From positions 1 to 53,846 of the forward strand of contig JACRBM010000085.1 of assembly GCA_016219275.1 (NCBI GenBank): 53,846 nucleotides of DNA, given 5' to 3'. A program made the translations under genes and the position numbers. Numbering within the stretch: the stretch's first letter is position 1; each line of letters opens with the position of its first letter. This stretch comes from Chloroflexota bacterium (GTDB taxonomy: Bacteria; Chloroflexota; Anaerolineae; UBA4142). The notes beneath the pieces were generated by a model, which had not been told where the DNA came from, ran no database searches, and worked only from the letters and a program-made list of their open reading frames with translations. Shown here in pieces: positions 1 to 53,846 of this stretch.

Positions 1-463
1 ACGATTCCCCGTGGCGCAAAGTTCCAATTTGCGATTGGCAAGTTGGAAACTTGCCCTACGATTCCCCGTGGCGTAAATTTCCAGTTTGCGATTGGCAAGT
101 TGGAAATTTGCCCTACAATTCCCCGCGGCGCAAAGTTCCAATTTGCGATTGGCAAGTTGGAAACTTGCCCTACGATTCCCCGTGGCGTAAATTTCCAGTT
201 TGCGATTGGCAAGTTGGAAACTTGCCCTACGATTCCCCGCGGCGTAAATTTCCAATTTGCGATTGGCAAGTTGGAAACTTGCCCTACGATTCCGCGTGGC
301 GCAAATTTCTAATTTGCGATTGGCAAGTTGGAAACTTGCCCTAAGATTCCGCGTGGCGCAAAGTTCCAATTTGCGATTGGCAAGTTGGAAACTTGCCCTA
401 CGATTCCCCGTGGCGTAAAGTTCCAATTTGCGATTGGCAAGTTGGAAACTTGCCCTACGATTC
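1..463. repeat. 57-bp tandem repeat array, eight copies
   Basis: Copies start at 1, 58, 115, 172, 229, 286, 343 and 400, and a partial ninth begins at 457. The array may extend left of the window. Copies differ by only a few substitutions, for example GTGGCG/GCGGCG and AAAGTT/AAATTT. Each unit carries the near-palindrome GGCAAGTTGGAAACTTGCC (8-bp arms, 3-nt loop). The period is divisible by three, so frames stay open across it, but the resulting 19-residue peptide repeats look like a by-product. There are no unique spacers between copies. The right edge supplies the stop codon of the minus-strand gene at 455-847. Related single copies lie at 15610 and 51325. Confidence 0.95.
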
Positions 464-847
464 ATCGCCGACAATTTTGAATTCGCGGGGCGCTCCAAGC
501 GTGGGCGCATTCGGCGGGAGAAAAGTTTGATCCATCGGAAAGCCAGATTGCCAAGGCGCGGCTTGCGGTGGCGCGATGATATACACCGGCGGCTGCATCG
601 GACGCGATTCGTACTCCTCGCGGCGCGACTCACCGCGTCCCCAGTTCTTGTTGATCGCGACCATCAACGCGAGACTCACCGGCAACGTTGCGCTGATGCC
701 GCACAGCGCGCCGACGAGCACCGCCATCGCTTCGTTGGACAAACGATTGCCGACGATGATCGCGAGCGTGACGGCAAAGACAAGCGCGACCAACAGCCCC
801 GCATTCCTCAGCCAATCCTTGTTACGCATCGAATCGTTTCCGCTCAT
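455..847 (-). CDS. Small two-helix membrane protein, last gene of the LexA-box operon
   Basis: A 130-aa protein. The start chosen is the ATG whose last bases overlap the TGA of the FtsK-like gene (ATGA at 844-847), the usual sign of translational coupling. Residues about 15-35 (LLVALVFAVTLAIIVG) and 41-62 (AVLVGALCGISATLPVSLAL) are hydrophobic and would form two membrane helices. The rest is a charged and proline-rich cytoplasmic tail. I do not recognise a family. The TAG stop at 455-457 lies exactly where the 57-bp repeat array begins, so the original C-terminus may have been replaced when the array arrived. Its place in the operon suggests a membrane partner for the motor protein, which is inference only. 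Confidence 0.7.
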   Translation of the reverse strand: MSGNDSMRNKDWLRNAGLLVALVFAVTLAIIVGNRLSNEAMAVLVGALCGISATLPVSLALMVAINKNWGRGESRREEYESRPMQPPVYIIAPPQAAPWQSGFPMDQTFLPPNAPTLGAPREFKIVGDES

Positions 848-1935
848 TTCACGCGCCGCAATCCACCCAACATGCGACCGAGCATCGGCGCACGGACTGG
901 CTCGGTTACATAGGACATACTTTTGCGCGCGACTTGATCCGCTTTGATTTGCGCGGCTTGAAATCGAATCATTTGCCCGCCCGCGATCAAAATAAAGTCG
1001 CCGCGCCCGGCGAGTTTCTCCGCGCCCGTCCCGCCGATACCCGCCGCGACGCGCGCGTCTTCCGATCCCGCGACGCGCCCGACGAGCCGCACCGGAAAAT
1101 TCGCTTTGATGAGCGTACCCACCGCGCTTGCGGTCGGTTTTTGCGTACACGCGATCACCGACACGCCCGCGCTGCGCCCGCGTTGCACGAGTCGTGTGAG
1201 CGCCGCTTCAAGTGGCGCGCCGCCAGTCTGCAACGCGTCCGCGAGTTCGTCCATCACAACGACGATGCGCGGGCGCGTGACGTGGAGCGGGTCGCGTTCG
1301 CGCCGTTCCATTTCCGTGACGAGATACCTCAGGCGCGCGAGCGTTTCTTCAACGTCCGCAACGATTGGAAAAAGCAGATGCGGCAATTGCGCGAAGGGCG
1401 CGAGACCGTGCCGCTTGGGATCGAACAACGCGAGTTGCAGATCGCGCGGTTTTTGGTGCGCGGTGAGCGACGCGATGATCGTGCGCGCGAGTTCGGTCTT
1501 GCCGCTGCCGGTCGTACCGGCGATGAGCACGTGCGCGACATCGGGCGACGACAAGCGCAATAAGAGCGGGACGCCTTCGCTGTCGAGTCCGAGCACCGCG
1601 GTGCCCGCGCACGCGAGCGCGCGCCGCGTCGCGTCATCGCGCTGTAACTGCGCTTCCAGTTCCGCCAGCGTCACAAAGCGCGAATCGGTGCGCGGCACTT
1701 CGAGCGAGAGCGTTCCGTTCGTGCGCGTGAGCCGCGCATTGGAAACTCCGAGCGCCAAGGCGACCTCCTCCGTGAGCGCTTCGAGCCGCGTCAGTTTCGT
1801 CGTGGCAGTCGGCGCAAGATGAAACTGCACCGTACGCGGCGTGAGCCGTCCGCCCCACACGCGCGCCGGCGCTTTGTGCGCGATCAACACTGCCTCGATC
1901 TTGTCGGCTTGAAGGTTCAACAAACGTTTGTCCAT
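844..1935 (-). CDS. FtsK/SpoIIIE-type DNA translocase-like ATPase, soluble
   Basis: A 363-aa motor-domain protein. Walker A is GTTGSGKTE (residues 140-148) and Walker B is IVVVMDE (224-230). The FtsK-type stretch DPKRHGLAPF follows, where FtsK proteins read DPK. Residues 1-100 resemble the alpha/beta region that precedes the FtsK motor. Unlike chromosomal FtsK (700 aa or more) it has no N-terminal membrane domain and no C-terminal gamma winged helix, so it resembles motors of plasmids, integrative elements or phages. The gene lies between a Cys-cluster protein and a two-helix membrane protein, downstream of a promoter with two LexA-type boxes. No Shine-Dalgarno is visible before the ATG; the word-repeat spacer at 1935-2000 abuts the start codon. 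Confidence 0.85.
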   Translation of the reverse strand: MDKRLLNLQADKIEAVLIAHKAPARVWGGRLTPRTVQFHLAPTATTKLTRLEALTEEVALALGVSNARLTRTNGTLSLEVPRTDSRFVTLAELEAQLQRDDATRRALACAGTAVLGLDSEGVPLLLRLSSPDVAHVLIAGTTGSGKTELARTIIASLTAHQKPRDLQLALFDPKRHGLAPFAQLPHLLFPIVADVEETLARLRYLVTEMERRERDPLHVTRPRIVVVMDELADALQTGGAPLEAALTRLVQRGRSAGVSVIACTQKPTASAVGTLIKANFPVRLVGRVAGSEDARVAAGIGGTGAEKLAGRGDFILIAGGQMIRFQAAQIKADQVARKSMSYVTEPVRAPMLGRMLGGLRRVK

Positions 1936-2000
1936 TGTTAGTTTGATTGTGAGATTGGCTGGATAGTTTTGGATGCAACTCTCAAACTAACAAACTATCC
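1935..2000. repeat. Word-repeat spacer with nested inverted repeats
   Basis: TTGTTAGTTTGA (1935-1946) pairs with TCAAACTAACAA (1982-1993), and GGATAGTTT (1961-1969) pairs with AAACTATCC (1992-2000). It fills the space between two operon genes and touches the FtsK-like start codon, leaving no ribosome binding site. It belongs to the same style of short word-repeat found in many spacers of this window. Confidence 0.8.
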
Positions 2001-2010
2001 AACTCGCGAA

Positions 2011-2616
2011 CTAGTCCGTCCATCCGGCGCGACGTTCCTCTTTCACACGCGCGCGCGGCGCGGCTAACACGATTGGCGCGACCTGTTTTTCTTCGTCAGG
2101 GCGCGGCGGATTTTGTTTTTGATGGGCGAGCCACTCTTGCAACTGGATGATTTTTTGCGCGACGACGTTTTGCCGCGCGATTTCTGTTGGCGCGACCGGC
2201 GGTGGTGCTGCCGGCGCGATGGGCGATGGCGCGACCGGGGCAGTCGCGCGCGTGCGGCGTTCGTTCGTTGTGCGCGTTGGCGCGATGACTTCGGGCAGAG
2301 GTTGGCGCAGCGCGCAGCCGGCGCAATCGCGCGGCGAATGAATCGGGATCACCTTTGCCGCGCACGCCGCGCGACCGAGCGCGATCGTCGGCGCGGCATC
2401 TTCGAGCACGGTGGACTTGCCATTACCCCACCGCACCGTGATCGGCGGACGCGCTTGATGATCCAACGTGCCGCGCAAGTGCGCGCAGTTGATCGCGGCG
2501 ACCGGACACGCGCGACAAATATTCGGCGTCACTTCACGTTCGCCGGTTTTGATTTTATCGCAAAGGATATGTCCTTCGTCGTCTACCTGACGATACGGAC
2601 ATGGTTTGAGATTCAC
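2011..2616 (-). CDS. Cysteine-cluster protein of unknown function, first gene of the LexA-box operon
   Basis: Predicted 201 aa from a GTG start at 2616, preceded by GGAG at good spacing. The longer frame starting at the ATG at 2661 overlaps the -10 box of its own promoter and would lie upstream of the transcript start, so I reject it. Cysteines lie at residues 6, 19, 34, 37, 44, 85, 98 and 101, including CRAC and CAGC pairs, which suits a zinc or Fe-S site. Residues 110-170 are Ala/Pro-rich and low complexity, and a charged tail follows. I do not recognise the family. It is the promoter-proximal gene, so its product may sense or regulate the downstream FtsK-like motor; this is inference. Confidence 0.7.
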   Translation of the reverse strand: MNLKPCPYRQVDDEGHILCDKIKTGEREVTPNICRACPVAAINCAHLRGTLDHQARPPITVRWGNGKSTVLEDAAPTIALGRAACAAKVIPIHSPRDCAGCALRQPLPEVIAPTRTTNERRTRATAPVAPSPIAPAAPPPVAPTEIARQNVVAQKIIQLQEWLAHQKQNPPRPDEEKQVAPIVLAAPRARVKEERRAGWTD

Positions 2617-2639
2617 ATCCAACTCCAGGCGCAGAAAAA

Positions 2640-2688
2640 GAACGTCTGTTCTGATTCCCATTATACCAGAACAGGCGTTCTATGTCAA
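2640..2688 (-). promoter_or_regulatory. SOS-type promoter with two LexA boxes
   Basis: On the minus strand, TTGACA (2688-2683), a 17-bp spacer and TATAAT (2665-2660) make a consensus sigma-70-type promoter. GAAC-GCCT-GTTC (2669-2680) fills the spacer, and a second GAAC-AGAC-GTTC (2640-2651) covers the expected transcript start. Both match the GAAC-N4-GTTC box known for Gram-positive-type LexA. The same layout precedes lexA in this window. Confidence 0.9.
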
Positions 2689-2728
2689 GGCGCGGCAGAT
2701 TAAATTTTCGCGCCGATGTTCAATCGCC

Positions 2729-2761
2729 AGAATCCAGGTTTCTTGAAGAAACCTAGATTCT
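2729..2761. repeat. Hairpin repeat, 16-1-16
   Basis: AGAATCCAGGTTTCTT (2729-2744) and AAGAAACCTAGATTCT (2746-2761) are inverted copies with one mismatch around a single base. No T-run follows, so it looks like an interspersed palindrome, not a classic terminator. I see no convincing gene in the rest of 2689-2925. Confidence 0.8.
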
Positions 2762-2925
2762 ATCCCCGCTTGCCGATTGCATTCGGCGAAGGTATTCGCG
2801 CGCGGGATGATACGCCATTTTCATCACAACTACTTTTCTCATGTCCCGGCTCCTCCTTGAATCAATGCCGAGTCTCGGCGATCTTGTCGAAGGATTCGTT
2901 CCAGCTGGACGAAGCGTGTTCTGAA

Positions 2926-3414
2926 TTATTGTTGATCATACGCCTGCTTTAAAGTTTTGATGTCAATCTTCTTCATGTTGAGCATGGCTTCCATGACCCT
3001 TTTCGCCTTCTCGGGATCCTGGTCGCCGAGCATCTCGCCAAGGATCGTGGGATTGATCTGCCATGACAAACCATATTTGTCTTTCAGCCAGCCGCACGGT
3101 CCTTCTTCTCCGCCTTCAGAAAGCTTTGCCCAAAACTTGTCTACTTCTTCTTGCGTCTTACAGCTCACCGAAAACGATATGGCTTCAGTGAACTTGAATT
3201 GGGACCCACCGTTCAAGCCGATGAACCCCTGTCCATCAAGCTCGAATTCGACAGTCATCACCCTGCCTTTCGGTCCTGGTCCCCCTTCTCCATAACGAGT
3301 GGTACTCACAATCTTCGAATTGTCGAAAATCGAGACGTAGAAATTCGCCGCCTCCTCGGCTTGGTCATCGAACCACAAGAATGGGGCGATTTTTTTCTGA
3401 TTATTTTTTGTCAT
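2926..3414 (-). CDS. PhnB-like VOC family protein
   Basis: 162 aa. The N-terminus [20 protein letters not shown], followed by SIFDNSKI, a central [10 protein letters not shown] and a C-terminal YGLSWQINP, is the pattern of PhnB-like/3-demethylubiquinone methyltransferase-like VOC proteins. These form a beta-alpha-beta-beta-beta metal-binding or metal-less fold and are about 130-160 aa. The true substrate of such proteins is rarely known. The start is well supported by AAAAGGAGAAAACAGC before the ATG, and the gene overlaps the preceding DUF4287 gene by 4 bp. A second, internally deleted PhnB-like gene lies at 8521-8736. Confidence 0.9.
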
Positions 3415-3989
3415 GCTGTTTTCTCCTTTTGATTATCGTACGCCCGTTTCAACCACGTGAGCACTTGAGCGTCAATTTGTTTTGGGTCGCTGATGCGTAC
3501 GCGATGAGTGACCATGGCGTTCCACGATCCGGCAGCTTCAAGCCGTCCGGCTGGCGCGACGCCTTTGAGTTTGATGCCGATGTCCAAGCGATCGTCTGTT
3601 GTTTGCACGATGGCGAATTTCTTGCAGCCGCGGCGCAGATTGATGTACGTCATGTTGGACGCCACCGCGACATCCGCGCCAAACTTGCGAACCCGTTTCT
3701 CGAGTGCAGCGTATGCCTTGCGCCACTTGGCTTTTTTGCCTGCGAACAATTTCTCGATCCGGTCTGCTGGGCTGGCTTTGACGTCGTCGGCGTGACCGAT
3801 CACTTGCCATATCGCTCCGGCGTGACCATAGCCAAGCCCAAAGTCTTGCTTGAGCCAAGCGACGATCGCGCCGGCTTTTGTCAACCCTTTTTCTTTGGCA
3901 AGCGCGCGAAAGTCAGCCGGCGTCTTGCCGGTCTTGGCTTGGATGTTGTCGAGGTAGGACTGGAATTTTTTCTTATCGTTGTCAGACAC
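3411..3989 (-). CDS. DUF4287/DUF5655 domain protein
   Basis: 192 aa from a GTG start with a strong GGGAGGCGG upstream. Residues 5-60 ([20 protein letters not shown] and [20 protein letters not shown]) match DUF4287, a helical domain. Residues about 75-190 ([20 protein letters not shown] and the [17 protein letters not shown] strand) match DUF5655, which often follows it. Function is unknown. The stop overlaps the start of the VOC gene downstream (ATGA). These families recur in accessory blocks alongside DUF1801 and VOC proteins, as here. Confidence 0.88.
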
Positions 3990-4039
3990 GATTCCGCCTC
4001 CCGTTTTTTGTTGTTGCTGTTTCTGGTTCTGGCGTTAGC

Positions 4040-4585
4040 TTATTTTTTGAGCGGCTCATAGGTGAGGAGCATGACGCCCGTACGGGTTGCCTTTGAATCC
4101 ACCAGTCTCAATCTCTTCAGAGCGCCCCCGTCCTTGAAGAGACGCTTGCCATTGCCCACGACGACCGGATGGACCATGAGTATAAGCTCATCGAGGAGAT
4201 CGTTCTGTAGCAAGGATCGAACAAGTGTGGGACTACCGGCGACGCCAATGTTCTTGCCGGGTTGCTGTTTCAACTTGGTGATTTCTTCCGCGAGGTTTCT
4301 CTTGATCAGCGTCGAATTCTTCCACTCGACCTTGTTCAAAGTTGTTGAGACAACATACTTGGGCGTGCTGTTAATGTGGCTGGCATACGGCTCGTCGGTT
4401 GAAGTCGGCCAATAGGGCGCCCACTCCTCATAGGTCACCCGCCCGAGAAGAATGGTGTCCTCTCCGGCAATGTGTGCGCTCATGCTCGCCATCATGTCTT
4501 CGTCAAAGTGATCGAATTGCCATTTATCGGGCGATTCCGTGACGCCGTCCAGGGATATGAACAGTCCTGCAACTACTTTTCTCAT
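4040..4585 (-). CDS. RibD C-terminal/dihydrofolate reductase-like protein (copy 1)
   Basis: 181 aa from the ATG at 4585, which has AGGAGAATTCAA directly upstream; longer frames lack a site. The N-terminus MRKVVAGLFISLDGVTESPD, the LLGRVTYEEWAPYWP motif and the late VHPVVVGNGKRLF define the RibD-C/DHFR-like fold that binds NADPH in riboflavin reductases and DHFR. Stand-alone members are widespread and mostly uncharacterised. There are two more intact copies in this block (7404-7967 and 9297-9899) and a 16-codon remnant at 13290-13340. The following 50-bp spacer begins with AGCTAACGCC. Confidence 0.9.
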   Translation of the reverse strand: MRKVVAGLFISLDGVTESPDKWQFDHFDEDMMASMSAHIAGEDTILLGRVTYEEWAPYWPTSTDEPYASHINSTPKYVVSTTLNKVEWKNSTLIKRNLAEEITKLKQQPGKNIGVAGSPTLVRSLLQNDLLDELILMVHPVVVGNGKRLFKDGGALKRLRLVDSKATRTGVMLLTYEPLKK

Positions 4586-4604
4586 TTGAATTCTCCTGTG
4601 TCGG

Positions 4605-5003
4605 TTATTTCTTTTTGTTGCCGGTTGTATTGAACGCGACCGCGGCACGAATGAGTTCCTTCAAGGCGGACTCATCAATGTCGTCGCCTTCGCCGAAATC
4701 AATGGCGCGCGTGGCTTTTGCATCCAGCCCAGCATTGAAGAGACGCTTCGGGTCCTTCAAGGAAGCGCCTTTGAAAAAGTTGAGCTTGACGTGATCCTTG
4801 AAAGCGCCGGCGGCAACAACGTTTCCTTTATGCGACCACACTGCCGTGCCCCACTTCCATTCCTCGGCAAGGTCAGGCGCGGCTTCCAGGATCAGTTTGC
4901 GTAATCGCGCAAGCATTTTGCCGCGCCAGTCGGCAAGTTCTTTGATCTGCATGTCTATGTGTTGAGACGGAGTCAAATCATTTTTCGAATCTGTTTTCTT
5001 CAT
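4605..5003 (-). CDS. DUF1801 domain protein (copy 1)
   Basis: 132 aa. The pattern IDMQIKELADWRGKMLARLR, then LAEEWKWGTAVWS, VKLNFFKGASL and RAIDFGEGDDID, matches DUF1801 (YdhG-like), a small alpha/beta family sometimes linked to iron delivery but largely unproven. The ATG has GGGAGAGACAAC upstream and overlaps the stop of the MFS gene by 4 bp, so the two are co-translated. A more distant DUF1801 paralogue lies at 8876-9235. Confidence 0.88.
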   Translation of the reverse strand: MKKTDSKNDLTPSQHIDMQIKELADWRGKMLARLRKLILEAAPDLAEEWKWGTAVWSHKGNVVAAGAFKDHVKLNFFKGASLKDPKRLFNAGLDAKATRAIDFGEGDDIDESALKELIRAAVAFNTTGNKKK

Positions 5004-6325
5004 GTTGTCTCTCCCTCGAACACAACCTGGTTTTCATCAGCCATGTAGTGGTTCGAAAGCAACCGATAGCTCTTTGTATTCATCGCGATCAGCGTCACCC
5101 CAAGCCCGATGATGCCGGTCAGTGTGAAGACAAGCGCGATGCCGCGATCCGCGCCGATACCAAACCAACTGCCGATGAGCGCAACGCCGGCTCCGGTGGT
5201 CATGAACGGGATGAAGACAAGCTCCGCGAGCGGACCGATGAGAAACGTGGTCAGGGGTGATGCCGCCATCTCAACGCTCTGCGCGAATCCGAACACCCTC
5301 CCCTGGCGTTCCGGCGGAACGACCTTCTGAATGATCGTATGTTCCGCCGCTTCGATGAAAGGCGCTACGGACAGGTAAATGAACATACCCGCCGTCAGAA
5401 GTACGATGGAGGGCTGGATGGTAAAGACACTGCTGATCGTCCAGATACAGATATTGGCGGCGAATAATGCCCACAGCGGATTTTTGCCAAGCCCCCATTT
5501 GGCGATGAAGAGTCCGCCCACGATAAACCCGCAACTGAGAAACGCCCACAGTACTCCCCACACCTGGACCGAAACGAGAGAGAGTCCGTACGCGTCCATG
5601 AGACCCATGAACACGCCGCCCAGGAAATTATTAAAGGTCGTGAAAAAGATCAACGCGAACAAGCCGGGAATCGCCGAGATGATCATCAGCGTCCCGCGAA
5701 TATCCAGCTTCGCCGGCTTCCCATCGAGGTGCGCAATTTCTTTTTCCGGAATGGTCAGCGTGTAAAGATGTACGATCGAAGCAATCATCATCGCCATCGC
5801 GAGGATGAGCACCAGATACATGCCTGAATGTCCCACCAGGAATCCACTGATGGCTGAAACGATGAGAAATCCGATCCCGGTGGCTGTCCCAGCAAGTCCG
5901 TTCGCCTTGTCCCGCCCATCCTCGGGGATGAGAATCGTGATGAGGGTTGGCAGCGCGATGGCGCGGATGTTTCCCGCGATCACGCCCAGAAGAAGTAAGG
6001 GTACAAAGATCCACAGCGTGACGCTAGCAGGATTCTTGAAAGTCTCGGACGGCGCCGCGAGATACATGGCAAATCCGATAGCGTAGATGAACAGTGACAC
6101 AAAGCCGGAGAGGAGCATCACGTGCTTTTTCTTATAGTGGTCAACCAGACTGCCGAACCAGAATCCGGAAAGCGCAACCGCGACTAGATAGATGCCGGAG
6201 ACGAAGGCGGTTGCAATGACCGAGCGCGTTTCCAGGTAGACGAAAAACACCAGCGCGAACCAGACTGTCATATTCGTGACGTTGGCAATGAGCGTATTCG
6301 CGAGAAGATGATAGAACGTCTTCAT
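5000..6325 (-). CDS. MFS transporter
   Basis: 441 aa with hydrophobic segments spread along the whole length, consistent with about 12 helices. The loop after helix 2, SLVDHYKKKHVMLLSG, is the major-facilitator motif (G-x3-D-hydrophobic-basic cluster). The mid-loop KEIAHLDGKPAKLDIRGT and the late PPERQGRVFGFAQSVEM loop resemble bacterial drug-efflux members such as the MDR/macrolide-efflux type, but the substrate cannot be told from sequence. AAGGATACTTGT precedes the ATG. It overlaps the HhH gene upstream and the DUF1801 gene downstream by 4 bp each, so the three form one translational unit. Confidence 0.9.
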   Translation of the reverse strand: MKTFYHLLANTLIANVTNMTVWFALVFFVYLETRSVIATAFVSGIYLVAVALSGFWFGSLVDHYKKKHVMLLSGFVSLFIYAIGFAMYLAAPSETFKNPASVTLWIFVPLLLLGVIAGNIRAIALPTLITILIPEDGRDKANGLAGTATGIGFLIVSAISGFLVGHSGMYLVLILAMAMMIASIVHLYTLTIPEKEIAHLDGKPAKLDIRGTLMIISAIPGLFALIFFTTFNNFLGGVFMGLMDAYGLSLVSVQVWGVLWAFLSCGFIVGGLFIAKWGLGKNPLWALFAANICIWTISSVFTIQPSIVLLTAGMFIYLSVAPFIEAAEHTIIQKVVPPERQGRVFGFAQSVEMAASPLTTFLIGPLAELVFIPFMTTGAGVALIGSWFGIGADRGIALVFTLTGIIGLGVTLIAMNTKSYRLLSNHYMADENQVVFEGETT

Positions 6326-6561
6326 ACAAGTATCCTTCTAGATTTCCTATCGGCGAACGAGAGTCCTTTGGCGCGCAACGCGCGATGGAGTTGAGCGAGC
6401 GCATTGGGTCCGATGCCATGTAATTGCTTGACCTCGTCCTCGCTGAACTTGGTCAACTGCTCGAGTCGCGCGATGCCAGCCCCAGCGAGCGCCCGTCGCG
6501 CCGGACTAGCCAGTCCCAGCGGAAGGTCGCTTGCCGGACGATCGTTCTGTTTACTATTCAT
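6322..6561 (-). CDS. Helix-hairpin-helix (RNAP alpha-CTD-like) small protein
   Basis: 79 aa from the ATG at 6561, chosen because GAGAGGAAC lies just upstream. Residues 17-75 (ASPARRALAGAGIARLEQLT then VKQLHGIGPNALAQLHRALR) form the helix-hairpin-helix seen in the C-terminal domain of RNA polymerase alpha and in small DNA-binding proteins. The first 16 residues are polar and probably disordered. Its stop overlaps the MFS start. A role in DNA contact is likely from the fold; a role in regulating the block is speculation. Confidence 0.85.
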   Translation of the reverse strand: MNSKQNDRPASDLPLGLASPARRALAGAGIARLEQLTKFSEDEVKQLHGIGPNALAQLHRALRAKGLSFADRKSRRILV

Positions 6562-6582
6562 GGATGTTCCTCTCAAATTAAT

Positions 6583-7389
6583 TTACTCTGCTTTTGGCAG
6601 CGGCGCATCAAGGAAAGACGTGACGGTGGGCGCGAGCATCGGGGAAAAGACGATGCTGTAATGCGTCGTGCCAGGCAGGATCGCGAGGCGCGCGTTCGAC
6701 ATTCCCGATCCGTCCCAGCCCGCATCCTTCTTGCCACCGCCGAGCAGTTCGAAAAATTCTATCGTGTGCGCGGGGCGAATCGCGTCGGCATCGCCGACCA
6801 CGATCAGCGTGGGCGTTTTGAGCGCCGCGACTGCCTTCGACCAATCATAGTTCTGTCGAATCAACTCGCCCCTCTTGACCACCAACGTCTGCCAATCGTC
6901 GCGGTTGGGCGCGGTGTTGATATATGCCTGGTGCATCGGGGAGCCGATCATGGCTTTGGCGGCTTGTTCATTCATTGATTTCATACTCGCGCGTACCTCG
7001 GGGTACCATCCCTCGTTCCTAAAAGGGACAGAGACGAGCGCCAACTTGCGTACCAACTCTGGGTGTCGAATCGTCGTTTGCAGAGCGACACCGCCACCCA
7101 GAGAATAGCCGAGGATGTCTGTCTGTTCCAGTCCGAGGTGTTGGATCAGTCCGGCAATATCGTCCGCCATTTGCTCGAAGGACAACGGACGATTGATGTC
7201 AGCCGTATGCTGATGTCCTTGCAGTTCGACGCCGACGACCTGCCGGTTCTCGGCAAGGGCTGCCAGAATGGGAGCGAACATACCGATTCCGCCCAAACCG
7301 CCGTGAAGCAAAATCAACGGCTGCCCTTTGCCATAAATTTCGTAATACATCCTAAGACCGTTTACGTTCGCGTATTTGCCCTGAGTCAT
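6583..7389 (-). CDS. Alpha/beta hydrolase
   Basis: 268 aa. The oxyanion-side HGGLGG (29-34), nucleophile elbow GYSLGGG with Ser96, acid in VVGDAD (Asp200 or Asp202) and base in GTTHYS (His243) give a complete catalytic triad for the alpha/beta hydrolase fold. A cap region spans residues about 125-180. Esterase, lactonase or C-C hydrolase activity are all possible. GGAGGATCGAG sits before the ATG, and the stop is 21 bp from the HhH start, so the genes are probably co-transcribed. Confidence 0.92.
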   Translation of the reverse strand: MTQGKYANVNGLRMYYEIYGKGQPLILLHGGLGGIGMFAPILAALAENRQVVGVELQGHQHTADINRPLSFEQMADDIAGLIQHLGLEQTDILGYSLGGGVALQTTIRHPELVRKLALVSVPFRNEGWYPEVRASMKSMNEQAAKAMIGSPMHQAYINTAPNRDDWQTLVVKRGELIRQNYDWSKAVAALKTPTLIVVGDADAIRPAHTIEFFELLGGGKKDAGWDGSGMSNARLAILPGTTHYSIVFSPMLAPTVTSFLDAPLPKAE

Positions 7390-7403
7390 CTCGATCCTCC
7401 GCG

Positions 7404-7967
7404 TTATTTTCTGTCTGGCTGGTAACAGAGTAAAACGTTTCCATTACCGAACGTCCTGGTTTTTACCAGTTTCAGATTTTGTTTGTCCTTTGACTTTTCG
7501 AATAATGGTGTGCCGTTGCCCAGGATCACCGGGTTCACCATGATGCGATGTTCGTCAATCAAATCCAACTGCATCAGCGTTGACATCAAGTTGGCGCTGC
7601 CGAACAGAGCGAGGTCTTTGCCGGGCTGTTGTTTTAGTTTCGAAATTTCTTCGGCGATATGATCTTTGATCAACCTGGTATTATTCCATTCGGCTTTGTC
7701 GAGCGTCCGCGAGAATACAAGCTTGGGCAAACGATTCATCAGGTCGGCAACGATGGGATCGTTTTTGATCGCGTCCGAGGTGGACCAATAACTTGCCATG
7801 AGTTGATACGTCACGCGCCCGAATAAGAGCGTGTCCATTGCGCTTGTCTGTTCGATGGCAAATTCGTTGAATTCCGCGTCTACGTTATGCCAGTCAATTT
7901 CCTGATTGGGTCCCTCAAAGAAACCATCGAGGGCAACCATGTTGAATGAAAATAGTTTACGCATCAT
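7404..7967 (-). CDS. RibD C-terminal/dihydrofolate reductase-like protein (copy 2)
   Basis: 187 aa. MRKLFSFNMVALDGFFEGPN, LLFGRVTYQLMASYW, LKQQPGKDLALFGSANLM and VNPVILGNGTPLF give the same pattern as copy 1 (4040-4585), including the shared EEISKLKQQPGK segment. The two are clearly paralogous but well diverged. Translation could start at either of two adjacent ATGs; the gene overlaps the end of the DUF1697 gene by 11 bp and may rely on coupled translation. Substrate unknown. Confidence 0.9.
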   Translation of the reverse strand: MMRKLFSFNMVALDGFFEGPNQEIDWHNVDAEFNEFAIEQTSAMDTLLFGRVTYQLMASYWSTSDAIKNDPIVADLMNRLPKLVFSRTLDKAEWNNTRLIKDHIAEEISKLKQQPGKDLALFGSANLMSTLMQLDLIDEHRIMVNPVILGNGTPLFEKSKDKQNLKLVKTRTFGNGNVLLCYQPDRK

Positions 7968-8508
7968 CCGCTACCGCCGTCGCGATTGACATGACCTCAC
8001 TAACCGTCCGCCAGTTTCGAGCTGTTACCGCTACGCCCAACGCCTTTTCAACTTTCGCGGCGAGTTTAGAACGTCCGATCCCATCAGGGGCGTAGAGATA
8101 GAACACTTGATTGATGAGCTTGAACTGCTCACTCTTTGTTTTGATCGTTTCAAGAGTTTCCAAATCCGGCTTGCGCGGAATGGAATCCAAGAAAAAGAGA
8201 TGCAACGATTTTGGTTCGTGCACGCCTTGGGGAAATGGGTTCCTTGCAATCGCCGCTTGCAGTTCTTTGATGCCAAGCAAGAGCACCTGGGGCGACAAGC
8301 CGCGCGCTTTTTCTATCGCGGCGCTGATTTTCCGCGACAGATCAGTGGCATTCGCCGGCGCGCTTTGAAAAACCACGTTGCCGCTTTGAATATAGGTCTT
8401 GACCTTTTTCAAACCCAGACCTTCAAGCACATCTACCAGGTCGCGCATCGGCAGGATGGTGTTGCCGCCAACGTTGACGCCTCTCAGCAACGCGATGAAT
8501 GTGTTCAT
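7957..8508 (-). CDS. DUF1697 family protein
   Basis: 183 aa. MNTFIALLRGVNVGGNTILP, YIQSGNVVFQS, PFPQGVHEPKSLHLFFLD and a C-terminal ARNWRTV are the hallmarks of DUF1697, a cytoplasmic family of about 180 aa with no known reaction. AAGGAAAAA precedes the ATG. It sits 12 bp after the truncated VOC gene upstream and overlaps the DHFR-like gene downstream. Confidence 0.93.
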   Translation of the reverse strand: MNTFIALLRGVNVGGNTILPMRDLVDVLEGLGLKKVKTYIQSGNVVFQSAPANATDLSRKISAAIEKARGLSPQVLLLGIKELQAAIARNPFPQGVHEPKSLHLFFLDSIPRKPDLETLETIKTKSEQFKLINQVFYLYAPDGIGRSKLAAKVEKALGVAVTARNWRTVSEVMSIATAVADDA

Positions 8509-8520
8509 TTTTTCCTTGCC

Positions 8521-8736
8521 TTACGCGCCGGCGAGCATCAACTGCCAGGACACGCCGAATTTGTCGTTGATCCACGCGTATTTTTTGCTGAATGGGTACG
8601 CGCCGAGCGGCATAAGGACCTGTCCATCCTGAGACAAAATGCTCTTGATCGCCGAATCCGCGAACAAAGAGACGTAAAAATTCATGGCTTGTTCGGCTTT
8701 GCCATCGAACATCAGAAAAGTTGTAATCTGTTTCAT
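8521..8736 (-). pseudogene. PhnB-like VOC gene with an internal in-frame deletion
   Basis: The remaining 71 codons read MKQITTFLMFDGKAEQAMNF, the usual PhnB-like N-terminus, then after SAIKSI pass straight to QDGQVLMPLGAYPFSKKYAW and FGVSWQL, the usual C-terminus. Intact relatives are about 125-160 aa; the central strands between are missing. The frame is kept, so a short protein could be made, but it lacks half the VOC fold. The ATG at 8736 is preferred over the TTG 30 bp upstream. Compare the intact paralogue at 2926-3414. Confidence 0.8.
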
Positions 8737-8777
8737 TTGATCGCTCTTTTTCAATACCTTCGCCAATTTATTCCTTC

Positions 8778-8844
8778 ATCCGCGAATCTTCGCTAATTTT
8801 GTTTTTTATTCGCGTGATTCGCGTGATTCGCGTGATTCGCGGAT
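8778..8844. repeat. Short tandem and inverted repeat in spacer
   Basis: ATTCGCGTG is repeated almost four times at 8808-8842. ATCCGCGAAT (8778-8787) and ATTCGCGGAT (8835-8844) form 10-bp outer arms. It lies between the truncated VOC gene and the second DUF1801 gene. A related wording (TCCGCG repeats) occurs inside the YfhO-type gene near 33690. Confidence 0.85.
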
Positions 8845-8875
8845 CAATTTATGCTTTTGGCGAAGATGTTGCTTT

Positions 8876-9235
8876 TTATTTTAGGTTTTCAGCAACTCTA
8901 AATTTAACGGTTTTGCTTATCAATTTCAGCGGCAATGGTTTGTCTATTGGAAAATTTAGTGAACTCTTTGCGCCTTCATATTGCGATATTTCTTTTTTGA
9001 ATGCTTTATTGCCGGCGGGTATCGGATACATTCCGATATGATTTTTCCAGGCGGAGAAATGTACCAAATGCCTGCCGTTCAGATCGAATGTGGGCATTTG
9101 ATAGGCAATTTTTTCTTCTGCGTCAGGAGCAGCGGCTTTTATGGTCGCCCGCAATTCTTCCAATATTTTTTGTATTTCTTCAGGAAAGGTTGCAATGTAT
9201 TCACCAATTGAATTAAAACCGACTTTGCTTTTCAT
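8876..9235 (-). CDS. DUF1801 domain protein (copy 2)
   Basis: 119 aa. The pattern IGEYIATFPEEIQKILEELR, then APDAEEKIAYQMPTF, LVHFSAWKNHIGMYP and GAKSSLNFPIDKPLP, is a typical DUF1801 member of the YdhG/iron-chaperone-like subgroup, different from copy 1. AAAAAAGGAGTACCA precedes the ATG. Base composition is more AT-rich than in neighbouring genes, which may indicate recent acquisition. The 61-bp spacer to the next gene shows no feature. Confidence 0.92.
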   Translation of the reverse strand: MKSKVGFNSIGEYIATFPEEIQKILEELRATIKAAAPDAEEKIAYQMPTFDLNGRHLVHFSAWKNHIGMYPIPAGNKAFKKEISQYEGAKSSLNFPIDKPLPLKLISKTVKFRVAENLK

Positions 9236-9296
9236 TGGTACTCCTTTTTTCTGTTGCTTTTTCAGCGCCTGATTGAACCCACTTGCATCTTTCCGT

Positions 9297-9899
9297 CTAT
9301 TTCAGAACACGGAATCTGAGATGTGTCACGCCTGTGCCTTCGACAACGCCGGTGTATTCCAGTTCGATTCGCTTGCTATCCAAGTTGTCGAACAGTCGAA
9401 TACCAGAGCCAAGCAGAACTGGCGCGAGATCAATCGCGATCTCATCAACAAGTCCCGCAAGCAAACACTGTTGCACGACTTTCGAGCCACCGATACTAAC
9501 GTTTTTGCCGTTGGCAACTTGCTTTGCCTGAGCCACGGCGCTTTCGACACCATCTGTAACAAACGTAAATGGTGATCCTTTTTTGCTCCATTTACTTGGC
9601 GGATTGTGGGTAACGATAAATATTGGCACACCTAAGGGTGGAATACCGCCCCACGCATCTGAGACATCAAAGTCCCGTCGTCCTGTAACGATCGCGCCGA
9701 TTGAGTCCCATTCTTTGCGGATCAGCGCCGCACTTGCCTTGGACACTTGAAACACCCTGGGCACACCCACGATAGGAAGATCAGTATCGCCAGCCATATA
9801 CCAGCCAAAAATTGGCGAAACATCATCGTCCGGAGCGGCAATAAAGCCATCCAAAGACATCGTTTGGGCAACAATAGTTTTAGCCATACTCATACTCAT
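9297..9899 (-). CDS. RibD C-terminal/dihydrofolate reductase-like protein (copy 3)
   Basis: 200 aa from the ATG at 9899, which has AAGGAGATCGGT upstream; codons further upstream have no site. KTIVAQTMSLDGFIAAPDDD, IVTGRRDFDVSDAWGG, VSIGGSKVVQQCLLAGLVDE and LAPVLLGSGIRLFD define the fold. It belongs to a different subgroup from copies 1 and 2 (longer insert before IGAIVTGRR). The ATG-AGT-ATG-AGT-ATG start offers three nested starts. Confidence 0.9.
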   Translation of the reverse strand: MSMSMAKTIVAQTMSLDGFIAAPDDDVSPIFGWYMAGDTDLPIVGVPRVFQVSKASAALIRKEWDSIGAIVTGRRDFDVSDAWGGIPPLGVPIFIVTHNPPSKWSKKGSPFTFVTDGVESAVAQAKQVANGKNVSIGGSKVVQQCLLAGLVDEIAIDLAPVLLGSGIRLFDNLDSKRIELEYTGVVEGTGVTHLRFRVLK

Positions 9900-9971
9900 A
9901 CCGATCTCCTTCCTGTATTTTGCCCCTGGGTTTCGATTCTGTCGGTTTATCGTGTCACAGGAAACAGCCAA

Positions 9972-10433
9972 CTACTTTTTAACCCTGGTCATAGTTGACT
10001 TATATCCGCCACCACCCGGATAATGCCAGGCGCCGGTGTTAGTGTTGCCGTCGTCGCTAAACGTACCCTTGAAATATGCCGGGGAACCCCTCTCGCCACC
10101 CCAAATCGTAAGGGCGTCGCCTTCTATTTCATACACGTAGTCGAAGGTGTTCCCCATGTTGTCATAGATGCGCGTTTTGATGTCCTCGCTTGGTTGCCCG
10201 TCAAATGGCTTTAGATGTCCAATGATCTCAATGCCCTTGACCTTGTGTCCCTCCAACTCAAGGTCAAAATGTTGTATCAGGAAAAAGCCGCCTTCCATCC
10301 ACTCATAGGTGACCGTTCCTTGTGCTCCGCCGGATATTTTCCACGTGCCGACTAATCTATCCAGACTTTTGAGATCGGGATTGGGTTTGGGTGGTTGTTG
10401 TTGAGATTGAGCGTTGATAGTGTTATCTGCCAT
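9972..10433 (-). CDS. DUF1579-like lipocalin-fold small protein
   Basis: 153 aa from the second ATG, at 10433, which best suits the AGGAGAA site; a start two codons earlier is possible. LKSLDRLVGTWKISGGAQGT, YEWMEGGFFLIQHFD, IGHLKPFDG and GTFSDDGNTNTGAWHYPGGG form a string of beta strands resembling DUF1579/nitrobindin-like barrels. The first 25 residues are Gln/Pro-rich. Ligand unknown. It is 18 bp after the SDR gene. Confidence 0.75.
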   Translation of the reverse strand: MADNTINAQSQQQPPKPNPDLKSLDRLVGTWKISGGAQGTVTYEWMEGGFFLIQHFDLELEGHKVKGIEIIGHLKPFDGQPSEDIKTRIYDNMGNTFDYVYEIEGDALTIWGGERGSPAYFKGTFSDDGNTNTGAWHYPGGGGYKSTMTRVKK

Positions 10434-10451
10434 AGTCATTTCTCCTGACAA

Positions 10452-11201
10452 CTAATCCATCAGCGCGCCGCAGGAGATGTTCACTTCTGTGGCGGTCATG
10501 GTGCGAGCGTGATCTGAGGCGACGAAGGTCGCCACGTTGCCCACATCATCCAGGGTTGCTGCTCGGTTCAGCAAGGTGGCTTTCTGAATCGCAGTGGTGA
10601 TCTCGTTCTTTCCGGCGAAGGTATCAGGGATGGACTCGGGCACGCCTCCCGTTTTCAGCGTGACGACGCGGATGCCGTGCCGTCCCAGTTCGCATGCCCA
10701 TTGCCGGCGCAGACCCTCGATGGCGTCGAGAGCGACTTTGAAACCACCCAGCCCAGGGAGAGTTTGCGCGCCGTTTCCGCCGAACGCCAGGATCACTCCC
10801 GACCCGCGCTTGACCATGTGTCGGGCGGCTGCCCTGGTAGTCAGGAAATGCGTCCGCATTGCGTTCGTGATCGGTTGCAAGAAATCCTCAACCGCTATCT
10901 CGGTCAGCAGCTCCTGGATGTCTCCGTACGAGATGAGGTTGAATGAGATATCAATGCGCCCGGCTTGCTCGACCAGCGCATCAACATACTCGTCAACTGT
11001 CCGCTCGTCGAGGGCATCAACGACAGCGGTATCCGCTACTCCGCCAATCGAGCGGATCTCGTCGGCAACCTTGTCGAGCTTTGCCTTGGTGCGACCGGCG
11101 AGGAAGACCCTGGCACCCTCGCGGGCAAAGGCGCGTGCCACTGCACCGCCAATCGGACCACCCGCGCCGTAGATCAAGGCAACCTTGTTCTCGAGCAACA
11201 T
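10452..11201 (-). CDS. SDR-family protein lacking the catalytic tyrosine
   Basis: 249 aa from the ATG at 11201 (AGGAAAACGAAC upstream). The Rossmann nucleotide site YGAGGPIGGAVA and the NADP-type basic AGRTKAKLD are intact. In place of the usual Ser...Tyr-x3-Lys, the sequence reads ILAFGGNGAQTLPGLGGFKV: the Lys is present but the residue four before it is Leu, and no Ser is at the normal place. It can probably bind NAD(P) but may not be a normal oxidoreductase. The C-terminus (ATLDDVGNVATFVASDHA, then INISCG-like VNISCGALMD) is a normal SDR ending. Confidence 0.88.
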   Translation of the reverse strand: MLLENKVALIYGAGGPIGGAVARAFAREGARVFLAGRTKAKLDKVADEIRSIGGVADTAVVDALDERTVDEYVDALVEQAGRIDISFNLISYGDIQELLTEIAVEDFLQPITNAMRTHFLTTRAAARHMVKRGSGVILAFGGNGAQTLPGLGGFKVALDAIEGLRRQWACELGRHGIRVVTLKTGGVPESIPDTFAGKNEITTAIQKATLLNRAATLDDVGNVATFVASDHARTMTATEVNISCGALMD

Positions 11202-11211
11202 GTTCGTTTTC

Positions 11212-11715
11212 CTATGTCCTGGCAAAGATTGCCGCCATCTTGTCGAGGCACTGCTCCATACCCATTTTGGACAGTTCCATCATTTGCCCCACCGTCCAGT
11301 CATATTCCGTAACAGTCAATTCCGTCTTGCCGTTACCCAGGTCTTTGAAGGTTGCCAGGTTACGCAAATCCTGTGGAAAGTCCGGCGGCATGCCTGTCGA
11401 GACAGGATCAATCTTGTTGCCGTCTTTATCAGCCAAGTTGTGGATGTACTCGATCCGCCGCATCGGCACAATTTTCCGCTATTGCCAAGTGCTGTATTGA
11501 TCGCCGAATTGTGGCGAACTCATGCAGACAAGCGATGTTCCGCCTTCGCGAAAATCAATCTTGGCTATCGGGCAAGTAAAGATGTCTGGTCCCCACCACT
11601 GCATCACGTACTCCGGGTCGGTCCATGCTTTCCAAACCAGTTCGACTGGCGCGTCGAAGACGCGGGTAATGATGAGATCCTTTTTCTTTACGCTTTGGGT
11701 TGACTGGGCTGACAT
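11212..11715 (-). pseudogene. SRPBCC (AHSA1-type) gene interrupted by an amber codon
   Basis: One continuous frame of 167 codons with TAG at codon 79 (11479-11481). Before it lie VFDAPVELVWKAWTDPEYVM and MQWWGPDIFTCPIAKIDFRE, the N-terminal half of an AHSA1/START-like protein. After it the frame continues RKIVPMRRIEYIHNLADKDG and ends DKMAAIFART, the family C-terminus. Relatives usually have an aromatic residue (Tyr) at this place, so a single change TAC or TAT to TAG explains it. Restart at the Met at 11469 would give only half the fold. Sequencing error or suppression cannot be excluded. Confidence 0.85.
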
Positions 11716-11745
11716 TTATTTTTCCTTTCTTGTAACAAGCGTGGT

Positions 11746-11796
11746 GTAGGAGCGAGACATTTTCCGCGCAAGCATGCGAAAAATGTCTCGCCCTAC
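11746..11796. repeat. Palindromic element at a gene 3' end (GTAGGGCGAGACATTTTTCG type)
   Basis: GTAGGAGCGAGACATTTTCC (from 11746) pairs with the minus-strand-sense arm GTAGGGCGAGACATTTTTCG (from 11796), leaving about 10 unpaired bases. On the coding strand of the upstream FAD-oxidase gene the element begins GTAGGG, and its first TAG is that gene's stop codon. It may act as terminator or 3'-end stabiliser. Confidence 0.88.
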
Positions 11797-13214
11797 TTGA
11801 TCGCCGGCGGAATGTTCTGGTTGAGCCGGAAAAAGTTGGTCGGGTCGTAGCGACGCTTGATCGCCGCCAGCCGATCCCAGGTTGTCCCCGGGTATGCCAC
11901 GCGGATACGCGCCTCGCCCTCGTCGCCAAGAAAGTTGACGTATGCGCCGCCTTCATCCTGTCGCAGTGTCGTCGCAAACTCGCTGACCCAGGATTCATGC
12001 GTGGCTTGGTCGTCGGATCGTTCGTAAAGCGCGGCGACATTCACCAAGATTCTTGACTTGCGGTGAGCGAACGCAGTAGCATCATTAGGCACGCGCGCCA
12101 TCGCTCCACCGAGTACGCGAATCTGCGCCACGCGCATCGACGCGGTCGAACTCTGGAGGTGATCGAGGATCGTCTCAGCCACAGAACGATTGACGGTGTT
12201 GACGAACATCGTGCGATTCGCCGCGACGGGGTGATAGTTCGGGTCGTCCGGCGGATAAATCTCCGGGTAGCGCATCTGCCGCACCATGTCAACGATCGGT
12301 GTAGCGAGCGCCTTGAAAGGTGCGATGGCGCGCTCGCCGGCTTGTCCGCCGCCAGCGTGGACCATGAGCGCCATGATGACAAGTTTTCCGTGGTGCTCGG
12401 TCGGCACGAACGGCATCGGTGGCGCGGGCATAATATTCGCGATGGTTGAAAGCTCATCCGGCGCGGCTTCCGCCTCGGCGATGAACGAGGCGATGACGTC
12501 GGGCGTCGCGGGCAGGAGCAGCATCCCGCCCACGATTGTATCGAGTTCGTGCAACCGAAACTGGAAACGTGTCGCGACGCCAAAGTTGCCGCCGCCGCCG
12601 CGAATCGCCCAAAAGAGGTCTGGATGCGTTTCGGCGTCTACACAGAGGAGCTGACCATCCGCGGTCACAAGCTCGGCAGCCAGCAGGTCGTCAATCGTGA
12701 GTCCATATTTGCGGACGAGGTAGCCAATACCGCCCCCAAGCGTAAGCCCTCCGATACCGACCGAGCCAGTGTCGCCGAACCCGGTCGCCAAACCATAGGC
12801 ATTCGCTTTGGTCGTGTATTCGCCGGCAGTCAATCCCGTCTCAGCCCACGCGGTGCATTGTTCGCGATTGATGTCCAGCGCCCGCATGTCCGAGAGATCG
12901 AGCACGATCCCGCCATCTGTGGTGCCATGCCCAGCGCCGCTGTGACCGCCGCTGCGAACCGCCAGTTCGAGTCCGCTCTCACGCGCGAATGAAATGACGC
13001 GTGAAACATCCGTCGCGTTCGCGACCCGGACAATGACCGCGGGTCGGCGGTCTATCCCGCCCATGAATACAGCGCGCGCCTGGTCGTAATTCGTGTCGTC
13101 CGGCGCGATCACTCGACTCGTGAGGACGGCGCGTAGTTGTGGGATCGAGATGGTGGGATTGGTCTCTGCCGATATTGAACGATTCTTTTTCGTCAAGCTA
13201 TTTCTCCCTTTCAT
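11793..13214 (-). CDS. FAD-linked oxidase, berberine-bridge (BBE) type
   Basis: 473 aa. The FAD-binding domain has AVRSGGHSGAGHGTTDGG, where the His of GGHS is the usual covalent flavin attachment site, and TGSVGIGGLTLGGGIGYLVR. The second cysteine attachment seen in plant BBE proteins is absent. The BBE C-terminal motif YDPTNFFRLNQNIPP is intact. Such enzymes oxidise sugars, alkaloid-like or phenolic alcohols with O2. A TTG at 13196 has a better site (AAGGGAGAAATAGC) than the ATG at 13214 and may be the true start. The stop TAG is the first triplet of the palindromic element at 11746-11796. Confidence 0.93.
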   Translation of the reverse strand: MKGRNSLTKKNRSISAETNPTISIPQLRAVLTSRVIAPDDTNYDQARAVFMGGIDRRPAVIVRVANATDVSRVISFARESGLELAVRSGGHSGAGHGTTDGGIVLDLSDMRALDINREQCTAWAETGLTAGEYTTKANAYGLATGFGDTGSVGIGGLTLGGGIGYLVRKYGLTIDDLLAAELVTADGQLLCVDAETHPDLFWAIRGGGGNFGVATRFQFRLHELDTIVGGMLLLPATPDVIASFIAEAEAAPDELSTIANIMPAPPMPFVPTEHHGKLVIMALMVHAGGGQAGERAIAPFKALATPIVDMVRQMRYPEIYPPDDPNYHPVAANRTMFVNTVNRSVAETILDHLQSSTASMRVAQIRVLGGAMARVPNDATAFAHRKSRILVNVAALYERSDDQATHESWVSEFATTLRQDEGGAYVNFLGDEGEARIRVAYPGTTWDRLAAIKRRYDPTNFFRLNQNIPPAIK

Positions 13215-13289
13215 AGGTACCGATCGTGTTTCTCAGTTTTCAACGACGTTGACAGATTGGATGTAACCCTTCCCATCAGGGTCTCCAGC

Positions 13290-13340
13290 TTATTTTTCGG
13301 CTGGCTGATAGGTAAGGATGACAACAACTATTTTTTTCAT
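13290..13340 (-). pseudogene. 16-codon remnant of a DHFR-like gene
   Basis: AGGAGAACAAA precedes an ATG at 13340, and the frame reads MKKIVVVILTYQPAEK then TAA. The first residues match the start of RibD-C/DHFR-like proteins (MRKVVA in copy 1) and the rest matches their last strand (VMLLTYEPLKK in copy 1). Everything between is missing. I read it as an internal deletion that kept the ribosome binding site, start and stop. The match is short, so this is inference from the three nearby paralogues. Confidence 0.6.
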
Positions 13341-13362
13341 TTTGTTCTCCTCGCGCAAATGA

Positions 13363-13497
13363 TCACTTGAACGCGTACTCGAAACTGATGGGGAATGGTC
13401 CCTGCCCGGAGATTTCAAATTCTCCGCGGCTACGCAACCCTTGCAGATCACCCGTCCCGGAACCTGGCACGACGAACCAACGATCCTTTACAACAAA
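13363..13497 (-). pseudogene. 3' fragment of a DUF3224-like gene
   Basis: The frame ending at TGA 13363-13365 reads KDRWFVVPGSGTGDLQGLRS then GEFEISGQGPFPISFEYAFK, the C-terminal part of DUF3224 proteins (small beta-barrel, about 130 aa). No start codon or N-terminal half is present; upstream the frame enters the hairpin repeat at 13500-13548. The repeat therefore marks the breakpoint. The ribosome binding site of the DHFR-like remnant follows its stop by about 13 bp. Confidence 0.65.
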
Positions 13498-13499
13498 GT

Positions 13500-13548
13500 C
13501 ACGAAGGAACACAAAGAAAACCCTGGGCGGTTCTCTGTGTCCTTCGTG
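13500..13548. repeat. Hairpin repeat at a gene breakpoint
   Basis: CACGAAGGAACACAAAGAAA (from 13500) pairs with the arm ending CTGTGTCCTTCGTG (13535-13548), with a small CCTGGGC loop. It separates the VOC gene from the DUF3224 fragment. Confidence 0.85.
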
Positions 13549-13587
13549 GACATTCTCATTCGACCACTAGCACATTAACGGCGAGCG

Positions 13588-13980
13588 TTAGGCAGCCGGT
13601 GGTCCAGACAGAATCAAATGATTGCCTTCCGAATCCGCGATGATCGCATAGGTGCCCCAGGGTTGCTGGTCGGGTTCCTGGACGAACGAAACACCTTTGG
13701 CTTTCAACTCGGCATGGAGTTTTTTCATGTTGGTAACACCGAAGGTGAGCGCCTGGGATTTGCCGACGACCTGTTTGTAGTGTTCCCAGTTTTGATCGGG
13801 CAGATAAAGGATGACCTCGGTTGCCGCGCCCTTGGGCGCAACCGCGACCCAACGCGCAGTCGCGCCGGGATAAAGCGGGGCGTCTTTGCGTAGTTCAAAT
13901 CCGAGCACCTTGGTGTAAAACTCTTTTGCGCGATCCTGGTCGTTCACGAAAACAGAGACGGTGCTAACTCGGTCAATCAT
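13588..13980 (-). CDS. Glyoxalase/VOC family protein behind a LexA-box promoter
   Basis: 130 aa from the ATG at 13980 (GGAAGGAAAAAATAAC upstream). IDRVSTVSVFVNDQDRAKEF, YTKVLGFELRKDAPL, FGVTNMKKLHAELKAKGVSF and GTYAIIADSEGNHLIL are the two halves of a glyoxalase/bleomycin-resistance-type VOC domain. It is the first gene after the promoter at 14023-14072, so it and possibly the genes down to 2926 would be DNA-damage inducible. The stop TAA lies in GCCTAACGC, which resembles the R-box end of an attC site, but I find no partner arm. Confidence 0.92.
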   Translation of the reverse strand: MIDRVSTVSVFVNDQDRAKEFYTKVLGFELRKDAPLYPGATARWVAVAPKGAATEVILYLPDQNWEHYKQVVGKSQALTFGVTNMKKLHAELKAKGVSFVQEPDQQPWGTYAIIADSEGNHLILSGPPAA

Positions 13981-14022
13981 GTTATTTTTTCCTTCCGCGG
14001 ATTGGCGTTTGTCGAACAAATA

Positions 14023-14072
14023 GAACGCCTGTTCGGATTTGAATTATAAATCCAAACAGGCGTTCCTGTCAA
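14023..14072 (-). promoter_or_regulatory. SOS-type promoter with two LexA boxes, before the VOC gene
   Basis: Minus strand: TTGACA (14072-14067), 18-bp spacer, TATAAT (14048-14043). GAAC-GCCT-GTTT (14054-14065, one mismatch) fills the spacer. A perfect GAAC-AGGC-GTTC (14023-14034) lies at the expected transcript start. The box order and placement match the promoter at 2640-2688. Confidence 0.88.
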
Positions 14073-14109
14073 TAGAAATTGAATTAAAGTTTTTCGCGCG
14101 CGGTTTTGG

Positions 14110-14766
14110 CTACGCGGGCACGCGTTGCAACTGCCGCACGACGAGCACGACCTTGCCTTGTACCTGCACGTTATCCGCGCGCGCGTAAAATGCTTTCATC
14201 GTCGGGTTCATTGGTTGCAAGCGAATGCGCGCTTTTTCGCGATAGATACGTTTCAGCGTCGTCTCTTTTTCTTCTTTGAGCCACACCGCGCACATATCGC
14301 CGTTCTGCGCCGTCTCGACTTTTTTCATCACGACAATATCGCCGTCGTTGATGAGCGCGTCAATCATCGAGGTGCCTTTGACCTGCAACGCGAACAGTCC
14401 CTCCTGATCTTGAATCAGATCACGCGTGAGCGTGATGACTTCGCCCTCATAAGGCGAAAAGGCAGTCTCGGGCACCGGCATCGGATGACCGGCGGCGATC
14501 TTGCCGAGCAGCGGAATCTGCACAAAGTTCGCCGCATCGGCGATGGTTTTCGCGCCGGGGATGACGACGCGCAAACCACGCGAGACTTCTTTCTCGCGCT
14601 GAATAAAACCCTCGCGTTGAAGGATGTTGAGATTATAGTTCACGACCGAGGTGGACGAGATGCCAACCTGCGTGCCGATTTCGCGGATCGTCGGCGGGCG
14701 TCCTTTTTCGCGCGAGAATTTCGTGATGAACTCGAACATACGTTGTTGTCGTTCCGAGAGAGCCAT
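14110..14766 (-). CDS. lexA: LexA repressor, S24 autoprotease
   Basis: 218 aa from the ATG at 14766, which has CAGGAGGTAACC upstream; an ATG at 14814 lies in the promoter and is rejected. The N-terminal winged helix (QQRMFEFITKFSREKGRPPT, IGTQVGISSTSVVNYNLNIL) binds SOS boxes. The C-terminal S24 domain has the Ala92-Gly93 cleavage site (KIAAGHP), the nucleophile Ser133 (KGTSMIDALI) and the general base Lys172 (TTLKRI). RecA-stimulated self-cleavage derepresses the regulon. Its own promoter carries a GAAC-N4-GTTC box, and the same box precedes two other operons in this window. Confidence 0.97.
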   Translation of the reverse strand: MALSERQQRMFEFITKFSREKGRPPTIREIGTQVGISSTSVVNYNLNILQREGFIQREKEVSRGLRVVIPGAKTIADAANFVQIPLLGKIAAGHPMPVPETAFSPYEGEVITLTRDLIQDQEGLFALQVKGTSMIDALINDGDIVVMKKVETAQNGDMCAVWLKEEKETTLKRIYREKARIRLQPMNPTMKAFYARADNVQVQGKVVLVVRQLQRVPA

Positions 14767-14812
14767 GGTTACCTCCTGCTGGCGCACGGAGCGCGGTGGA
14801 ACATTTGTCCGC

Positions 14813-14842
14813 ATTATACCACGAACGCTTGTTCTGTGTCAA
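14813..14842 (-). promoter_or_regulatory. lexA promoter with LexA box
   Basis: Minus strand: TTGACA (14842-14837), 18-bp spacer, TATAAT (14818-14813). The spacer contains GAAC-AAGC-GTTC (14823-14834), a box that would block polymerase, giving the usual autoregulation of lexA. A TAAAAT hexamer at 14877-14882 on the plus strand is a possible -10 for the divergent HAD gene. Confidence 0.92.
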
Positions 14843-14921
14843 GCACAAGTTTGAAAATCGAAATTCGCTTTCGTGGTAAAATAGCCGCATCAAATTGAAG
14901 AAAGGTTCTGACAGCACAGCT

Positions 14922-15548
14922 ATGCTAAACCCAAACCATCATCCCCATAACATCGTGTTCGATTTTGGCGGGGTTCTCGTGGATTGGAACCCGCGCCACC
15001 TCTATCGCAAATTGTTCAACGGGGACGAGCAAGCCGTCGAAAGATTTCTCGATGAAATCGGGTTCGTACCCTGGAATTTAGAAATGGATCGCGGGCGCTC
15101 CTTTGCCGAGAGTGTCGCCGACTTGAGCCGGCAGTTTCCACAGTACGCCGACCTCATTCGCGCGTACGACCTACGCTGGGAAGAATCCGTCCCCGGACCG
15201 ATCCAGCCGACCGTGAACATTCTCCACACGCTCAAACACGCCGGGTACCGATTGTACGGTTTGAGCAACTGGTCGCACGAAAAATTCCAGCTCGTGCGTC
15301 CGCGTTACGCGTTCTTCGATTGGTTTGACGCCATCGTCATTTCAGGCGATGTGAAAATGACCAAGCCCGACCCGCGCATCTATCACACGCTCTTGGCACG
15401 CATCGGGCAACCCGCCGACGCGTGCGTGTTCATTGACGATTCGGAAACGAATATCGCGATGGCGCGCCAACTCGGCTTTGCGACGATCCATTATCAATCG
15501 CCCGAGCAATTACAGCGCGCGTTGAATCAACTCGGCGTCGCGTGTTAG
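14922..15548 (+). CDS. HAD-family hydrolase (YihX-like, HAD-IA)
   Basis: 208 aa from the ATG at 14922; a TTG at 14895 in the same frame is an alternative. Motif I is FDFGGVLVDW, with Gly where most HADs have the second Asp, as in YihX/alpha-glucose-1-phosphatase-like proteins. Motif II is YGLSNWS, motif III the Lys of VKMTKPDPRIY, and motif IV FIDDSETN. The helical cap lies at residues about 20-90. The likely reaction is dephosphorylation of a small sugar phosphate or similar compound. It is transcribed divergently from lexA, and a 12-bp-arm hairpin follows. Confidence 0.93.
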   Translation: MLNPNHHPHNIVFDFGGVLVDWNPRHLYRKLFNGDEQAVERFLDEIGFVPWNLEMDRGRSFAESVADLSRQFPQYADLIRAYDLRWEESVPGPIQPTVNILHTLKHAGYRLYGLSNWSHEKFQLVRPRYAFFDWFDAIVISGDVKMTKPDPRIYHTLLARIGQPADACVFIDDSETNIAMARQLGFATIHYQSPEQLQRALNQLGVAC

Positions 15549-15564
15549 TCCGCTCCTAAAAACA

Positions 15565-15601
15565 AGACCTTCCAGGCGCTTGCGCAAAACCTGGAAGGTC
15601 T
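15565..15601. terminator. Hairpin between convergent genes
   Basis: AGACCTTCCAGG (15565-15576) pairs perfectly with CCTGGAAGGTCT (15590-15601) around a 13-nt loop. A short A-run lies on the left and TTT on the right. It separates the convergent HAD and 463-aa genes and could terminate both. Its wording also suggests membership of an interspersed palindrome family. Confidence 0.7.
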
Positions 15602-15609
15602 TTGAATAC

Positions 15610-15634
15610 GGCAAGTTGGAAACTTGCTCTACGA
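15610..15634. repeat. Single copy of the palindrome of the 57-bp array
   Basis: GGCAAGTTGGAAACTTGC followed by TCTACG is nearly the core of the tandem array at 1-463. On the minus strand it reads CGTAGAGCAAGTTTCC and lies just after the stop of the gene at 15640, in the same sense orientation as the other copies. Confidence 0.9.
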
Positions 15635-15639
15635 AAACA

Positions 15640-17031
15640 CTACGGTTGGTAGATGTGGTCCGGCGTGTACTGAATCGCGCCGACCTTAGTAGGATCGTAC
15701 ATATCGAGCAAACCCTGGAGCGGCATGCCGTTCGTCGTCGGCTTCCACAACTCGACGACGGTGTCGCCGTGATAGAGCATTTGCCAACGCGCGTAGCGAC
15801 GCGGGTCGTCCGCATCCGTGATCGCGCGCGAGCGGCGCGCCGAATCCTGGGCAAGTTCCTTCATCAAATCGGTACCGCATCCAAAGCCGTACGGAAAATC
15901 GCGGCGATTCGTCGGAATGTCTTCGACGAATTGTTCGTCCACGCGCTCGGTGCCAATATGAACGTGGACACCACCGCGAATAATTGGCACGCTAACCGAA
16001 CCATTCGGGTCGAGTCGCCAATCGCCGCGTGCGTTCTGGCTCACGCGCACTTTCGGCACGCTGTGCACGAGCGTGTACATTTCGAGCGCCTCGACGGAGG
16101 GACCTTTCGGCTTGATGCCTTCGGGCGCCCATACCTCGACCTTGCCGTCTTTCATCCCGCCGATCACGACGACTTCTTCGCGCTTGAGCGCGCGCTTGTC
16201 CACGTCCCAACTGCCGGACGCGGTGACCATTAGCGCGCCGGTTTCCGGATCGAACGCGAACAACATGCCTTCGCTAAAACCTTTCATCCCCAGGTACCGA
16301 TTATAAATGCGCGCGGTTTCGGGCGTCACGTAATCGCTCACCATCTTGGGCGCGGGCAACAAACGCAACGCCGCCATGCGATGCCCGGCTTCGATCAACG
16401 CTTCGGGTGTGCGCGTCTTTTCCCAGGTCGCGCGCGGAATCGCGTTTTCGATGATGCGATACTCGCCGCCGACATCGTGCGCGCACGCCGCGCTCACCAA
16501 GCGGTCGCGCAATTTGTTCACGATATCGCGCGTGTCGGTCGGGTGTCCGCCTTCGAGCGTGCAGTACGTCGCTTCGTACAATTCGCCGGTCGCGCGATTG
16601 CCGCTGAGAAAAACCATTTTGGGCGAGCCGATGCGCGCCGCCGCAGTGCGCGCGATATCAATCGCCTCGGCGTGCGAAAACTGGGTCATCCGTTCGCGAA
16701 TCGTCACGAGCGTGACCAGGTTGTCGGGACGCTTGGGCAAACCGTATTCGCGCATCAACGTGAGCGAGAGCGGCAGCGGGCGTTCGGGAATCCGCTCGAC
16801 GAGCGGGCGCGCGTCGTCGGGCACATCGAAGAACGCGAGCATCAGGTTCACTTTGCCGGACGATTGCTCGACAACTTGGTGTTGTTGTTCGCGAAACGCC
16901 GCGAGTAGTTTGGGCAACAATTCACTTTGCACGCGGTCGCCGGGTGTGGGTTCGTTCAACACCGCGACGGTGCGCGGCTCGAACCACTTGCACTCGATCA
17001 GACTCGCGGGCAGATCAAGAACTTGAGACAT
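15640..17031 (-). CDS. Unrecognised 463-aa soluble protein
   Basis: Starts at an ATG with GAGGTAAGT upstream. No signal peptide or membrane helix is visible. Parts look like mixed alpha/beta sequence: FEPRTVAVLNEPTPGDRVQS near the N-terminus, a central VIGGMKDGKVEVWAPEGIKP and a late HVHIGTERVDEQF followed by GFGCGTDLMKEL. His, Asp, Glu and Cys are concentrated in residues about 355-405, which could form a metal or catalytic site. I cannot assign a family. The gene follows the OmpR-type regulator on the same strand, but a word-repeat spacer lies between, so its own promoter is not visible. Confidence 0.85.
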   Translation of the reverse strand: MSQVLDLPASLIECKWFEPRTVAVLNEPTPGDRVQSELLPKLLAAFREQQHQVVEQSSGKVNLMLAFFDVPDDARPLVERIPERPLPLSLTLMREYGLPKRPDNLVTLVTIRERMTQFSHAEAIDIARTAAARIGSPKMVFLSGNRATGELYEATYCTLEGGHPTDTRDIVNKLRDRLVSAACAHDVGGEYRIIENAIPRATWEKTRTPEALIEAGHRMAALRLLPAPKMVSDYVTPETARIYNRYLGMKGFSEGMLFAFDPETGALMVTASGSWDVDKRALKREEVVVIGGMKDGKVEVWAPEGIKPKGPSVEALEMYTLVHSVPKVRVSQNARGDWRLDPNGSVSVPIIRGGVHVHIGTERVDEQFVEDIPTNRRDFPYGFGCGTDLMKELAQDSARRSRAITDADDPRRYARWQMLYHGDTVVELWKPTTNGMPLQGLLDMYDPTKVGAIQYTPDHIYQP

Positions 17032-17048
17032 ACTTACCTCATTGACAA

Positions 17049-17136
17049 ATTAGAAATTGGAGGTTGGAAATTGGAAGTTGGAAATTGGAACGTGTGTGGG
17101 GTGTCCAACTTCTAATCTCCAATTTCTAATTTCCAA
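17049..17136. repeat. Word-repeat spacer (GGAAATTGGA type)
   Basis: GGAAATTGGAAGTTGGAAAT-like words run to about 17090, then the complement (CCAATTTCTAATTTCC words) returns to 17136, giving an imperfect long hairpin. The same words are found in frame inside the membrane glycosyltransferase at 31625-31666. Confidence 0.88.
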
Positions 17137-17139
17137 CCC

Positions 17140-17832
17140 TTAATCTCCCTGAAACAGATAACCGAACCCGCGTTCAGTCAGAATATGTTCCGGTTTGCGC
17201 GGGTCGTCCTCGACTTTGCGGCGCAGATACCAGATGTACCGTTTGACGTAACCGGTATCCTCCCCGTATTCATAACCCCACACCTTGTTCAAAAGTTGCT
17301 CGTGCGACAAAACTCGTCCGGCATTTTCGGCAAGCGTGACGAGCAGGCGATACTCGGTGGGCGTCAGCTCGATGACCGAGCCATCTTTGACCACGCGGCG
17401 CGCGTCGGTGTCAATCACGAGATTGCCGCTCGAATAGCGTTTCGCTTTATGTTCGGTCGGCGTCATCCGCGCGCGATTCAACACGGCTTGCACGCGCGCG
17501 ACCATCTCGGCGAAACTGAACGGCTTGGTGACGTAATCGTCCACGCCGACGGAAAACCCTTTGAGTTTGTCGCTCTCTTCATCCTTCGCGGTGAGCATAA
17601 TGACCGGCACTTTGCTGACTTGGCGAATGCGTGTCGCGGTTTCCCACCCATCCATCCGCGGCATCATCACGTCGAGCAAAATCAGATCGGGTTGTTTGGC
17701 GTACAATTCTTGCAACGCGTCAATGCCGTTGAATGCGGTGATGATTTCAAAGTCCGCTTTCGACAACGCTTCGCGCATCAAGCGCACAAGCGTCCGGTCG
17801 TCATCCACAATTAACACGCGTCCTTTACTCAT
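17140..17832 (-). CDS. OmpR/PhoB-family response regulator
   Basis: 230 aa. The receiver domain (residues 4-118) has the acidic pair DD(10-11), phosphoacceptor Asp54 (LILLDVMMPRMDG), Thr81 and Lys103. The C-terminal winged helix (about 132-228) has LTPTEYRLLVTLAENAGRVL and a YVKRYIWYLRRKVEDDP recognition region. It would be phosphorylated by the kinase encoded immediately upstream, whose stop overlaps its start (ATGA). Targets are unknown. Confidence 0.97.
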   Translation of the reverse strand: MSKGRVLIVDDDRTLVRLMREALSKADFEIITAFNGIDALQELYAKQPDLILLDVMMPRMDGWETATRIRQVSKVPVIMLTAKDEESDKLKGFSVGVDDYVTKPFSFAEMVARVQAVLNRARMTPTEHKAKRYSSGNLVIDTDARRVVKDGSVIELTPTEYRLLVTLAENAGRVLSHEQLLNKVWGYEYGEDTGYVKRYIWYLRRKVEDDPRKPEHILTERGFGYLFQGD

Positions 17833-19370
17833 TTCCGTCCTCCGGTGGTTTGTCTACTCGTGGCATCCACATCCACGCGCCCAGCCAGCGGAAGTGAAAA
17901 CCGAAAATTCGATCCCTCACCGAGTGTACTCTCGACCCAGATTTCTCCGCCTTGCGCTTCGACCAGACTGCGACAGATAAATAAACCCAAACCGTGCCCG
18001 TATTTTTCCATCGAGTCGCGTCGGTCGACGCGATGAAATTTTTCAAAAATTTTACCGACCTGATCTTCGGGTATACCGATGCCGCGATCCGCGACGGAAA
18101 CCACGATCAATTCACCGTTCGATTCCGCGCCCAGTTCGACGGGCATTCCTTCCGAGGAGTACTTGATCGCGTTATCAATCAAATTGTGCAAGACTTCTTC
18201 GGTGCGGTCGCGGTCCGCCCAAACGGAGGGCAGGTTGCGCGCGCGCGGGCGCACGAGTGGGTTCGACGCGCCGCGCGTTTCCCACGCGTTGCACACGCGC
18301 TCGATGAGCGCGAGGATGTCGAATGCTTGCGGCTGGAGCACCAGCTGACCGGCTTCGATGCGACTCACATTGAGAATGCCTTGCACGAGCCGCGTCAGTC
18401 GCATACTTTGCTCGCGGACGATCTGCAACATCTCGCGATGCCCGCGGTCGTAGCACGGCAGGTCGCCTTCGAGCAATAGTTCGAGCGAGCCGTTGATGTT
18501 CGTCAGCGGCGCGCGCAATTCGTGCGATACCATCGAAACGAAATCGGACTTGAGCTGATCGAGTTCCTTGAGTTTTTCGTTCGCCTCTTCGAGTTCACTA
18601 TTACGCCGACGCAATTCGTCGGTCGCTTTAGCAAGTTGCGACGTGCGTTCCGCCACTTTGGTTTCGAGTTCGAGGTTGAGCTGTTGAATCGCCTGTTCGG
18701 ACTGGACGCGCGCGGTAATATCGCGCATGATCGCGGAATAGCCGGCAATGTCGCCGCGTTCGTCGTAGAGCGCGGTGCGCGTCAGCTCGACCATGACGCG
18801 ATGTCCGTCTTTGGTAACGCGTTCGGTTTGGTAATTCCGCACAAAACCGTTTGCCTGGATTTGTTGATGGAGCCAGGCGATCTCGCCACGCGCGGCGACA
18901 TCTTTCGGCAATAGGATCGCAAAATGTTTGCCCGTGGCTTCTTCGGACGTGTAGCCGAACATCATCTCCGCGCCGCGATTCCAGGTTTTGATGATGCCGT
19001 CGTTGTCGAGCGTGATGATCGCGTCGGCGGAATTGGAACAGACTGCCGCGAGCAAGCGTTCTTGTTCGCGCGCGGCTTGCATGGCGCGCTGGCGTTCTTC
19101 TTCCACGGATTCTTTCTCGACCAGAACGCGTTCGCGTTCATCCACCTGATCCGAAATCCAGCGTAGCGTGAACCAGATGACGACCGGTCCCAAAACGCCA
19201 AATGCGATAATGTCCATGAAGAGGTCGAGCGCGGCGGAGACATTGCGAATGAGGGAAAAATTAACTAGTTGGTAGGCGACAACGGCGGCAAACGTGGCGA
19301 GCGGCAACCAACGACGCAGCTGCGCTAAGAGGGTGCGCAAATCGCGCGAGGCAAATCGTGCCCACGTCAT
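17829..19370 (-). CDS. Membrane PAS-containing sensor histidine kinase
   Basis: 513 aa. Two N-terminal helices (about 19-42 and 47-70) form a hairpin with little outside the membrane. A coiled coil and a PAS domain follow (about 104-225, SADAIITLDNDGIIKTWNRG). The HisKA segment has the phosphoacceptor His in SMVSHELRAPLTN near residue 283. The HATPase_c domain has N-box LIDNAIKYSS, G1 DRGIGIP and G2 HGLGLF. It forms a two-component pair with the overlapping OmpR-type gene. The PAS domain implies cytoplasmic sensing; the ligand is unknown. Confidence 0.95.
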   Translation of the reverse strand: MTWARFASRDLRTLLAQLRRWLPLATFAAVVAYQLVNFSLIRNVSAALDLFMDIIAFGVLGPVVIWFTLRWISDQVDERERVLVEKESVEEERQRAMQAAREQERLLAAVCSNSADAIITLDNDGIIKTWNRGAEMMFGYTSEEATGKHFAILLPKDVAARGEIAWLHQQIQANGFVRNYQTERVTKDGHRVMVELTRTALYDERGDIAGYSAIMRDITARVQSEQAIQQLNLELETKVAERTSQLAKATDELRRRNSELEEANEKLKELDQLKSDFVSMVSHELRAPLTNINGSLELLLEGDLPCYDRGHREMLQIVREQSMRLTRLVQGILNVSRIEAGQLVLQPQAFDILALIERVCNAWETRGASNPLVRPRARNLPSVWADRDRTEEVLHNLIDNAIKYSSEGMPVELGAESNGELIVVSVADRGIGIPEDQVGKIFEKFHRVDRRDSMEKYGHGLGLFICRSLVEAQGGEIWVESTLGEGSNFRFSLPLAGRVDVDATSRQTTGGRK

Positions 19371-19523
19371 CGTGAATATCCCCGTTGCCGGGACGAGGCG
19401 CTCAACTCATAGAGCGCAGAATGTCCAGCCCAGTACGCGTTCATCATAGCAAGGTGGGCAAAGTATAGCACAGTTTGAGTGTACCGCCAAGTAGAATACA
19501 TCGGGCGCGTGACGCGTCCATCC

Positions 19524-19625
19524 TCACCGACTCGCTTCCCCAAATCTCATCCTCCCATTGGGGAGACGTTGCAAATCTTTGGCGACGAGGTTCTCATCTT
19601 CAACTACCAAGATTCTAGTATCCAA
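19524..19625 (-). pseudogene. Fragment of a receiver domain
   Basis: A 33-codon frame from TTG 19625 reads DTRILVVEDENLVAKDLQ, nearly the same as IRILVVEDENIVAKDLQ at the start of the downstream-numbered gene 19685-21667. After LQR the sequence changes to CCCCAATGGGAGGATGAG-like repeat DNA and soon stops. It looks like the 5' end of a duplicated receiver gene, cut by a repeat. I see no other gene in 19371-19684. Confidence 0.7.
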
Positions 19626-19684
19626 CCCATTCTACTCCTGCCCGATAAAACCCAGGCGCGAATCCTACCCAAAAACAAATCGCA

Positions 19685-21667
19685 TCAATCTTTAGTCGGC
19701 GTGGAATTTTCGTCCACGACTGAACTGGGTGGTCGCGCAACGACCACGCGATCGCGTCCTTCGTGTTTGGCGCGATACAACGCCGCGTCGGCAGATTGAA
19801 TGATCTCCGCGGCGGTTGCGCCATGTTCCGGAAAGATTGCGACCCCCAGCGAGACCGTTACCCCCGACAGAACCTCGCCCAAATGTTGGACGCTCAATTC
19901 GCGGATGCCGGCGCGAAGCTCCTCTGCCCGACGAACAGTCACCGCCAGGTTGGTTTCCGGCATAATCACCACAAATTCTTCGCCGCCATAGCGACAGGCG
20001 ATATCTTCGACACGCGCGTGTTGGCGCAGAAACACGCCGACTTGATGCAGGATGCGGTCCCCCATCGCATGTCCATGCGCGTCATTGAAATTTTTGAAAT
20101 GATCCAGATCGAGCATGATCGTGCCCACTCCCGCGTTGCGTCGCGCCGCGCGGCGCAATTCACGTTCGAGCGTTTCTTCCATGTAACGCCGATTGAACAA
20201 CCCGGTCAGAAGATCGTGAATCGCCTGGTTCCGCAAACTTTCGCGTAGATTGAGATTCGCCAACGCCAAGCCGATGTGTTCGCCCATCGCGATGGCAAGA
20301 CTTTTGCGCTCTGCTAGGGCAAGGGCGGAGTCGGTTTCAGTTTGATGATGTGTATGGGATTCAAAACTTAGATGTAACACGCCGATCGCTTCGCCTTGCG
20401 CCGCCATCGGCACGCACATATAGTTGACTGGCGTAGTCGTTTTGAGATGATGGCACAACGGGCACAGCGGGTCAATGCTCAAATCATTCACGACATGCGC
20501 CTGCCCGCGACGCAACGCCCAACAATCGCTTGGCGAGAACACTTGCGGCGACGATACGCCCCACACCGCGACCGATTCGACATAGTTGCGCGACGCGCTG
20601 ATGATGTTGATCGCGCCCGAGACCTGGGGAAACAATTTTTGCGCAAAGCGGGCGATGACCTCGTATGCTTCCGGCTCGGCGCGACAACTTTGGAGCAAGT
20701 CACCCAATTCATTGAGGAGCGTGATTTCATGATTGCGTTGTTCCAACTTGGCGACCCACACTTTGAGTCTGTCCGATGCCTGCTCCAACTCTTTTTCCAT
20801 CAGTTTGCGCTCGACCACGACGGCTTGCAGCGCTTCGTTCGCTTTGGCGAGCGCGGCGGTGCGTTCTTGGACGCGCAGTTCCAACGCGTCGCGCGCGTGA
20901 CGCAGTTGCTCATCCGCGGCTTTGCGGTCGGTGATATCCATCACCATCGCCAGCGTGCCGGTGTGATTGCCGCCGCCGTCCGTGATGGGACTCGCCGCGA
21001 CGAGCGCCCACAAATAGTTCACACCGTCTTTGCGGCGAAGCTTGACCTCGCGCTGTTCGGCTCCGTCCGCCTCGTTCGGCGCTGCCGGCGCGATGAGACC
21101 GGCGTGACCGTCTGCGTCCGTCAAGTCGCGCGATGGCGCGCCCAGCATCTCCTCAACCGAATAGCCCAGCATCTCCGCCATTTTACGGTTGACAAAAGAC
21201 GTATTGCCGGCGGCATCCACGATCCAAATTCCCTCCTGCGCGGTCTCGACAATGCGGCGATACTTTTCTTCGCTCTCTTTCAGTTGCAATTCGATGTGCC
21301 GGCGATACAACCCGGCTTGGATCACCGCGTGCAGTTCGCGTTCCTTGAATGGCTTGAGGATATAGCCGAGCGGCTGGAGATCGCGCGCGCGTTGCACGTA
21401 ATCTTCATCGCCATACGCGGTGAGAAAAATCACCGGCGTGCCAAAGCGCGCAAAGATTTCAGCGGCGGCTTGAATGCCATCCATCTCCCCTTTCAACACA
21501 ATGTCCATCAAGATCAAGTCGGGATGCAACTCGGCGGCGCGTTGGATGGCGTCTTCACCGGTGGCGACGATGGCGGGGACCGCATAGCCCAAACGTTGCA
21601 AACGTGTTTGCAGATCCTTGGCGACGATGTTTTCGTCTTCGACGACGAGAATTCGTATCGGTTGCAT
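19685..21667 (-). CDS. Receiver-PAS-GAF-GGDEF diguanylate cyclase
   Basis: 660 aa from the ATG at 21667 (GAAGGTGAAT upstream). Domains: receiver about 4-122 with Asp55 (LILMDIVLKG), PAS about 135-260, coiled coil, GAF about 305-470 (an SDCWALRRGQAHVV and DPLCPLCHHL region with several Cys and His), and GGDEF about 490-640. The active site is RYGGEEFVV, which is intact, and RVED five residues before it is the RxxD product-inhibition site. It should make c-di-GMP under control of phosphorylation by a kinase, probably the 1547-aa protein encoded 26 bp upstream. Confidence 0.95.
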   Translation of the reverse strand: MQPIRILVVEDENIVAKDLQTRLQRLGYAVPAIVATGEDAIQRAAELHPDLILMDIVLKGEMDGIQAAAEIFARFGTPVIFLTAYGDEDYVQRARDLQPLGYILKPFKERELHAVIQAGLYRRHIELQLKESEEKYRRIVETAQEGIWIVDAAGNTSFVNRKMAEMLGYSVEEMLGAPSRDLTDADGHAGLIAPAAPNEADGAEQREVKLRRKDGVNYLWALVAASPITDGGGNHTGTLAMVMDITDRKAADEQLRHARDALELRVQERTAALAKANEALQAVVVERKLMEKELEQASDRLKVWVAKLEQRNHEITLLNELGDLLQSCRAEPEAYEVIARFAQKLFPQVSGAINIISASRNYVESVAVWGVSSPQVFSPSDCWALRRGQAHVVNDLSIDPLCPLCHHLKTTTPVNYMCVPMAAQGEAIGVLHLSFESHTHHQTETDSALALAERKSLAIAMGEHIGLALANLNLRESLRNQAIHDLLTGLFNRRYMEETLERELRRAARRNAGVGTIMLDLDHFKNFNDAHGHAMGDRILHQVGVFLRQHARVEDIACRYGGEEFVVIMPETNLAVTVRRAEELRAGIRELSVQHLGEVLSGVTVSLGVAIFPEHGATAAEIIQSADAALYRAKHEGRDRVVVARPPSSVVDENSTPTKD

Positions 21668-21693
21668 ATTCACCTTCGATTAGAAAAAAACAA

Positions 21694-24600
21694 CTACCTG
21701 GGTTTGTATTTGACCTCGCGGAACGTGATCTGATATTCCGTTCCGCCTTCGCCGCGCAGTTCGATGACGCCGCCCAATTGCTCGACCAACGTCAGCACCA
21801 GTTGCAATCCCAGCGAGGGCGATTGCCGATAATCCAAGCCGGCGGGCAAGCCCACTCCGTTATCGCCGATGACGAGCGTATACGCGCCGTCCGGTTTGAC
21901 TTGCAGCGACAAATAGATTCGCCGATCCAATTGATCGGAATTCCGAAACGCGTACTTGAGCGAATTGGACATGATCTCGTTGACGATCAAACCCAATGGG
22001 ATGGCGGTATCAATCCCAAAATAAATTTCGGGCAGGTCTTTCTCCAACCGCACGCCGGCGGCGGGATAGTACATGCTGTAGAGACTGGTGCTGAGATCGT
22101 CCAGGTAATCCCGAAAATCAATCCGCGAGAGATCGAAAGAGCGGTACAGTTTTTCGTGAATGAGCGCGATCGAATCAATGCGGCTTTGGCTGTTTTGCAC
22201 GATATTCACAAACTCCGGATTGGACACACTCCCCGCTTGCAAGTTGAGCATACTGGAAATCACCTGCAAGTTGTTCTTGACGCGGTGATGCACTTCTTTG
22301 AGCAACGCTTCTTTTTCGCGGAGCGATTGTTCGACGGTGGCTTCGGCGAGTTTACGCGCGGTAATGTCTTGCGCGACGCCGACGTAAAGCAACTCGTGGT
22401 TTGATTGAGGGCGCGCTGGAAAGCCGCGTTCCCAAATCCACCGGAGCGTCCCGTCGGGTCGCACGATGCGATACTCGTGGTCGAAGGGCTGGCTGGTTAG
22501 TCGAACAGTCAAATTCGCCGTCACGCGCTCGCGGTCCTCTGGATAAATCGCTTCGATGAACGAACCGGGATTCTCGTACAGACTTGCCAGGGTGCGCCCC
22601 CACACGTGTTTGTACGCCGGGCTGACGTAAAAGATCTGTTTACCTTGAAGGTCGGACATCCAAAACACTTCGTCAATCGTTTCCGCGATCAACCCGAACT
22701 TTTCCTCGCTCTCGCGCAACGTGCGATTCGCGGCTTGCAGTTCGGCGGTGCGCTCGGCGACGCGCAGTTCCAATATGCGGTTGATCTCTTCAAGCGTTTT
22801 CTGTGCCTCTCTAATTTTAGAAATGTCCATCGTATTCACGAGCGCTTGCAACGGTCTGCCGCGCTCATCGTGAATGGGTTGAATACTGGTGCGGTGCCAA
22901 TGTTCCTCGCCTTGCACAATCGTCGGCGACTCGATGACGATGCCCTTGTCGCTCGCGAGCACTCCTTGAACCGCTTGCACTTGGAGCGCCGCGACCGACT
23001 CTGGAAACAAATCGAACATATTTTTGCCGACGATGCTGGGCGGATCGAATCCCAATTGCCGCGCGCCCAGTTCGTTCACGTACAAAAATTGCCCTTGCAT
23101 ATCTACAACGGCAACTACGCTGTCCATACTTTCCACTAGACTGCGATATTTTTCGTTGGATTCTCGCAACGCCAGTTCCGCGCGTTTGCGCTCGGTAATG
23201 TCGCGCGCTAAACTTCCCAGCCAATAACCTTGGTGAGTCTCAATGGGAAAGTAGACCGATTCGACAGTGCGCTGTTCCCCCGTAATGCTCTGGACTTGGA
23301 TTTCGAACGTTTGATGGAACCATGGCGCTTGACCCGCGACCAGAATGCGTTCGATCATTTCCTTAAACCGGCGATACGCGTCATCTGTTCTCCGTTCCGG
23401 CAACATGACCTGATGTTGAATATCCCAGATCGGCTTGCCCACGACTTGTTCGCGTTCCAGCCCATAGATGCGTTCTTGACTTTGGTTCCATTCGACCACG
23501 ATGCCGTGATCATCCACGAGAACAACGCCATCCGACGATTGTTCGACCAGACTGTGAAACTTGCGTTCGGCGGCGAGCCGCGCTTCGTCCGCCAATTTGC
23601 GTTCGGTGATGTCACGCCCGACCGACTGATATTCCACGACGTTGCCATGTTGATCGGCGATCAAGTGATTGGTCCACTGTTGCCAGCGGATTTCGCCGCT
23701 CGGAAAAATCACCCGATGTTCAATCGTGATAACCGGGTGAGTGACGCTGAGGAGCGAAAACTGTTGCTGAACATTGTCGCGGTCTTCTTCCGGAATCAGC
23801 GGCATAAAACTGTGTCCGACAAGTTCCGCGCGCGTTTTGCCAAAGTAGCGGCAATACGCGCCGTTCACAAAGGTCAGCGTGCCGTTGGGTAACCACCGGC
23901 ACAGTAACTCGGTCTGGTCTTCGACGATCGCGCGATATTTTTCCTCGCTCATCCGCAGGGCTTGTTCCGCGTATTGGCGCTCGGTTAGATCGGTGATGAC
24001 GGCGATTGCGCCGCTCACATTGCCGGCTTGCCAGCGCGGCGCGCCGGTAATCAGGACCGGCACCAGAGTGCCATTCGCGTGCTTGAGCCAAGTTTCGTAA
24101 CTTGACGTCTTGCCTTGCTGCCGGTACGCGCGCTGCTGCGCGAGAATGGCTTGATCGGGCGGCTCTGCCAAATCCATCGGCTGCTTTCCGATCAAGTCTT
24201 GCGGTTCACGCCCCACCATGTGGGCGTACGCCGCGTTGATGTACTCGAACCGACCATCCGCGCCGGTGACCGTTAAACCTTGCCCCATCGTATTCATCAC
24301 CTGCAAGGCAAAGTCGCGTTGCGTTTGGATTTCCTGTTCCATCTGTTTGCGCTCGGTGATGTCGCGGATGATCCCGATGAGCATGTTCGGTTTACCCTCC
24401 GCCTCTTTGAGCGCGACGATGGACACTCCGCCAATTCCCGACGTTCCATCGGCGCGCGCGAAGGCGACTTCGCCAGACCATCTGCCGAAATTTTTCAACG
24501 CATCGCCGACCACCGCCGCGAACGGCGCATCGGCGATCTGCGCACTGGTCAGTCTGGTCGCCGACCGACCCAGGACGTCGGTTTTTGAAAAACCAAAGAT

Positions 24601-26337
24601 GTGCTCGGCGCTGGGATTCAAATCCAAAATGCGCCCTTGCGCGTCCATCATCAAGACGCCATCGTGCATGTTTTCAAAAACGAGCGCGTGCCGCCGCAAG
24701 GTTTCTTCGATGCGTTTGCGTTCGGTGATATCGCGCATGATCACCTGGGTGGCGGGCTTGCCGGCGTGTTTGATGGGAATGCCGGTCGTTTCGACATAGA
24801 TGAATTCGCCGTCGAGTCGTCGCAAGGGCATCTCTATCAAGGGCGATTGTTGACCCTGCTCTTGAATCAACCGCACCCGCTCGCGCACGATGGGCTGAAA
24901 CGGTTCCGGCACAACATCCATGATCGGCATCCCCACGATCTGGCGCTCGCTCGTCGCGCCGAAAAGTTGCGCGCCTGCCGGGTTGATGTAGACGAATTTG
25001 CCTTCGCAGTGAACTGCGATGAGATCGGGTGCGCGCTCGACCAATTGGCGATACCGTTGTTCACTCTCCTCAAACGCGACGGCGGTTTGCTGATGCGCCG
25101 CCAACTCGCGTTGCAACCGCTCGCCGGTCCGCACTAGTTCGGCAACCTGCGCCTGTTCCGCCACGATCAAACGCGCTTTTTCCAAAGCGATCGCAACCTG
25201 GTTTGCCAACGTCCACAGCGCGGGAACATCCTCTTCGCGTAAACTGCGGCTCCACACCATCATCGTTCCGATCACTCGCTCGTCGCTGACCAGTGGGAGA
25301 TAAACCAGCAAAGTATTTTTGCTCGCGCCAAACAATTGATCTAGTTTTTCCATCGCCCATGGCGGAATTTCACCGCCCAGCAAAGAACTCGCCACTCGCG
25401 CTGTGTCATACGTGATAAAGGGGCGCTGGGTCCTGAGGATTTCAGTATTGGGCCAGCAATCCAGCGGCACGCGCAAACCACGTAATTTTTGCCCCAGGAC
25501 TTGTTCTGCCTGATCAATCAAAGCGGGATCGAGCGAGAGATAGTGTTCGACAAAAACGCCGGCTGCCTGATCCAGTCGGTTGATGCTGAACCGCAGGTCC
25601 AACTGAGCGAGCTCGCGTCCGACCATTTCCAGCATTTGCGCGGGATCGTGTGGCGCGGCAATGCGCGCGGCGACCTGGCTCAACGCGGTGATGAACGCGT
25701 TGGAACGTGCGACCGCCTGCGCCTGCCGATCAATCTCTTTCAAGCGGCGGTCGCGCGTCCACGCAGTAATTAGGATCACCAGCCCTGCCGCCGTCGTCTC
25801 ATACAATTCCTCGAACACGGCGTACCATGACCAGGATGGGGAAACGATGGGTAACGCCAGTGCGCCGGCAAGTGAGATAAAAAACACGGCGCCGATTCCG
25901 CGCCATGAGAACAAGAGACTAGAGACCAGGACATTCACGAACAACGTCGCAAAAGCGAGCGCATGCTGGGGAAAGACTAGCGCAGAGATAAAAGACCACG
26001 TAAAGCCAGTTCCGACCGCGAGCATCGGAGCAAGTCTATAGTAGCGCGTGCGATTCAAGATATACGCCATCACGAGCGCGATCAGAACGATTCCATCAAT
26101 CAGGGGAGTCTCGGTCCCGACAAGCGCCTGGGGGGAAAATAATCCGAATCGAGAAAAGTCGCCAACGATAAGCAGGAACGCCAAGGTCGCGCTCAACAAC
26201 AGCACGATGGAAAGCAAGCGCATCCGCCAGCGTTGCTCTAGGTCACGGATAACCGGCGCGGGTTCGATCAGCCAGCGCCCCGCGCGCGCGACGAAACGGA
26301 AACGCGTGGACAGACGATCAAGCGAAAACTTGGACAT
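21694..26337 (-). CDS. Multi-PAS sensor histidine kinase (HisKA_2 type), 1547 aa
   Basis: Residues about 36-190 hold five or six membrane helices. A GAF domain follows (about 205-385), then seven PAS units marked by repeated openings such as RYRQLVERAPDLIAVH, NMHDGVLMMDAQG, TMGQGLTVTGADG, YRAIVEDQTELLCRW, FHSLVEQSSDGVVLV, YRSLVESMDSVVAVV and GLIAETIDEVFWMS. Most are closed by a DITERK linker. The C-terminus has HisKA_2 with LLKEVHHRVKNNLQVISSML (His near 1349) and HATPase (NEIMSNSLKYAF, GDNGVGLP). It is the first gene of a signalling operon and has no cognate regulator other than the receiver of the GGDEF protein. Confidence 0.95.
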   Translation of the reverse strand: MSKFSLDRLSTRFRFVARAGRWLIEPAPVIRDLEQRWRMRLLSIVLLLSATLAFLLIVGDFSRFGLFSPQALVGTETPLIDGIVLIALVMAYILNRTRYYRLAPMLAVGTGFTWSFISALVFPQHALAFATLFVNVLVSSLLFSWRGIGAVFFISLAGALALPIVSPSWSWYAVFEELYETTAAGLVILITAWTRDRRLKEIDRQAQAVARSNAFITALSQVAARIAAPHDPAQMLEMVGRELAQLDLRFSINRLDQAAGVFVEHYLSLDPALIDQAEQVLGQKLRGLRVPLDCWPNTEILRTQRPFITYDTARVASSLLGGEIPPWAMEKLDQLFGASKNTLLVYLPLVSDERVIGTMMVWSRSLREEDVPALWTLANQVAIALEKARLIVAEQAQVAELVRTGERLQRELAAHQQTAVAFEESEQRYRQLVERAPDLIAVHCEGKFVYINPAGAQLFGATSERQIVGMPIMDVVPEPFQPIVRERVRLIQEQGQQSPLIEMPLRRLDGEFIYVETTGIPIKHAGKPATQVIMRDITERKRIEETLRRHALVFENMHDGVLMMDAQGRILDLNPSAEHIFGFSKTDVLGRSATRLTSAQIADAPFAAVVGDALKNFGRWSGEVAFARADGTSGIGGVSIVALKEAEGKPNMLIGIIRDITERKQMEQEIQTQRDFALQVMNTMGQGLTVTGADGRFEYINAAYAHMVGREPQDLIGKQPMDLAEPPDQAILAQQRAYRQQGKTSSYETWLKHANGTLVPVLITGAPRWQAGNVSGAIAVITDLTERQYAEQALRMSEEKYRAIVEDQTELLCRWLPNGTLTFVNGAYCRYFGKTRAELVGHSFMPLIPEEDRDNVQQQFSLLSVTHPVITIEHRVIFPSGEIRWQQWTNHLIADQHGNVVEYQSVGRDITERKLADEARLAAERKFHSLVEQSSDGVVLVDDHGIVVEWNQSQERIYGLEREQVVGKPIWDIQHQVMLPERRTDDAYRRFKEMIERILVAGQAPWFHQTFEIQVQSITGEQRTVESVYFPIETHQGYWLGSLARDITERKRAELALRESNEKYRSLVESMDSVVAVVDMQGQFLYVNELGARQLGFDPPSIVGKNMFDLFPESVAALQVQAVQGVLASDKGIVIESPTIVQGEEHWHRTSIQPIHDERGRPLQALVNTMDISKIREAQKTLEEINRILELRVAERTAELQAANRTLRESEEKFGLIAETIDEVFWMSDLQGKQIFYVSPAYKHVWGRTLASLYENPGSFIEAIYPEDRERVTANLTVRLTSQPFDHEYRIVRPDGTLRWIWERGFPARPQSNHELLYVGVAQDITARKLAEATVEQSLREKEALLKEVHHRVKNNLQVISSMLNLQAGSVSNPEFVNIVQNSQSRIDSIALIHEKLYRSFDLSRIDFRDYLDDLSTSLYSMYYPAAGVRLEKDLPEIYFGIDTAIPLGLIVNEIMSNSLKYAFRNSDQLDRRIYLSLQVKPDGAYTLVIGDNGVGLPAGLDYRQSPSLGLQLVLTLVEQLGGVIELRGEGGTEYQITFREVKYKPR

Positions 26338-26611
26338 CGCGACCTCTCCCCTAACAACAAGCGCCTATGACCAACCGTGTGTACGATTAGTGACAGGCGC
26401 TTTGTCAAGCCCGACGATGTGATTCTGCGAATGGATGTCCTAATCTGTGAACACAGTTCGCACTTGCAGTAAAAACGAAACACCATCAACCTGGGTCTAG
26501 GAGCAGACGCTCCTAGTGTAACACGTTCCGCTAAAAAAAACAAAGTGCCTGGATCAATTCGCTCGCTTCACGCATTCCCCAATCTTTGGTATAATGCGAA
26601 CAGAGGTTTCA
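26338..26611. promoter_or_regulatory. Divergent promoter region between the PAS kinase and ruvB
   Basis: On the plus strand TATAAT (26590-26595) with TTCACG (26567-26572), 17 bp apart, would serve ruvB. GAAC-AGAG-GTTT (26598-26609) is a one-mismatch LexA-type box overlapping its ribosome binding site. On the minus strand TTGACA (26408-26403) may be the -35 of the kinase gene; AAGCGCCT and AGGCGCTT flank it as an inverted repeat. CTAGGAGC-AGAC-GCTCCTAG (26497-26516) is a perfect 8-bp-arm hairpin. Confidence 0.6.
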
Positions 26612-27655
26612 ATGACAGATCGCGTTGTTTCTCCCAAACCAACCGAAGATGACGGCAAGTTCGAACTGTCGCTCCGCCCCAAACGCATTGACGAGTACAT
26701 CGGGCAGGACAAGGTCAAGCAGAATCTAAAAATCCTGGTCGCGGCAGCCAAGGCGCGCGAGGAAGCGATTGATCACGTTTTGCTGTACGGTCCGCCCGGG
26801 CTTGGCAAAACCACGCTTGCCAACATCATCGCGAACGAGATGCAAGTTTCGATCAAGACCACCTCGGGTCCCGCGATCGAGCGTCCCGGCGATCTCGCCG
26901 CGATTCTAACGAACTTGCGCGCGGGCGATGTGTTGTTTATTGACGAAGTACATCGCCTCGGTCGCCCGGTCGAAGAAGTGCTGTACTCGGCGATGGAAGA
27001 TTTTTCGCTCGACATCATCATCGGCAAAGGACCGAGCGCGCGCAGCATTCGATTGAAGATGCCGCGCTTTACGCTCATCGGTGCGACGACGCGCTATGCG
27101 ATGATGTCCGCGCCGCTGCGCGACCGGTTCGGCGCGGTGTATCGCCTCGATTTCTACGACCTGAACGCGATGGAAACGATTGTGCATCGTTCCGCCGGCA
27201 TTCTCGGCGTCGCGATTGACACGGGCGGCGTCACCGAAATCGCGCGGCGCGCGCGCGGCACGCCCCGCGTTGCGAATCGTCTGCTCAAGCGCGTGCGCGA
27301 TTTCGCCCAGGTGCGCGCGGACGGCAACATCACCCAGTCCGTTGCGAACGACGCGTTGAAAATGCTCGAAGTGGATGAAAAAGGGCTTGATGACATTGAC
27401 CGCAAGGTGTTGTTAGCTATCATTGAGAAATTCAAGGGTGGACCGGTTGGGTTGGAGACTATTGCAGCAGCCATCAGCGAAGATGCTGATACGATCATGG
27501 ATGTGTACGAACCGTACTTGATTCAACTCGGCTTTATTGATCGCACCACGCGAGGTCGCGTCGCAATGGAAGCGGCGTATGAACATTTGGGAAAACAAAA
27601 TGAGTATCCCAAGACACAACAATTGCGCATGAACATTGACCATGAACGGAGTTAA
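26612..27655 (+). CDS. ruvB: Holliday junction branch migration helicase RuvB
   Basis: 347 aa from the ATG at 26612 (AGAGGTTTCA upstream); an in-frame ATG at 26594 overlaps the -10 box. AAA+ domain: Walker [12 protein letters not shown], Walker [10 protein letters not shown], sensor 1 [12 protein letters not shown] and arginine finger APLRDRFG. The C-terminal winged helix is at about 260-330 ([25 protein letters not shown]). It drives branch migration with RuvA. ruvA and ruvC are not adjacent. The box-like GAAC-N4-GTTT at its start fits SOS control seen for ruv genes elsewhere, but is not proven. Confidence 0.97.
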
Positions 27656-27667
27656 TAGGAGGACTGT

Positions 27668-28009
27668 GTGGCTATTCTCTACCTTCAGGACAAAGCTACA
27701 CCCGAACAAGTAGCAGAAATGCTTACAACCCTGAAAACCTAAATCAAATTGGAGGTGGATATCGAACATCATGTTGTTGCTGGCGGTGGTGTACTCCATG
27801 CCGACGCAGAGAAGATCCTACTTGAAGATGGCAGTCGCCAGGAAAACATCTGGGGAGCTGATTGGGATCCGTTCGCCCAAGAAGTTAGATTGGAGGCAAT
27901 GATCAACATTCGCCCGCGTCAAAATAATCGCAAGATGATGATTCAAGATCCGGAAATTCGGCAACCGGTTGAAGCCATTGTCCGTTGGGTATTTGAGGGA
28001 GCAAGATGA
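27668..28009 (+). pseudogene. DUF5674 gene interrupted by an ochre codon
   Basis: From a GTG at 27668 with AGGAGG upstream, the frame reads MAILYLQDKATPEQVAEMLT then hits TAA (27740-27742, codon 25). It continues in the same frame as IKLEVDIEHHVVAGGGVLHA, LEDGSRQENIWGADW and DPEIRQPVEAIVRWVFEGAR. The whole matches DUF5674 (about 110 aa), where Tyr is expected at the stop, so TAC or TAT to TAA would explain it. Restart at a TTG (27749) or GTG just inside is possible, as GGAGGTGG lies there. The stop overlaps the next start (ATGA). Confidence 0.82.
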
Positions 28010-28370
28010 TCGGTTCACACATCCATGAACGTTACATGCAAGACGAGTTGCCGACCCGTCTTGGCGGATTAGCCGCGGATTTGGCTAGAATCGTTTCGTT
28101 TTCGAGAAATCCCAAATCTGCTCCAGTAGTTTCAAGTCTATTTGAAGAAAGTCGCTTCTTCGTTGAATGGAGTGTGCCGGATTTGATTGCAAACGACGCA
28201 CGCGTTGAAGATGCTGAAAAATTGGTGAACATCCAGCGTGGACTTACTGGTTCTGGATTTGGCACGACGCACAGAACGACCCTGTCTCGCGCGCACAACT
28301 CGCCGAGCAAGCCCAGCAATGGTCGGATGAGGTACTCGAAATGTCCGGCTTGCTAAACACTGAATCCTAA
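28006..28370 (+). pseudogene. Frameshifted small gene of unknown family
   Basis: Begins at the ATG overlapping the DUF5674 stop. The first frame runs to LVNIQR; after a probable one-base loss near 28235 the next frame gives WTYWFWIWHDAQNDPVSRAQ then LAEQAQQWSDEVLEMSGLLN and TAA at 28368. The Trp-rich shifted sequence looks like real protein, while the unshifted continuation (SNGRMRYSKCPAC) does not. Joined, the product would be about 120 aa. Family not recognised; its tight link to DUF5674 suggests a two-gene unit in which both members are now broken. Confidence 0.7.
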
Positions 28371-28402
28371 ACCTTTCCCCACTGTTCACTGCCTACTGAC
28401 TT

Positions 28403-28430
28403 TTGCCTTCATCCCCACTCGCGGTATAAT
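28403..28430 (+). promoter_or_regulatory. Near-leaderless promoter of the 17-kb operon
   Basis: TTGCCT (28403-28408), 16 bp, TATAAT (28425-28430). The ATG of the first gene is at 28440, so transcription would begin only a few bases before it and no ribosome binding site is possible. Confidence 0.7.
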
Positions 28431-28439
28431 GCCCGCGCA

Positions 28440-30344
28440 ATGAAAGATCGCCTTCCCATTTTGCTCATCACCCTGCTCGCGTTCGCGCTCCGCGCGTATC
28501 GCCTCGACACGCAGGCGCTGTGGTGGGACGAATCGCTCACTGTGTACCGCGCCACGCGCGACCTCGCGACGATTCTCGCGAACACCATCGTCATCCAGTC
28601 TGTCGTCACGACCGACCTGATGCCGCCGCTGTACTTTGTGATTCAACATTTCCTTGTCCGCGCGTTCGGCATCAGCGAATTTGCGCTCCGTTTTCTTTCG
28701 CTCGCCGCGAACGTTGCGACTGTGCCGCTGATTTACGCGCTTGGTAAACGATGGTTCGATTTGCGCGTCGCACGCATCGCCGCGTTCCTTGCCGCGCTGT
28801 CGCCGTTCTACGTGTGGTACGCGCAGGAAGCGCGCCCGTACGCACTCGTGCTCTTCTTCAGTACGCTCGCCATTTACGCGCTCGCTCGCGCGCTTGAATT
28901 ACGAATGACGAATTACGAATTACGATTAACGCACCCCGCATCACCCTGGCTCATTCTTTACATCCTCGCCACCATCGCATCGCTCTACACGCATTACTAT
29001 GCCGGGTTTCTTTTGCCGTTTCATGTCGCGCTCATCACGCTCACCATTTGGCGCGATGAAAAACGCCGCGCGTGGATTTTGCTCCCGGCGATTCCCAGCA
29101 CCTCGATCATTTTTCTTTTGCCGATCGTTCTGCGCGGCGCGGCAAACAACGTAAACAGCGGACCGACGATTGTCGCGCTCGACATCATCCTGCGCGATTT
29201 GCTCAACTCGTTCAGCGTCGGCATCACGATGGACGCGGCGCAAGCGGCGTGGATTGACGGGGCGATACTGGCATTGCTTGTAATCGGAATCGTGTTTGCA
29301 AATTCAAAATTACGAATTGCGAATTGCGAATTGCGAATTTCGCTTCTGGCGTATCTCGCGCTCCCCATCCTCACGCTTCTCATCGCGCAACTCGCGCGCC
29401 CGCTGTACCAAAACTCGCGCTATTTCATCGCGATCAGCCCGGCGTTTTACCTCGGCGTCGCGGCAGGTATCGCGGCGATTTCATCGCGCTGGAAAATTCT
29501 TGCCATACCCGCATTCGCAATTTTTTTGCTCGGCGCGATTCCGTCGCTCAACAATCTCTATTTCGATCCGCGCTGGGGCAAGGACGATCATCGCGCGTGG
29601 GCGCAAGATTTGCGCGAGCGCGTCTACAGCGACGATGTGCTCATTCTCAACTCGCCGCACACCGAAGAATTGTTTCATTACTATGCGGATGATATTGTCC
29701 CGATCATCACGTTACCGATTCTGCGCGCGGACAACGTACCTTCGCCCGCTGCCGACCGCGCGGCAGTGCGCGATGCGTTGACGCAACACGCGCGCGTGTG
29801 GTATCTTGAGATGCACGCGCCCTTCGACGATCCGGACAGTCGCATCGAAAAATTGTTGCAACAGGAGGGCGTCTTGCTCGACCAAGCGCACGCGCGCGGC
29901 ACGAGCACGAAAATCACGCTCGCGCTTTACACGCGCGAGTTTCCCACCGCGAATTCGCGCGACATCCCGCACGCGCTCGATCTCGCGTTCGATGGGCATT
30001 TGCGCTTGCGCGGATTCGATGCACCCAGCGCGATCAAACCTGGGTCGCGCATCGCGGTAAAACTGTTCTGGCAGATTGATGAACCGGTCGGGGAAGATTA
30101 CGCGATTTCGTTGCGTCTCGCCGATGCCAGCGGCGCGCTGGTCGCGCAGTGGGACGCGATCCCGCTTGGCAATCGCGCCGGCAGTTCGACGTGGCAAACC
30201 AAACAGATCGTCGTTGACGCGCGCGAAATCGCGATGACGACGCAACCTGGGATTTATCGCTGGCAGGTCGTGCCGTACCACGCCGCGACCGGCAACCCAC
30301 TCGGCGATGTGGTCGCGCTCGGCGAAACACAGATTACACCATGA
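28440..30344 (+). CDS. GT39/ArnT-like membrane glycosyltransferase (1)
   Basis: 634 aa. About a dozen hydrophobic helices fill residues 5-400; a soluble beta-rich tail follows (about 510-634). The first luminal loop has ALWWDESLTVYRA, with the Asp-Glu pair typical of GT-C enzymes of the GT39/PMT/ArnT type, and MPPLYFVIQHF. Such enzymes move a sugar from a polyprenyl phosphate to lipid or protein outside the membrane. Two word-repeat inserts lie in frame (28896-28930, giving ELRMTNYELRLT, and 29301-29340, giving NSKLRIANCELRIS), both in loops between helices. First gene of the long operon. Confidence 0.9.
   Translation: MKDRLPILLITLLAFALRAYRLDTQALWWDESLTVYRATRDLATILANTIVIQSVVTTDLMPPLYFVIQHFLVRAFGISEFALRFLSLAANVATVPLIYALGKRWFDLRVARIAAFLAALSPFYVWYAQEARPYALVLFFSTLAIYALARALELRMTNYELRLTHPASPWLILYILATIASLYTHYYAGFLLPFHVALITLTIWRDEKRRAWILLPAIPSTSIIFLLPIVLRGAANNVNSGPTIVALDIILRDLLNSFSVGITMDAAQAAWIDGAILALLVIGIVFANSKLRIANCELRISLLAYLALPILTLLIAQLARPLYQNSRYFIAISPAFYLGVAAGIAAISSRWKILAIPAFAIFLLGAIPSLNNLYFDPRWGKDDHRAWAQDLRERVYSDDVLILNSPHTEELFHYYADDIVPIITLPILRADNVPSPAADRAAVRDALTQHARVWYLEMHAPFDDPDSRIEKLLQQEGVLLDQAHARGTSTKITLALYTREFPTANSRDIPHALDLAFDGHLRLRGFDAPSAIKPGSRIAVKLFWQIDEPVGEDYAISLRLADASGALVAQWDAIPLGNRAGSSTWQTKQIVVDAREIAMTTQPGIYRWQVVPYHAATGNPLGDVVALGETQITP
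28896..28930. repeat. In-frame word repeat (AATTACGA type)
   Basis: GAATTACGAATGACGAATTA-type words inserted in a loop of the first GT39-type protein; length keeps the frame. Confidence 0.85.
29301..29340. repeat. In-frame word repeat (AATTGCGA type)
   Basis: Four GCGAATT words in a second loop of the same glycosyltransferase. The same words, complemented, fill the spacer at 37685-37730. Confidence 0.88.
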
Positions 30345-31138
30345 ATCATACGGACATGTTGATGCGCCCGGAGGAATACCGGGTGATGTTTGAAATCGAA
30401 GACGGGTACTGGTGGTATCGCGGTCTGCGCGCGCTCTTGCGCGATTTGCTCGCGCGGTACGCGCCGCCGCGCGACGCGCGCATCCTCGACGCGGGCTGCG
30501 GCACCGGCGCGAATTTGCAAATGCTCCAGGAGTACGGATGCGCGATCGGGATTGACATTTCGGAACAGGCGCTCCAGTTTTGTCACGCCCGCGGCATTCC
30601 ACGCGACCGCGCGTTCATCGCGTCCGTCACCGATTTGCCGTTTCCCGCGCAGTTCTTCGATCTCGCCGTCTCCTTCGACGTAATTTGCAACATCATGGAC
30701 GACGTGGGCACATTCACCGAGATCGGGCGCGTGCTCAAGCCGGGCGCGCGCTTGATCGTCCAACTGCCGGCGTATCAATGGCTGTGGAGCGCGCACGATG
30801 TCGCGGTGGGACATCAACGGCGTTATACCGCGCGGATGACGCGCGCAAAATTGGAGCGCGCCGGTTTCCGCGTCGAACGCGTCTTGCACGTCAACACGTT
30901 GCTCTTGCCCGTGGTGATGATCGAACGCTTGATTCGTCGGCGTGCGCTGACCAATGGCAACGCGGTGCAATCGGATTTGCAGATGAATTTGCCGGGCGTC
31001 GTCAACGCGTCGCTCGCCGCGTTGTATCGCGCCGAAGCGCGCCTCGCCGCGCGCGTGGATTTGCCGTTCGGATTATCTATCATCGCGATTGCGCGCAGAG
31101 CAACCGACGACGGCAGACGACCGACTATCCTTGCATGA
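30341..31138 (+). CDS. Class I SAM-dependent methyltransferase
   Basis: 265 aa. Motif I is ILDAGCGTGANLQML (about 48-62), followed by an acidic end of strand 2 (GIDISEQAL), SVTDLPFPAQFFDLAVSFDV and the post-III region RVLKPGARLIVQLPAYQWLW. The pattern and the HDVAVGHQRRYTARM segment are typical of methyltransferases found beside glycosyltransferases. Start overlaps the previous stop by 4 bp. The last residues (RRATDDGRRPTILA) are encoded by a short CGACGGCAGACGACC-type repeat (about 31098-31130), so the tail may be an addition. Confidence 0.92.
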   Translation: MNHTDMLMRPEEYRVMFEIEDGYWWYRGLRALLRDLLARYAPPRDARILDAGCGTGANLQMLQEYGCAIGIDISEQALQFCHARGIPRDRAFIASVTDLPFPAQFFDLAVSFDVICNIMDDVGTFTEIGRVLKPGARLIVQLPAYQWLWSAHDVAVGHQRRYTARMTRAKLERAGFRVERVLHVNTLLLPVVMIERLIRRRALTNGNAVQSDLQMNLPGVVNASLAALYRAEARLAARVDLPFGLSIIAIARRATDDGRRPTILA

Positions 31139-33096
31139 AAAAAACACTCTGGCTTGTCATTCTCATCACCCTGGTTGCGTTCATCCTCCGCGTGTATCGC
31201 CTCGATTTTGTTTCGCTCCGCGGCGATGAATCGTTCACGGTCATTTTCGTTCAGCGCACCTGGGAAGGTTTGTGGCGCGGCATTCGTTTCATCGAACCGA
31301 ATCCGCCGCTGTACTATTTGCTGTTGCGCGCCTGGGTCGCGGTGGCTGGCGCAAGCGAATTCGCGACGCGTTATTTTTCCGTGTTCTTTGGCGTGCTGTG
31401 CGTGCCGTTGTTGTACCGGCTGGTGTGTGAGATGTTTACTTTATTTCCCTCGCGTCTGCTTTCAACGCAAAACGGAAATAATGGAAATTGGAGATCGGTT
31501 GCTCTATTTGCCGCTATGCTCATCGCGATTAATCCGTACCAAATTTGGCATTCCCAGGATGTTCGCAATTACACGCTGTGGCCCTCGCTGAGTCTCGCCG
31601 CGCTGATTTTTTTCTGGCGTTGGTGGAGATTGGAAATTGGAAGTTGGAAATTGGAGGTTGGAAATCGAACTTCACAAGCCAGATCACCTTATTTCTCAAT
31701 TGTCATTTTGAATTTGTTATTTTATTTCTTGTTCACCGCCGCGAGTCTCTACACGCACTATTACGACACGTTCATCCTCATCGCCGAAAACGCGTTCGTG
31801 TTTCTGTTCGCGGTGCTCGCTCGACGATGGAAGACGGTTGCGCGCTGGGCAATCGCGCAGGTCGCACTGGTGCTCGTGTACGCGCCCTGGGTCTTGTTCG
31901 GCACGAATCGCGTCGCGACGTACGGCGAAGGCAGCGCGTACGGCGGCGTGCCGCTCTGGGAACAGTTCAGTCGCACGATTGCGACATTTGTCGTGAGCGA
32001 CACGGTTCCCGACGCGCTCAAAACGATTGTGTGGTTGCCGCTCGCGCTCGCGCTCGTTGCGATTTTGATTTCCGTCGCGCGGCATGATCGCGCCCGCGCC
32101 GCGTTTCTATTCCTTTGGATCGCGATTCCCACGCTCGCGCTCTTTGCGATTTCCATCGGACGCCCGCTTTTTCTCGAACGTTACCTCAACGCGATTGCGC
32201 CGGCGTACTATCTCGTCTTTGCCATCGGACTCGCGCAAATCATCAAGTACCGATTACCAATTACCAAATTAGTTTACGCGGCAGGTGTTATCTTTTTCCT
32301 CGCCACCTCCGCCTTCGCGCTCGCCAACTATTACTGTGATCCCGCGTATGCCAAAGCGCCGGACTGGCGCGCGCTCGCGCAATTCATCGCGGCGCGCCAA
32401 CAACCCGGCGATATCGTCATTCAGAATTTCACCGAAATGTCTGCGATTTATTATCAGCGCGGCAGTGCGCCGGTGATGACGCTCCCCAAGGATTTTCAGC
32501 CGACGCCCGACGACGCGAAAACCTTGCGGCGCGTGATGACCGAGTATCGGCGCATCTGGTTCATCCCCGCGCAGCCGGACTGGTGGGATCCGGATCACGT
32601 CATCGAGAACTTGATATCGCGCTATGCCGACCGCGAACTCGAAACGCGCATCTCGGTTTTTCGTCCGCAGTTATATTTGACACTGCGCGAGTTTGAGCCG
32701 AAAATCATCCCGATCAACGCGCGCCTCGGCAACGCGACGCTCGTCGGTTATCGCATCGAGGGTGCACGCAATTTGCATGTCGTACTGTATTGGCGCGTCG
32801 CGCAAAAAATCGCGACCGATCTCACCGTCTTTGCGCATCTCGCCGATGCGAACGAACGCGTCGTCGCGCAACAGGACAGCGCGCCGGTGCGCGGCACGTA
32901 TCCGACAAGCGCGTGGCAACCCGGCGAGTTGATCGTGGACGCGTACGATCTGCAAGTGGACGCGATGGGAACATTCACGATCCTCGTCGGCATGTACGAT
33001 TCCGCGACGCTCGCGCGCGTGCCCGTCTTCGATGCAAACAATGTTCGCCAACCGAATGATCGTGTCACGCTAACGCAAATCACGATTTCGCAATGA
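31135..33096 (+). CDS. GT39/ArnT-like membrane glycosyltransferase (2)
   Basis: 653 aa from the ATG overlapping the methyltransferase stop. MKKTLWLVILITLVAFILRV is the first helix; FVSLRGDESFTVIF has the Asp-Glu pair and NPPLYYLLLRAW follows, as in the first GT39-type gene. About 11-12 helices, then a soluble tail with two beta-rich parts. In-frame word repeats occur at 31625-31666 (RLEIGSWKLEVGNR) and 32251-32272 (RLPITKL). The tail (about 560-650) with VVLYWRVAQKIATDLTVFAH resembles the tail of gene 1, so the two are paralogues. Confidence 0.9.
   Translation: MKKTLWLVILITLVAFILRVYRLDFVSLRGDESFTVIFVQRTWEGLWRGIRFIEPNPPLYYLLLRAWVAVAGASEFATRYFSVFFGVLCVPLLYRLVCEMFTLFPSRLLSTQNGNNGNWRSVALFAAMLIAINPYQIWHSQDVRNYTLWPSLSLAALIFFWRWWRLEIGSWKLEVGNRTSQARSPYFSIVILNLLFYFLFTAASLYTHYYDTFILIAENAFVFLFAVLARRWKTVARWAIAQVALVLVYAPWVLFGTNRVATYGEGSAYGGVPLWEQFSRTIATFVVSDTVPDALKTIVWLPLALALVAILISVARHDRARAAFLFLWIAIPTLALFAISIGRPLFLERYLNAIAPAYYLVFAIGLAQIIKYRLPITKLVYAAGVIFFLATSAFALANYYCDPAYAKAPDWRALAQFIAARQQPGDIVIQNFTEMSAIYYQRGSAPVMTLPKDFQPTPDDAKTLRRVMTEYRRIWFIPAQPDWWDPDHVIENLISRYADRELETRISVFRPQLYLTLREFEPKIIPINARLGNATLVGYRIEGARNLHVVLYWRVAQKIATDLTVFAHLADANERVVAQQDSAPVRGTYPTSAWQPGELIVDAYDLQVDAMGTFTILVGMYDSATLARVPVFDANNVRQPNDRVTLTQITISQ
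31625..31666. repeat. In-frame word repeat (GGAAATTGGA type)
   Basis: GAGATTGGAAATTGGAAGTT-type words inside the second GT39-type gene. It is the same family as the spacer at 17049-17136. Confidence 0.9.
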
Positions 33097-35468
33097 AACA
33101 ATTCGCCATTCGCCATTCGCCATTCGCCAATCTCCTCGCGCTCGCGTTCCTCGCCGCGCTGGTCCTGCTTTTCTTTTGGCGCATCATCACGCCGCGCCTG
33201 GAAGACCGCGCCGCGTTTCCGCCCGGCGATTTCACCGATCAGTTCTGGATGTTTCGCGTGTACGCGGCGCGCGCGTTCGCGCAAGGACGCTTGCCGCTCT
33301 GGTCGGAGAATTTCAACAGCGGGCATCCCTTTCTCGCGGACGTGCAGAGCGCAGTGTTTTATCCGGTGAGTCTGGTCTGGACGCTGATCGTCGTCGCACT
33401 GCGCGGCGAACATTTCACGCTCCTCGATTTGGAACTGGAAGCGATTCTGCATTTCATTCTCGCCGGCGCGTTCACGTTTTTGTTCGCGCAACGACTGTTG
33501 AGCCATCGCATCGCCGCGCTCGTCAGCGCGCTCACGTTCATGTTCAGCGGCTATCTCACGTCATATCCGCCGCAACAACTCGCCATCCTCGAAACCGCGA
33601 CCTGGCTACCGTTGACGCTTTATTTCTTAGAAACCGGTTTTAGCCACAGACTAACACAGATGCACACAGATAAAATAGAAAATCCGCGTTCATCCGCGCT
33701 CGTCCGCGTCCCATTCGATTTCATCGCCGCCGGCGTCACGCTCGGCATCGCCGCGCTCGCCGGTCATCCGCAAACATTTCTGTTCGTCGCGTACGCGTGT
33801 GTCATCTATTTTGTGTGGCGCGTCGTAATTCAGAATTCAAATTTCAAAATTCAAAATTCGGACTCGACAAACCTAATAACGAATTACCAATTACCAATTA
33901 CGCATCATGTATTACACTTCGCGCTCACCCTCCTCATCGCCGCCGGCATCTCCGCCGCGCAATGGGTTCCGACGCTCGAGTACCAAATGATTTCGACGCG
34001 CGCGGCAATCGGCTGGGCGGAAGCATCGCGCGGTTTTCCGACGCTCGATCCCATCCAAATGATTTTGCCGGGATTCATCAGTGCATTTCAGTCGCCGCTT
34101 TACGTCGGTGTTCTACCCTTGTGGCTCGCGTTGTTCGCGCTCTTCGCGCGCGAGCGCGGCGAGCGCGCGAAAAACTATTGGGCATGGCTCGCGGTCGGTT
34201 CGCTCATCGTCGCGTTTGGATTTTACGCGTTCGGCTACGCGCTGTTCTATTTATTCGCGCCGGGATTCGCGCTCTTTCGCGGACAAGAACGCCTCGCGCT
34301 CGTCGTGAGTTTCGCGCTGGCGATGCTCGCGGGGTACGGAATGCGCGACCTAATGCAGGCGTCGCCCGATGTGAAACGCGCGCGCCGCGCGTGGGCACTC
34401 TTGCCCGCCGGCATCACGATCAGTCTGATGTTCGTGTTCACGCTCTACCTTTCCGGCACCGTGCGGCAATCCGGTCGCGTCGCGTTTCTCGGCGACCGCG
34501 CGGCGTTGATGGCGTTGCTGTTCACACTCGCGACCGCATTGATCGCGTGGCGCATTCGGTCAAGCGATAAATCGCACGCCTCAACCAGTTCAAGCCCGCT
34601 AAAGCAAGCTGGTCTGTTTGCCGCGCTCACGTTGGTTTTGCTTGTGTTTGATCTGTTCAGCATCAACAACACCGCGTACAACGCGAGCACCGCACCGCGC
34701 TTTCCGGTCACATCGCTAATCGAAACGATTCGCAACACGCCCGGCATCTTTCGCGTTGTGGACGAAGCGACGCAACCGGGTCACTTTGGCATCGCGCATC
34801 GCTTGGACGAAATCGGCGGCATCAGTCCGCTTCGCATCGCGGCGTACGATGTTCTGCGCGATAATTTGCCGGAAGAAAAAATCTATCCACTGCTCAATGT
34901 GCGTTTCCTGCTCACCGAACGACCTGGGTTTGCGAACACGCGAGCGATCGCGCTGGATGGAAAAACACATTTGCTCGAACTGGACAACGCGATGCCGCGC
35001 GCCTGGTTCGCGCCGTTCGCGATTCAAAACTCGAATGACGATCAAGTACTTGCCGCGATGTCGAGCGACGCGTTCGATCCGTGGTACGTGGCGTACATCG
35101 CCGATGCGTCGCCATTCCCACTCCCCTCTCCTGATAGGAGAGGGGCAGGGGGTGAGGTCGCGCACGCGGCGGATTTTCAGCGTATCACGCCGGAGCGCGT
35201 GCGCGTGATCGTGAACGCGCCGGCGGATGGCGTGCTCGTGTTGAGCGAAAACTATTACTATCCCGGCTGGCGCGCGTTCGTGGACGGCATCGAAATGAAA
35301 ATCTTGCGCGCGAACATCGCGCTCAGCGCGGTGCCCGTGCGCGCCGGCGCGCAGCAAGTCGAGTTTGTGTTCGAGCCGTGGTCGGTGAGAATCGGTATCA
35401 TTCTCACTGGCATCACGGTGTTTATCGTCGTGTTGAGTACGCTCAACGCGATGGTCAAACGTAAATAA
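33093..35468 (+). CDS. YfhO-type large membrane protein
   Basis: 791 aa. Many helices across residues 12-530, a soluble stretch, and a last helix near 765-785. DFTDQFWMFRVYAARAFAQG followed by LPLWSENFNSGHPFLADVQS, and the late ENYYYPGWRAFVDG, are YfhO-family signatures; YfhO acts in lipoteichoic acid glycosylation in Bacillus. At least five repeat inserts are read in frame: 33101-33129 (AIRHSPFA), 33640-33712 (HRLTQMHTDKIENPRSSA), 33825-33906 (NSNFKIQNSDS then NYQLPITHH), 34562-34612 (SDKSHASTSSSPLKQA) and 35115-35158 (PLPSPDRRGAGGE). Overlaps both neighbours. Confidence 0.9.
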   Translation: MKQFAIRHSPFANLLALAFLAALVLLFFWRIITPRLEDRAAFPPGDFTDQFWMFRVYAARAFAQGRLPLWSENFNSGHPFLADVQSAVFYPVSLVWTLIVVALRGEHFTLLDLELEAILHFILAGAFTFLFAQRLLSHRIAALVSALTFMFSGYLTSYPPQQLAILETATWLPLTLYFLETGFSHRLTQMHTDKIENPRSSALVRVPFDFIAAGVTLGIAALAGHPQTFLFVAYACVIYFVWRVVIQNSNFKIQNSDSTNLITNYQLPITHHVLHFALTLLIAAGISAAQWVPTLEYQMISTRAAIGWAEASRGFPTLDPIQMILPGFISAFQSPLYVGVLPLWLALFALFARERGERAKNYWAWLAVGSLIVAFGFYAFGYALFYLFAPGFALFRGQERLALVVSFALAMLAGYGMRDLMQASPDVKRARRAWALLPAGITISLMFVFTLYLSGTVRQSGRVAFLGDRAALMALLFTLATALIAWRIRSSDKSHASTSSSPLKQAGLFAALTLVLLVFDLFSINNTAYNASTAPRFPVTSLIETIRNTPGIFRVVDEATQPGHFGIAHRLDEIGGISPLRIAAYDVLRDNLPEEKIYPLLNVRFLLTERPGFANTRAIALDGKTHLLELDNAMPRAWFAPFAIQNSNDDQVLAAMSSDAFDPWYVAYIADASPFPLPSPDRRGAGGEVAHAADFQRITPERVRVIVNAPADGVLVLSENYYYPGWRAFVDGIEMKILRANIALSAVPVRAGAQQVEFVFEPWSVRIGIILTGITVFIVVLSTLNAMVKRK
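33640..33712. repeat. In-frame interspersed repeat (CACAGA / TCCGCG words)
   Basis: Words CACAGACTAACACAGATGCA and CGCGTTCATCCGCGCTCGTC follow a helix-ending segment of the YfhO-type protein. The wording is unlike the flanking CG-rich coding sequence, and TCCGCG words also occur in the spacer at 8778-8844. Confidence 0.8.
33825..33906. repeat. In-frame word repeat (TTCAAAATTC / AATTACCA)
   Basis: Two blocks, AATTCAAATTTCAAAATTCA-like and GAATTACCAATTACCAATTA-like, joined by a short linker, all open in the YfhO-type frame. Much more AT-rich than the gene around it. Confidence 0.88.
35115..35158. repeat. In-frame hairpin repeat (CCCCTCTCCT)
   Basis: CCCCTCTCCT (35123-35132), GAT loop, AGGAGAGGGG (35136-35145), then CAGGGGGTGAGG. 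It encodes PLPSPDRRGAGGE in the soluble part of the YfhO-type protein. As RNA it would form a 10-bp stem inside the message. Confidence 0.88.
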
Positions 35469-37687
35469 TGGCACGTCAACTCTTTTTTCCGTTCGTTCTT
35501 TTCCTCGCCCTCGTCGCGTGCGCGCGTCCTCTACCCACGCTCGTTCCCCAATTGGTTTCCAGTTCGTCGCTCGCCATCCTCGACACCGACGCGCAAGACG
35601 TGGCGTGGTCGCGCGACGGCAAAATACTCGCGTACGCGAAACGCGCGTCCGATGGGTACCTCGATATTTGGACGAGCCAGCCGGACGGACGCGACAAACG
35701 GTGCTTGACCTGCAATCGAAATTTTTCGCGACGAAATCGCGTCGGCATCGCGCCGCGCCCCCAGAATGATTTTATCGCGTTCGTCGCCGCGAACGACGAC
35801 GTGCGCGACGCCGTGATCCCAGATCTGGCGCATCCCAGCACCGCGCTGAACTCGAATCTCTGGGCGATGCAAGCGGACGGCAGCCAGGTATGGAAGTTGA
35901 CCGATTTGCCGACCGATTCACGCGCGCCACGCGCGATGGGTCATCCGCGATTCTCGCGCGACGGCAAGCAGCTCGCGTGGACCGAATCGCTGGGCAAAAC
36001 CGATTCCTCGCGCCAACTGGCGTGGGGCGAGTGGACAATCACGATCGCGGATTTCGTCGTCGAGAACAACGCGCCGAAAATAAAAAACATTGTCCGCGCG
36101 CAACTGGGCGAGCAACACGCGTTTATCGCCGTGAACGATTGGTCGCGCGACGGACGCGCGATTTTATTGTCCGGCAATTTATCGCACGGTCAGTCGGTCA
36201 ACGGACTCGATATTTTCGAGTACACGATTGCGACCGGCGAACTCGAACAGTTGACGGATTCGCGCGACGACTGGGATGCGGACGCGCATTACACACCCGA
36301 CGAAAAAATGATTGCATGGATATCGAGCGCCGACTTGCGCGTCGCGATCTCCGATGTGCGCGCGTGGCAGAACGATCTGCGGACCGAACTCTGGACAATG
36401 GAACGCGATGGCTCGAACCAGCAACGCGTAACATTTTTCAATCAACCCGGCACGGCGGATTACGATTGGTTTCAGAACAATGTCGCCAAGGCAACACGCG
36501 TCACCGTCGCGAATAGCGCGTCCAGTCCTGATGGTAAAAAAATTGTGTTGACGCTCGCGTACCCAGACTCGTCACAAAAAATCCACACACTCCTCGTCGC
36601 GCTCGATTTGACTCAGCGCGAACAAAATCCGGCCGGCGCATCCGCGACGACAGTCCCGCGCGAGTATCAATCACTCGCCGCCGAACTGAACGCGCGGCTC
36701 GACGAATTCGCGGCGCGGCTCGACGCGCAACCCAGGATCGCCGCGACGCCGCTCGTCCTGGCAGCGGAACTGCTCCCGGCGCACTCGAGTCGCGGCGACG
36801 ATTTATTGACCAACCGCACGTACCAGAATGCGCTTGCGTACCTGGACGCGTTGCAGACGCTCGGCGCGCGCGGCGTGCAAATTACGATTGGCTATCCGGT
36901 CCTCTCGGTCGAATTTGCGCGCACGCGCGAGTATGCCGCGTTCTACAAACGCCTCGCCCAGGAAATTCGGCGGCGCAAAATGACTCTGCTCGTCAACGCG
37001 AGTCTGCCGCGCGCGGATTATCGCCCGCCCTCGCTCGAAAAATACAAGCAAGTCAAACGCGAGCACATCGCGGCGATTGTGCGCGAGATTCAGCCCGATT
37101 ATCTCACGCTCGCCAACGAACCGGCGACCGAAGCAAAAATCACCGGCTTGTCCATCCCATTGACGAGTTTTATCGAGCACATCAATTTTATTCTGGGCAT
37201 CGTGGATCATCGCAACGTTTGGATCGGCGCAGGGACGGGCAACGGCGATGATCCGGCGTACATTCAGGCGCTTGCCAAAATTCCCAGCGTGGACTATATT
37301 GACATCCACATCAACGCGGCGAATCGCGATGGACTGACGCGTTTGCTCGAGTTCGCGGAGACGGCGCGCGCGAATAATAAACATATCGTCATCGGCGAGG
37401 CGTGGCTTGCCAAAACCGGCGCGCCTGACGCGTTCGCGTTCTGGCAAACGCTCGACGCGAAATTTATCAACGTGAGCGCACAATTCGCGCGGCAGAATCG
37501 CATCGAGTTTCTCGCGTTCGCACAGCCCAACTATTTTTTCGCGTATCTCGATTACGACACGACGCGTCCGAATCTCGCGCAACCAGACCTCGCGCAACTC
37601 ACCGACCTCGCGGCAAGCCAACAAATGCGCGCGGGCAAAATTACCGCGACCGGACTCGCCTTTCAAAAACTCGCGACCAGTAAATAA
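35468..37687 (+). CDS. Lipoprotein: TolB-like propeller joined to a possible GH-A TIM barrel
   Basis: 739 aa. The signal peptide ends in a lipobox (LFLALVAC), so it should be an anchored lipoprotein. Residues about 30-390 hold WD40/PD40-type strands (VAWSRDGKILAYAKRASDG, HPRFSRDGKQLAWTESL, DWSRDGRAILLSGNL). From about 395 the sequence changes to a TIM-barrel-like region: RGVQITIGYPVLSVEF, YLTLANEPATEAKI with Asn-Glu before Pro, and KHIVIGEAWLAKTG with a second Glu. Asn-Glu plus a later Glu is the acid/base and nucleophile pattern of clan GH-A retaining glycosidases. Substrate unknown. The ATG overlaps the previous stop by one base. Confidence 0.8.
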   Translation: MARQLFFPFVLFLALVACARPLPTLVPQLVSSSSLAILDTDAQDVAWSRDGKILAYAKRASDGYLDIWTSQPDGRDKRCLTCNRNFSRRNRVGIAPRPQNDFIAFVAANDDVRDAVIPDLAHPSTALNSNLWAMQADGSQVWKLTDLPTDSRAPRAMGHPRFSRDGKQLAWTESLGKTDSSRQLAWGEWTITIADFVVENNAPKIKNIVRAQLGEQHAFIAVNDWSRDGRAILLSGNLSHGQSVNGLDIFEYTIATGELEQLTDSRDDWDADAHYTPDEKMIAWISSADLRVAISDVRAWQNDLRTELWTMERDGSNQQRVTFFNQPGTADYDWFQNNVAKATRVTVANSASSPDGKKIVLTLAYPDSSQKIHTLLVALDLTQREQNPAGASATTVPREYQSLAAELNARLDEFAARLDAQPRIAATPLVLAAELLPAHSSRGDDLLTNRTYQNALAYLDALQTLGARGVQITIGYPVLSVEFARTREYAAFYKRLAQEIRRRKMTLLVNASLPRADYRPPSLEKYKQVKREHIAAIVREIQPDYLTLANEPATEAKITGLSIPLTSFIEHINFILGIVDHRNVWIGAGTGNGDDPAYIQALAKIPSVDYIDIHINAANRDGLTRLLEFAETARANNKHIVIGEAWLAKTGAPDAFAFWQTLDAKFINVSAQFARQNRIEFLAFAQPNYFFAYLDYDTTRPNLAQPDLAQLTDLAASQQMRAGKITATGLAFQKLATSK

Positions 37688-37730
37688 TTCGTAATTGGTA
37701 ATTCGTAATTCGCCATTCGCCATTCGCAAC
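37685..37730. repeat. Word-repeat spacer abutting a start codon
   Basis: TAATTCGTAATTGGTAATTC then GCCATTCGCCATTCGC words fill the whole gap between the lipoprotein gene and the first ABC ATPase, ending 3 bases before its ATG. No ribosome binding site is left. Confidence 0.88.
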
Positions 37731-38675
37731 ATGCTGGGTCAAATTCAAGCCGAACAATTATCGAAACGCTTTCACAAAAACGACGCGGTGCGCGGCGTGA
37801 ATCTCGACATCGCGCCCGGCGAAATCTACGGACTGATTGGTCCCGACGGCGCGGGCAAGACGACGACGATTCGGATGCTCGCCGGCGTGATGAAGCCGAG
37901 CGCGGGCGTGGCGCGCGTGAGCGGCTTGGACACGGCGCGTCAAGCCGAACGGTTGCGCGCACAAGTCGGCTACATGTCGCAACGCTTTTCGCTGTACGGC
38001 GATCTGTCGGTGCGCGAGAATATCGAATTCTACGCGGACATTTTCGGCGTGCGCGGTCCAGAACGCGCTGAGCGCATCGCGCGGCTCTTGCGTTTCGCGC
38101 GGCTCGAACAATTCCAGGAGCGCGACGCGGGCGTGCTCTCCGGCGGCATGAAGAAAAAACTGGGTCTCGCGTGCGCGCTGATTCATCGTCCCAGGGTCTT
38201 GTTCCTCGACGAGCCGACGAACGGCGTAGACCCGATCTCGCGCCGCGAGTTCTGGGACATTCTCAGCGACTTGCACATCGAAGGCGTCACGATTTTTATT
38301 AGCACCGCGTATCTTGACGAAGCCGAGCGTTGCGCGCGCGTCGGCTTGATGTACCGCGGCGAGATTATTCGCGAGGGTACGCCCGCGGCGTTGCGCCAAC
38401 TCGTCCAGGGCGATTTGCTCGCAGTCGTGACGAGCGATCTGCAAATCGCGGAACCGCTCGCGCAAAAACTCGAAGGCGTGTTCGAAGTCCAGGTCTACGG
38501 CGACCGCTTGCATGTGTTCGTGGACGATGCGTCACGCCGCGCGCGCGAAATCGAAAACGCGTTGAACGCCGCCGGCGCGCACGTAACCCAGGTTCGTCCC
38601 ACCGCGCCGCATTTGCAGGAAGCGTTTATTTCGCTGATCGCTCAGGAAGGCGGGAGGATGAGGGATGAAGGATGA
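37731..38675 (+). CDS. ABC transporter ATPase (1), ABC-2 exporter type
   Basis: 314 aa from the ATG at 37731. Walker A GPDGAGKTTT, Q-loop SQRFSLYGDLSV, signature LSGGMKKKLGLA, Walker B VLFLDEPTNGVDP, and a STAYLDEAERC segment where the H-loop His is replaced by Ala. A C-terminal regulatory region (about 225-310) follows. Closest in layout to YbhF/CcmA-type ATPases of multidrug or polysaccharide ABC-2 exporters. The final residues GGRMRDEG come from the GGATGAGGGATG repeat shared with the next gene, which it overlaps by 11 bp. Confidence 0.93.
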   Translation: MLGQIQAEQLSKRFHKNDAVRGVNLDIAPGEIYGLIGPDGAGKTTTIRMLAGVMKPSAGVARVSGLDTARQAERLRAQVGYMSQRFSLYGDLSVRENIEFYADIFGVRGPERAERIARLLRFARLEQFQERDAGVLSGGMKKKLGLACALIHRPRVLFLDEPTNGVDPISRREFWDILSDLHIEGVTIFISTAYLDEAERCARVGLMYRGEIIREGTPAALRQLVQGDLLAVVTSDLQIAEPLAQKLEGVFEVQVYGDRLHVFVDDASRRAREIENALNAAGAHVTQVRPTAPHLQEAFISLIAQEGGRMRDEG

Positions 38676-38708
38676 AATTTCATTCTTCATCCCTCATCCC
38701 TCATCCTT
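38653..38708. repeat. Inverted word repeat at an ABC gene junction
   Basis: GGAGGATGAGGGATGAAGGA on the left returns as TTCTTCATCCCTCATCCC on the right. It encodes the last residues of ATPase 1 and the first residues (MKDEISFFIPHPSS) of ATPase 2. Confidence 0.9.
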
Positions 38709-39657
38709 TGGCGGATTGGATTTCGCGTTGTCAATTCAAAACGATGCTATCGTCGTAAACAACCTTACGCGCAAGTTCGGCAAATTCACCGCGGTGAACC
38801 AGATTTCGTTCACGGTCGCGCGCGGCGAGATTTTTGGTTTTCTCGGTCCGAACGGATCGGGCAAGACGACGACGATCAAAATGTTGCTGGGTCTCTTGCA
38901 TCCGACGAGCGGTACCGCGTCCGTCCTGGGGTACGATATCGCGCGACACGCCGAAGCGATTCGCAGTCGTGTCGGGTACGTGTCGCAGAAATTTAGTTTG
39001 TACACCGATCTGAACGTGATCGAGAATCTGAATTTCTACGGACGCGCGTATCGCGTATGGGGCAAGGAATTGGAGGCGCGTCGTCAAAGCGCACTCGAGT
39101 TGTCCGGGCTGGCGGGCTGTGAACACAAAGTGACCGCGCACCTCGCCGGTGGTTTCAAGCAACGGCTCGCGCTCGCCGTCGCCATTTTGCACGAACCGCA
39201 ACTCTTGTTTCTCGACGAACCGACCGCGGGCGTAGACCCGGTGAGTCGCCGCGATTTTTGGCGACTGCTCTATCGCCTCGCCGCGCAAGGCACGACGATT
39301 TTCGTGACGACACATTACATGGACGAAGCGGAACAATGCCATCGCCTTGCATTTATTCATGAAGGACGCCTCGTTGCGACCGGCACGCCGAGCGACATCA
39401 AAGCGAAACAGATGCGCGGGCACGTCATCGAAATTGATTGCGAACCATCGGGGCAGGCGCTCAACGTGCTACGCAAAATCGAAAACCTGGATGAGGTCGC
39501 GCTGTACGGCAGTCTCGTTCACATCGTCGCACACGATGTCGCGACGCAACAGCCGATCATCGAAAACGCGTTGCGCGACGCGCAGGTGACCATCAACAGT
39601 ATCGGCGTGATTCCACCGTCGCTCGAAGATGTGTTTATTGCCAGAGCCAAGGGTTAG
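38665..39657 (+). CDS. ABC transporter ATPase (2), ABC-2 exporter type
   Basis: 330 aa. Walker A GPNGSGKTTT, Q-loop SQKFSLYTDLNV, signature LAGGFKQRLALA (Ala in place of Ser), Walker B LLFLDEPTAGVDP, H-loop VTTHYMDEAEQC intact. Paired with ATPase 1, whose H-loop is altered, it may form an asymmetric heterodimer with one full catalytic site. The first 17 residues are encoded by a repeat; homology starts near IVVNNLTRKFGKFTAVNQIS, so the true start may be downstream. No permease gene is adjacent. Confidence 0.93.
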   Translation: MKDEISFFIPHPSSFGGLDFALSIQNDAIVVNNLTRKFGKFTAVNQISFTVARGEIFGFLGPNGSGKTTTIKMLLGLLHPTSGTASVLGYDIARHAEAIRSRVGYVSQKFSLYTDLNVIENLNFYGRAYRVWGKELEARRQSALELSGLAGCEHKVTAHLAGGFKQRLALAVAILHEPQLLFLDEPTAGVDPVSRRDFWRLLYRLAAQGTTIFVTTHYMDEAEQCHRLAFIHEGRLVATGTPSDIKAKQMRGHVIEIDCEPSGQALNVLRKIENLDEVALYGSLVHIVAHDVATQQPIIENALRDAQVTINSIGVIPPSLEDVFIARAKG

Positions 39658-39664
39658 ATTGGAA

Positions 39665-42247
39665 ATGAAATTTGTGAATTTGATCTGGGCGACCGCCGAC
39701 CGCCGACCGCTGACCGCAATTCAATCGGCGGTCTGCCGTCTGCCGTCTGCGGTCATGCTCTCGTTTTTGCTAATTGTGTTTACGGCTTGCCAAGCCGCAC
39801 CCAGTATCGCGACCAATGGTACGGAAACTTTTACCGGTTTTTTGATTGGCGAAACAGTTGAAATTTCGTCTGAAGTTGGCGGGCGCATCGCGAATGTCGC
39901 GGCGAAAGAAGGCGAGATCGTCCAAGCCGGGCAAACGCTGTTGACGCTCGACGATGAAATCATCAAATTGCGAATCGAGATGGCGGATGCAAACGTCGCC
40001 GCCGCGCAAGCCCAGGTCGCGCTCCTCGAAGCCGGCACGCGCAACGAAGAGATTCGTCGCGCCGAGGCGCGCATCGCCCAAGCGCGCGCCGCGCTCGTCA
40101 CCGCGACCCAGGCGCTCACCGACACCGAAGCGATTCGCGCGAATCCACAGGTGTTATTGATCGCGCGAGCGCAAGCCGAGCAACGCGCGCAAGCCGCGCA
40201 AGAACAACTCATCGCCGCGGCGCAGCAAGCGCAAGCCGCGGACTTGGAGCACGCGTTCTGGGAAGAGACGGTGCGCGGAATGTGGGCGGGCACGGACATG
40301 CGTTTGCCGAACGGCGCGGTATTGCATTTTGACACGCCGACGCAGAAACTCGATTTCGCGCAGCGCGAGTGGACGCGCGCCGGCAACGACGCGTGGCAAG
40401 CGTGGGGCGCGGTGACGCAAGCGCAAGCGAATCTCGACGGCGCGAACGCCGCACTCAAAGACGTGTCCGAGCAAATCACCAACTCGGTCGCACTCGATAC
40501 GCGCGTGAACCAGGCGCGCGCCACACGTGATCGCGCGAACGCGGCGTTGCAAGCCGCGCAAGCGGCGCTTGATGTTTTGCGCGAGGGCGCGAGTCCGGCG
40601 CAAGTGCAAGTTGCGCGCGCTGCGCTCGACCAAGCGCGCGCCGCGCGGAGCGCGCTCGATCAAGACCTGGCGCGGCACACGATTGCCGCGCCGAAAGCCG
40701 GCACGGTGACGCGCGTGTTGTATCGCGCGGGTGAAGTTATCGCGGCGACCACGCCGGTTGCGCGGCTCACCGTCGCGGGCGATTTGAAATTGCGCGTGTT
40801 CGTGCCCATGTCCACACTCGCGCAAATCAAACTGAATCAAACAGCGAATATTGTCATGCCCGAAGCGAAAAATCAAACGACGACCGGCGCGGTGACGTTC
40901 ATCGCCGACCGCGCGGAATTTTCCGGGCGACAATCGCAAACCGATAGCGAACGCAACGCGCAACTCGTCACCGTCGAGATGACCGTCAAGGATGCGAGCG
41001 GACAATTGAAAGCGGGGATGCCAGCGACGGTCGCGTTCAACGGCACACCCTCGAACGGGATTGCACTGCCATCGCTCATCGCGCGCGATGCGCCGCTCAC
41101 CTTTTCCGGCACGCTCGAAAACAAACAGACGCGCATCGCGCCGGAGATCGTCGGCAAAGTGATGCGAGTGCGCGTACAGCGCGCCGACACGGCGAACGCC
41201 GGCGATACACTCGTCGAATTGGACAACACAACCGCGCGTGCGAGCGTCACCGAAGCCGAAGCGGTCGTGCGGACCGCGCAAGCGAATCTCGATCAGGTAA
41301 ACGAAAAAGCGCGCCCCGGTGCGCTCGCGCTCGCCGATGCGGCGGTCGCACAAGCGCAAGCCGAACTCGCGTCCGCGCAAGCCGCGTCGGCGGACGCGGA
41401 GCGCGCGCTCAAGAACCCGCAAGAACTTTTGACGCAACTGCACACCGCCGAGAGTCGAGCAAGCGCGTCCCAGGGCGACATCACGCGCGCCGAAGCGACG
41501 CTCGCGTCGGTCAAAAGCCAGGTCGAAGTGATTCAACGCGATCAATCGTTCAGTGGCAAGACGCGCACCGCGATGGCGCTCAAGCAACAACTCGCCGCCG
41601 AAGCAAATTTACGCGCGGCGAAAATCAACGCGCAGGGCAACGCGCGCGTCGTCGAATTGTATCGCAGCGTGATCGCGAATCCGCTCGAACTGCGCGCGGC
41701 GCACAACGCGGCGCTCAATCAGGTCAAGCAAGCGCAAGCCGGTCTGGACACCGCGCAAGCCGAACGCGCGATCACGCAACGCGGCGCGCAGACAGAACAG
41801 GTCGCGCTCGCGGACGCGAAAGTACGTGCGGCGCAAGCCGGGTTGAAACTCGCGCAAGCGCAAGTCAAACGCACGATACTCACCACGCCGTTCGCCGGGA
41901 CGATTGTCGGGCGCAGTGTCGAGGTCGGCGAAACCGTGCGACCTGGGTCGGCATTGCTACTCCTCGCGGACACGCGCGAATTAGAGCTGACGATTTATAT
42001 ACCGATTCAAACAATCACCGCGGTGAAAACTGGTCAAGCCGCGCGCGTGCAGACGCCGAGTTTGCCGGGTAAAACGTTCGCGGGACAAGTGGCGTTCATC
42101 GCGTCCGAAGGTGAATTCAAACCGGCGAACATTTACAACAGCCAGGAACGTTCCGAGATGGTGTTCGCCGTGCGTGTCGCCGTCGCGAATCCAAACGGCG
42201 AATTGAAAGCCGGGTTGCCGGCGGACGCGATGTTGGGAGGCAGGTAG
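39665..42247 (+). CDS. Tandem HlyD-type membrane fusion protein (two modules in one chain)
   Basis: 860 aa, twice the usual 400. The N-terminal MLSFLLIVFTAC (after a repeat-coded stretch) ends in a lipobox-like Cys. Module 1 (about 55-465): GETVEISSEVGGRIANVAAK half-lipoyl, a long alpha-hairpin rich in Ala/Gln/Arg, second half PKAGTVTRVLYRAGEVIA, then a beta-barrel. Module 2 (about 475-860) repeats this: TRIAPEIVGKVMRVRVQ, another long hairpin, TPFAGTIVGRSVEVGE and barrel. It should act outside the membrane with the two ATPases upstream. An ATG at 39755 is an alternative start that would skip the repeat. Confidence 0.9.
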   Translation: MKFVNLIWATADRRPLTAIQSAVCRLPSAVMLSFLLIVFTACQAAPSIATNGTETFTGFLIGETVEISSEVGGRIANVAAKEGEIVQAGQTLLTLDDEIIKLRIEMADANVAAAQAQVALLEAGTRNEEIRRAEARIAQARAALVTATQALTDTEAIRANPQVLLIARAQAEQRAQAAQEQLIAAAQQAQAADLEHAFWEETVRGMWAGTDMRLPNGAVLHFDTPTQKLDFAQREWTRAGNDAWQAWGAVTQAQANLDGANAALKDVSEQITNSVALDTRVNQARATRDRANAALQAAQAALDVLREGASPAQVQVARAALDQARAARSALDQDLARHTIAAPKAGTVTRVLYRAGEVIAATTPVARLTVAGDLKLRVFVPMSTLAQIKLNQTANIVMPEAKNQTTTGAVTFIADRAEFSGRQSQTDSERNAQLVTVEMTVKDASGQLKAGMPATVAFNGTPSNGIALPSLIARDAPLTFSGTLENKQTRIAPEIVGKVMRVRVQRADTANAGDTLVELDNTTARASVTEAEAVVRTAQANLDQVNEKARPGALALADAAVAQAQAELASAQAASADAERALKNPQELLTQLHTAESRASASQGDITRAEATLASVKSQVEVIQRDQSFSGKTRTAMALKQQLAAEANLRAAKINAQGNARVVELYRSVIANPLELRAAHNAALNQVKQAQAGLDTAQAERAITQRGAQTEQVALADAKVRAAQAGLKLAQAQVKRTILTTPFAGTIVGRSVEVGETVRPGSALLLLADTRELELTIYIPIQTITAVKTGQAARVQTPSLPGKTFAGQVAFIASEGEFKPANIYNSQERSEMVFAVRVAVANPNGELKAGLPADAMLGGR
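39689..39754. repeat. In-frame inverted word repeat (GACCGCC / GTCTGCC)
   Basis: GCGACCGCCGACCGCCGACC words are followed by the complement GGCGGTCTGCCGTCTGCC. It lies before the signal-anchor segment of the HlyD-type protein and encodes ATADRRPLTAIQSAVCRLPS. Confidence 0.88.
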
Positions 42248-42279
42248 TCTCCTTGTCCCAGTTTTCAACCGAGGAGCGA

Positions 42280-45159
42280 ATGAAACGTAGAACTGGTTTG
42301 GTGATCGCACAGTATGGTGTTGCCGTACTGCTTGTCGCCATCGCGCTCGTCATCACCAACGCGACCGCGCTCAGGGTCGCCAGTCCACTGCTCCTGTTCA
42401 TCGTCGCGGCGACCGTCGTCGCGTGGTTCGGCGGGCTGGGTCCCGGCATCCTCGCGACGATACTCGCGTTCGCCGCGCTCGCGTTCTTTGTTTTCCCGCC
42501 GGAGTTTTCGTTCGCGATTCAAGACCCGCTCGATTTGCAACAACTGACCTTGTTTGCAGTCCTTGCCCTGGCGCTCAGCGCGTTGATCGAAATTCGTTTG
42601 CGGCGCGAGCGCGTCGCGAACGAACGCGCGCGTCTCCAAACTGCGCTTGCCGAGATCGGGCAGAGCGCGTTGACGACCCAGGACCTCGCGGCATTCCTCT
42701 ACGAGACGACGACACACGTGTGCCAGGCGCTCGATCTCGAATACTGCGCGCTCGGCGAGTTTGCGCCGGAACTGGATGCGTTGTTGTTTCAAGCCGGCGC
42801 GGGCTGGAGCCAAGACTGGCAAGGTCGCGCGATTTCTAATCCTGGTCCCGAATCCTTCGCCGACGTGATGCTCACTGCGACCGAACCCATCGTCATCAAG
42901 AACCTGCGCGTCGAAAAACGGTTTAGCATTCCGGCATTTTTCTCCGAGCACGCGGTTGCGAGCGGCATCGCGGTCCAACTTTCGAACGACGGTCAGCCCT
43001 TTGGCGCGCTCGGCGCGTTTTCGTCCAGGCGCAGAAATTATTCGACGCACGCCATCGCGTTCTTGCAAGCGACGGCGACACTGCTCGCGACAACTATCGA
43101 ACGCGATCGCGTCGAGCGCGTGGTTCACGATCATCGCGATTTATTGCTGACGACTCTGCTCGGTATCCACGACGCGGTCATCGCGACCGATGCGCGCGGC
43201 GACGTCACATTTATGAATCCCGCCGCCGAAACCCTGACCGGGTGGACGCTCGGCGAAACGCTTGGCAATCCGTTGGTCGTCAACATTTCGGACGCCGAAA
43301 CGTTTCAACCGATTGAAAACCCAGTCACGCGCGTGTTGCGCGAACGTCGCGCGCACAACTCCGACGCGCCGAGCGTGTTCATTCCCAAGAGCGGTCGCGC
43401 GCTGCCGGTGGATTACGCGTGCACGCCCATTCGCGATCAAGACGACCAGGTGAGCGGCGCGGTGCTCATCCTGCGCGACGCAACCGAACGTTTGCGGAAC
43501 GAGCAATCTATTTTCCGGCTCGCCGCGATTGTGAACGCGTCCGAAGACGCCGTGTTCAGCCAAACGCTCGACGGTATCGTGCAAACCTGGAATCCCGGCG
43601 CGGAGCGCTTGCTGGGTTATGCCGCGTCGGAGATGATTGGCAAATCCATTTCGCTGACGTTTCCCTCCGAGCGCCTCGACGAATTTCCCGCGTTGATTCA
43701 TCGGTTGCGGCAGGGCGAACCCATTGAGCAACAAGACACCGTGCGCGTGCGAAAAGACGGCGAACCGATTCACGTGTCGTTGAGCGTCTCGCACATCAAA
43801 GACGCCGCGGGCAGAATCATCGGCGTCTCGACGATTGCGCGCGACATCACCGAACGCCAACGCGCGGAACAGGTGCAACGCTTTCTCGCCGAAGCGAGTG
43901 AACTACTCGTCTCTTCGCTCGATCCCCATCTGACGTTGGCGCGCGTCGCGCAACTCGCCGCGCCCAGCATCGCCGATTGGTGCGCGATTCACTTGGTGAC
44001 CGGCGACGGCGCGCTCGACCTTGCCGCGTGTTCGCACGGCGACCCGACCAAGCTCGACAAGGTGCGCGATTTATTGCGCCGCTATCCGCCGAAGCCGGAG
44101 GCGCACTCCGGCGTGCCGAACGTGATCCGCACTGGCAAACCGGAATTTTTGTATCAGGTCAACAACGACCAGCTCGCCTCGCTCGTGCAAAACATCGAGC
44201 ACCTCAAACTCTTGGTCGAGGTCGGCATGGGCGCGTACATCATCGTGCCGCTCCTCGCGCGCGAACGCGCGATTGGCACGTTGTCGTTGTGCAACGCGGC
44301 GCGCCGGTACGTCCCATCCGACCTGGCAGTGGCGGAAGATTTAGCGCGGCGCATCGCATTGGCGGTCGAGAACGCGCGCTTGTATCACGCGGCGCAAGAA
44401 CTGAGCCAGGACCTCGAACAGCGCGTCGTTGCGCGCACGATCGAACTGCAAAACACGAACGTACAACTCGCCAACGAAGTCGCCGAACGCCAACGCGTTA
44501 ACGAGGAATTGCGGCGGCTTTCCGCGCACCTGCAGTCCGCACGCGAGGAAGAGCGCATCCGCATCGCGCGCGAGATTCACGACCAGGTTGGGCAAGTGTT
44601 GACCGCGGTGAAAATGGACCTGGCATTGCTCGACCGCAAACTAAAGAATACCAAAACGGTGCCCGTCGCCGACGTGAAAGCGGATGTCAACCGAACGATT
44701 CAACTGGTGGATGCGACGATCAAGACGATGCGCGAAATCATTCGCGAATTGCGTCCAGAAATTTTGGATCACCTGGGATTGAGCGCGGCAATCGAGTGGC
44801 AATTGCAAGAGTTTCAAACGCGCACCGGCATCGCTTGCCATTTCGATACGACCCTGGACGAGGTGAACCTCGACCTGGATCGCTCGACGGCGGTGTTTCG
44901 CATTTTCCAGGAAACGCTCACGAACGTCGCGCGCCACGCGAACGCGACGCGCGTCGAAGCGAATTTGAAACAAGAAGACGGCACGATCGTCTTGCAGGTA
45001 CGCGATAATGGCAAGGGGTTGGCATCGAGCGACCTGAGCGATAAGAAAACGTTCGGCGTTTTAGGCATGCGCGAACGCGCGCATGTGTTCGGCGGCGAGG
45101 TCACGCTCGCCGGCGCGCCGGGCGAAGGCACGACGGTGACGGTGCGAATTCCGGTTTAG
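42280..45159 (+). CDS. DUF4118-GAF-PAS-PAS-GAF sensor kinase (HisKA_3)
   Basis: 959 aa from the ATG with GAGGAGCGA upstream. Residues about 5-105 form the four-helix DUF4118 unit (FGGLGPGILATILAFAALAF), as in KdpD. Then GAF (about 125-280), PAS (284-400, LLGIHDAVIATDARGDVTF), PAS (406-530, NASEDAVFSQTLDGIV), GAF (535-700) and a coiled coil. HisKA_3 is RIAREIHDQVGQVLTAVKMD with His near 764. HATPase: FQETLTNVARHA, DNGKGL, GVLGMRERAH. It pairs with the NarL-type regulator 40 bp downstream. Confidence 0.96.
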   Translation: MKRRTGLVIAQYGVAVLLVAIALVITNATALRVASPLLLFIVAATVVAWFGGLGPGILATILAFAALAFFVFPPEFSFAIQDPLDLQQLTLFAVLALALSALIEIRLRRERVANERARLQTALAEIGQSALTTQDLAAFLYETTTHVCQALDLEYCALGEFAPELDALLFQAGAGWSQDWQGRAISNPGPESFADVMLTATEPIVIKNLRVEKRFSIPAFFSEHAVASGIAVQLSNDGQPFGALGAFSSRRRNYSTHAIAFLQATATLLATTIERDRVERVVHDHRDLLLTTLLGIHDAVIATDARGDVTFMNPAAETLTGWTLGETLGNPLVVNISDAETFQPIENPVTRVLRERRAHNSDAPSVFIPKSGRALPVDYACTPIRDQDDQVSGAVLILRDATERLRNEQSIFRLAAIVNASEDAVFSQTLDGIVQTWNPGAERLLGYAASEMIGKSISLTFPSERLDEFPALIHRLRQGEPIEQQDTVRVRKDGEPIHVSLSVSHIKDAAGRIIGVSTIARDITERQRAEQVQRFLAEASELLVSSLDPHLTLARVAQLAAPSIADWCAIHLVTGDGALDLAACSHGDPTKLDKVRDLLRRYPPKPEAHSGVPNVIRTGKPEFLYQVNNDQLASLVQNIEHLKLLVEVGMGAYIIVPLLARERAIGTLSLCNAARRYVPSDLAVAEDLARRIALAVENARLYHAAQELSQDLEQRVVARTIELQNTNVQLANEVAERQRVNEELRRLSAHLQSAREEERIRIAREIHDQVGQVLTAVKMDLALLDRKLKNTKTVPVADVKADVNRTIQLVDATIKTMREIIRELRPEILDHLGLSAAIEWQLQEFQTRTGIACHFDTTLDEVNLDLDRSTAVFRIFQETLTNVARHANATRVEANLKQEDGTIVLQVRDNGKGLASSDLSDKKTFGVLGMRERAHVFGGEVTLAGAPGEGTTVTVRIPV

Positions 45160-45199
45160 CGGCGAATCGCGCCGCCGCCCCGTTTCAAAAGGAGCACGG

Positions 45200-45832
45200 A
45201 TGATTCGAATTCTCATCGCGGATGATCACGCCTTGGTGCGCGAGGGTTTGAAAAAGATTCTCAAAAGCGAAACCGATATGGTGGTCGTCGGCGAAGCGCA
45301 AAATGCGACCCAGGTTTTTGAACTGCTCAAAACGTGCCAGCTCGATATGCTCTTGCTCGATATTTCGATGCCGGGGCTGAGCGGCTTGGACGCGCTCAAG
45401 CAATTGCAGCGCGAGTATCCCAAATTGCCGGCGCTCATTTTGAGCATGCACCCGGAGGATCGGTTTGCGGTGCGCGCGCTCAAAGCCGGCGCGGCGGGTT
45501 ACATTACGAAAGAGAGCGCGGTCGGCGAACTGGTGAACGCGATTCGCAAGATCGCGGCGGGCGGTAAGTACGTCAGTCCCGCGCTCGCCGAGAAACTCGC
45601 CGACGAACTGGGCACGCGCACGACCCAGCTCGCGCACGAAACGTTGTCGGATCGCGAGTACCAAGTGATGCGGATGATCGCCACTGGCAAAAAGGTGAGC
45701 GAAATCGCGCAGGAACTCTCGCTCAGTATCAGCACGGTCAATACATATCGCGCGCGCGTACTCGAAAAGATGAACCTGCAATCGAACGTCGAGCTAACGC
45801 GCTACGCGATGGAACACAAATTGATTGATTGA
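45200..45832 (+). CDS. NarL/FixJ-family response regulator
   Basis: 210 aa; AAAGGAGCACGG before the ATG. Receiver about 3-120: acidic pair DD(8-9), phosphoacceptor Asp54 (LLLDISMPGLSG), Ser82-type switch residue and Lys103 (GYITKESA). LuxR-type helix-turn-helix about 145-205 (LSDREYQVMRMIATGKKVSE, LSISTVNTYRARVLEKM). It is the natural partner of the HisKA_3 kinase upstream and the last gene before the terminator, so it may control the export and glycan genes of this operon. Confidence 0.97.
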   Translation: MIRILIADDHALVREGLKKILKSETDMVVVGEAQNATQVFELLKTCQLDMLLLDISMPGLSGLDALKQLQREYPKLPALILSMHPEDRFAVRALKAGAAGYITKESAVGELVNAIRKIAAGGKYVSPALAEKLADELGTRTTQLAHETLSDREYQVMRMIATGKKVSEIAQELSLSISTVNTYRARVLEKMNLQSNVELTRYAMEHKLID

Positions 45833-45860
45833 ACCGGGACGCAGATCACGCGCGTAACAT

Positions 45861-45905
45861 GCAGACGGGCGGAAAAAATTTCCGCGCCGTCTGCGTTTTA
45901 TTTTC
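45861..45905 (+). terminator. Intrinsic terminator of the 17-kb operon
   Basis: GCAGACGGGCGGAAA pairs with TTTCCGCGCCGTCTGC around AAA, with one bulge, followed by GTTTTATTTT. It lies 29 bp after the regulator stop codon. Confidence 0.9.
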
Positions 45906-46075
45906 CCACCCACGCGGATTGTTTTGTAGCAAAAAATACGATGGATGAACTAGCAGAGTTGCGACACAAACATCGCACTTGTCCTGATTCTATTTAGAGT
46001 TGAGAGCGCGTATGATTATACTGCCAGCCGAATAACGCACAGGTGGGTGTGCGTCCAGTTTTTGGGTGGTGAAAA

Positions 46076-46134
46076 AACCTTGCGAAGGTTGAACGGCAAT
46101 CATATTGATTTGTCGTCAAAACCTTCGCAAGGTT
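46076..46134. repeat. Pair of 15-bp inverted repeats
   Basis: AACCTTGCGAAGGTT (46076-46090) and AACCTTCGCAAGGTT (46120-46134) are exact inverted copies 29 bp apart, and each is itself nearly palindromic. I see no gene in the rest of 45906-46625; short open frames there show no family pattern or ribosome site. Confidence 0.88.
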
Positions 46135-46625
46135 GAGTGTTCCAAAATTTTGACGGACACCCCGCGCGGGTAGGCATACTGCGTTGTTCGTCATGTGCGC
46201 GATCAACACAACCTGGGCTGACCTTCTAGCAGGAGTCGTCAATCGAATGTGGAATGTGGAGGACACCGGCGTTGCTTTGGACAGATTTTTTGGTTATGCG
46301 CGAGCAGGTGAGCATCGCGCCGACTCGGCTTGCGCCGCGTTGGGCTTGAGTGAAACCCAGGCGATTGCCACGCGGGTAGGCGCACAAGGTGTAACACTTT
46401 TGGAATAATGCAACTACGGCTCACCATCGCCAGAGGTAGATCGAACAGTTTGGTCGGTACAGTGTTACGGTTCATCAGGGGCGCCTTGCAAGGGGTTGCC
46501 TCTGATTGCTTTTTTGCTAGATCAATGGAGCGTTCAATTTCCCGGCAAGAAATATCGCGCCGTCGCGTTCTGTATGATCCACGCACTGTTGGACGGGCGC
46601 GCGTTAGGTAAAGGAGGCGAAGCGT

Positions 46626-47192
46626 ATGGACCCGACAGTGATCACGGCGTTGGTCGGCGCGTTTGCGACGATCACCGCCGCCGCGATTGGCGCCCTGGCT
46701 TATCGCGCGCAAGGAAAAAACAGCGTCGAATTGGAAAAGGAATTGGCATTGCTAAAGAAAAATTCAAAAATCACATCGGCGGATTATGGCATTCGCATCT
46801 TGTCCCCCACGGTGCGCCAAGCCGTCAGCCATGCTTTCTCGGTCAATGGCATTCTCAAGGAATTACCGGAAGGGCTGGAGATCTGGACTTTTGTGATGTT
46901 GGAGCAAGGCAAGGATATTTGGTACTGGCCGCAAGAGCGCGCGCGCATCGAAGGGAACGCGTGGTACAGCCAAATCAACTATCTTGACGGAGACAAGGGA
47001 GATACCCGTCAAGTCCTCGCGTACATCGTCGGCAAGTATGGACAGACCTTGATCCGGTACTGTAAGGAGGTGGGACAAGCAAACGCAAAACACGGCGCGC
47101 TCCGGTGGACGGGGATCTCTCAACTCACCGATGACATGGTTCAAGTTGCCTGTGTGGATGTCACTCTGCTCCATACGGAAAAAAACGCCTAG
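46626..47192 (+). CDS. Membrane-anchored protein with an Ig-like domain, function unknown
   Basis: 188 aa; AAAGGAGGCGAAGCGT before the ATG. One helix near the N-terminus (about 4-26, VITALVGAFATITAAAIGAL), a charged coiled-coil-like stretch (KNSVELEKELALLKKNSK), then a beta-rich domain (about 55-188) with ILSPTVRQAVSHAFSVNGIL, LPEGLEIWTFVMLEQG and WYSQINYLDGDKGD. Strand spacing resembles small Ig-like domains following the ISPxxG-x-V-x4-V-x-G pattern. It would face the outside if the helix is an N-out anchor, or the cytoplasm otherwise. No family assigned. Confidence 0.75.
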   Translation: MDPTVITALVGAFATITAAAIGALAYRAQGKNSVELEKELALLKKNSKITSADYGIRILSPTVRQAVSHAFSVNGILKELPEGLEIWTFVMLEQGKDIWYWPQERARIEGNAWYSQINYLDGDKGDTRQVLAYIVGKYGQTLIRYCKEVGQANAKHGALRWTGISQLTDDMVQVACVDVTLLHTEKNA

Positions 47193-47344
47193 CCGCTTGC
47201 GCGCGCGAAAAAAACTCGCCCGCGCAAATCGTGTAATAGAAAATACGACACGCGAATGGCGCGCCCGATGACAGGGTTATCACACATTGCCCGATTTTCC
47301 TCGCACGGAAAAACGCGTATGCTCTATTCACGAGGAGGGACTCG

Positions 47345-48358
47345 ATGGCACGTCGGCATTTCCACCCACGCGCACACGCGGATGGACAACACTTGGCGGA
47401 GTTACGACGCAATCCGTTCGTCTTTGCGGTTGCGTTGGTCAGTCTCAGCGTATTGCTCATGGTCCTGGTCGCCGCGCGTTCGGCGACGGCATCCGAAGAT
47501 ACGCCGACGACCGGCGTGGCGGTTGCGCGCGATCACGATGTGGCATTGATGTTTGCGCTCCGCGCGTCCAACCCGCAGGTGCGCCTACGCGCGGCGCAAG
47601 ACCTGGGTTGGCGGCGCTCGACCGAAGCCGCCGACGCGCTGATCGCCGCAACGTACGACGCGGACGCGCGAGTGCGCGAGGAAGCAACAACCGCACTCGG
47701 CGAGATCGGTGCGTTCCAAGCATTATCACGCTTGCGAGAACTGCAAGTCGTCCAGGGCAACGAAAATATTCAACGCGCCGCTTTCGAAGCGGAACAGCAG
47801 CTTGCCGGTCAGGTCGCACGCGGGCTTCAAGTCCCACGCTCCAAAGTGCAAGCGTTTACAGTTGCGCCAACGGGACACGTGTATGCCGCCGCGAATGACG
47901 CGTTCTATGTTCAACGCGATGAATCCTGGGCACGTGTTGGTCATTTACCGGATACGCCGGTCGCGCTTGCCGTTACGGCAGATGGACATTCCATCTACGC
48001 GGCGACCATAGACGCGGGATTGAATCGCAGCGAGAACGACGGCAAAACCTGGGCACGTGTTCAATTTGGCATGGACACTCCGACGCAATTGAGCGTCACC
48101 GCGATGGCGGTGGATCCCAAAGACGCGCGCCGCCTGTACATCGCGCTCGCGTCCACACAACTCGATGGCGTTACCAAGACTCCACTCGGCATCGCGACGA
48201 GCAATGACAGCGGCAAAACCTGGGTCATGTTACCCGCTGCGCCGGCGTGGGCGCTAACCACTCGCCTCATTCTCGACGTCGCGACGCCGGAATATTTGTA
48301 CGGCGTCGCGGACGGCACACCCTGGCGTTATGCACTGATCAACGTACCGGGGTGGTAA
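47345..48358 (+). CDS. HEAT-repeat plus BNR/sortilin-like repeat exported protein
   Basis: 337 aa; ACGAGGAGGGACTCG before the ATG. A helix at about 24-46 (NPFVFAVALVSLSVLLMVLV) is a signal anchor. Residues 62-155 hold HEAT repeats (NPQVRLRAAQDLGWRRSTEA, ADARVREEATTALGEI). From about 170 there are beta-propeller-type repeats with Asp-box motifs SENDGKTWARV and SNDSGKTWVML. The chain is short for a full propeller, so it may be partial or oligomeric. Role unknown; binding to proteins or glycans outside the cell is likely. Confidence 0.85.
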   Translation: MARRHFHPRAHADGQHLAELRRNPFVFAVALVSLSVLLMVLVAARSATASEDTPTTGVAVARDHDVALMFALRASNPQVRLRAAQDLGWRRSTEAADALIAATYDADARVREEATTALGEIGAFQALSRLRELQVVQGNENIQRAAFEAEQQLAGQVARGLQVPRSKVQAFTVAPTGHVYAAANDAFYVQRDESWARVGHLPDTPVALAVTADGHSIYAATIDAGLNRSENDGKTWARVQFGMDTPTQLSVTAMAVDPKDARRLYIALASTQLDGVTKTPLGIATSNDSGKTWVMLPAAPAWALTTRLILDVATPEYLYGVADGTPWRYALINVPGW

Positions 48359-48406
48359 ATTTCGAATACCGATTCTGAAACGATACGCTAAAAGGAGCGC
48401 ACAGAG

Positions 48407-48625
48407 ATGAAAGCATCATTACCGTATTTGGCTTTGCCCGTCGTGATCGCGGTGAACGCGGCGAACCTCGCCAATCTCATCGAAAAGAGTCGGATGATAG
48501 CGCCAGATACATCGTGGGATGTGCTATCCACCGCGACCATTCTCGCGAGCACACTGCTCGCGGCTTTGCTCGCGACCCTTCTTGAGGAAAACAAGCGGCG
48601 ACGTGCGTGGGTACGCCGCAGATAA
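48407..48625 (+). CDS. Small two-helix membrane protein
   Basis: 72 aa; AAAAGGAGCGCACAGAG before the ATG. Two hydrophobic segments (about 5-22 and 40-60) and a strongly basic C-terminus (ENKRRRAWVRRR). No family recognised. It follows the HEAT/BNR gene by 48 bp and may be co-transcribed. Confidence 0.65.
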   Translation: MKASLPYLALPVVIAVNAANLANLIEKSRMIAPDTSWDVLSTATILASTLLAALLATLLEENKRRRAWVRRR

Positions 48626-48641
48626 ATGTCGGGGGACAGCA

Positions 48642-48680
48642 AAACCCGTCGGGTTGCAAAACTCGACGGGCTTTGTATTT
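48642..48680. terminator. Bidirectional terminator-like hairpin
   Basis: AACCCGTCGGGTT pairs with AACTCGACGGGCTT (one wobble pair) around a short loop. T-rich sequence lies on both outer sides (CTTTGTATTT on the plus strand, GGGTTTTGC on the minus strand). It lies between convergent genes ending at 48625 and 48688. Confidence 0.8.
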
Positions 48681-48687
48681 CCGGCAC

Positions 48688-49710
48688 CTAGATTGTTTGT
48701 GGCTGATTCGGAGAGGGCAACCATCTCAATAACGCGGGCAAAAAAAGCAACACGATCATCCAACCCCACGTGTATACGGTACTCAACATTTCATTCTGCT
48801 GGGTAGATGCAATGATCGCCGCGCTGGACAACCAATCCCAGGGTTGTTGTGGAATGATGAGCCATTTGGTGAATACGACCATCCCCATCGCGAGCGAAAC
48901 GCCCGCGCCCAGAATCAGCATTCGACGCGTGCTTGATGCGGCACGCAAATACGTCCACGCACCCAGCATCACGATGAATAACGCGGCGATTTCATACGGC
49001 TCCTCGCCAACATAATCGTCGAACGTCAAGATCAATGCGAATGCCATTACGCCGTAAAGGGCAAATGCAAAGCCGGTCCAGTCCGCGCGCAAACGCGCGT
49101 AGAGCGGAGCCAATGGTCTGACGAACGCGATGATAAAAATCGCGACCAGCACATACGCGATCAACCCAAACCATGGACCCGAACTAACCACACCGCGCAC
49201 CACGCCTTCCACAGGCATCGGCAACCCTTCGATGATGGGAATCCACAGGGGCATCGCAAATAGATTAAGAATCGCCGCGAGAAAACCCAGCGTAGGCAAC
49301 GCCCAGCGCGGCAAGCCGCGCGCCAGCCCGACGAGCGCGAGGACAACCAATACGCCTACCAGCCCAACACCAAACAGCGAATTCAAGTAGATGTGCAGTA
49401 CATTCATCAGCAAGACCAGCAGGATCAGCAAAAATGGAGTCAGCGTCACGACAAGTTCAACCCAGCCCACACGCGGTCGAGTGTTCATGTTCGCATTCCT
49501 CCTCGCGCGCCAATGCGCGCGCAGCAACGCGCGCGGCAAATCGCGCAACTCGCGCCAAGCCGCGCCCAGTCGTGCGCGATCACCGGCGCGCGCCGCGTCC
49601 GCCAATGTCTCGGCAAACACCGCGCGCATTTCGTCCGCGAACTCATCGCGAAACGCGCGCGGGTACAGACACAATAGCCATGCGTAGAGACGTACCAACC
49701 AATCGTTCAC
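48688..49710 (-). CDS. Integral membrane protein with a permease-prefix-like N-terminus, PadR-linked
   Basis: 340 aa. The N-terminus RLYAWLLCLYPRAFRDEFAD, followed by EMRAVFAETLADAARAG, resembles the cytoplasmic prefix found before MacB-type permeases in PadR-controlled operons. Seven or eight helices follow from residue about 85 with no large outside domain, so it is not a MacB permease itself. The start overlaps the PadR stop by 4 bp, so it is probably the PadR-regulated effector. Function unknown. Confidence 0.85.
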   Translation of the reverse strand: MNDWLVRLYAWLLCLYPRAFRDEFADEMRAVFAETLADAARAGDRARLGAAWRELRDLPRALLRAHWRARRNANMNTRPRVGWVELVVTLTPFLLILLVLLMNVLHIYLNSLFGVGLVGVLVVLALVGLARGLPRWALPTLGFLAAILNLFAMPLWIPIIEGLPMPVEGVVRGVVSSGPWFGLIAYVLVAIFIIAFVRPLAPLYARLRADWTGFAFALYGVMAFALILTFDDYVGEEPYEIAALFIVMLGAWTYLRAASSTRRMLILGAGVSLAMGMVVFTKWLIIPQQPWDWLSSAAIIASTQQNEMLSTVYTWGWMIVLLFLPALLRWLPSPNQPQTI

Positions 49711-50051
49711 GGTTGCCCTCGCAACGCAAACTTGCGTCCCGCCGCGACGAGCATTTGCATTCGCGCCAGGTCGGCGTCCAAAACGCGCCGACCCAGTTCG
49801 GTGAGCGCGTACGCCTGGCGCGCGCGTTTACCATTTTCGCTATCGTTCACTCGTTTGATCCAACCCTGCTCCAGCAACCGTTTGAGCGCGCCATAGAGCG
49901 TGCCGGTGCTCAAGGCAATACGTTCAGCGCTCAACGCGCCCACCTCTTTCATGATCGCGTAACCGTGCTTGCGTCCCGGCGCGAGACTCAGCAGAATAAA
50001 AAACGTCGCCTCGCTGAGCGGCAGATTCGCTTCAATGCTGGCTTGTCCCAC
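49707..50051 (-). CDS. PadR-family transcriptional regulator
   Basis: 114 aa from a GTG at 50051 with GGGAGGTAGG just upstream; an upstream ATG at 50123 would lie before the promoter's -10 and is rejected. LPLSEATFFILLSLAPGRKH, GYAIMKEV, STGTLYGALKRLLEQGWIKR and YALTELGRRVLDADL form the PadR winged helix and the start of the dimerisation helix. It probably represses its own operon through the palindrome at 50078-50098. Confidence 0.95.
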   Translation of the reverse strand: MGQASIEANLPLSEATFFILLSLAPGRKHGYAIMKEVGALSAERIALSTGTLYGALKRLLEQGWIKRVNDSENGKRARQAYALTELGRRVLDADLARMQMLVAAGRKFALRGQP

Positions 50052-50077
50052 CCTACCTCCCAATATGCCGTCTAACA

Positions 50078-50123
50078 ATATGTCGTCTGACGACATATTA
50101 ACGCTGTTGGCGCACCGTGTCAA
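50078..50123 (-). promoter_or_regulatory. padR promoter and palindromic operator
   Basis: Minus strand: TTGACA (50123-50118), 17 bp, TAATAT (50100-50095). A perfect 21-bp palindrome, ATATGTCGTC, one central base, GACGACATAT (50078-50098), overlaps the -10 and start site. It carries the ATGT...ACAT ends known for PadR operators. Confidence 0.9.
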
Positions 50124-50203
50124 GCCCGGCGGTCTGGCGGCAGGGCGCGTGCAAAGTCGCGCCCACCCTCACCCCAACCCTCTCCTCTGCCCTCCAACCC
50201 CTC

Positions 50204-50231
50204 TTGACACTCTGCATCCGTTTTGTATAAT
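50204..50231 (+). promoter_or_regulatory. Promoter of the leader RNA and PLP enzyme
   Basis: TTGACA (50204-50209), 16 bp, TATAAT (50226-50231). Transcription should start near 50238, leaving a 155-nt leader before the ATG at 50394. Confidence 0.85.
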
Positions 50232-50237
50232 CAACTC

Positions 50238-50355
50238 ACCCAACCGATCTGATTTCCGCGATGACGCGGCTGAAAGTTCGATGATGAGTGTCGAGCGCGC
50301 GCAAAGAGCACACCCGCCAAGGCAGATGGACGAGTCTGCCTTTTTTGTTTTTGCT
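50238..50355 (+). ncRNA. Structured leader RNA with intrinsic terminator, class unknown
   Basis: Stems visible: CCGCG-AUGA-CGCGG (about 50257-50270), GUUCGA with UCGAGC (about 50276-50296), and GGCAGA (50321-50326) with UCUGCC (50335-50340) followed by UUUUUUGUUUUU, a strong terminator. No T-box sequence (UGGNACCGCG) and no consensus of glycine, SAM, TPP, lysine or cobalamin riboswitches is seen. It probably controls the PLP enzyme by attenuation. A leader peptide starting at the ATG at 50281 (MMSVERAQRAH...) overlaps it and ends at 50391; coupling through that peptide is an alternative. Confidence 0.65.
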
Positions 50356-50393
50356 TATCATCCTTTTGTGAGATTGGAGAACCAACACTAACC

Positions 50394-51320
50394 ATGCATC
50401 AATCGCTTTACAACGTCACGCCGCTTTGGGAATCGCGACCCTTGAGCGCGATCCTGGGCGCGCCGGTGTTTTTGAAGATGGAGTCATTTCAGCCAGCCGG
50501 TTCGTTCAAATCGCGCGGGATGGGCGCAGCGTGTCAAGCCGCGCATGACGCGGGCGCGTCGCGCGTCGTGTGCGCGTCGGGCGGCAACGCGGGACTCGCC
50601 GTCGCGTACGCCGGGCGACGACTGGGAATGCGCGTGACGATTGTCGTGCCGCAAACGACCTCGCCGCGTTCGCAAGAATTGATTCGCGCGGAAGACGCCG
50701 AGTTGATCGTGCGCGGCGATGCTTGGGACGATTCGCACGCGTTCGCGCTCGCGCTTGCCGAACGCGAGCACGCGGCGTACATTCATCCGTTCGACGATCC
50801 GCGCGTGTGGAGTGGACACGCGACGATGGTTCACGAAATCGCGCAAGCCGGCATCAAGCCCGGCGCGGTCGTCGTCGCGGTCGGCGGCGGCGGCTTGTTG
50901 TGCGGTTTGCTCGAAGGCATGCACGCGGTCGGATGGAACGATGTGCCGGTGCTCGCGGCGGAGACGGAAGGCGCGGCGTCATTCGCCGCGTCCGCGCAAG
51001 CCGGGCGGCTCATCACGCTCGACCGCATCGCGTCGGTCGCGACGACGCTCGGCGCGCGACGCGTCGCGCAACGCGCACTCGATTGGACACGTGAGCATCC
51101 GATTACACCCTGGGTCGTCAACGATCGCGCGGCGGTGGACGCATGTTTGCGTTTCGCGGACGATCATCGCGTCCTCGTCGAACCGGCGTGCGGCGCGGCA
51201 TTGGCAGCGGGCTATGGTCGCGCCGCGCCATTGCAAAATCGCGCACCGATTGTAATGATCGTGTGCGGCGGCGCGGGCGTCACGCGTGAACTGCTCGCCA
51301 AGTGGGATCAGCAGGTTTGA
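50394..51320 (+). CDS. PLP-dependent serine/threonine dehydratase-like enzyme
   Basis: 308 aa. Fold-type II PLP enzyme: FQPAGSFKSRGM with the Schiff-base Lys39, cofactor-side loop ASGGNAGLAVAYAG (about 62-75) and phosphate-binding GGGGLLCGLLEG (about 165). The late VCGGAGVT is where serine/threonine dehydratases bind the pyridine nitrogen. Length and the absence of an ACT domain fit catabolic L-serine/L-threonine dehydratases (ammonia-lyases). Expression is probably set by the leader RNA upstream. A palindromic element follows the stop by 4 bp. Confidence 0.93.
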   Translation: MHQSLYNVTPLWESRPLSAILGAPVFLKMESFQPAGSFKSRGMGAACQAAHDAGASRVVCASGGNAGLAVAYAGRRLGMRVTIVVPQTTSPRSQELIRAEDAELIVRGDAWDDSHAFALALAEREHAAYIHPFDDPRVWSGHATMVHEIAQAGIKPGAVVVAVGGGGLLCGLLEGMHAVGWNDVPVLAAETEGAASFAASAQAGRLITLDRIASVATTLGARRVAQRALDWTREHPITPWVVNDRAAVDACLRFADDHRVLVEPACGAALAAGYGRAAPLQNRAPIVMIVCGGAGVTRELLAKWDQQV

Positions 51321-51324
51321 GAGA

Positions 51325-51347
51325 GTAGAACAAGTTTCCAACTTGCC
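51325..51347 (+). repeat. Single copy of the 57-bp array palindrome at a gene 3' end
   Basis: GTAGAACAAGTTTCCAACTT then GCC, 4 bp after the PLP enzyme stop and in the same sense orientation as the copies after the genes at 455 and 15640. Confidence 0.9.
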
Positions 51348-51370
51348 ATACGGTTATGGGAGGCGACAAA

Positions 51371-51730
51371 ATGGACATCATCTTGGCGCAAGAAACCGGT
51401 CGCGTGCCGGTCACGTTATTCCGTTTGCAAGGTCAACTCAATCTGGGCAGTGTCGCACAGTTGGAGGCGCACGCCAAGCAGGCATACGACAGCGGCGCGC
51501 GTTACTTGCTGATTGATTTGTCCGGCGTGTCATCGTTGACGAGCGCGGGAATGCGCGCGGTGCTCGCGATTGTCAAGCAATTTGACACGGAAAGCGGAAA
51601 GAGTAAAGTTTCGCGCAATGTAAAATTGCTCAATCCGCCCGCGAACATTTTGCGCGTCCTTACTATCGCCGGGTTCGATTCGTTCATCGAGATTCACGAC
51701 GATTTACGAAAAGCGGTCGCGTCGTTCTAA
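51371..51730 (+). CDS. STAS-domain anti-sigma factor antagonist
   Basis: 119 aa from the ATG at 51371 (GGGAGGCGACAAA upstream). LFRLQGQLNLGSVAQLEAHA, LLIDLSGVSSLTSAGMRAVL and VKLLNPPANILRVLTIAGFD are the STAS pattern of SpoIIAA/RsbV proteins, with Ser58 at the phosphorylation site (LTSAG; the usual Asp before it is Thr). It would bind an anti-sigma kinase when unphosphorylated. No RsbW-type kinase gene is adjacent. Confidence 0.93.
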   Translation: MDIILAQETGRVPVTLFRLQGQLNLGSVAQLEAHAKQAYDSGARYLLIDLSGVSSLTSAGMRAVLAIVKQFDTESGKSKVSRNVKLLNPPANILRVLTIAGFDSFIEIHDDLRKAVASF

Positions 51731-51782
51731 TCTGTTTGCGCGTTTTTGACAATCTAGCCGGTTGTGGTACAAGTGGAGACCG

Positions 51783-52421
51783 ATGAATCCACTCCCACTG
51801 CAATTTGGCTTGCTCTGTTTCGTCTCGCTCTTTACGATGATTGACCCGCTCGGCGCGTTGCCGGTTTTCGTTTCGATGACCGGCAAATTGTCGCATCCCG
51901 AATCGCGCCGCGTCGCGTTGCGCGCCGCGCTGACCGCGTGGATCGCGCTCGTGCTCTTTGCGCTGACCGGGCGATTCATCTTTGAATTCTTCGGCATCTC
52001 GGTCCACAGTCTCCGCATCGTCGGCGGCATTATTTTTTTCATCATGGGTTACGAAATGCTCGAAGCGCGGCTGACGCGCACCAAAGCGGACGAGCAATCG
52101 GTCAGCGAATACATCGAAGACATCGCGATCACGCCGCTCGGCATTCCGCTCATCGCCGGACCCGGCGCGATTGCGACGGTGATCGTGTTGATGAACGAGA
52201 CGACCGGCGAATTCGAAAAACAAATCGCGCTGTTCGGCGCGATTACGGCGGTGCTGGTGTTGTCGTTCCTGTTCCTGATCGGCGCGCGTCAGGTGATGCA
52301 CGCGCTTGGCAGTGCGGGGAACAAAGTTCTCTTGCGAATTATGGGTTTGATCGTGATGGCAATTGCCGTCGAGTTTTTCTTCAACGGGTTACGTCCGATC
52401 ATTCAAAGTATGAAGCCCTAG
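51783..52421 (+). CDS. MarC-family integral membrane protein
   Basis: 212 aa from the ATG at 51783 (GTGGAGACCG upstream). Six helices. FTMIDPLGALPVFVSMTGKL at the end of helix 1, and AITPLGIPLIAGPGAIATVI in the middle, are the duplicated Pro/Gly motifs of the MarC family. Despite the name the function is not settled; the fold is transporter-like. The integron-like cassettes begin shortly after it. Confidence 0.94.
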   Translation: MNPLPLQFGLLCFVSLFTMIDPLGALPVFVSMTGKLSHPESRRVALRAALTAWIALVLFALTGRFIFEFFGISVHSLRIVGGIIFFIMGYEMLEARLTRTKADEQSVSEYIEDIAITPLGIPLIAGPGAIATVIVLMNETTGEFEKQIALFGAITAVLVLSFLFLIGARQVMHALGSAGNKVLLRIMGLIVMAIAVEFFFNGLRPIIQSMKP

Positions 52422-52498
52422 CCGGCGATTGAAGAATTGACTGAATTTCTGGAGGAGGACAAGTGCGGGGTCTGTGGGGTGGAGGAAAAGGTACGGGG

Positions 52499-52630
52499 AG
52501 GGCTAATGGTTTGCGTTACTGGCGCTGGGGCGGGCGTGGACTCTGCTTGGGAGCAGAGAAAACTCGAAGCCAGAAAAATACTTGAAAATGCGGCAAAATC
52601 CCAGCGTCCAGTGCACGCGGTGTTAGCCGC
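52499..52630 (-). other. attC-like recombination site 2
   Basis: Plus strand: GGCTAAT (52501-52507) and GTTAGCC (52622-52628) are the outer boxes. Inside, GCGTTACTGGCGCTGGG pairs with CCCAGCGTCCAGTGCACGC. The right half has unpaired extra bases (T after CCCAGCG, and one more about five bases later), as expected of extrahelical bases in attC. The loop holds a CTCTGCT/AGCAGAG hairpin. Total 132 bp, inside the known attC range. The AAT in place of AAC in the left box suggests a weakened or terminal site. It lies just 3' of the gene at 52671. Confidence 0.7.
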
Positions 52631-52670
52631 GCCTGATGAAATGAAAGCCTTGCTTTTTGTAACACTTTAT

Positions 52671-53060
52671 TTATGCTCGTGTAATAGTAATTAGCCAATT
52701 CACTAAAGCACCAAGTAAACCAAACAAAGCACCTGTGAGTGTGACTATGACTATTGCATTCATTATTGCCTTTGGACGGGCTTCTTTTGAGACTGTATCT
52801 GGTAATCGCCCTGGGCCAATTACCGATGAAACCCACCAACCAATTGTTGCCTCAATAATTGCTACGCCAGCTCCACTAATTATCCCATCCATAAAACTTC
52901 CATTTTGGCTTCCCATTACACCTGCAATCACATATATAAGAAAACTCACCCACATGCCTTTGGAGTAAGTATAGCCTTTAGCCTTCGCAATAGTTGCCCA
53001 AATACCATCGAACACAATTGCAAGTACGCCAAAAACGAGGATGACTTGCCATGTTTCCAT
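52671..53060 (-). CDS. Small four-helix membrane protein, cassette-borne
   Basis: 129 aa; GGGAGTTGTTAA before the ATG. Four hydrophobic segments (about 4-22, 35-52, 57-78, 100-125). The sequence is clearly more AT-rich than the rest of the window and uses codons unlike its neighbours. Glycine-rich helices (YVIAGVMGSQNGSFMDGIIS, GAGVAIIEATIGWWV). No family recognised. It is flanked by attC-like sites at 52499-52630 and 53166-53238, which fits one integron cassette of about 600 bp. Confidence 0.85.
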   Translation of the reverse strand: METWQVILVFGVLAIVFDGIWATIAKAKGYTYSKGMWVSFLIYVIAGVMGSQNGSFMDGIISGAGVAIIEATIGWWVSSVIGPGRLPDTVSKEARPKAIMNAIVIVTLTGALFGLLGALVNWLITITRA

Positions 53061-53165
53061 TTAACAACTCCCACAAGAAGATATTTTATTTCGATCCTAT
53101 CATGTCTTCAAAAATTATTACGATTGTTTTACTCTTGCAATTGTAACCACCACTTTTCAGAGCAA

Positions 53166-53238
53166 GCGGCTAACGTGTACGTCAGCCGCTCGCCGAGGCG
53201 AAGCCGACGGCGAGTCGGCTGCACGTGATGTTAGCCGC
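53166..53238 (-). other. attC-like recombination site 1
   Basis: Plus strand: GCGGCTAAC (53166-53174) and GTTAGCCGC (53230-53238) are exact inverted outer boxes. Inside, ACGTCAGCCGCTCGCCG pairs with CGGCGAGTCGGCTGCACGT if two bases in the right half (T and C) bulge out. A short unpaired central spacer (GTGT/GAT) separates inner and outer stems. Outer boxes, spacer and two extrahelical bases on one side together are the attC architecture. Total 73 bp. It lies 3' of the gene at 53354. Confidence 0.82.
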
Positions 53239-53353
53239 CTTTATGCTTTGACGGGTTGGCGCTGGGCTTTGGAAGTCTGCCATAGCGGCGGCTGTGTTTC
53301 TGTATGCACAGTCGTAACGGTCTTCGACTATGTCGTGTTCAGCCAATCACCCA

Positions 53354-53710
53354 TTACTTTTCCGCCCTCAAAGCCCAGCCCGTCCACGCTGCGCCAAGCA
53401 AATCGACTGAGCCCAGCACGATCATGATCGGGCCAACCCAGCCCAGCAGCACAAAGCCCGTGAGGAACAGGAAGACGGCGACCCTTGCAGGGACTGTCCA
53501 TGCGGCGAATGAACGCAGGTTGGCGCGCGAGGCCTGAATGTAGTAGAACGCCAGCACCAATGTCACCACGCCCAGCACGCGGATCCAAATTTCGTTGGTG
53601 GGCGGCAGGCTCAAGAGGCCGAGCACGGTGTTGGGCATGACGACAAGCCCCGCGCCCATGCCAATGAGGTATACCCCAAAGACCAACAGTGATGTTGAAG
53701 ACTTGTTCAT
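53354..53710 (-). CDS. Small four-helix membrane protein, probably cassette-borne
   Basis: 118 aa from the ATG at 53710, chosen because CGAGGAGAAACC precedes it; a longer frame to 53806 has no site. Helices at about 6-30, 42-60, 72-92 and 95-112, with LGLLSLPPTNEIWIRVLGVV between the first two. DUF4345-like small membrane proteins share this layout, but I do not assign it. CTATTATACG upstream may hold a -10. It is followed in the same orientation by attC-like site 1, so it may be the next cassette; its upstream boundary is beyond or near the window edge. Confidence 0.85.
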   Translation of the reverse strand: MNKSSTSLLVFGVYLIGMGAGLVVMPNTVLGLLSLPPTNEIWIRVLGVVTLVLAFYYIQASRANLRSFAAWTVPARVAVFLFLTGFVLLGWVGPIMIVLGSVDLLGAAWTGWALRAEK

Positions 53711-53846
53711 GGTTTCTCCTCGTATAATAGATTTGCACGAACAGGGTGTCCCAGAGAAAATGACTCGGCGTTTCGACGGGTCACGTGGGCAGTTCTTTTT
53801 CTCCATGTTGGCTCGTGACTTCTTTTCAAAGACTGTTACCCACGCC

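Follow-up and report, generated by a model that had tools for sequence, protein, structure and literature searches.

Part of an integron array without a detectable integrase at a contig end in an Anaerolineae genome

The right-hand end of the DNA analysed here very probably carries part of an array of integron cassettes for which no integron integrase (IntI) can be detected. It would represent either a CALIN (attC sites clustered without an integron integrase) or the distal part of an array that was cut by the assembly. The window, that is, the whole stretch of DNA under study, is a complete contig (C85) of 53,846 bp from a Chloroflexota bacterium of the class Anaerolineae. The locus lies downstream of marC. 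A CALIN requires two or more attC sites within 4 kb and the absence of an integron integrase from their neighbourhood, which is the arrangement seen here, and the contig stops 0.6 kb past the second site. The sequence, structure, strand sense and family of the attC sites, a further 14 sites in the genome and the canonical geometry of such sites in relatives were all computed directly. The features of the region are as follows.

51762 to 52421, plus strand: marC, a resident flanking gene (PF01914, E 6e-54) that converges on the array
52501 to 52628, minus strand: attC site 1, of the type of about 130 nt; 128 nt, R″ GGCTAAC, R′ ATTAGCC
52671 to 53060, minus strand: cassette gene 1, an ORF for a 129-aa protein, hydrophobic by hydropathy, that precedes site 1
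53168 to 53236, minus strand: attC site 2, of the short type; 69 nt, R″ GGCTAAC, R′ GTTAGCC
53354 to 53710, minus strand: probable cassette gene 2, an ORF for a 118-aa hydrophobic protein of an unnamed family, that precedes site 2
53716 to 53846, plus strand: left non-coding end of an IS110-family element (a repeat), outside the integron

The attC Sites

An attC site is bounded by an inverse core, RYYYAAC, and a core, GTTRRRY, and spans 57–141 bp in total (PMC3053210). The two sites of the window, separated by a distance of 540 bp and sharing the same sense, have lengths within this range. Site 2 has the AAC and GTT triplets, while site 1 has AAC and ATT. The original prediction had described two attC-like sites with outer boxes GGCTAAY/GTTAGCC and bulged bases on the right half. 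The sites and their bulges are borne out by the folds and by independent covariance models; the box sequences hold for site 2, but the R′ box of site 1 reads ATTAGCC instead. The second base of R″ is a G in both sites where a pyrimidine is expected, with a C at the matching place of R′, and the same is seen in many of the IntI-linked sites of relatives.

Read along the minus strand, both sites begin with the 7-nt R″ box, followed by a short spacer, a 4-bp stem, an extrahelical G, six positions and an extrahelical A. The inner stem, the loop, L′ and R′ then follow. Folds and model alignments place the extrahelical bases (minus-strand letters) at 53215 (A) and 53222 (G) in site 2, and at 52607 (A) and 52614 (G) in site 1, where a C-A mismatch adjoins them. 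The bulges are six nucleotides apart in each site, and all of them fall in the half that comes first when the minus strand is read 5′ to 3′, which is the right half of the plus strand. This spacing is the one best handled by the integrases that have been tested (PMC3053210). Integrases recombine the bottom strand of attC (PMC8946536), which for sites 1 and 2 corresponds to the plus strand of the window. Folded as single-stranded DNA, site 2 gives a z-score of −7.2 to −7.5, which none of 200 shuffles equalled; the z-score of site 1 is −2.7 to −3.0.

The crossover triplet of site 1 is ATT, a G-to-A change relative to GTT. The triplet is GTT in all 15 other sites of the genome and in 18 of the 21 sites of relatives that lay outside the training set, as read from the printed sequences. 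Site 1 is probably impaired as a recombination site, since the changed base adjoins the crossover point, whereas site 2 may still be usable. The type to which site 1 belongs is conserved and about 130 nt long. With the loop counted in, site 1 shares 82% identity with an attC (L065:1702-1830) in the IntI-bearing genome G181.

Covariance Models Built from Relatives

An attC covariance check had been proposed along with the original prediction, and covariance models were built here. The DNA around intI was fetched from IntI-bearing genomes of the same class, and no sequence of the window entered either model, R1 or R2. A scan script looked for R″/R′ boxes on either side of an L stem that is bulged on one half. 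It returned 37 matches (site 2 of the window being counted among them) in about 620 kb of real sequence, against 3 in shuffled sequence. Dropping doubtful matches left 27 sites, and the exclusion of one oddly aligned site left 26, which form alignment A1 and gave model R1. Model R2 was made from eight long sites. Covariation in A1 is strong, with 94% of cells paired and 103 double-change cells, a level that no shuffle reached; the scan itself demanded AAC and GTT, so that the constancy of those letters is partly built in.

On the minus strand, model R1 gives site 2 a score of 56.5 bits (E 7e-13), compared with 18.2 bits on the plus strand. Site 1 scores 96.3 bits (E 3e-20) with R2, again on the minus strand, and 43.9 bits with R1. 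Both palindromes are confirmed at the level of sequence as genuine attC sites in the strand sense first given. Their shared orientation, which had been said to fit the strand of the genes, is upheld by these minus-strand matches, both genes being on the minus strand and each preceding its site. Near intI genes, 48 of the 49 matches, many of which belonged to the training set, are on the strand opposite to intI and 5′ of it. This is the canonical geometry of an integron and speaks in favour of the models. Rfam at its gathering threshold matched nothing in the window. A strict GGCTAAC...GTTAGCC pattern, which is blind to diverged sites, recovered site 2 and one chance palindrome genome-wide.

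Further attC Sites in the Genome

The assembly is a 6.16-Mb draft of 107 contigs and is 97.9% complete. Models R1 and R2 together detect 16 attC sites in it, two on C85 and 14 on nine other contigs. Six of the latter are on C26, with one each on C66, C87, C59, C30, C41, C23, C107 and C43. The C26 sites (L097 551-3769, minus strand) form an array next to leuB, in which sites of about 80 nt and about 130 nt alternate, three of each, around three genes. The three sites of about 80 nt are nearly identical. One of the genes is alpha/beta-hydrolase-like, accompanied by two others, and the genes seem to be parted by gene-less mini-cassettes.

Of the ten contigs with attC, nine have a site no more than 1.9 kb from one of their ends (chance about 2e-10). 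Arrays or insertion elements are therefore the probable cause of the breaks in the assembly at these points. Judged by strand and position, five contig ends (C26, C30, C41, C43 and C87) would lead into an array and four (C85, C23, C107 and C59) out of one.

Search for an Integrase

The window had been described as lacking an integrase, and this proved true of the genome as well: neither the window nor the other contigs hold an IntI over the TIGR02249 cut-off, not even a fragment. The proposed hunt for intI and more sites thus brought the sites and not the gene. No array in this assembly has an intI gene next to it, as a complete integron would. Among 249 genomes of the class, IntI is over the cut-off in 64, around a quarter, and R1 finds attC in 102, so that about two fifths carry such types.

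It is possible, if on the unlikely side, that the species has a complete integron with intI in an assembly gap, the integrase-less look being an artefact of contig breaks. The crowding of attC sites at contig ends and the repeat in which C85 ends are consistent with this, as is the presence of IntI in three genomes of the same family (G039, G098 and G118). Draft assembly is also able to create spurious CALINs (PMC9024848). Against it, the assembly, 97.9% complete, shows no IntI or fragment of one over the cut-off, and the array on C26 starts beside leuB without intI.

In-frame stops interrupt the matched stretch in many intI genes of the class, for example in G039, G059, G064, G071 and G098. 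These stops suggest that intI may have decayed repeatedly in Anaerolineae.

The nearest protein in the genome is a 382-aa tyrosine recombinase at the end of contig C4 (L020 4360-5508). Its score against the IntI model is 200 bits, the cut-off being 265. It was rejected as an IntI, as it is without the insertion of about 35 residues that is present in all four IntI of relatives. Its best solved relative is IntI4, and it has an extra N-terminal part. It is very improbable that the scattered attC sites are served by a non-IntI tyrosine recombinase such as this protein; if true, this would constitute an attC system without an integron integrase.

Cassette Genes and the marC Flank

The reading of the locus as an integron cassette array, at an integron end or as a stand-alone attC cluster, was the one originally proposed. 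It is supported by the model scores, the geometry in relatives, the 14 further sites and a relative of gene 2 described below. Gene 1 has an attC in the same sense behind it and another attC bounding it upstream, and so corresponds to the definition of a cassette. Lying between the two sites, it is AT-rich, as first noted, with 41.8% GC compared with 56.7% for the window. Its protein has no Pfam or NCBIfam match over the cut-off. Its relatives in 395 other class genomes number only two, both distant, and searches of named genomes and of plasmids gave none. The closest relative (G071) has no attC near it. Searches of both cassette proteins against PHROGs and PADLOC gave no useful match.

Gene 2 belongs to a family present in 32 of 396 genomes of the class, the present one included, and no copy was found in plasmids. 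It appears unlikely that gene 1 is the only cassette and that gene 2 is resident and sits before site 2 by chance. The host-like GC content of gene 2 (59%) would suit a resident gene, and most of its relatives do not adjoin attC; its upstream end is bounded by an IS110-family element and not by an attC. Against this, the attC lies in the gene's own sense 117 nt behind its stop codon, and in G062 an attC directly precedes a relative, whose start is 39 nt away.

On the other side of the locus, marC is 66–82% identical in six genomes of the same family, and its closest relatives are in Chloroflexi/Anaerolineae metagenome genomes. No attC was found near marC in these six genomes. The attC cluster is therefore regarded as an addition beside a resident gene.

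The Contig End

Contigs C96, C37 and C102 (L151–L153) carry copies of 53716–53846 at their ends that are 97–100% identical. In genomes of the same family the matching sequence is found beside an IS110-family transposase gene, which is degenerate in G292. In G227, an intact 423-aa IS110-family transposase (PF02371 E 4e-16, PF01548 E 7e-11) lies beside it. The left end of such an element, together with the contig end, masks the upstream boundary of the gene 2 cassette. The repeat before gene 2 was considered as an integron leader, an attI or a mobile promoter, and was rejected as such, being the end of an IS110-family element.

The left ends of these elements stop, behind a common GAGGAG, a few bases before the start codons of several unrelated genes. 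Ends bounded by GAGGAG occur in this genome and in relatives (L181, L182, L183, L186 and L187), while two copies in relatives, L179 and L180, deviate. It looks as if the IS110-family element may target or supply Shine–Dalgarno sequences.

Proposed Mechanism

That the palindromes are ordinary hairpins (transcription terminators or interspersed palindromes) would fit their being inverted repeats behind genes, yet it is extremely improbable in view of the E-values obtained with independently trained models, the strand asymmetry, the homologous sites beside IntI in relatives and a terminator scan that passes over both.

As attC sites, they would function as follows. Each cassette unit would comprise a minus-strand gene for a small membrane protein with an attC behind it. 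The plus strand of the window, when single-stranded, would fold into a hairpin, in which the extrahelical T and C, six nucleotides apart, would show IntI which strand to use. A single-strand exchange by IntI at G^TT within R′ would follow, resulting in the excision or insertion of the cassette in a fixed orientation. The cassettes may have been captured by an IntI that is now lost, unassembled or acting from elsewhere. The array presumably continued rightward until the insertion of the IS110-family element where gene 2 begins.

Relation to Known Systems and Significance

The locus resembles published CALINs (PMC8618304, PMC9024848) in that its two attC sites share one sense and are separated by less than 4 kb, with a small gene before each and no intI nearby. 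It differs in that it lies at a contig end, where the absence of a nearby intI cannot be proved, and in the ATT crossover of site 1. The chromosomal integrons of other Anaerolineae (for example G181, G228 and G118) have the same two attC types and the same extrahelical pattern, but carry intI upstream of the array, whereas the present genome shows none. The attC sites of class 1 integrons are alike in their R box, spacer, L box, variable loop and two one-sided extrahelical bases six nucleotides apart. However, theirs read T-N6-G (PMC3053210), while the bottom strand here reads T-N6-C, with R″ GGCTAAC.

Reports of integrons in Chloroflexi go back to 2008 (PMC2426708; PMC8618304), and CALINs are common (PMC8618304). 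The region is an ordinary example of what is already known. It adds a clear example of integron cassettes in an under-studied class. A Chloroflexota origin has been suggested for the mobile resistance gene sul4 (PMC5732528), and lineage-specific attC models of the kind made in this analysis would aid surveys of cassettes in environmental members of the phylum.
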